23,371 bases of DNA from a virus (IMGVR_UViG_3300013137_002543:1-23371); one strand, 5' to 3'; positions 1 through 23,371 are shown, counted from the stretch's first letter. Program-made: numbers and translations. Notes: a model not told the origin generated them from the letters alone.

Positions 1-37
1 CGTCGAGGCACACGGGCCCCGTGGCGAAGGCGCTCAC
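1..37 (-). CDS. 5' end of a gene running off the window
   Basis: A GTG at 37-35 overlaps the stop codon of the upstream gene in the GTGA arrangement used by most junctions here. The frame stays open to the window edge and gives MSAFATGPVCLD. Only 12 codons are visible, so nothing can be said about function. The call rests on the overlap pattern alone. Confidence 0.4.
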   Translation of the reverse strand, partial: MSAFATGPVCLD

Positions 38-219
38 TTGTCACCCTCCTCGACGAGGGCGACCTTGGTGTTGGTCGGCTGCGGGTAGGTGTTGACCCCG
101 CCGCTCACGGTGTTGTTCACGGTGATGAAGGTCGTCTTGGCCGTGCGGCGGACTGCGAGGACGCGGCCGCTGGCGAGGACGTCGCCCTTCTTGACGTCCG
201 CGGTCTGAATGAACTTCAT
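34..219 (-). CDS. small hypothetical protein, 61 aa
   Basis: A 61-residue protein beginning MKFIQTADVKKGD. It is short and soluble, with alternating beta-like stretches (DVLASGRVLAV, TTFITVNN) that suggest a small beta-barrel; no family is recognised. The frame stays open 15 codons further upstream, but ATG at 219 is chosen because a GGGGAGG Shine-Dalgarno lies 5 nt before it, inside the palindrome at 223-236. It is the first gene after a terminator (296-331) and a promoter-like motif (260-289), so it heads a transcription unit that continues left out of the window. Confidence 0.75.
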   Translation of the reverse strand: MKFIQTADVKKGDVLASGRVLAVRRTAKTTFITVNNTVSGGVNTYPQPTNTKVALVEEGDK

Positions 220-222
220 TGG

Positions 223-236
223 GACCTCCCCAGGTC
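223..236 (-). promoter_or_regulatory. palindromic Shine-Dalgarno element, copy 1
   Basis: The minus strand reads GACCTGGGGAGGTC, a 5-bp inverted repeat (GACCT/AGGTC) around GGGG, ending 3 nt before the ATG at 219. The Shine-Dalgarno GGGGAGG forms the loop and 3' arm of the hairpin. The same 14 nt occur before the gene starting at 21042. The layout resembles the start-associated sequences of cluster K mycobacteriophages in concept, not in sequence. Confidence 0.65.
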
Positions 237-259
237 GTAGGCGTTGTTGCCGTGGAAGA

Positions 260-289
260 AACATACGCCGCCTGTGGTCCCTACGTAAA
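260..289 (-). promoter_or_regulatory. phage-type promoter motif, copy A
   Basis: A leftward promoter-like motif: -35-like TTTACG (289-284), an 18-nt spacer containing GGGACCAC and GGCG, and -10-like TATGTT (265-260). It aligns without gaps over 30 nt with the copies at 17119-17148 and 21092-21121; the shared pattern is TKTACGYRGG, then CCA, then GCG just before a TANRNT -10. It lies between a terminator and the gene starting at 219. Confidence 0.65.
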
Positions 290-295
290 CAGTTC

Positions 296-331
296 GGCCC
301 GCCCCAGTTCCAGGGGGAACCGGGACGGGCC
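296..331 (-). terminator. strong hairpin terminator of the replication operon
   Basis: The minus-strand RNA folds into a 16-bp stem: 6 bp GGCCCG/CGGGCC, one U-G pair, then 9 bp CCCGGUUCC/GGAACUGGG including a G-U pair, closed by a CCCU loop. On the plus strand both wobble pairs become C/A mismatches, so the structure favours leftward transcripts. It sits just after the last gene of the replication block and before promoter copy A. Only a short U stretch (UGUUU) follows, which is common in high-GC genomes. Confidence 0.7.
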
Positions 332-372
332 GTCGACTGGTGGCTCTCGGGCCAGCCGCCGGGTGGGGCGCC

Positions 373-774
373 TCACTGGCCGGCCAGCTTCACCCGGGTG
401 CGCCACTCGTCGATGACGGCGTTCACGGCGTCGCGGCGCTTCGCCTCGGGCTCGCCGATCTTGACCGGCCTCTTGTCGGCCGGCCCCATCACCTCGGGCT
501 GGTAGAACCAGCCCGGCCTGTCCTCGAACTCGACCATCACCACCCGGCCGACGTGCTGGTCCTTGACGACCACCCAGAAGGCCGTCAGGCGCTGGCTGGG
601 GAGGCGCGGGTCCTTGCGCCGCCGGATGGGCGCGAGGTCCATGGGCTTGCTCAGGTCGTACGGGCTCGGCTCCAGGTGGTGGGCCGGCCTGCGGCCGGAC
701 CGCCTCGGTCGCGGGACCAGCCCGTCTGCCGTGCGGTCCTTCTCCTTGGTCATGGTCATCACTGTCTCCCTCAC
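373..774 (-). CDS. hypothetical protein, about 133 aa
   Basis: The product has a charged, Arg/Pro-rich N-terminal third (to about residue 60), then a beta-rich stretch (TAFWVVVKDQHVGRVVMVEFEDRPGWF is split by a turn at KDQ), and a C-terminal helix with EAKRRDAVNAVIDEW. No family is recognised. Two starts are plausible: GTG at 774, 5-6 nt after a strong AGGGAGGGAG, or ATG at 759 after GAGGGAG, which would give 128 aa. It is the last gene before the terminator at 296-331 and is separated from the primase-helicase by 118 nt. Confidence 0.7.
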   Translation of the reverse strand: MRETVMTMTKEKDRTADGLVPRPRRSGRRPAHHLEPSPYDLSKPMDLAPIRRRKDPRLPSQRLTAFWVVVKDQHVGRVVMVEFEDRPGWFYQPEVMGPADKRPVKIGEPEAKRRDAVNAVIDEWRTRVKLAGQ

Positions 775-872
775 TCGGGCTCCCTCCCTGGGGGCCGGTA
801 ACAGGAGTGTGGCGTGAGTGTGATAGGCCCGTAAACGGCTTATGACTAATCTAAGCGATTCTGGCTAGTAAT

Positions 873-884
873 CACGCCGGCGTG
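873..884. repeat. perfect 12-bp palindrome after the primase gene
   Basis: CACGCCGGCGTG is a perfect palindrome 8 nt beyond the primase-helicase stop. It could be a dimeric protein-binding site or a weak terminator stem. There is no loop or T-tract, so the role is open. The rest of 775-892 is comparatively AT-rich and may hold a weak promoter for the next gene; TAGATT is a possible -10. Confidence 0.3.
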
Positions 885-892
885 CTTCCGGG

Positions 893-3475
893 TCAGCCGT
901 AAGCCGGCGCCGTTGCCTCCATGAGCCTGCCGGCGCCGCCCGGCAGCACGTACTGGCGCTGCCTGGTGATCGGGTTGGCCCGCTTGTAGGCCTGCCAGTC
1001 GTTCTCCAGGATGTTGGCGATCGCGACCACGCCGCCGGGCAGGACGAAGGTGCCGGCCTTGTTGACCACCTGGACGAAGGACTCCAGCTGCACGATGACG
1101 TCGTCGCCGTGCACCTGGACGACGGGCTCGGTGGCGCCGTAGACGGTCTGGCCCTGGGCCCAGATCAGCGCCTCGGTCGTCGGGTCCGTGTGGTCGCTGA
1201 CGTTGGCCAGGTAGGCGCCGAGGTTCGGCTGGCCCGGGTCGTTGCCGGTGGCGGCCTGGTAGAAGGACCTGAACAGCTCCCAGCCAACCTGGAGGATCTG
1301 CTGGTTGGTGGTCTGCCGGTCGATGGTCGTGTTGACCCTGAGGCTGGGCAGGGCCTGCGCCTGGTTGCCCTCCACGAGCCACCGGAGGTACGCGTGGCCG
1401 AGCCCGGACGTGTCGGTGGCCAGCAGGCTCTCGAGGTCCGCCCGGTTCTTGTCGGTGCGGTCGAGCTTGACCCAGACCATCCGCTCGATGTGCGAGGTCT
1501 CGGTGAAGGCGTCCTCGCCCGTCACGATGATGGGGGCCTCGGTCGGCATCTCGATGATGGCCAGCGGGTTCTTGTCCGACCCGCCGCCCTTCTTGGTGGG
1601 GCTGCGGTCGTAGGCGTCGCGCAGGACCTGGTCCAGGGCGCGCTTGGACTCCTCGCGGCTGCCCGGCCGGTACTCGTCGAACCAGACGGGGATGCCGTTG
1701 GAGACGCCGACCTGGGCGAGGATGGCGTGCGGCGTCGTGCCCGTGATCGTGGTGAAGATCTTCCAGCCCAGCTTGTCGAGCAGGGCGCGGATCAGGGTCG
1801 TCTTGCCGGAGCCCGACTGGCCGGTGACCGCCAGGAAGGGGAACACCTCGAAGGTCGACCGCAGGGGCGCCGCGAAGAGCCACGCGATGATGGGGTGCAT
1901 GATCTCCGGCCGGCGGAGGTTCAGCATCAGGTCCAGGGCACGGGGGTCCCAGGGCCCCTCCTGGATCTTCAGGGACTTGCTCGACAGGCTAGCCGCCGGG
2001 GGGATGTACCGCCAGTAGTCGGGGCCGATGTAGCCGTCCGGCAGGACGAACTGGCCGTCGTGCCAGCCGAGCACCGAGGTGGCCCGGCCCCGCCCGAGGA
2101 AGGGCCCCTCGTTCTGGAGGTTGCCCAGGAGGGCCGCGGCGTCCCTGGAGGAGCCGAGCCAGTTGCCGCCGACGGTCTCGGCCCAGGCCTTGATCGACGC
2201 GTCGCTGCGGAGGTTGTGCGACTGGAGCAGGACGTCCTTGCCGTTGACCATGCCCTCGTACGCCTTCGAGCCGTCCTCCAGCGCGAGCTCGCGCAGCGGG
2301 TCCAGGGCCCAGTTGCTGATGACGGTCTCGGTGTCTTCGTCGTTCTCGTCCCGCGCCGGGGTGGTCCGGATGTAGACCCCGCGCTCCCGGTCGTAGGAGA
2401 CGTTGCCGACGCTGGGCGGGACCGCGCTGGCCTCCATCACGACCCGGACCAGGTTCGGCACCGTGGCCAGGTCCTTGCCGTCGGGGAGGGTGGCGAAGCG
2501 CAGGCTGTTGGGCCCGCGGTCGGGCGGCATGTGGCTGAGCTTGAACCACCACTTCCTCGCGGCGACGCGGCCGGCGCGGTCGCCGTCGAAGGCGATGACC
2601 ACGTCCTTGTCCTCGAGGAGCTTGACCCACGCCTCCTTGGGGTACGCGCTGGCCCCCGACGGCAGGGACAGGACGTCTATGTCCTGGCCCCAGAGGGCGG
2701 CGCTGGCGCACCAGGCGTCGGACTCGCCCTCGCAGAGCAGGACCCGCTTGTGGCCCTGCATCTGGTACTCGCCGTAGAGGTGGGCGAGGTCGGACCCCTT
2801 GCGGGCGATGAGGTGCGACCGCGGTGAGCGGGTCTTCAGGGCCTTCACCTGGGGCTGGCCCTCGGCGTCGCGGGACAGGTGGGGGACGACGGTCGTCCAG
2901 TCGTCGTCGACGCCGACGTGCCAGTGGGCCCGGAGGAAGTCCGCGGTCAGGAGGGCCCAGCCGGGCTCCCCCTTGACGTTGGCCTTCTCGTCGATCAGGC
3001 GGAGGACGGCCGTCTGGTCCGCCGCCGCGAGGGAGCTTGCCTGGCGGGCGATCGCGATCAGGTCGGCGGGGTCGGCCTTGGGCCTCGCGTGGGCGGCCTG
3101 CTCGCCCGCCTGGGACCTCCAGTTGGGGTCGGCCTGGAACTCCTGCAGGAGGGCCGCCGCGTGGTCCACGGCCTGCGCCAGGGGCACCTGGAGGAAGCGC
3201 TGGAGGAAGTCGAACAGGTCGCCGTTCTTGAAGTCGCAGCCCCAGCACCCGACGCGGCTGAGGGCGAGCTCGTCCCCCGGCTGGTGGAACACCGCGAAGG
3301 AGGGCGACTCGTCGGGGTGGAAGGGGCAGAGCGACACCAGCCGCCCGTCCCCCGACGGCTCGAGCATGACCCCCTTGCGGCCCAGCACCCACTCGACGGG
3401 CAGGGCCCGCTTGATGCCGTGCATGTCGTGGGAGCGACGCGGACTCGCGTGCTCGAGCAGGCCCCAGTCGGCCAT
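893..3475 (-). CDS. DNA primase-helicase (CHC2 zinc finger, TOPRIM, P-loop ATPase)
   Basis: An 860-aa replication protein that should synthesise RNA primers and unwind DNA at the phage fork. The N-terminus has a CHC2 zinc finger (C50, H53, C77, C80). A TOPRIM domain follows at about 243-310, with E249 in LLCEGESDA and D297/D299 in AFDGDRAG as metal ligands. The C-terminal part is an ATPase with Walker A TGQSGSGKTT (551-560) and Walker B PVWFDEY (D600, E601). The ATPase looks like the helicase module of other phage and plasmid primases rather than a DnaB domain. The ATG at 3475 has a GGAAGGA Shine-Dalgarno behind a stem-loop (3493-3516). Confidence 0.93.
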   Translation of the reverse strand: MADWGLLEHASPRRSHDMHGIKRALPVEWVLGRKGVMLEPSGDGRLVSLCPFHPDESPSFAVFHQPGDELALSRVGCWGCDFKNGDLFDFLQRFLQVPLAQAVDHAAALLQEFQADPNWRSQAGEQAAHARPKADPADLIAIARQASSLAAADQTAVLRLIDEKANVKGEPGWALLTADFLRAHWHVGVDDDWTTVVPHLSRDAEGQPQVKALKTRSPRSHLIARKGSDLAHLYGEYQMQGHKRVLLCEGESDAWCASAALWGQDIDVLSLPSGASAYPKEAWVKLLEDKDVVIAFDGDRAGRVAARKWWFKLSHMPPDRGPNSLRFATLPDGKDLATVPNLVRVVMEASAVPPSVGNVSYDRERGVYIRTTPARDENDEDTETVISNWALDPLRELALEDGSKAYEGMVNGKDVLLQSHNLRSDASIKAWAETVGGNWLGSSRDAAALLGNLQNEGPFLGRGRATSVLGWHDGQFVLPDGYIGPDYWRYIPPAASLSSKSLKIQEGPWDPRALDLMLNLRRPEIMHPIIAWLFAAPLRSTFEVFPFLAVTGQSGSGKTTLIRALLDKLGWKIFTTITGTTPHAILAQVGVSNGIPVWFDEYRPGSREESKRALDQVLRDAYDRSPTKKGGGSDKNPLAIIEMPTEAPIIVTGEDAFTETSHIERMVWVKLDRTDKNRADLESLLATDTSGLGHAYLRWLVEGNQAQALPSLRVNTTIDRQTTNQQILQVGWELFRSFYQAATGNDPGQPNLGAYLANVSDHTDPTTEALIWAQGQTVYGATEPVVQVHGDDVIVQLESFVQVVNKAGTFVLPGGVVAIANILENDWQAYKRANPITRQRQYVLPGGAGRLMEATAPAYG

Positions 3476-3492
3476 GTGTGTGATCCTTCCCG

Positions 3493-3516
3493 CCAGGGAC
3501 CCGCCCAGGTCCTTGG
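3493..3516 (-). promoter_or_regulatory. YGGGCR-loop stem-loop before the primase start
   Basis: In the minus-strand RNA CCAAGGACC pairs with GGUCCCUGG (9 bp with one A-C mismatch) around a UGGGCG loop. GGAAGGA and the ATG at 3475 follow at once. It is one of four such hairpins; the others are at 6738-6757, 9795-9817 and 11636-11655. Confidence 0.6.
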
Positions 3517-3518
3517 AT

Positions 3519-3576
3519 TGGTGGGGCGCAGGGAGTTGAACCCTATCCCGCGTCCGGCCCGGTGCCGGTCGCCCCC
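3519..3576 (-). other. tRNA-like element ending in CCA
   Basis: The minus strand contains a canonical tRNA 3' part: T-arm TAGGG-TTCAACT-CCCTG (3545-3529), acceptor 3' strand CGCCCCA (3528-3522) and encoded CCA (3521-3519). GGGGGCG at 3576-3570 can pair with the acceptor strand in six of seven positions. Only 24 nt lie between it and the T-arm, filled by one hairpin (CCGGC-ACCGG-GCCGG), so there is no D-arm or anticodon loop. It could be a decayed tRNA, the 3' end of a host tRNA carried as an attachment core, or a small tRNA mimic. Confidence 0.5.
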
Positions 3577-3583
3577 GGTGCTG

Positions 3584-3973
3584 CTAGTCGAACTGGGGAG
3601 CCTGGAAGCGCCCCTCCGCCTCGAGGGCGTGGAGCCAGGCCGCGCCCATGGCGGTCAGCTGGACGAGCTCCTCGCGCAGGGAGTCGAAGTCCCCGTTGTC
3701 GTAGGTCGTCCGTCGCGCGATGCGGCCGAGCTGGGCCTGGACCTCGTTGCTCTTGCGGAGCAGGAGGAGGGACACCTCCTCGGCGACCTCGCCGCCCTCC
3801 TCCATGAGGATCCCGAGCCGCTTGCCGGCGTCGTGGCCGGGTGCGGCCATCGACTCGGGGCCGTGCTTCCTGCCGGCCCTGAGGATCTCCTCCGAGACCT
3901 CGTCGAGGATGCCGGCCAGGATCACGCCGCTGACGGCGTCGGCCACCGTCCCCTGGACGCTCGCCACGCCCAT
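3584..3973 (-). CDS. MazG-like nucleotide pyrophosphohydrolase
   Basis: A 129-aa all-alpha protein of the MazG-like NTP pyrophosphohydrolase type, expected to hydrolyse (d)NTPs to monophosphates with Mg2+. The first metal-binding helix is seen as LMEEGGEVAEEV (E58, E59, E62, E66). The second is LREELVQLTAMGAAW at 99-113, where the usual ExxD is ExxQ (E102, Q105); I recall this variant from phage MazG-like proteins. The ATG at 3973 shares one base with the stop of the upstream gene (TGATG). The CDS ends 8 nt before the tRNA-like element. It fits the nucleotide-pool genes upstream. Confidence 0.75.
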   Translation of the reverse strand: MGVASVQGTVADAVSGVILAGILDEVSEEILRAGRKHGPESMAAPGHDAGKRLGILMEEGGEVAEEVSLLLLRKSNEVQAQLGRIARRTTYDNGDFDSLREELVQLTAMGAAWLHALEAEGRFQAPQFD

Positions 3974-4848
3974 CAGAAGCTCGCCTGGGGGGCCGCGGGC
4001 GCTCCGGCCTGGGGAACGCCGGGCGGCTGGGGCGCGGGGACCCCGGGCTGGCTCGGCGGCTGGAAGGCCGGCGGCGCGGCCGCGGGGGCGCCGGGCATGC
4101 CGGGCATCTGCGGCGGGGCCTGCTGGACCGGGGGCGCCTGCGGGGGCGCCATCGGCGGGGCCTGCTGCTCCTGGGCGGGCGGAGCCGCGTACTGCTGCGG
4201 CGCGGGCGGGGCCATGGCCGCAGCCTGGGCCGGGGGCGCCATGCCGGGCTGGGGCATCCCCGGGGCGGGCATGCCCCCGGGGGCCGGCGGCGGGAAGCCC
4301 CCTCCGGCCGGAGGGGCCTGGACCCCGGGCATCGCGGGCGGCGGCGGGGTGCCCAGGCCGAGCGAGCCCGCGGTCGGCGCGGCGGCCGGCTCCGGCGGGT
4401 CCACGCCGTCGTCCTCGGTGAACGACCCGAAGTTGTTCCTCGTCGCGTCGTTCTTCTGGAGCGTGGCGTTGGCCTTGCAGGCCCGGTTGACGAGCTGCTG
4501 GGCGATGAACTCGCAGTGCTCGCGGGTGATGGCCTGGTTGCCGAAGGACTGGATCAGCCACTCCTTCGTGATGCCGAAGGCCAGCATGTCGCCGAGGAAG
4601 AAGCCCAGCGACTGCTCGGCCTTGTCGTCGTGCTGGTCGGGGAGGACCCAGTTGTGCCAGACCTTCCGGCCCTTGGCCTTGCCCTCGTTGATGACCTCCA
4701 TCTGCACGGAGACCATCTGCTTGCCCGACTGCGCGGTCTTGCCCTGGCCCGTGAGGATCCGGAACCGGTAGGTCGCGGGGGCGAGGGGCTGGAAGCCCGC
4801 GTTGGGCTGGACGTTCTGGAGCACTGCTCCCCAGGTCACGGAACTCAC
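3973..4848 (-). CDS. SSB-like (DUF669-type) protein with long Pro/Ala/Gly/Gln tail
   Basis: A 291-aa protein. Residues 1 to about 150 form a folded beta-rich domain (YRFRILTGQ, KQMVSVQMEVINEG, KVWHNWVL) followed by helices, resembling phage single-stranded DNA-binding proteins of the DUF669 type; that link is by appearance. From about 155 to the end the chain is low-complexity Pro, Ala, Gly, Gln and Met. It starts after an acidic patch (TEDDG) and ends in Phe. Bacterial SSB tails also end in Phe but are acidic, so the likeness is partial. The GTG at 4848 overlaps the ATPase stop (GTGA), with GGAGGT upstream. Lying between a Sak4-like ATPase and the primase supports an ssDNA role. Confidence 0.7.
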   Translation of the reverse strand: MSSVTWGAVLQNVQPNAGFQPLAPATYRFRILTGQGKTAQSGKQMVSVQMEVINEGKAKGRKVWHNWVLPDQHDDKAEQSLGFFLGDMLAFGITKEWLIQSFGNQAITREHCEFIAQQLVNRACKANATLQKNDATRNNFGSFTEDDGVDPPEPAAAPTAGSLGLGTPPPPAMPGVQAPPAGGGFPPPAPGGMPAPGMPQPGMAPPAQAAAMAPPAPQQYAAPPAQEQQAPPMAPPQAPPVQQAPPQMPGMPGAPAAAPPAFQPPSQPGVPAPQPPGVPQAGAPAAPQASF

Positions 4849-5720
4849 TGCTGGATACCTCCGGTGTTTGCGGGGCCGGCGTTGTACCGGCCCTCGAGGA
4901 TGTTGATGAAGTCGGTCAGGTCGTACCCGCCGGCCCCGGTGTCGATGTCCTTCAGCGCCACGACGGAGCCGAAGGTCCGGGACAGGACGTGGGTGCGGTC
5001 CTTGGCCACGTATTGGCCGTAGGGCTGGATCATGAGCCGGCGCAGGAGGCCCTGCCCGTCGGCCGCCTGCTCGGTGTACAGGAACCCTACGAGGTCCACG
5101 AAGCCGGGCAGGGCCTTCTGCAGTGACCCCTGGAGGAACGGCCGGAAGAGGCCGCCGTTCTTGTCGTCGGTGAGCGTCAGGAAGATCACGTTCTGGAGCG
5201 GGTTGGCCGGGTCCTTCGCGATGTCGCGCATGCGGCGGACGACGGCCTCCATCTCGATCAGGAGGTCGCCCCAGTGCTGGGTCTGCATCCGCTCGGTCCC
5301 GCGGATGGCGTCGCGGCACCGCTTCTGGATCTCGGTCAGCGAGTCCAGGATGGCCGACTTGAACGGGTGCATCCCGGAGTCGAGCCACTGGTGGACGCGC
5401 GCCCAGGTCGCCCAGTCGCGGACGATGACCCGGACCGTCTCGGCGCAGACCTCCTGGCCGGGCTCGCAGCCCTGGACGCCCGGCGGGGCGTACAGCAGGG
5501 GGTTCCAGATCTGCTTGGGCCACGACGGCGTGTACTCGGAGCCGCCCTCCGCGTCGAGGACCAGCCGGGGGCCCGGGACGCTGTCGGCCAGCGTGGACTT
5601 GCCGCCGCCCGACTCCCCGTGGATGACCGCCGTGAAGCTGCTCCTCTGCCAGGCCGCGACCTCCGCGACCTGGGCGACCTGGGCGACGACGGCCTGCTGG
5701 TCGTACTGCTGCTGGGTCAT
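4845..5720 (-). CDS. Sak4/RecA-like P-loop ATPase (AAA_24 type)
   Basis: A 291-aa ATPase with Walker A GESGGGKS (35-42), a following LVLDAEGG strand (53-60), and a Walker B-like SAILDSLTE with D126. This layout is typical of the phage Sak4/AAA_24 RecA-like group, which promotes single-strand annealing together with a phage SSB. The next gene encodes an SSB-like protein, which fits the pairing. Residues 7-25 form a Gln/Val/Ala-rich helix before the ATPase core. The ATG at 5720 overlaps the upstream nuclease stop (ATGA) and is preceded by GGTGGAGAAGGG. Confidence 0.85.
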   Translation of the reverse strand: MTQQQYDQQAVVAQVAQVAEVAAWQRSSFTAVIHGESGGGKSTLADSVPGPRLVLDAEGGSEYTPSWPKQIWNPLLYAPPGVQGCEPGQEVCAETVRVIVRDWATWARVHQWLDSGMHPFKSAILDSLTEIQKRCRDAIRGTERMQTQHWGDLLIEMEAVVRRMRDIAKDPANPLQNVIFLTLTDDKNGGLFRPFLQGSLQKALPGFVDLVGFLYTEQAADGQGLLRRLMIQPYGQYVAKDRTHVLSRTFGSVVALKDIDTGAGGYDLTDFINILEGRYNAGPANTGGIQQ

Positions 5721-6721
5721 CCCTTCTCCACCTCTGTGTACCTCTCGTAGGGGTCGTGCTGGACGAACTCCAGCTGGACCACGGACTCTACGTCGGAGCC
5801 GTCGTCGAACTGGGGGCAGGTCATGAAGAAGGGGCAGTCCCACGAGCAGTCGCGCGTCGGGTTGGGGTAGGCCACCACCTGGTGGTCGGCGCCCTCGTCG
5901 AGGTACCGGCGGACCCGGAGGATGTCGGTGACCTCGCCCCAGACCCGCTTGTGGAAGTTCCGGTAGACGGTGTCGTTGTGGGACACCGACGCCCTGCCGT
6001 AGAAGGGCGGGTTGGACCTGGCAGTCCGCTTGACCTTGCGGAGCATGTTCCACATGCCGCCGCTGGCGAAGCGCTGGTCGGGCCGGCCCTCGGCGATCGC
6101 CTCCATCCGCTGGAGGAGGCCGTAGGTCTTGAGCTGCTCGTCGAGGGGCCCCGTCTTGGGCAGGTCGCTGAGGGTCTGGCAGGACTTGTGGTCCATGAAC
6201 ACCACGCGGCCGTCGGAGCGCAGCTCGGTCTCGGTGTCGAGCTTGCCGATGAGCCAGACCTCGGCGCCCTCGATGTGCCCCAGGTAGGCCTCGATCTCCC
6301 TCTCCGCGGAGAGGACGTTGATCTCGCTGTCGGCGCCCTCCTCGACCAGCCACTCGAAGTAGCCCCTGAGCATGATCTTGACCAGCTCGTAGTCCTCGAG
6401 CATGCGGCCGTGGAGGTGGTCCGGCAGGTTGGGGTCCTCGAGCCGGGCCTCGACGTGGCGGGCGAGCGGGGTCTCCCAGTCGAAGGTCTCGGGGGCGCGG
6501 GCCGGCTCGGCGTAGTACAGCTCGAGCGGGTGGTGGATCATGTTGCCGATGGAGAGCGGGCCCACGCCGTCGCGGCGGGGCGTGAGCTTGTGGTAGTAGG
6601 CCAGCCACCACTTGCGGCGGCAGCGCTTGAATGCCCGGAGCTCGGAGTTGCTGAACTTCATGACGGGTGCCGAGACCGCGCCCTCCGCGAGGGTCGGCTC
6701 GGCGACGACTGGGTGGTCCAC
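5717..6721 (-). CDS. Cas4/RecB-like exonuclease from the internal start
   Basis: The nuclease half of the 5717-7252 frame has its own initiation site. GTG at 6721 (codon 178) is preceded by AGGAAGGATCACCA, the same Shine-Dalgarno as the primase gene, and by a 7-bp stem-loop with a CGGGCA loop. From here the product is 334 aa. ATG at 6661 (codon 198, MKFSNSEL) is a second option. A PD-(D/E)XK nuclease with a 4Fe-4S cluster would process DNA ends for the Sak4-like annealing system encoded next. In the linker just before the GTG, codons such as GCT ACT GTT and GAA GGA TCA break the local G/C third-position rule, which suggests a former intergenic gap. Confidence 0.6.
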   Translation of the reverse strand: MDHPVVAEPTLAEGAVSAPVMKFSNSELRAFKRCRRKWWLAYYHKLTPRRDGVGPLSIGNMIHHPLELYYAEPARAPETFDWETPLARHVEARLEDPNLPDHLHGRMLEDYELVKIMLRGYFEWLVEEGADSEINVLSAEREIEAYLGHIEGAEVWLIGKLDTETELRSDGRVVFMDHKSCQTLSDLPKTGPLDEQLKTYGLLQRMEAIAEGRPDQRFASGGMWNMLRKVKRTARSNPPFYGRASVSHNDTVYRNFHKRVWGEVTDILRVRRYLDEGADHQVVAYPNPTRDCSWDCPFFMTCPQFDDGSDVESVVQLEFVQHDPYERYTEVEKG

Positions 6722-7252
6722 TGGTGATCCTTCCTGCGAGGGGATGCCCGTCCCCTCCGACTCCTGAACAGTAGCGCGCGTGGTCGGCGCGTGGTCCCCG
6801 TGTGCGGCGGCCGCCTCGGCCCCCATCTCCCGGGCTCTGTCGGCCCACTCGTCAGCCCTCAGGTTCCCCGCGTTGTCCCGGTGGCCCTTTACCCAGACCA
6901 GCTCGCACTGGGCGCCCTGGTAGGCCCACAGGGCCTCCTGGACGAGCTCCAGGTTGGCCGGCTCGGTGCCGTCGGCCTTGCGCCAGCCCCTGGCCTCCCA
7001 GCCCGGCGCCCACTTCGTGAGGATGTTGACCCAGAGCTGGCTGTCGGTGTAGATCCTGGTGACGGGCGAGCCGTCGCCGGCCTCGCCGCACAGGAGCATG
7101 GCCGCGACCAGGGCCTGGCCCTCCATCGCGTTGTTGGTCGCCCAGTCGGCGGCGCCGAGCAGGACGGGGCCGGAGGCGTCGACGACGGCCCAGCCGCCGG
7201 GCCCGGGGTTGGTGGGCCCGGCCGACCCGTCGGTCCACAGCTCGTCCGTCAC
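5717..7252 (-). CDS. RNase H domain in frame with a Cas4/RecB-like Fe-S nuclease
   Basis: One open frame of 511 codons. Residues 1-145 are an RNase HI domain with the four metal ligands in order: D8 (LWTDGSAG), E44 (NNAMEGQ), D70 (IYTDSQL) and D134 (NLRADEWA); it should remove RNA primers. Residues 198-511 are a PD-(D/E)XK exonuclease with GKLD and FMDHKS. It also has one N-terminal Cys (FKRCRRKW) and a C-terminal DCSWDCPFFMTC cluster, the Cas4/AddB pattern of a 4Fe-4S site. The 52-residue linker contains an internal start (GTG 6721). The GTG at 7252 overlaps the helicase stop. It may be a true fusion or two genes whose separating stop was lost. Confidence 0.75.
   Translation of the reverse strand: MTDELWTDGSAGPTNPGPGGWAVVDASGPVLLGAADWATNNAMEGQALVAAMLLCGEAGDGSPVTRIYTDSQLWVNILTKWAPGWEARGWRKADGTEPANLELVQEALWAYQGAQCELVWVKGHRDNAGNLRADEWADRAREMGAEAAAAHGDHAPTTRATVQESEGTGIPSQEGSPVDHPVVAEPTLAEGAVSAPVMKFSNSELRAFKRCRRKWWLAYYHKLTPRRDGVGPLSIGNMIHHPLELYYAEPARAPETFDWETPLARHVEARLEDPNLPDHLHGRMLEDYELVKIMLRGYFEWLVEEGADSEINVLSAEREIEAYLGHIEGAEVWLIGKLDTETELRSDGRVVFMDHKSCQTLSDLPKTGPLDEQLKTYGLLQRMEAIAEGRPDQRFASGGMWNMLRKVKRTARSNPPFYGRASVSHNDTVYRNFHKRVWGEVTDILRVRRYLDEGADHQVVAYPNPTRDCSWDCPFFMTCPQFDDGSDVESVVQLEFVQHDPYERYTEVEKG
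6738..6757 (-). promoter_or_regulatory. YGGGCR-loop stem-loop before the internal nuclease start
   Basis: The RNA forms a perfect 7-bp stem, GAGGGGA/UCCCCUC, around a CGGGCA loop. GCAGGAAGGA and the GTG at 6721 follow. The layout matches the hairpins before the primase, polymerase and resolvase genes, although this one lies inside an open frame. Confidence 0.6.
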
Positions 7253-9126
7253 GCCGGCCCCTTGTGGCCGAGCATGCGCCGGAGGATGCCCTCGTCGTTG
7301 ACGACCTCCTGGAAGTGCACCTCCTTGCCCTCCAGCTTCTCGATCTTGTCGAACTCCTCGAGGGTGCCCTCGGAGACCACCGTGATGATGGAGACCGAGC
7401 CGGCCTTCTGGCCGGGCCTGTCGACGCGGGCCTTGAACTGCTTGTTCTCGATCGGGTCCCAGGACTCCTGGAGGAACACCAGGGTGTCGGCGGCCACCAG
7501 CTCGTTCAGGCCCTCCTTGGCGGCGCTGATGACGCACAGGGCGACCTTGGCCGAGCCCTGCTCGAAGGCCCTCAGGTAGGCGTCCTGCTCGTGGTCGTTC
7601 ATCCCGCCGGCGACGAGGCAGTACGGGATCTTGGCCTTGAGCAGGGCCTCCTCGCAGAGGGCGATGAGCTGGCGCGACGGGGCACCGAAGACGATCTGGC
7701 GGGACGGGCCCGCCTCCTTGGTGATGCCTATCTCCTCGACGAGCTCCAGCATGACCTTGACCTTGTTCGACGGGGCCTTGAGCTGGAGGTCCAGCAGGGT
7801 CTCGCCGGTCTCCGGGTCCTTGCGCCCCTTGTCGACCATCTCGCCGTAGGCCTGGGACAGCTGGTGGAGGCGGCCGCTGGCCGTCATCTTGCGGGTGTCG
7901 ACCAGCACGCCGCCGTCGAGCTCGGCCATCATGTCCTTGGCCATGGACGCGTACGCGGTCGCCTGCTTGGGCTCCATCGGCACGGAGAGGGTGTGCTCCA
8001 TGACCTGGGGCTTGAACGGGTCGAACTGGACGCGGAGCCGGCGGATGCCGTACGGCTCGAAGGCCTGGTAGAACTCCTCGCGGGTCTCCGGCTTCACCCC
8101 GCCGATCTCCATCCCGCCGAAGGCGTTCCACATCGTGGTGGCGTACCTGTCGACCATCCTGGAGTAGGCCGGCCAGGCGACCTCGTCGAGGAAGTTCAGG
8201 ATGGACCAGGCCTCGGCGCTGTTGTTGGACACGGGGGTCCCGGTCAGGGCGTAGCGGAAGCGGGCGGGCGTGGTGCCGACCCGCTGGGTGCCGAAGGCGA
8301 TCGCCTTGAGGGCGCGGGTCTGCTTGGACTTGCGGTCCTTCGCCCGGTGCGCCTCGTCGGCGACGACCGTGGACCAGTCGACCTCGTTGAGGAGGTTGGG
8401 CTCCCGCTCCTTCGGGGTCATCTCGATGTTCCCGAAGGCCTCCAGGCGCGACAGGCCGGCGAGGCTCTCCCAGTTGGTCACGACGACCTGCGGCCGCTCG
8501 TCGGCGGGGACCTCCGGGTCGGTCAGGCGCGCGAGGAGCTTGCGCTGCTGGGCCTTGCCCTTGGGCATGACCTCGACGCGCAGCTCCCCCCAGAACGGGC
8601 CCTGGCCGTCGCGGTCGTCGTGGGCCTCCTTGACCCACGTGCGCCGGACCTTGTTCGGGCAGACGACCAGGGCCGGGAAGACCTCGTCCTCGCCGTGCAG
8701 GGCGACGGCCAGCTTCATGGCGGCCAGGGTGGTGCGGGTCTTGCCCCCGCCCATCTCGTCCATCTCGGCGTAGCGCTCGGCGAAGACCATCGCCCAGGTG
8801 GCCACGCGCTGGAGCGGCCAGAGGCGCTCGGCCGTCGGCCCCTGGAGCGGGAAGTCCTCCATGTACCGGAGAGTCAGGAGCGGGCCGAAGCGGTGCTCCC
8901 AGTGGTGCTGGCCCCAGGCCACGTAGGTGGGGTCGGGCTCGATGGACCAGGCGAAGACGCCGTTGACGGCCACGTAGGCCGGCCAGGTGGCCGTGGCCAC
9001 CCAGGCACCCTGCGGTCCGACGCCCGCCTTCCAGGTCGCCCCGGGCACCTGCTTGGCGAGGTCCCCCTCGTGCAGGCCGCACTCGAGGACGAAGGCGTCC
9101 ATCGCCTGGTCGTACGAGGCCCTCAC
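7249..9126 (-). CDS. SNF2/SF2-family DNA helicase
   Basis: A 625-aa DNA-dependent ATPase of the SNF2-like branch of superfamily 2. Motifs in order: I DEMGGGKTR (123-131; Gly replaces the usual Leu of DEMGLGKT), Ia LVVCPNKVRRTW, II ADEAH (256-260), III ALTGTP (293-298), then in the second lobe ISAAKEGLNEL and a QFKARVDRPGQK motif VI. The first 110 residues are a unique N-terminal region. In phages such proteins remodel or unwind DNA during replication and recombination. GTG at 9126 is chosen for its GTGA overlap; its Shine-Dalgarno is weak and ATG at 9102 is an alternative. Confidence 0.88.
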   Translation of the reverse strand: MRASYDQAMDAFVLECGLHEGDLAKQVPGATWKAGVGPQGAWVATATWPAYVAVNGVFAWSIEPDPTYVAWGQHHWEHRFGPLLTLRYMEDFPLQGPTAERLWPLQRVATWAMVFAERYAEMDEMGGGKTRTTLAAMKLAVALHGEDEVFPALVVCPNKVRRTWVKEAHDDRDGQGPFWGELRVEVMPKGKAQQRKLLARLTDPEVPADERPQVVVTNWESLAGLSRLEAFGNIEMTPKEREPNLLNEVDWSTVVADEAHRAKDRKSKQTRALKAIAFGTQRVGTTPARFRYALTGTPVSNNSAEAWSILNFLDEVAWPAYSRMVDRYATTMWNAFGGMEIGGVKPETREEFYQAFEPYGIRRLRVQFDPFKPQVMEHTLSVPMEPKQATAYASMAKDMMAELDGGVLVDTRKMTASGRLHQLSQAYGEMVDKGRKDPETGETLLDLQLKAPSNKVKVMLELVEEIGITKEAGPSRQIVFGAPSRQLIALCEEALLKAKIPYCLVAGGMNDHEQDAYLRAFEQGSAKVALCVISAAKEGLNELVAADTLVFLQESWDPIENKQFKARVDRPGQKAGSVSIITVVSEGTLEEFDKIEKLEGKEVHFQEVVNDEGILRRMLGHKGPA

Positions 9127-9153
9127 AGGAGCCCAGCCCGGGGATCGATGAGG
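9123..9153. repeat. imperfect direct repeat, copy 1
   Basis: The stretch from TCACAGGAG to ATCGATGAGG closely matches 9314-9341 (TCACAGGAG to TCGATGAGG), 191 bp away. Each copy covers the last codons and stop of one gene plus the overlapping start of the next. The two encoded C-termini are alike (LIDPRAGLL and LIDPRSLL). The pair brackets the small membrane-protein gene. Confidence 0.5.
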
Positions 9154-9317
9154 ATTGCGGCCACGACCAGGGCGACCGCCAGGAGGCCGGGCAGCACGCC
9201 GACCTTGACGGACCGGCCGGTGCGGGCGTAGCTGATGCCCATCCCGATGATCGCCAGCTGCCAGAGGAGGGCAGCGCCGGCGAGGACGCAGAGGATGAGC
9301 TGGATGGTCATGGTCAC
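9123..9317 (-). CDS. small membrane protein, 64 aa
   Basis: A 64-residue protein with two hydrophobic segments, about 5-29 and 39-57, joined by a short basic loop (ARTGRSVKVG). This predicts a two-helix hairpin in the host membrane. No family is recognised. The GTG at 9317 overlaps the resolvase stop (GTGA); ATG at 9311 is the alternative. It sits between a Holliday-junction resolvase and a helicase, yet nothing in it suggests a DNA role. Direct repeats at its ends suggest it was inserted as a cassette. Confidence 0.65.
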   Translation of the reverse strand: MTMTIQLILCVLAGAALLWQLAIIGMGISYARTGRSVKVGVLPGLLAVALVVAAILIDPRAGLL

Positions 9318-9341
9318 AGGAGGCTCCTGGGGTCGATGAGG
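9314..9341. repeat. imperfect direct repeat, copy 2
   Basis: Partner of 9123-9153. It covers the last codons of the resolvase gene and the start of the small membrane-protein gene. Confidence 0.5.
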
Positions 9342-9781
9342 TTCTGGCGGACTGCGTAGACGAGGGCGTGCCGGGCTGCGTCGCGGCGGTGGCCGGCCTC
9401 GCCCTTGGCACCGTCCCACCAGCCGACGGCCTTGAGCTTCCGGCTCCCCTCGGCGAAGGACTTGTCCGAGGGCAGCTGGCGGGCGAACGGGGTGTGGTAC
9501 CAGCGGCAGAAGGTCTGCAGCACGCCGATCTGCTTGATGGACCACATGACCTCGTCGGAAGAGGCCTCCTTGGCGGTCCGCTGGTTGACGGTGAACCCCT
9601 CCATGAGGACCAGGTCCAGGTCGCCGGTCTGGATCCTCGTGAAGGCGTAGTCGATGAACTCGTCGTGCGGCAGCTCGCCGCCGCGGAAGGCGACCGAGCT
9701 CTTGTCCCCGACGGTCCAGGTGAGGTCGCCGTAGCCGGTCATCTTTCCGGGGTCGACGATCAGGGCGGTGCGGTGCTCCAC
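9314..9781 (-). CDS. RuvC-like Holliday junction resolvase
   Basis: A 155-aa RNase H-fold nuclease. The first catalytic Asp is D10 in LIVDPGKMTGYG, the DPG-x-x-TG signature of RuvC-like enzymes. The second acid is E61 in LVLMEGF. The C-terminal GHRRDAARHALVY supplies the final His/Asp pair typical of the family. It should resolve four-way junctions or trim branched DNA before packaging. The GTG at 9781 follows GGAAGGAGAGCA, behind a TGGGCA-loop stem-loop (9795-9817), 50 nt after the polymerase gene. Confidence 0.85.
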   Translation of the reverse strand: MEHRTALIVDPGKMTGYGDLTWTVGDKSSVAFRGGELPHDEFIDYAFTRIQTGDLDLVLMEGFTVNQRTAKEASSDEVMWSIKQIGVLQTFCRWYHTPFARQLPSDKSFAEGSRKLKAVGWWDGAKGEAGHRRDAARHALVYAVRQNLIDPRSLL

Positions 9782-9794
9782 TGCTCTCCTTCCG

Positions 9795-9817
9795 GCCACC
9801 CGGTGCCCACCGGCGGC
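9795..9817 (-). promoter_or_regulatory. YGGGCR-loop stem-loop before the resolvase start
   Basis: The RNA pairs CCGG with CCGG around a UGGGCA loop, then a small internal loop (G opposite GU), then GCC with GGC. CGGAAGGAG and the GTG at 9781 follow directly. Confidence 0.5.
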
Positions 9818-9831
9818 GCACATGGATCGTA

Positions 9832-11619
9832 CTAGGCGGCCTCGCCGTAGCCGTCGCCCCAGCGGCGGACCAGCTCGGCGTCCGTGGTGAGCGGGACCTG
9901 GAACTTGGTCCGCTCGGGCATGACCTCGTTGACGACGGCCAGCGCGTCGTGCGCGGCGTCCTCCGGCCACTCGAAGAGGACCTCGTCGTGGATGGGGAGG
10001 ATCATCGTCTCGCCCACCCAGGTGCGGCTCAGCTCGACCAGCTTGGCCTTGAGCACGTCGGCCGCCGTCCCCTGGATGAGGTAGTTCACGGCCTTGTAGG
10101 CCTCGCGCGGCCAGCAGGGCTCCTTGCGCCCGTAGGCCGTCACCACGTGGGGGTCGCCGCTCTCCTGGTTGCGGACCCAGAGCTGCTTGGCCACGCGGCT
10201 GGGGAAGGCGTCCTTGCGGGTCTCGGGGAAGGCCCGCTCGTAGGCGCTGTTGGCCTCGCTGGCCTCCGCCAGGGTCAGGCCCGACGTCGCCGCGAAGGTC
10301 TCCAGCCCGGAGCCGTACATCTTGCCGAGCGCGACGCCCTTGACCTTCTTGCGGAGGGGCTTGGGGACCTCGTCCTCCCAGCCGACGCCGAACACCATCC
10401 GGGCCGAGTTGGACCACAGGTCGTAGCCCGACCGGCCCTGCGAGGCGAGGTGGTCGCCGTAGCGGACCATCTCCAGCATCCGCTGGTCCCCGGAGTAGTG
10501 GGCGAAGAGCCGGCCCTCGATCTGGTCGTAGTCGGCCTTGCCCATGTAGTAGCCCTCGGGCACCCAGAAGGCGTTGCGGATGCGGTCGTCCTTGGCCGGC
10601 AGGTTCTGGAGCGAGGGCCTGGACACGCTCATGCGTCCCGTGCGGGCCCCGAGCGGGTTGATGCTGGCGTGGAGCCGCCCGTCGGGTCCGCAGAGCTCCA
10701 GGATGTTCCGGCCGTAGGTGTGGGTCATCTTGTGGTACTCGCGGTGGCCCAGGGTCAGCTGGGCGACCGGGTGGTCGATGGCCCGCAGGATGTCGTCGTC
10801 GAGCTTGGGGTTGCCCTTGTCGGTGAAGACGATCGGGCGCCAGCCGGTCTCCCGCTCCAGGGCCCGCATGACCTGCTGGTCGGAGTTGGGGTTGTGGACG
10901 TTGAACTGCTCCTTGAGCACGTGCCCGACGGCGGCCTCCTGGCGGCCCCAGTCCTCCATGGCCCGGGTCAGGTAGCCGCGGTCGATGAGGATGCCCCGCC
11001 GCTCCATGTCGCACAGGACCTGGGTCGAGGCGATCTCCAGGTCGTAGATCCCCTGGTAGCCCTGGGCGATCCAGGGGTAGAGCTCGTCGGCGAGCTGGGC
11101 GGTCAGCACGGTGTCGAAGGCGGCGTACTTCCAGAGGAGCTCGACGGGGACGGTGTCCCAGGTCCAGCCGCCGGCGGTCATGGCCTGCTTCAGCTCGTCC
11201 TCGCCGTGGAGCGCCCAGGGGCCGAGGACCTCGGCGGACTTCGGCTTCAGGCCGGTGCGCTTGGCCGGGTTCAGGATGTGGGCCATGGCGCGGGTGTCGT
11301 GGACCAGCCACCGCTTGAGCCGGACGCCGTTGACCTCCAGGAAGTGGGTGTCGAACTTGGCGTTGTGCATCGCGATGGGGCCGTCGTAGCGGTTGAGGGC
11401 CTCGATGATGAGGCCGGCCCAGCGGTCCCACTCGATGCACCAGCCGTGGTGCCTGTCCCCGAACTGGACGGTCCGCAGCCGGTCGCGCCACCAGTCGAAG
11501 CCGCCGGTCTCGGTGTCGACGGCGAGCCAGGTCCTGCGCTGGCCGAGCCAGTGCATGAAGTCGTTGGCGTCGGAGAGGGTCTCGACCCAGTGGAGCTCGA
11601 TGTCTGTCGTGCCTGGCAC
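9832..11619 (-). CDS. polA: DNA polymerase I (family A) with 3'-5' proofreading domain
   Basis: A 595-aa replicative phage polymerase. The DEDDy exonuclease is intact: ExoI VDTET (D35, E37), ExoII NAKFD (N86, D90), ExoIII YAAFD (Y165, D169). The 5'-3' nuclease domain of bacterial Pol I is absent, as usual in phages. Polymerase motif A is DYDQIEGR (363-370; the classic form is DYSQIELR), motif B runs from R423 to YG at 435-436, and motif C is HDE (544-546), with IQGTAAD at 516-522. L431 aligns with E. coli Phe762. The GTG at 11619 follows GAGGAAGGAACACC, behind a perfect 7-bp stem-loop. Confidence 0.95.
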   Translation of the reverse strand: MPGTTDIELHWVETLSDANDFMHWLGQRRTWLAVDTETGGFDWWRDRLRTVQFGDRHHGWCIEWDRWAGLIIEALNRYDGPIAMHNAKFDTHFLEVNGVRLKRWLVHDTRAMAHILNPAKRTGLKPKSAEVLGPWALHGEDELKQAMTAGGWTWDTVPVELLWKYAAFDTVLTAQLADELYPWIAQGYQGIYDLEIASTQVLCDMERRGILIDRGYLTRAMEDWGRQEAAVGHVLKEQFNVHNPNSDQQVMRALERETGWRPIVFTDKGNPKLDDDILRAIDHPVAQLTLGHREYHKMTHTYGRNILELCGPDGRLHASINPLGARTGRMSVSRPSLQNLPAKDDRIRNAFWVPEGYYMGKADYDQIEGRLFAHYSGDQRMLEMVRYGDHLASQGRSGYDLWSNSARMVFGVGWEDEVPKPLRKKVKGVALGKMYGSGLETFAATSGLTLAEASEANSAYERAFPETRKDAFPSRVAKQLWVRNQESGDPHVVTAYGRKEPCWPREAYKAVNYLIQGTAADVLKAKLVELSRTWVGETMILPIHDEVLFEWPEDAAHDALAVVNEVMPERTKFQVPLTTDAELVRRWGDGYGEAA

Positions 11620-11635
11620 GGTGTTCCTTCCTCGG

Positions 11636-11655
11636 GGGCCGCCGCCCAGCGGCCC
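11636..11655 (-). promoter_or_regulatory. YGGGCR-loop stem-loop before the polymerase start
   Basis: The RNA forms a perfect 7-bp stem, GGGCCGC/GCGGCCC, around a UGGGCG loop, the same loop as before the primase. CCGAGGAAGGAACACC and the GTG at 11619 follow. The spacer 11656-11745 also contains TAGCCC about 18 nt after TGAACC, a weak promoter possibility. Confidence 0.6.
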
Positions 11656-11745
11656 TGCGGTGCTCGGGGTCCCGGCCCGACGGGGGCTAGCCGACTGAGC
11701 GATGTGTGGTTCAGCGTGCGCCCTGGCTCGGGCCGGGTCCCGGGC

Positions 11746-12180
11746 TCAAACCCTGCCGCGGGCCCTGACCACTTCGGCCACCCTGGCGGCCGCCTCGTCC
11801 GGCCGGTCGTGCTCCCAGACGCGGACGACGGACCACCCCGCCGCCGTGAGCCTCTCGGTCGTGTCCAGGTCCCTGGCGCGGGTCCGCTCGATCTTCGCCC
11901 GCCACCAGGCCTCGTTGGCGCCGGAGGGCCTGAAGTGCTCGGGGCACCCGTGCCAGTAGCACCCGTCGACGAAGACGGCGACCCGGGCGCCGACGAAGGT
12001 GACGTCGGCCTTGCGCCTCAGGCCGTCCAGGCCGAGCGGCCGGTCGAGCCGGTAGCCGGTCAGCCCCAGGCGCCGGAGGTGGAACCGCAGCTCGACCTCC
12101 GGCTTGGTGTCCCGGACCTTGACCCGGCGCATCCGCTCCGACACGGCGGCGGAGGTGGCGGGCGGGTCGCCCCAGCTCAT
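11746..12180 (-). CDS. Vsr-like DNA mismatch (very short patch) endonuclease
   Basis: A 144-aa protein of the Vsr family, PD-(D/E)XK-fold enzymes that nick DNA at T:G mismatches. Signatures are SERMRRVK (14-21), KPEVELRFHLRRLG near residue 30, KADVTF with catalytic D59, and VFVDGCYWHGCP (69-80), which carries the zinc and active-site residues. The length fits the family. The ATG at 12180 overlaps the stop of the HD-domain gene. A phage with such an enzyme may repair deaminated methylcytosine or use it as a nicking endonuclease. No cytosine methyltransferase is seen in the window. Confidence 0.88.
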   Translation of the reverse strand: MSWGDPPATSAAVSERMRRVKVRDTKPEVELRFHLRRLGLTGYRLDRPLGLDGLRRKADVTFVGARVAVFVDGCYWHGCPEHFRPSGANEAWWRAKIERTRARDLDTTERLTAAGWSVVRVWEHDRPDEAAARVAEVVRARGRV

Positions 12181-12770
12181 CGGATCTCGACCCCGAGCTC
12201 GTCGAGCCGCTCCAGGTAGGCGTACTCGGCGCGGGACGGGCGCCAGGCCCGGATCTCCACGCCGAGCGGCTCCAGGTCGTCGGCGGCCCAGCGGTGCTTC
12301 TGCGGCCTGAGGACGGCCCTCTTCTCGTCGAGGATGATCCTGTTGTCGGCGTCCCTGACGGAGGCCGGCATGACCGGCTCCATGAACCGGCCGTGGTCGG
12401 CCCCGCCGGCCGGGACCCCCCACTCCGTCTGCAGGCCGAAGCGCAGGGCGACGGCGGCCATGACCTGGCCCTCCAGCTCGGAGAAGGCCGGCAGCTGGTG
12501 CTTGAGCGGCCGGACCATGTCCCCGACGTAGGCCTCGGTGGCGTCGTGGAGGAGGGCCCAGAGGGCGTCCTCCTCGGGCACCGCCCGGCTCATCAGCACG
12601 CAGTGCTCCGCGACGGAGTAGAACCGCTCGACGTGGCCGCCGTACCGGCAGAGCATGGACAGGGACCGAGCGATGTCCCGGGGCTCGACGAGCATGGGCT
12701 CGGGCTGGGTCGGCCAGAAGCGGCCGCCGGTGTGAGTCGCCATCCAGGCGTTGGTCAGGTCCTGCGTCAT
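12177..12770 (-). CDS. HD-domain phosphohydrolase, YfbR/5'-nucleotidase-like
   Basis: A 197-aa metal-dependent phosphohydrolase. Motifs are SVAEHC (H56), LLHDATEAYVGD (H75, D76, E79) and RDADNRI near 150 with the last Asp, the HD arrangement of YfbR-like 5'-deoxynucleotidases. It probably dephosphorylates deoxynucleoside monophosphates and tunes the dNTP pool with the neighbouring dCMP deaminase. The ATG at 12770 overlaps the deaminase stop (ATGA). Specificity cannot be read from sequence; a (p)ppGpp hydrolase-like role is less likely. Confidence 0.8.
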   Translation of the reverse strand: MTQDLTNAWMATHTGGRFWPTQPEPMLVEPRDIARSLSMLCRYGGHVERFYSVAEHCVLMSRAVPEEDALWALLHDATEAYVGDMVRPLKHQLPAFSELEGQVMAAVALRFGLQTEWGVPAGGADHGRFMEPVMPASVRDADNRIILDEKRAVLRPQKHRWAADDLEPLGVEIRAWRPSRAEYAYLERLDELGVEIR

Positions 12771-13252
12771 CGCTGGGTCCCCTCGTGGGTGATGGTGAGC
12801 CCGGAGTCCCTGTAGACCCCGGCGATCCGGAGGGCGTCGGCCTGCCGCCAGTCCTCCCAGTCCGGGCAGACCAGCCTGGCCACCCCGGAGTTGGCGACCG
12901 CCAGCGCGCACTTCCAGCACGGCGCCGCGGTCACGTAGACGGTCCCGCCGGCCCTCAGGCGCCGGTCGGACTGCATGAGGGCGTTGACCTCGGCGTGGAT
13001 GGCCACGCACGGGACGCCCCGGACCTCCTCTGAGCCCCGACCGCCCTGAGGGCAGTAACTTGCGCACCCGGAGTCGTCCGGGAGCCCCAGGGAGCCCCTG
13101 AAGCCCGCCGGGGGCCCGTTGTAGCCGATCCAGTGGTCGCGGTTGTCGGGCGAGACGACGACCGCCCCCACCCGGCGGACCCCGCACGCGGAGCGGGCGG
13201 CCACGTCGGCGGCCACCCGCATCCACGTGGCGTCCCAGCTGGGACGGGTCAC
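12767..13252 (-). CDS. dCMP deaminase (zinc-dependent cytidine deaminase family)
   Basis: A 161-aa protein of the dCMP deaminase family, converting dCMP to dUMP. The zinc site is complete: IHAEVNAL (H86, proton-shuttle E88) and APCWKC (C112, C115). The insert between the first strands holds two further Cys (C63, C67), as often seen in dCMP deaminases where a second zinc is bound. The GTG at 13252 overlaps the upstream stop. It shares an operon with a thymidylate-synthase-fold enzyme and an HD nucleotidase, so it belongs to the pyrimidine module. Confidence 0.88.
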   Translation of the reverse strand: MTRPSWDATWMRVAADVAARSACGVRRVGAVVVSPDNRDHWIGYNGPPAGFRGSLGLPDDSGCASYCPQGGRGSEEVRGVPCVAIHAEVNALMQSDRRLRAGGTVYVTAAPCWKCALAVANSGVARLVCPDWEDWRQADALRIAGVYRDSGLTITHEGTQR

Positions 13253-13533
13253 GAGGCGAAGTCCGAGTCTCGGAGGCGCCGGGCGTTGTAGGCCACCTCG
13301 AACAGGGCACCAGGCCAGAGCCGCAGCTCGACGGACGCCTGCTCCAGGGTCGGGATCTCGTAGCCGTTGGTCCCGTCCTCGTCGACCACCGGGGAGGTGA
13401 GCTTCCGCCAGGTCTCGGTGGACAGCTCAGAGTCCTTGACGATCCTCCGGTAGGAGTGGTGGTTGGCAAGGGCCTGCTTGGCCTCCTCGACCGCCTTGAC
13501 CAGTGCGCGCTGCTGCCTGTCGTTGACCTTCAC
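13249..13533 (-). CDS. small putative helix-turn-helix protein, 94 aa
   Basis: A 94-aa, mostly helical protein. A basic N-terminal helix (RQQRALVKAVEEAKQAL) is followed by SYRRIVKDSELSTETWRKLT and, after a polar loop, by IPTLEQASVELRLWPGALFEV. The spacing of helices and the phrase STETWRKL resemble small actinobacterial XRE-like DNA-binding proteins, but no signature is decisive. The GTG at 13533 overlaps the stop upstream (GTGA). It may regulate this operon; that is inference. Confidence 0.55.
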   Translation of the reverse strand: MKVNDRQQRALVKAVEEAKQALANHHSYRRIVKDSELSTETWRKLTSPVVDEDGTNGYEIPTLEQASVELRLWPGALFEVAYNARRLRDSDFAS

Positions 13534-13982
13534 TTCCCCAGCCCGTCCCCGGCGTCCCACGACAGGTGGACCTGGTGGTCCCGCTCCCTGCCGCAGATCA
13601 GCCCGCCGAACTCGGTGACGCAGGCCCAGAAGGTGTCGGGGTCCTCGCCGTCGGCCTGGAAGGGGTGGCACTCCCGGGTGGGGGTCGGGGAGGACTCCAG
13701 CTCGCGGGCCCGGCGCCGGGCATGGCAGGCGCCGTCGATGAGGCCCTCGTACCAGTTGACCAGGCCCTCCTTGTTCTGGGTGGCGCCGAGGATCCGGAAC
13801 AGGTGCTGGAGGGTCCCCATCTGGTCCTCGTCGAGCTCGTCGAAGAGCATCCGCCGGAGGTCGCGGCCGAAGGCGTCGTGGGCCATCGCCGACTGCCGGG
13901 CGTTCTCGCGCATCTGCTCCTCGGTGACGGGGTTGCCCTCCTCGTCGTAGAACACGGGCTCCCAGCCGCCCCCGGAGCTCAC
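13530..13982 (-). CDS. hypothetical protein, 150 aa
   Basis: A 150-aa protein with an acidic, helical first half (EEGNPVTEEQMRENARQ, then a DELDEDQMGTL stretch) and a C-terminal part with scattered Cys/His (ACHARRR, RECHPFQ, WACVTEF, LICGRERDH) that could bind a metal. No family is recognised. The GTG at 13982 overlaps the stop of the thymidylate-synthase-fold gene, so the two are translated together. Third positions are G/C as in its neighbours, which supports coding. Confidence 0.65.
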   Translation of the reverse strand: MSSGGGWEPVFYDEEGNPVTEEQMRENARQSAMAHDAFGRDLRRMLFDELDEDQMGTLQHLFRILGATQNKEGLVNWYEGLIDGACHARRRARELESSPTPTRECHPFQADGEDPDTFWACVTEFGGLICGRERDHQVHLSWDAGDGLGK

Positions 13983-14992
13983 TGGGCGGCCTGCTTCAGG
14001 ACGTCCCAGTACCAGGCCTCGACCCCGTTCTTGGGGGTGAACTCGAAGCGGTCGTGGGCGTCCTCCAGCATGAAGCCGAAGGCCTGCCGCACGGTCGCCC
14101 ACGAGGGGTAGGCCCCGGGCGCGAGCGACGCCCAGTCCGGGCCCCAGCTCTCGCGCTCGTTCTCGACCGCCGGCGCGACGGGGGACCCGCCCGCGTCGGC
14201 CTCCCACCGCCGGACCGCCTCGAACTTCTCCAGGTCCCGCTCGTAGATGTGCAGCGAGGTGGCGTAGTGGTGGTAGGTCCCGGGCTCGATGCCGAGGACG
14301 TGGGCCATGGCCGCCTGGATCTGGCCGAACTGGAAGACGTCGTAGCAGGTGCCGGTCCACAGGTCGTTGGCCCGCATGAACACGAAGACGTCGAGCCTGC
14401 CCTCGCGGATCATGAACTGGAACTCGGTCGTGCAGGGGCGGTCCTTCCACGTCGGCTCGCGGTCGGTCTCCGACCACAGGCTGACGACGGCCTGGCGCGT
14501 GTCCGGGTCGCGCCGGAGCTGCTGCTCGACGAGCTCCAGCTGGTCGCCGATCCGCGGGCCGTAGGCGCCCTGGAAGAAGCGCCGCTTCTCCCGGTCGATG
14601 ACGTTGCGGCGGGAACGGATCTCGGCGAGGTCGCGGGTCGGGACGAGCTGCCTGCCGGGCAGGGACGACGGCAGGAACTGGGCGCCGTCCGGGTAGTCGT
14701 CGGCGAAGCGGTCCATGACCTTGGCCAGCCGGATCGCGACGTCGGGGAAGCTGGCCCCGGCGAGGTTGCCCGTGCCGTCGATGGCCTGCATCTTGATGCC
14801 GACCTTGCGGCCGGTCCCGAGGGGCACGCCGCGGTTGACCGCGTCGGCGACCGTGAAGCTGGCGCCGAGGATCTCCAGGGTGGGCTCGCCGCGCGGGGCG
14901 ACCCGCCTGCCGTGCCGGACGATGTGGTCGCGGAGGATGGGGTAGGCCTCGTGCATCCCCGAGAAGTGGAAGGTCTCCTGGCCGAGCGTCAT
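13979..14992 (-). CDS. thymidylate synthase-fold enzyme, probable dCMP hydroxymethylase
   Basis: A 337-aa protein with the ThyA core: AYGPRIGDQ (143-151), DPDTRQAV (162-169), catalytic Cys in RPCTTEFQF (C187), RANDLWTGTCYDVF (207-220), and LHIYERD (247-253), plus an unusual N-terminal 130 residues. Two positions point away from dUMP. The residue equivalent to E. coli ThyA N177 is Asp (D218), as in phage T4 dCMP hydroxymethylase, and the catalytic Cys is followed by Thr instead of the usual His. If correct, it makes hydroxymethyl-dCMP for modified phage DNA. ATG at 14992 overlaps the upstream stop. The fold is sure; the substrate is inferred. Confidence 0.8.
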   Translation of the reverse strand: MTLGQETFHFSGMHEAYPILRDHIVRHGRRVAPRGEPTLEILGASFTVADAVNRGVPLGTGRKVGIKMQAIDGTGNLAGASFPDVAIRLAKVMDRFADDYPDGAQFLPSSLPGRQLVPTRDLAEIRSRRNVIDREKRRFFQGAYGPRIGDQLELVEQQLRRDPDTRQAVVSLWSETDREPTWKDRPCTTEFQFMIREGRLDVFVFMRANDLWTGTCYDVFQFGQIQAAMAHVLGIEPGTYHHYATSLHIYERDLEKFEAVRRWEADAGGSPVAPAVENERESWGPDWASLAPGAYPSWATVRQAFGFMLEDAHDRFEFTPKNGVEAWYWDVLKQAAQ

Positions 14993-15492
14993 GCGTTGTC
15001 CTCCTGGTGGTCGCGGTGGCAGGCGGACCCGGCCACGCGGTGGTCGGTGGATCCCCCGGGGATGACGATGACCCAGCCTGACTGGCCCGCGTCCTTGTCC
15101 CCGGCTGGTCGGGCGAGCTGCTCGCAGATCCGTCCGTCGTCGCCGTGGCGGTAGCGGTTGGCGAACCGCAGCTGGCCCTCGAGGCCGGGGTCGCCCTTGG
15201 GCGCCTCCTCGCCCCGGGAGGCGCGGTGGTCGTGGATGAACTCCATGCACTGGGCGTAGCCGGCGATATCGACGAACGAGTCCCTGTGGAACCCGCCGTT
15301 CTTGGCCCGGGCGACCTTGAGCTGGATCATGCACAGGCCGACCTGCTCGGGGGTGACGGTCGTGCCGAGCACCATCGACCACCCCTTCGCGATGTCGGAG
15401 AAGGACTCGAACGGTCCGCCGTAGTCCTCGCGGCGCTGGCCGTTGACGATGGAGTCGGCCTCGGCGAGGATGGTCTGCTTCTGCTGGGTCAC
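14989..15492 (-). CDS. DUF6378-domain protein
   Basis: A 167-aa protein whose first 90 residues match what I know of DUF6378: EADSIVNGQRREDYGGP, then a helix with VGLCMIQLKVARAK and a closing SFVDIAGYAQCMEF. The domain is helical and common in phage nucleotide-metabolism clusters, and may be related to MazG-type enzymes; no activity is established. The C-terminal 75 residues are polar and contain CHRDH near the end. GTG at 15492 overlaps the stop of the small gene upstream. Confidence 0.7.
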   Translation of the reverse strand: MTQQKQTILAEADSIVNGQRREDYGGPFESFSDIAKGWSMVLGTTVTPEQVGLCMIQLKVARAKNGGFHRDSFVDIAGYAQCMEFIHDHRASRGEEAPKGDPGLEGQLRFANRYRHGDDGRICEQLARPAGDKDAGQSGWVIVIPGGSTDHRVAGSACHRDHQEDNA

Positions 15493-15587
15493 TTGGCCAG
15501 CCTCTCGTTCAGCCTGGAGGCGCCGTAGGCGCCGAGCCAGAGCACGTCGGTCACGACCGCGAGGCCGAGCCTCACTGCGAACCTCAT
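15489..15587 (-). CDS. very small membrane protein, 32 aa
   Basis: A 32-residue peptide, MRFAVRLGLAVVTDVLWLG followed by a short polar tail ending RLNERLAK. One membrane segment (about 4-24) with basic ends. ATG at 15587 has GGAAGGG 6 nt upstream, and the stop overlaps the next GTG, so coding is well supported despite the size. Function unknown. The same frame runs open upstream through the tRNA, which is not meaningful. Confidence 0.6.
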   Translation of the reverse strand: MRFAVRLGLAVVTDVLWLGAYGASRLNERLAK

Positions 15588-15620
15588 CTGTTGCCCTTCC
15601 GTCGATGGGTTGGTCTGCGC

Positions 15621-15692
15621 GTCCCGCCCAGGACTCGAACCTGGGGCCTTCCGCTTAGGAGGCGGCTGCTCTCTCCACTGAGCTAGCGGGAC
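15621..15692 (-). tRNA. tRNA-Arg (anticodon CCU)
   Basis: A 72-nt cloverleaf: acceptor GTCCCGC/GCGGGAC (7 bp perfect), D-arm GCTC/GAGC, anticodon loop CTCCTAA with anticodon CCT at positions 34-36 (T33 and A37 present), a T-arm of CCAGG and CCTGG around TTCGAGT, and no encoded CCA. The outermost anticodon-stem pair is a G-A mismatch. It decodes AGG, a codon used often in the surrounding genes. It lies between a frameshifted gene and a 32-aa gene within the operon. Confidence 0.95.
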
Positions 15693-15705
15693 AGTCCTGC
15701 TGGCC

Positions 15706-16106
15706 CTACTTCGGGATCGCCCACTGTACGAGGCCGTAGGAGCTCCTGGCGTCCAGGTAGGCGCGGTCGGCGCCCGCCTCGAACTCCCTGCGCTGCTCGA
15801 GGATGGACTCCTCGTCGGGGCCGTGCATGAACGGGTAGGCGAAGACACGCCGTTGACCCGACAGGTCCACTCCACGGTGATGCTGGCGGGCACCAGGTGG
15901 GTGGCCGAGTCGCGGGCGTGGTTGGCCAGTTGCCGCCGCAGCAGCTCCTCGACCCGGTGGGCCTCACCCGGCCGCTTGACCAGCTGGCTGGACATGTGGT
16001 GCCCGGCCGAGGTCGGCATCCCGCTGATCGCCTGGATGGTGTGGGAGGCCTCGCTGACGGCCTCCTCGTACCGCTCCGGGACGTCGCCCAGGCTCTTGCC
16101 GCCCAT
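15706..16106 (-). CDS. hypothetical protein, interrupted by a frameshift
   Basis: ATG at 16106 (sharing one base with the DUF932 stop) opens MGGKSLGDVPERYEEAV and reads sensibly to ITVEWTCRVNG. After that this frame becomes arginine/serine-rich nonsense running through the tRNA. The -1 frame continues as VFAYPFMHGPDEES to LVQWAIPK and stops at TAG 15706. The span is 401 nt, one short of a whole number of codons, so a single base (probably C in GGC-CGT, near 15849-15851) is missing. The repaired product would be 133 aa. Mutation, sequencing error and programmed -1 shift are all possible; no slippery heptamer is seen. Function unknown. Confidence 0.6.
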
Positions 16107-17041
16107 CAGGCCATCGCCTTGCCGGCCGCGCGGTTCTCGAGCATCGACAGGGCGCGGTTGGCCATCTTCGCGTTCACGCCGGTGTAGGCGCCGATGAAGG
16201 CCGACTCGGTGGTGCGGGTCGGGCGGCCGTGGTCGTAGTACTCCCGCACCGCGTTGAGGGCGGCATAGGCGGTGCCGCGGCCGAACTCGTTGGTCGGGGC
16301 GTTGAGGGCGAGGTCCTTGATCGCGGCGACCTCGTCGGCCGAGCGGGGGCGGGCCGGGATGAGGCGGGCCAGGAACTGGTCCAGCGCCTTCTCGCCCATC
16401 TGGGACTTCAGCAGGCGCTCGCCGGTCTCCTCGTACGCCTTGACGTAGTCGTCCACCAGGCCGACCGCGAGGGCCGCCTCCTGCAGCCGCTCGGGCGCCT
16501 TGGAGGTGTGGTGAACGCTGAACCGCTGGACGGCCCCGCGGACCATCAGGTTCATCACGTTGGTGCAGGCGAAGCGGACGGGGGCGATGTGCATCCGCAC
16601 GGCCCGCTTGCCGTCGTGGGTGGTCTCGAGCAGGCCCGTCAGCTTGTGCGGGTCCTGCCCGCCGAAGGTGATCTCCTCGGGGAGCTCGAAGGCGACCCAC
16701 ACCCCGCGGCCGCCGGCGGTCTCGCCCGCCGCCACGAACTGGGCGCCGCCGACCTGCACGAGGTCGTCGCCGAGCCCGAGGGCGTCGAGGTTGTTGACCG
16801 GCTCGTAGGCCCGGCCGACCACGTCGAAGACGCGGTTGTCGGTCGTGCGGCGGACGTTGAAGCGCCCCTCGACCTGGACGGGCTTGCCGTCCACGAGGTC
16901 GTAGGTCGGCACCTTCTCGACCTCCCAGTCGAGGTTGGCGGTCCTGAGCGCCTCGGCGATGCTGGTGGCCCCGGAGACCTCGACGCCGTGGCGGAGGTAG
17001 GGGGTGATCCGGTCCTGTGCGACGACTGCTGTGGTGACCAT
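16106..17041 (-). CDS. DUF932 (phage/plasmid TIGR03299-like) protein
   Basis: A 311-aa protein of the DUF932 family, widespread in phages and plasmids and of unknown function. Recognisable segments are VEVSGATSIAEALRTANLDWEV near the start, RVFDVVGRAYEPVNNLDAL, the ACTNVMNLMV stretch near 160, and NEFGRGTAYAALNAV late in the chain. The length suits the family. ATG at 17041 has AGGAA 7 nt upstream and lies behind a structured leader and promoter copy B, so it heads the unit leading into nucleotide metabolism. Confidence 0.85.
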   Translation of the reverse strand: MVTTAVVAQDRITPYLRHGVEVSGATSIAEALRTANLDWEVEKVPTYDLVDGKPVQVEGRFNVRRTTDNRVFDVVGRAYEPVNNLDALGLGDDLVQVGGAQFVAAGETAGGRGVWVAFELPEEITFGGQDPHKLTGLLETTHDGKRAVRMHIAPVRFACTNVMNLMVRGAVQRFSVHHTSKAPERLQEAALAVGLVDDYVKAYEETGERLLKSQMGEKALDQFLARLIPARPRSADEVAAIKDLALNAPTNEFGRGTAYAALNAVREYYDHGRPTRTTESAFIGAYTGVNAKMANRALSMLENRAAGKAMA

Positions 17042-17079
17042 GTGACTGTTCCTGTCGTGCTGGCGGCTTGCCGGCCCTC

Positions 17080-17107
17080 GGGGGTTCTTCCCCCGCGGCA
17101 GCCGCGG
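17080..17107 (-). promoter_or_regulatory. two overlapping leader hairpins before the DUF932 gene
   Basis: In RNA order, CCGCGG-CUG-CCGCGG (17107-17093) is followed by GGGGG-AAGAA-CCCCC (17094-17080). They share two nucleotides (17093-17094), so full formation of one opens pairs in the other. They lie within about 35 nt of the transcription start expected from promoter copy B. An attenuation or stability role is possible. Confidence 0.45.
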
Positions 17108-17118
17108 TCGATGTGAGA

Positions 17119-17148
17119 AGCGTACCGCGCTAGTGGAGCCCGCGTACA
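17119..17148 (-). promoter_or_regulatory. phage-type promoter motif, copy B
   Basis: Leftward motif with -35-like TGTACG (17148-17143), an 18-nt spacer containing GGGCTCCAC and GCGCGG, and -10-like TACGCT (17124-17119). It aligns gap-free with copies A and C and stands in the gap between the genes ending at 17209 and starting at 17041. Confidence 0.65.
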
Positions 17149-17177
17149 CGTAGCGGTGGAATGAATCCGGATCTCGC

Positions 17178-17192
17178 GTACGCGGGCCCCAC
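17178..17192 (+). promoter_or_regulatory. inverted partial copy of the promoter motif
   Basis: The plus strand reads GTACGCGGGCCCCAC, matching the -35 side of copy B (GTACGCGGGCTCCAC) at 14 of 15 positions in opposite orientation, 30 bp away. No -10 follows, so a second binding site for a regulator is likelier than a promoter. The palindrome CGCGTACGCG (17175-17184) overlaps it. Confidence 0.4.
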
Positions 17193-17208
17193 GTTGCGGC
17201 CGGGCGCC

Positions 17209-17487
17209 TCAGTCCCTGGCCGGCTTGGTGCGAGCGCGGAACTCGTCCGCCGTCTCGTCCTCGCGCTGGAAGGTGAAGACCACGGAGTCGCCCTGGACGT
17301 TGGTCGCCGTCAGGCGCTGGACCTTGGACCCGCGGACCTTGATCTGGCCCTGCATGACCTTGGCCTCGACGTCGAAGTCGTCGCCCCGGGTGATCTTCCG
17401 GGTCTGGCCGTCCTGCCACTCGGACCACGGGTACTTGGAGTTCCCGTGGCCGGTCCTGAAGTCGTGGCCCTCGAGTACCTCGGCCAT
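17209..17487 (-). CDS. hypothetical protein, 92 aa
   Basis: A 92-aa protein opening MAEVLEGHDFRTGHGNSKYPW. The middle is beta-rich (RKITRGDDFDVEAKVMQGQIKV, with further strands at KVQRLTATNV and DSVVFTFQ) and the end is a charged helix. This looks like a small beta-barrel or OB-like fold, possibly nucleic-acid binding, but no family is recognised. ATG at 17487 has a strong GAGAGGAG Shine-Dalgarno. It is the last gene of the unit started by promoter copy C. Confidence 0.7.
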   Translation of the reverse strand: MAEVLEGHDFRTGHGNSKYPWSEWQDGQTRKITRGDDFDVEAKVMQGQIKVRGSKVQRLTATNVQGDSVVFTFQREDETADEFRARTKPARD

Positions 17488-17524
17488 GGCTTCTCCTCTC
17501 GCTTGCTGGTGGGGTGTGCGTGGG

Positions 17525-17749
17525 CTAACTGTGCCCCGGAATCTTCGACCTGTCGTGCCCGGCGGCGTGGCAGGCGCAGGGCCCCAGCCCCTTGTTCTCG
17601 CCCTTCCTGGGCCCGGACAGGATGACCTGGTCCACCACGCACCCGACGGTCCCCGGCCTGCCCGGCTTCTCCAGGCCCAGCGAGTCGACCACGGGCGGTC
17701 CGTCCGGCCGGGCGACGTGGTTGCCGTCCAGGCACCATCCGCAGGACAT
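17525..17749 (-). CDS. small Cys-rich protein, 74 aa
   Basis: A 74-aa protein with CGWC at its N-terminus (C3, C6), one central Cys in TVGCVVDQV, and CACHAAGHD near the end, together suggesting a structural zinc site. Third positions are almost all G/C, so it is very likely coding. ATG at 17749 is 27 nt after the upstream stop, with only a weak GGGG-type Shine-Dalgarno. The frame is open further upstream and joins the zinc-ribbon ORF of 18142, probably by chance. Function unknown. Confidence 0.6.
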   Translation of the reverse strand: MSCGWCLDGNHVARPDGPPVVDSLGLEKPGRPGTVGCVVDQVILSGPRKGENKGLGPCACHAAGHDRSKIPGHS

Positions 17750-18142
17750 GGGGACCCGGCGCTTGCCCCGGGGCGCTACCTCGTCGTCGGGCTGTACCTC
17801 TCCCGCGCCCGCTGGTAGGTCTCCCACCCGTTCGGCGCCGTCACCGCCTGGACCGGGAACAGACTCAGCTGCTGCCGCTCCTGCTCCTTCTGCCTCGCCC
17901 ACCAGGCCGTGCCCGGCTTCGGCGTCGTCGTGTGGAACCGGCCCCGGTCGCTGTCGAACTGCGGCCCCAGGTCCAGCGTCTCCTGCTCCTCCACGTGCCC
18001 TCTCCTCCTCCTTGCGCCGAGCGACGTCGGCCTTGTAGCACCCCGAGCAGAACCCCTTGTAGGCCAGCTCGCCCTTGCTCAGCGCGGCCTTCTTGCCGCA
18101 GCCCGTCCTGCAGTCCGGCCGGTCGGCCTCCGTGTAAGTCAC
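17525..18142 (-). CDS. treble-clef zinc protein whose frame runs through the next genes
   Basis: GTG at 18142 overlaps the stop of the small membrane gene (GTGA) and opens MTYTEADRPDCRTGCGKK, then FCSGCYKADVARRKEEERA: four Cys as CxxxC...CxxC, a compact zinc knuckle with a basic C-terminal helix. This first 49-residue part is convincing. Beyond about 17994 the frame (205 codons in all) turns into Gly/Ala-rich shadow while another frame codes for the 72-aa protein. The real product may be the zinc part joined by a +1 shift to that 72-aa sequence. Only 17995-18142 is supported. Confidence 0.45.
   Translation of the reverse strand: MTYTEADRPDCRTGCGKKAALSKGELAYKGFCSGCYKADVARRKEEERARGGAGDAGPGAAVRQRPGPVPHDDAEAGHGLVGEAEGAGAAAAESVPGPGGDGAERVGDLPAGAGEVQPDDEVAPRGKRRVPMSCGWCLDGNHVARPDGPPVVDSLGLEKPGRPGTVGCVVDQVILSGPRKGENKGLGPCACHAAGHDRSKIPGHS
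17776..17994 (-). CDS. hypothetical protein, 72 aa (or C-terminal half of the zinc protein)
   Basis: A 72-codon frame with G or C at nearly every third position, MEEQETLDLGPQFDSDRGRF to RERYSPTTR, hydrophilic and with a central Gln-rich helix. GTG at 17994 has GGAGGAGGAG 7 nt upstream. It starts inside the zinc-ribbon frame, one base out of register, and that frame has no stop here. It is therefore either a separate overlapping gene or the continuation of the zinc protein after a +1 frameshift or sequencing indel. Function unknown. Confidence 0.6.
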   Translation of the reverse strand: MEEQETLDLGPQFDSDRGRFHTTTPKPGTAWWARQKEQERQQLSLFPVQAVTAPNGWETYQRARERYSPTTR

Positions 18143-18252
18143 GACGGCCCCCACCAGTACGCGGCCAGCAGCAGCAGCGCGGCCGGCCCCGCGACGACGA
18201 CGACCAGGCTCGCCCAGGTCACGACCGCGGCGGCCGCCTCCCGGGCCCTCAC
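18139..18252 (-). CDS. very small membrane protein, 37 aa
   Basis: A 37-residue peptide with one strong membrane helix (VTWASLVVVVAGPAALLLL) and a tail AAYWWGPS. GTG at 18252 and the stop at 18139 each overlap a neighbouring gene by 4 nt (GTGA at both ends), which argues for real translation. The same frame is open upstream into the previous gene. Function unknown. Confidence 0.55.
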   Translation of the reverse strand: MRAREAAAAVVTWASLVVVVAGPAALLLLAAYWWGPS

Positions 18253-18611
18253 CGGTACCCCAGGCCCTGCTCGAGGCGGACCTTCCGCAGGTGGACGCCC
18301 TCGCAGGTCCGGCCCAGCCGCCTGGCGGCCTCCTCGAAGGACCCGGTCCACGACCGCAGGAAGCGGTCCTCGTCCGGGGTCCAGGGCTGGCCGCTCCTCG
18401 TCGCCCCGTGCATCGACCGGTGGTTGCGCTCCCGGCTCGCCACGGCGCTGGGGTGGTCGCTCAGCCCCCTGAGGTCGGACCAGGCGACGCTGGCCCTAGT
18501 CCCCGGGGAGCCCGTCCCGGCCCAGTGACCGGCGCAGGTGTCCGGCGGCAGGTCGCTGAACCTGCACAGCCCGTCCTCGTCCGTGGAGTGTCCCTCTGAC
18601 TCTTTCCTCAC
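18249..18611 (-). CDS. putative Myb/SANT-like DNA-binding protein, 120 aa
   Basis: A 120-aa protein. Residues 76-117 (PWTPDEDRFLRSW, then EEAARRLGRTCEGVHLRKVRL) fit the Myb/SANT-like helix-turn-helix seen in phage and actinobacterial proteins, with Trp77 and Trp88 in the core. The N-terminal part carries CRFSDLPPDTCAGHW (C16, C26, H29), a possible metal site, and a His/Ser-rich linker. It likely binds DNA; target unknown. GTG at 18611 overlaps the upstream stop. It sits in a regulator-rich block with two Wbl genes. Confidence 0.6.
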   Translation of the reverse strand: MRKESEGHSTDEDGLCRFSDLPPDTCAGHWAGTGSPGTRASVAWSDLRGLSDHPSAVASRERNHRSMHGATRSGQPWTPDEDRFLRSWTGSFEEAARRLGRTCEGVHLRKVRLEQGLGYR

Positions 18612-19015
18612 GACGCGCTCTCCTGACTCTTCCGGGCCTTGCACCTGGCGGAGGCCTCTCGCTTGCAAGCCCGGCACTCGCCGCGGGGCCCGGCGTTCTC
18701 GGGGGTCATCTCGTGGTCGTGCTTGCAGTACCCCCGCTCCCTGGACTTCTTGGGGTCCGGCGCGTCGGGGTCCAGCCCGGCCGCGACCAGCCGCTCGCGC
18801 CTGGCGTCGGCTATCTCGTCCCGCAGGTCCCTGGGGCCCGAGCCGTGGCACAGGCACTCGCACTCCATGACCGGGCCCCCTGGGCGGGTGTGGACCCTGC
18901 CCCGGCACTCGCGGTGCCACGGGGCCGCCTTGGCCGCCCCGGACTTCATCGTGACGGCGGCGGCGTGCCGGCACTTGCCGGACAGCACGGTCGCCCTCCC
19001 GGCCCGGCGGCTCAC
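18608..19015 (-). CDS. multi-zinc-cluster protein, 135 aa
   Basis: A 135-aa basic protein with three Cys/His groups: GKCRHAAA with WHRECRG (about 17-40), MECECLCHG (about 50-58), and YCKHDHEMTPENAGPRGECRACKR near 105-120. The last has C-x2-H...C-x2-C, a treble-clef form common in phage HNH-type and zinc-finger proteins, but no HNH catalytic motif can be pointed out. It probably binds nucleic acid. GTG at 19015 overlaps the Wbl stop. Confidence 0.6.
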   Translation of the reverse strand: MSRRAGRATVLSGKCRHAAAVTMKSGAAKAAPWHRECRGRVHTRPGGPVMECECLCHGSGPRDLRDEIADARRERLVAAGLDPDAPDPKKSRERGYCKHDHEMTPENAGPRGECRACKREASARCKARKSQESAS

Positions 19016-19317
19016 TCGGCCCGCCCCTGGGCGCGGCGGCGGAGGCGCTCCCGCTCCCGCTCGGTGGTCCCGCCCCAGACGCCCCATCGCTCGTCGGCCT
19101 CGAGGGCGTACGACAGGCACTCGGTCTGGACCTCGCACCTGAGCTGGCAGAACTGGGCGGCGACCTTCTGCTCGCGGTTCGAGTCTGGGAACATGGCATC
19201 GTCGTTGCGGCCGTGGCAGGCGCCCCGCTCCTTCCACTCCGCGGCGGCGTCGAGGAGGCGGAGCTCCGCGGCGCGCGGGCTCCGGCTCGCCTGCGGCCTG
19301 GACCCCTGGGCGGCCAT
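19012..19317 (-). CDS. WhiB-like (Wbl) Fe-S regulator 1, 101 aa
   Basis: A 101-aa Wbl protein, a 4Fe-4S transcription factor acting with the actinobacterial housekeeping sigma factor. Ligands are C34 (RGACHGRNDD), C57, C61 and C67 (FCQLRCEVQTEC). The first pair is C-x3-C, not the usual C-x2-C. The downstream turn and basic tail, GVWGGTTERERERLRRR (79-95), are typical. ATG at 19317 shares one base with the stop of the second Wbl gene. Phage Wbl proteins can interfere with host WhiB control of division and septation; that role is inferred. Confidence 0.88.
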   Translation of the reverse strand: MAAQGSRPQASRSPRAAELRLLDAAAEWKERGACHGRNDDAMFPDSNREQKVAAQFCQLRCEVQTECLSYALEADERWGVWGGTTERERERLRRRAQGRAE

Positions 19318-19745
19318 CAGGCGACCCTCCGCGGCGCGTACCGGAGGCGCTCCCGCGGGGTCAGCCCGCCGCGGATCGCCCACCGGTCGCCCTCGTCGAT
19401 GGCCTCCTCGCGGCAGGCCTGGAACCGGTCGAAGGGGCACCGGGCGCAGACGGCCTTGGCCTCGCGGATCTTGTCCGTGTCGCCCCTGCCCGCCGGGAAG
19501 AACAGCTCGGGGTCGACCTGCTCGCAGAGCGGCCGGTCCTCGCCCTCCCCGGCCGTCGAGCCGGTCAGCGGGGCGAAGGACCTGACGCCGGCCACCACGG
19601 CCGGGCCGGAGGCCACCCTGGTCGCGGGGATCGTGGGGCTCACGGCCCGGCCCCCCAGCTCCGAGGCCCGCTGAATCTGCATGCCTGCCGCGATGGCGGC
19701 CCCTGTCGGGGCGTAGGCCCCGGTGACTGGTCGGCCGGCGCTCAC
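19317..19745 (-). CDS. WhiB-like (Wbl) Fe-S regulator 2, 142 aa
   Basis: A Wbl protein with a 70-residue Ala/Gly-rich N-terminal extension. Ligands are C74 (PLCEQVDPELFFP), C100, C103 and C111 (VCARCPFDRFQAC). The last spacing is x7, not the usual x5. The C-terminal AIRGGLTPRERLRY matches the family turn. GTG at 19745 overlaps the stop of a 49-aa gene. An internal start near codon 22 (MQIQRAS) would remove part of the extension. Two adjacent divergent Wbl genes suggest separate targets. Confidence 0.85.
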   Translation of the reverse strand: MSAGRPVTGAYAPTGAAIAAGMQIQRASELGGRAVSPTIPATRVASGPAVVAGVRSFAPLTGSTAGEGEDRPLCEQVDPELFFPAGRGDTDKIREAKAVCARCPFDRFQACREEAIDEGDRWAIRGGLTPRERLRYAPRRVA

Positions 19746-19891
19746 TGGGCCACCGCCCTGAGGGCCGTGCCCAGCATGCCGGCGAGCTCGTGCTCGGCGG
19801 GGACCCCGGGGTGGTCGTCGAGCTCGGCGACCAGGGCCCGCGTGAGGTCCCCCAGCTGGTTGTCGTCTGCGGTGTCGACGGTGACTCTCAT
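19742..19891 (-). CDS. small hypothetical protein, 49 aa
   Basis: A 49-residue acidic peptide, MRVTVDTADDNQLGDLTRAL to LGTALRAVAQ, mainly helical. ATG at 19891 overlaps the upstream stop (ATGA) and its stop overlaps the next GTG (GTGA). It exactly fills the gap between its neighbours, and its third positions are mostly G/C. It may cap or partner a neighbouring protein; function unknown. Confidence 0.65.
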   Translation of the reverse strand: MRVTVDTADDNQLGDLTRALVAELDDHPGVPAEHELAGMLGTALRAVAQ

Positions 19892-20145
19892 CGGATCTCC
19901 TGGACTACGAGGGCGGGCTTGGGGGTGTGGAGGTCGTGGTCCTCGGGCCGGAAGGGGCCGCAGACCCGGACCTGCTGCTTGTGGCCGGTGGCCAGCGCGC
20001 GGCGCACGGCCACGTCGATGGCCCGCTCCAGTGGCGAGCGGCGGCGCGACAGCGGGCGCCCCTTGGTCAGGGTGCCGATCTGGCCCATGACCATCAGGTC
20101 TCGGTGCCTGGGCGGACCGCTGGGGTCGAACGGGATCTCCCTCAC
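19888..20145 (-). CDS. hypothetical basic protein, 85 aa
   Basis: An 85-aa protein, MREIPFDPSGPPRHRDL and then a basic helical stretch LSRRRSPLERAIDVAVRRAL, ending in strands (QQVRVCGPF, PALVVQEIR). It could be a small DNA- or RNA-binding protein, judged only by charge. GTG at 20145 overlaps the upstream stop. No family recognised. Confidence 0.6.
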   Translation of the reverse strand: MREIPFDPSGPPRHRDLMVMGQIGTLTKGRPLSRRRSPLERAIDVAVRRALATGHKQQVRVCGPFRPEDHDLHTPKPALVVQEIR

Positions 20146-20540
20146 TTGGTCCGCCCCTTCTTGACCAGCACGACGTTGGACGCCGTGGGGAACAGGGCGA
20201 TCCCGTGCCAGCTGCTGCACCGGACCTCGACGTGGTCGCCCTGGTCGATGAAGTCCAGCTGGAAGGAGTCGCGCTTGGGGTCCTCCTCGCCCAGCCGCTC
20301 GATCCACGACACGGCGTCGGTGTAGCGGCCGGCCAGCGGCCGACGGTCGGGGTCCGAGCTGGTGCCCGTCCCGAAGGTGGAGGACCCGTCGCCGGCCAGC
20401 TCGGCGGTCAGCCGCTCGACCTCGGCCTCGAGGTCCTGGATGGCGCGGTCCTGCCGCTCGACCAGCTTGCGCACCCAGCTCGGGACGCCCGTCTTGGTGC
20501 CCTCGAGCCGCTTGCGCTCGGTCACTTCCCTGCGGCTCAT
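20142..20540 (-). CDS. coiled-coil hypothetical protein, 132 aa
   Basis: A 132-aa protein. Residues about 20-52 form a coiled coil (VRKLVERQDRAIQDLEAEV, then ERLTAELAG). A Ser/Thr/Gly linker follows, then a C-terminal beta-rich domain (DSFQLDFIDQGDHVEVRC, SNVVLVKKGRTK). It probably oligomerises through the helix. ATG at 20540 overlaps the upstream stop. Function unknown. Confidence 0.65.
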   Translation of the reverse strand: MSRREVTERKRLEGTKTGVPSWVRKLVERQDRAIQDLEAEVERLTAELAGDGSSTFGTGTSSDPDRRPLAGRYTDAVSWIERLGEEDPKRDSFQLDFIDQGDHVEVRCSSWHGIALFPTASNVVLVKKGRTK

Positions 20541-20800
20541 CGGATGCCCACCTTCCGGGCCCACTCGAGGACCCACTCGGGGACCGAGCCGCGGGCCTCG
20601 CTCCAGTTCGCCACGTAGAAGGACTTGTCGGCCCGCTCGTAGACGGCCTGGGCGAACAGGTGGCCCGTGTCGGGGCCGACCTCCATCTCCAGCTCGATCA
20701 CGCGGCTGCCCTGCGGGCCGTCCGGCCCGAGGCTGCGGCCCTTGGCCGCGTCGAGGCGGAGCGCGCGGACGCGCCCCGCCCCCTCGGTCTGCTCGCTCAT
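20537..20800 (-). CDS. hypothetical protein, 87 aa
   Basis: An 87-aa alpha/beta protein: a basic start (GRVRALRLDAAKGRSLG), an IELEMEV strand, HLFAQAVYERADKSFYVANW, and a closing helix VPEWVLEWARKVGIR. No family recognised. ATG at 20800 overlaps the DUF4258 gene stop (ATGA), so it is translated with it. A toxin-antitoxin-style pairing of the two is possible but unsupported by any motif in this protein. Confidence 0.6.
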   Translation of the reverse strand: MSEQTEGAGRVRALRLDAAKGRSLGPDGPQGSRVIELEMEVGPDTGHLFAQAVYERADKSFYVANWSEARGSVPEWVLEWARKVGIR

Positions 20801-21042
20801 CGCTCCCACTGCTCCTTCTTGTTCCACAGGACCGAGACGATGACCTTGTCCTCGCCCTCGACCTCGGCGGTGGCCACTGCGACCCCGCCGCGCTGGTACA
20901 TGACCCGGCCGGGCCCGTACTTCGACTGCTCGTACCGGTTGTCCCAGTCGACCAGGACGAGCTCGACGTCCGAGGCCGTCAGGCCCATCTCAACCATCCG
21001 CTGCGCCGCGTGGAACGACAGGCGCCAGTCCCTGATCCTCAT
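20797..21042 (-). CDS. DUF4258-like protein, 81 aa
   Basis: An 81-aa protein resembling DUF4258, a RelE/BrnT-like small fold: LSFHAAQRMVEMGLTASDVELVL (FHAAQRM near 10), a central GPGRVMYQRGGVAVATA and a final KVIVSVLW strand. Relatives include ribonuclease toxins, but catalytic residues cannot be confirmed. ATG at 21042 follows the GACCTGGGGAGGTC element (SD to ATG 4 nt). It is the first gene behind promoter copy C. Confidence 0.7.
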   Translation of the reverse strand: MRIRDWRLSFHAAQRMVEMGLTASDVELVLVDWDNRYEQSKYGPGRVMYQRGGVAVATAEVEGEDKVIVSVLWNKKEQWER

Positions 21043-21044
21043 CG

Positions 21045-21058
21045 GACCTCCCCAGGTC
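21045..21058 (-). promoter_or_regulatory. palindromic Shine-Dalgarno element, copy 2
   Basis: The minus strand reads GACCTGGGGAGGTC, identical over 14 nt to 223-236 and placed 2 nt before the ATG at 21042. The two downstream genes are unrelated, so the match is in the control element. Confidence 0.65.
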
Positions 21059-21091
21059 TCTCGCGGTGCCGTGTGCGCCGCTGATGAGATG

Positions 21092-21121
21092 AGTCTATGC
21101 CGCCGCTGGGGCCTGCGTACA
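21092..21121 (-). promoter_or_regulatory. phage-type promoter motif, copy C
   Basis: Leftward motif with -35-like TGTACG (21121-21116), an 18-nt spacer containing CAGGCCCCAG and GCGGC, and -10-like TAGACT (21097-21092). It aligns gap-free with copies A and B. The TAG stop of the preceding small gene forms the first bases of the -10. Confidence 0.65.
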
Positions 21122-21253
21122 CCCTTCCGGGGAAGTTTCCCCGGGAACTTTCCGGAGCGCGCGGCCGAGCCGGATGAGGAGGACGCCGAGGACGGCCAGG
21201 AGGAGGGCCGCGCAGTGGGCGCGGACCTCCTCGGGCTGGCCGAGCCGGCTCAC
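21095..21253 (-). CDS. small membrane protein, 52 aa
   Basis: A 52-residue protein: MSRLGQPEEVRAHCAALLLA continuing into a membrane helix (CAALLLAVLGVLLIRLG, 14-30), then a basic and polar tail. GTG at 21253 overlaps the upstream stop (GTGA). The last third is encoded over a hairpin and promoter copy C, so the tail may be constrained more by DNA function than by protein. Function unknown. Confidence 0.55.
   Translation of the reverse strand: MSRLGQPEEVRAHCAALLLAVLGVLLIRLGRALRKVPGETSPEGCTQAPAAA
21127..21144. terminator. perfect 8-bp inverted repeat upstream of promoter C
   Basis: CCGGGGAA and TTCCCCGG flank GT; as RNA this is a 7-bp stem with a 4-nt loop. It lies at the end of the previous transcription unit, 6 nt before promoter copy C. 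It may terminate leftward transcripts or act as an operator. No T-tract follows. Confidence 0.45.
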
Positions 21254-21504
21254 GGGCCGGCCTCCCCCTCGGCCTCCCTGATCGCCTCGGCCTCCCTGAC
21301 GATCAGCTCCGCCACGGCCTCGGGGTCCAGCCCCGTGCGTCGGGTGATCTGCAGGACCTGGACCATGGACACGGCCGGGATCAGCCCGGCCCTGTCGAGG
21401 GCCCTGATGGACTTGGCCCAGGCGTCCCGGCTCCAGGGCGTCACCGCGGCTAGGGCGTCGCAGGCCCGCTTGCCCTCGACCACCAGCTTCTCGTAGGCGC
21501 CCAT
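21250..21504 (-). CDS. hypothetical protein, 84 aa
   Basis: An 84-aa all-helical, acidic-tailed protein: MGAYEKLVVEGKRACDALAA, then SRDAWAKSIRALDRAGLIP, VQVLQITRRTGLDPEAVAEL, and EAEAIREAEGEAGP. The middle helices could be a helix-turn-helix, but no signature is clear. ATG at 21504 shares one base with the stop of the upstream gene. Confidence 0.6.
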   Translation of the reverse strand: MGAYEKLVVEGKRACDALAAVTPWSRDAWAKSIRALDRAGLIPAVSMVQVLQITRRTGLDPEAVAELIVREAEAIREAEGEAGP

Positions 21505-22169
21505 CAGCCGCGCCCCGTCTCGGCGAGCTCGACCCTGTGCTCGTCCGGCCAGACGGTGGCCCTCACAGCGTGGGCGCACGGCATCGCCAGGCAGTAGCCC
21601 TCCGCGAGGTTGGGGCTGTAGAGGCTGTCGACCGCGGCGCCGCAGGTCGGGCAGTTCGGGATCGCCGACCCGAAGGCCGAGGTGAACGGCCCGCCCCGGC
21701 GCTGGACCGTCTCGCCGTGGACGCGCCGCAGGCCGGCCAGGGTGCTGGCCAGGTGGTCCCGCTCCGCCTCGACGGCGGCGAGCCGCTGCTCGGCCAGGAT
21801 CCGCTGCTCGAGGGCCTCGACCCCGATCCGCTCGCACTCGACGGCGTGGTGCTCGAGGTCGGCGACCCTGATGCCGACGACCTGGGCCAGCCAGTCGCTG
21901 GCCTGCTCCCAGGCCTCGGGCAGCGGCGGGTCCTGGGGGTGCCTGGCGCCCCAGTTCCAGAGCAGGGCGGCGACGTGCTCGAGCCCGTCCAGCTCCTGCT
22001 CGGTCGGCGACTCTCCGCGGTAGCCCTCCAGCACCGCGTCGGCCAGCAGCTCGGCCAGGGGCCCCAGGTCCCGGCCCAGGACGTGGACGGTGAGCCAGTC
22101 GGGCAGCGAGGACGCGTCGACCAGCCGCTTCAGCAGGGCCTGGACGAGCTGCTCGCGGTGGCCGCTCAC
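21504..22169 (-). CDS. coiled-coil protein with C-terminal zinc ribbon, 221 aa
   Basis: A 221-aa protein. The first 100 residues are helical; about 105-145 form a coiled coil (CERIGVEALEQRILAEQRL, then EAERDHLASTL). A zinc ribbon follows with C173, C176 (NCPTCG) and C193, C198, H200 (YCLAMPCAH). It may bind nucleic acid as an oligomer. GTG at 22169 overlaps the upstream stop. No named family recognised. Confidence 0.65.
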   Translation of the reverse strand: MSGHREQLVQALLKRLVDASSLPDWLTVHVLGRDLGPLAELLADAVLEGYRGESPTEQELDGLEHVAALLWNWGARHPQDPPLPEAWEQASDWLAQVVGIRVADLEHHAVECERIGVEALEQRILAEQRLAAVEAERDHLASTLAGLRRVHGETVQRRGGPFTSAFGSAIPNCPTCGAAVDSLYSPNLAEGYCLAMPCAHAVRATVWPDEHRVELAETGRG

Positions 22170-22774
22170 TGCTCGATCCCCAGGTCGACGGGGCCGCCCG
22201 CGTTGAAGCAGGCCTCGCACTCGTCGGGCTTCCAGCCGCGCCAGTGGTCGAAGGCCGGGGAGGACAGGACCTCGGCGGGCTGGCCGTACTGGGTCGGGCA
22301 GAGGATCTCGACGAGGCGGGCCTGGTACTCCGGGCCGTAGGCCGGGACCTGGAGCTGCGACTGCTCGACCGCCCGGTCCTCGGCGGCCATGTTGGTCCGC
22401 CTCGCGAAGAGGTCCAGCACCTCGTTGGGGAACGACGCGGCCGGCTCCTCGGAGGACCCGTCGAACCACCAGAAGGTCAGGTCGACGCCGACCAGCTCCG
22501 GGTCGGTGTGGCCGGGGCGGAGCGTGAACCGGTGCGCGACCCAGCCCGGGCTGCCGGCCTCGCGGAGCTGGCGGTTGACCCTGCTCACCCTGACGGCGAT
22601 GCTGGCCCTGGCCCGCCTGGCCGCCTCGAGGCTGTTGTACTCCAGCTCCCAGGTCTTGGCCTCCCCGAGCCACGTGCGCCACGGGTAGACGGCCTGCCGG
22701 CCCCTGCCTGGTCGCCGGTTGCTGCCGGGCTGGCCGTACGGGATGCGGTCCCTGCCGCGCTTACCTGTTGACAC
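22166..22774 (-). CDS. hypothetical protein, 202 aa (first gene of the operon)
   Basis: A 202-aa protein with a basic N-terminus (STGKRGRDRIPYG, RRPGRGRQ), then a helix rich in Arg/Ala (LEAARRARASIAVRVSRV), a strand region (VDLTFWWFDG) and a C-terminal CEACF. No family is recognised. GTG at 22774 follows AAGGAG at 10 nt, and an overlapping out-of-frame GTG lies closer to that site, so the start is uncertain. It is the first gene after the long leader. Confidence 0.65.
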   Translation of the reverse strand: MSTGKRGRDRIPYGQPGSNRRPGRGRQAVYPWRTWLGEAKTWELEYNSLEAARRARASIAVRVSRVNRQLREAGSPGWVAHRFTLRPGHTDPELVGVDLTFWWFDGSSEEPAASFPNEVLDLFARRTNMAAEDRAVEQSQLQVPAYGPEYQARLVEILCPTQYGQPAEVLSSPAFDHWRGWKPDECEACFNAGGPVDLGIEQ

Positions 22775-22814
22775 CTGGTCACTGCTCCTTGGCCTCGAAC
22801 GTGTTGGTCGCTGA

Positions 22815-22831
22815 AGCCTAGCGCGCTGTCC
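22815..22831 (-). promoter_or_regulatory. possible promoter, -10 half matching the phage motif
   Basis: The minus strand reads GCGCGCTAGGCTTC across this site, matching copy B (GCGCGGTACGCTTC) at 12 of 14 positions around the -10 TAGGCT. The -35 half is not recognisable. It lies about 41 nt upstream of the GTG at 22774, so it probably starts the first transcription unit, perhaps with an activator. Confidence 0.45.
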
Positions 22832-22835
22832 GGAC

Positions 22836-22882
22836 CTAGCCGCTAGCCGGGCGGCCGCCGCCCACGCTCGGTTCACGCTCGG
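22836..22882. repeat. cluster of tandem repeats and palindrome upstream of the first gene
   Basis: Three elements in 47 bp: CTAGCCG twice in tandem (22836-22849), a 15-bp palindrome GGGCGGC-C-GCCGCCC (22849-22863), and CACGCTCGG twice at an 11-bp period (22863-22871 and 22874-22882). The one-turn spacing is what adjacent regulator-binding sites would show. Confidence 0.5.
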
Positions 22883-22904
22883 GAGGGCCGGTCGGGCACT
22901 GCGG

Positions 22905-23060
22905 ATTCTAAACAAGCTAACAGGACATAGACCCCCCTCCAGTCCTTTGTGCCGTCTGAGGCATTCTATTAGCTATTATCCTTTAGATAAAGATAGATCC
23001 CTTTATGTGGGAGGGGGGTATATCTCTTGTTATGTTCTTTAGTAGCGCTAGGGGATAGTA
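22905..23060. other. AT-rich island
   Basis: This stretch is markedly AT-rich in an otherwise GC-rich sequence. It contains GATAAT and TAGAAT -10-like hexamers on the minus strand, the inverted CTTTA-GA-TAAAG, and TAGCGCTA. It could be a DNA-unwinding region of an origin, a promoter region, or recently acquired DNA. Confidence 0.45.
22927..23023. repeat. long-range inverted repeat across the AT-rich island
   Basis: ATAGACCCCCCTCC (22927-22940) and GGAGGGGGGTATAT (23010-23023) are complementary at 13 of 14 positions, with 69 nt of AT-rich DNA between. They could form the base of a large stem or be paired binding sites. Confidence 0.45.
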
Positions 23061-23082
23061 CCCCGCCCCGGACCGCCACTGG

Positions 23083-23131
23083 ATGCCGGCCCGGGCGCCG
23101 CCTTCCGGCCCGCATGCCGCGCCCCGGGCGG
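23083..23131. repeat. imperfect direct repeat
   Basis: ATGCCGGCCCGGGCG (23083-23097) and ATGCCGCGCCCCGGGCGG (23114-23131) repeat the same pattern 31 bp apart, about three helical turns. The second copy runs into GGTAGGCTTC, which resembles the -10 side of the phage motif on the plus strand. Confidence 0.35.
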
Positions 23132-23210
23132 TAGGCTTCTCCTGTGGCCGCCCGCCGCCTGCCCAGCGACCGGGTCTCGGGGCCGCGCCGAGCACGACCG
23201 GGGAACCTTG

Positions 23211-23234
23211 CCAGCCCGACCCGACACGGGCTGG
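23211..23234. terminator. GC-rich hairpin, possible terminator
   Basis: CCAGCCCG and CGGGCTGG form a perfect 8-bp stem around an 8-nt loop. No T-tract follows on either strand. It may end transcription entering from the right or be an operator. Confidence 0.35.
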
Positions 23235-23306
23235 ATTCCATACCCGGCGTCTCCGCGGCCCCCGGCCCGCCCAGTCTCGGCAGGTAGCGTAACGGCCCAG
23301 GGGACA

Positions 23307-23363
23307 CCCCCCCCCCCCCCCCCCCCCCCCGCGCGCGCCGGGCCCCCCCCCCCCCCCCCCCCC
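23307..23363. other. long C homopolymers at the contig end
   Basis: C runs of 24 (23307-23330) and 21 (23343-23363) are separated by a short GC stretch. Poly-G read tails from two-colour sequencing give this pattern on the opposite strand, so the end is probably an assembly artefact and not a natural terminus. Confidence 0.6.
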
Positions 23364-23371
23364 GCCGCCCC

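Follow-up and report, generated by a model that had tools for sequence, protein, structure and literature searches.

Do four hairpins of similar design, each standing just before the start of a replication gene in a phage of 71.5% GC, represent copies of one RNA element, and if so, what would read them? The sequence is a phage record of 23,371 bases from IMG/VR (IMGVR_UViG_3300013137_002543); this whole stretch is called the window, and positions are counted from its first letter. A companion contig (G001; IMGVR_UViG_3300013132_000081, 46,769 bases) shares the replication block, with a 100% identical polymerase, and carries all four hairpin sites at a constant offset (window position 1 is G001 position 32,941). 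Thus, a merged sequence of 56.3 kb could be used for the analysis.

The replication block occupies positions 11,619 to 893 of the minus strand, in the order family A DNA polymerase, RuvC-like protein, 64-aa ORF, SNF2 helicase, RNase H, Cas4-like exonuclease (hereafter the nuclease), Sak4-like protein, SSB-like protein, 129-aa protein, and primase-helicase (Table 1). The annotation of Arthrobacter phage Atuin has the same order of polymerase, RuvC-like, helicase, exonuclease, RecA-like, and SSB genes. The RuvC-like gene was named by this synteny, and its protein had no match in Pfam, NCBIfam, or PDB. At the end of the window (23307-23371), C-homopolymer runs were found that are likely an assembly artefact, and an A+T-rich stretch (about 22,900-23,050) lies ahead of them.

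Table 1. Hairpins, start-associated boxes, and genes of the window
Feature	Position	Strand	Detail
Primase-helicase hairpin	3493..3516	-	CCAaGGACC-TGGGCG-GGTCCcTGG, 2 nt, GGAAGG, 9 nt, ATG3475
Primase-helicase SD box GGAAGGA	3484..3490	-	start ATG 3475-3473
Nuclease hairpin	6738..6757	-	GAGGGGA-CGGGCA-TCCCCTC, 3 nt, GGAAGG, 7 nt, GTG6721
Nuclease SD box GGAAGGA	6728..6734	-	start GTG 6721-6719
RuvC-like gene hairpin	9795..9817	-	GCCgCCGG-TGGGCA-CCGGgtGGC, 1 nt, GGAAGG, 6 nt, GTG9781
RuvC-like gene SD box GGAAGGA	9787..9793	-	start GTG 9781-9779
DNA polymerase hairpin	11636..11655	-	GGGCCGC-TGGGCG-GCGGCCC, 4 nt, GGAAGG, 6 nt, GTG11619
DNA polymerase SD box GGAAGGA	11625..11631	-	start GTG 11619-11617
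Class A element	223..236	-	before ATG219
Class A element	21045..21058	-	before ATG21042
TACTGT, -10-like TANNNT box	6768..6773	-	10 nt before nuclease hairpin
TACGAT, -10-like TANNNT box	9826..9831	-	8 nt before ruvC hairpin
Family A DNA polymerase, 595 aa	9832..11619	-	PF00476 DNA_pol_A, 1.5e-60
RuvC-like resolvase	9314..9781	-	named by synteny with Atuin gp94
Small ORF, 64 aa	9123..9317	-	overlaps ruvC and SNF2
SNF2-type helicase	7249..9126	-	4-nt overlap with each neighbour
RNase H	6722..7252	-	open in frame into nuclease, no stop
PD-(D/E)XK (Cas4-like) exonuclease (nuclease)	5717..6721	-	
Sak4-like annealing protein	4845..5720	-	4-nt overlap couples it to nuclease
SSB-like protein (DUF669, PHROG 378)	3973..4848	-	start overlaps Sak4 stop (GTGA)
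129-aa protein (PHROG 2831, function unassigned there)	3584..3973	-	start overlaps SSB stop
Primase-helicase, 860 aa	893..3475	-	Zn_ribbon_DnaG, PHROG DNA primase/helicase

Two classes of start-associated hairpin

The earlier note had described a hairpin, a GGAAGG box, and a start codon before four replication genes, and this architecture was present at all four sites on the minus strand. These hairpins, called class B, have a near-fixed YGGGCR loop on differing stems of 4-9 bp, and each precedes the start of the primase-helicase, nuclease, RuvC-like, or DNA polymerase gene. In that order, the RNA loops are UGGGCG, CGGGCA, UGGGCA, and UGGGCG, the distance from the loop end to GGAAGG is 11, 10, 10, and 11 nt, and that from GGAAGG to the start is 9, 7, 6, and 6 nt. 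The box was in fact GGAAGGA at all four sites, one letter longer than claimed, and the claimed 6-8 nt between box and start held at the lower bound but reached 9 nt at the upper. The Shine-Dalgarno (SD) box lies outside the conserved hairpin in every case. The ruvC stem has four perfect inner pairs and the primase stem consists of an inner GGACC/GGUCC and an outer CCA/UGG across an A-C mismatch; the outer pairs of both stems require a mismatch or bulge. In the window, the composite pattern had four matches, all on the minus strand, and none on the plus strand; G001 had the same four matches and one extra, which is no such hairpin.

A sister element, class A, has the form GACC-UGGGGA-GGUC (GACCTGGGGAGGTC) with the SD inside the hairpin. 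It is identical in five places, where it directly precedes five other starts (219 and 21042 in the window; 32139, 31740, and 30586 in G001), and a copy also precedes a start in the closest relative, L141 (826-845). The primase hairpin, GGACC-UGGGCG-GGUCC, is almost that of class A with the SD shifted downstream. A copy of GACCTGGGGAG at the SSB gene falls within the coding region, 3' of the overlapping GTG start, and was left out of the counts.

Intrinsic terminators were rejected because no U run follows any of the four class B hairpins, GGAAGGA standing there instead. Rfam covariance models gave only a tRNA at gathering thresholds and no match to a cis-regulatory element, so a known Rfam family of that kind was rejected as well. 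Directly before the primase hairpin, positions 3521-3575 of the minus strand resemble the 3' end of a tRNA (AGGGUUCAACUCCCU, GCGCCCC, ACCA); this stretch gave sub-threshold Rfam matches only and no ARAGORN call, and is possibly an attachment-site remnant or a tRNA-like structure.

Excess over chance, pairing, and relatives

GGG runs are common in DNA of 71% GC, and the merged genome holds 350 copies of YGGGCR on both strands. A flanking stem of at least 4 bp was found in 12 of these 350, as against all four chosen sites (P=8e-7). The composite pattern occurred four times in the merged genome and twice in total in 60 dinucleotide shuffles, which excludes the earlier note's refuting case that shuffled sequence gives the pattern as often. 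A hairpin with a YGGGSR loop was present in 9 of 81 leaders, whereas shuffled leaders gave a mean of 0.43 (maximum, 3) and random positions one of 0.99; these chance values are somewhat optimistic, since the pattern was defined after the sites were seen. A control independent of that choice was made with the linear pattern TGGGCR-N10/11-GGAAGGA-N4/8-RTG in unrelated IMG/VR viral contigs. Among the 79 matches listed, a stem of at least 4 bp was found in two and one of 5 bp in none; thus, a match to the linear pattern does not entail a hairpin. In an exact-pattern scan of IMG/VR, 14 other contigs each had one copy of GACCTGGGGAGGTC, a yield that we judged to be about chance level. On these copies and on the absence of stems of at least 5 bp from the 79 listed class B matches, the idea of a widespread element was rejected.

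Covariation was scored in an ungapped alignment of seven sequences: the four class B sites, two orthologous nuclease leaders (see below), and one class A copy. In this set, 85.7% of cells were paired, both sides had changed in six of the seven pairs, and the score was 0.88 against 0.21 in shuffles, none of 500 of which reached 0.88; slid structures were only 35-57% paired. Folding energies of single leaders were ordinary for their GC content (z about 0) and were dropped as evidence, so the evidence lies in the repeated pattern and the pairing rather than in stability. Scores of covariance model R1, which recovers its training sites by construction, were also left out.

A terminase scan gave relatives at 51-65% identity, and nuclease and polymerase scans added L141 (polymerase, 70%; nuclease, 74%) and G010. 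Few further close relatives came from the primase, Sak4, and polymerase scans, and a Sak4 scan of genome contigs gave none. G005 and G010 are probably one phage, because they share a sample of origin and a piece of the polymerase gene forms an end of both. The nuclease leader is AGGGAC-CGGGCA-GTCCCT in G010 and CGGGGC-CGGGAC-GCCCCG in G006, each 10 nt before a ACCGGGAG box. Thus these two relatives (about 59% identity) keep the loop family and the 10-nt spacing on new stems. The repeated start box of the relatives, ACCGGGAG(A/G), precedes some seven starts of G006 and some nine of G005/G010. Of the 40 starts in G010, only that of the nuclease has such a hairpin; of the 76 in G006, two do, and the second candidate there (ACGGCT-CGGGGT-GGCCGT, 18 nt from the SD box) precedes RNase H at the head of the polymerase unit.

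Class B was absent from the nuclease, polymerase, and ruvC leaders of L141; G005, G010, and G006 had no element at the polymerase, ruvC, or primase gene, which mostly overlap upstream genes there; and G002, G003, G009, and G012-G015 had no replication-gene element of this kind. Three of the four sites (polymerase, ruvC, and primase) are therefore without orthologous support. The earlier note had held that stems not conserved by compensatory change in relatives would refute it; this is so for those three, where the element is absent, but not for the nuclease. Its proposal that RNA structure is selected is supported by the pairing kept on differing stems (n=7) and by the nuclease leader of two relatives, and from these sequence comparisons selection on RNA structure appears to act at the hairpins.

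The same results bear on coincidence, that is, a by-product of GC-rich leaders and strong SDs. The GC content of 71.5%, the after-the-fact choice of the pattern, and the lack of conservation at three of the four genes speak for it, but the shuffles, the random positions, the 79 listed linear matches, and the nuclease orthologues largely refute it, and we regard it as very improbable.

Placement of the hairpins and what may read them

The replication block consists of four translational units, each of them headed by one class B element: the polymerase; ruvC, the small ORF, SNF2, and RNase H; the nuclease, Sak4, SSB, and the 129-aa protein; and the primase-helicase. The inner genes overlap their neighbours (by 4 nt in the ruvC unit; at 5717-5720, at GTGA 4848, and at 3973 in the nuclease unit). 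Since the four elements head all four units, the earlier idea of one control over the whole replication set gains in strength.

RNase H and the nuclease form one open frame (5717-7252) with no stop between them, so the nuclease element sits inside an open frame, and the nuclease is either fused with RNase H or made from an internal start. Third-position GC is 0.98 on either side of the linker that holds the element and 0.80 within it, as would suit a non-coding constraint at this place.

TANNNT is rare in this sequence (0.00045 per position), and such a box stands shortly before the nuclease and ruvC hairpins (Table 1); the nuclease hairpins of the relatives have TACGGT (G010) and TACCGT (G006), each 8 nt upstream. 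These boxes may be promoters, with transcripts that would start almost at the hairpin. The primase hairpin has TAGGGT 23 nt upstream, and the polymerase hairpin has no TANNNT box close upstream.

The reading we prefer, at about even odds, is that the hairpins are start-associated RNA elements, read by a putative factor that would co-control translation of the replication module. The conserved loop, the free arms, the fixed spacing to the SD, and the placement at unit heads point to recognition at the RNA level during the initiation of translation. The four features would be copies of one cis-acting element of the translation initiation region, with the hairpin bordering the ribosome site on its upstream side and a strong GGAAGGA SD 10-11 nt from the loop. 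The loop would be read by a factor acting in trans, most likely an RNA-binding protein of the phage itself, that would alter 30S access; the module would thus be tuned together, and translational coupling would pass the effect to the inner genes. At class A, where the SD lies inside the hairpin, the same or a related factor would act at other genes. Repression seems the likelier sign of control than activation, since a protein on the hairpin would stand in the way of 30S.

Alternatively, the hairpins may be passive, serving at or near the 5' terminus as mRNA stabilisers or as ribosome standby structures that leave the SD accessible, and would then need no dedicated binder; the likeness of the loops would then come from a stable loop in GC-rich RNA or from common descent. 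This is conceivable above all because two of the hairpins may be 5'-terminal: the TANNNT boxes at 8-10 nt before the nuclease and ruvC hairpins, repeated at 8 nt in G010 and G006, suggest that the hairpin may begin the mRNA, and the position of the SD outside all four class B hairpins fits as well. Stability or standby, however, needs neither a fixed loop nor a fixed 10-11 nt from loop to SD, and at the polymerase and primase the box is missing or distant; passive hairpins are therefore a doubtful explanation, though one to be taken seriously.

The same two boxes would place the inverted repeats near +1, as expected of a DNA-level operator or promoter part over transcription starts. The arms vary and the spacer is kept, which is the reverse of palindromic operators; the spacing is fixed to the SD rather than to the -10 box, which the polymerase lacks; and the stems covary (n=7). 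A DNA element is accordingly improbable.

As for a reader, the earlier note had pointed to T4, in which the DNA polymerase represses its own translation. Polymerase autoregulation of this type was not supported, since the polymerase here is a family A enzyme (PF00476) and the polymerase leaders of L141, G005, and G006 lack the element; the site conserved in relatives is the nuclease leader. A 92-aa protein encoded at 17209-17487 has the motif KYPW..W.DG and is conserved near the polymerase gene in L141, G005, and G006. It had no Pfam, NCBIfam, or PDB fold match (E<0.001; AlphaFold model, pLDDT 70), and is an unproven candidate for a regulator.

A short G-rich loop, conserved on a free stem, would also suit an RNA partner, the GGGC loop kissing a GCCC loop in another leader or in a small RNA made by the phage; no partner RNA was found, the Rfam scan giving a tRNA only, and we consider such kissing slightly less probable still than a DNA element.

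Known start-associated sequences and phage operators

By position and repetition, the hairpins are best placed as a structured variant of the start-associated sequences of actinophages (SAS/ESAS and CR3/CR4). In Cluster K phages and Cluster EF Microbacterium phages, SAS/ESAS are a repeated SD motif at many non-structural genes; some SAS have an inverted repeat just upstream, and no function is assigned (PMC3203893, PMC7302621, PMC12699233). Shared with them is a repeat at the SD immediately before several starts (four for class B, five for class A). The SAS are, however, fixed 13-bp sequences (GGGATAGGAGCCC and GGGAAAGGACCCC), unlike the boxes here (GGAAGGA and GACCTGGGGAGGTC), and the Cluster K ESAS conserve 17-bp imperfect-repeat arms around a variable spacer, whereas the elements here conserve the loop and have changing arms. 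Of the two classes, A is the more SAS-like. In Anaya, three GGG/CCC pairs can close the Cluster K SAS GGGATAGGAGCCC into a hairpin with the SD in the loop (about -3.4 kcal/mol), a fold possibly linked with class A.

In Cluster M mycobacteriophages, many starts have CR3/CR4 repeats with upstream stem-loops, in which a short hairpin adjoins a conserved SD box (PMC7953290). In the Estes leaders compared, the likeness lies in the architecture, a repeated SD box immediately preceded by a short hairpin. The Estes box is CGGAGAAGGGAA, not GGAAGGA, its hairpins are mostly GCTG..CAGC, and they precede many right-arm genes of unassigned function rather than a replication set.

The gp43 operator of T4/RB69 is likewise a conserved-loop hairpin upstream of the ribosome site of a replication gene, with a loop identical between the phages (PMC3014915). 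It serves one gene autogenously, from about 40 nt upstream, with a UAAC loop and a family B polymerase; here there are four units, a family A polymerase, and relatives whose polymerase gene lacks the element, so the phage falls in with gp43 neither by polymerase family nor by conservation at the polymerase gene. T4 RegA is one phage protein that represses about 30 mRNAs at the initiation region, replication genes included, at A+U-rich, unstructured sites (PMC3014915) unlike the GC hairpins here, and no match to RegA was found among the phage proteins searched. The gp43 operator and RegA are, by analogy, functional parallels and not relatives.

A wider proposal is that a phage RNA-binding protein reads a UGGGNR/YGGGCR hexaloop, controlling the replication module through class B and further genes through class A, and that this would be a structural key to SAS/ESAS; we put it forward tentatively, as rather unlikely. 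Start-associated motifs have been on record in actinophages since 2011 with no function assigned to them, and a 2025 survey of 188 Cluster K genomes states that the SAS role still needs experimental verification (PMC12699233). The copies in this phage are few, their gene set is defined, and their loop is fixed on free stems, which makes it a clean test case in which simple mutations could tell loop recognition from stem pairing. If a single factor does read all copies, they would constitute a translational regulon that serves a complete replication module in a phage not of the T4 group, and would offer a key to SAS/ESAS, whose GGG...CCC flanks could likewise form SD-bearing hairpins.
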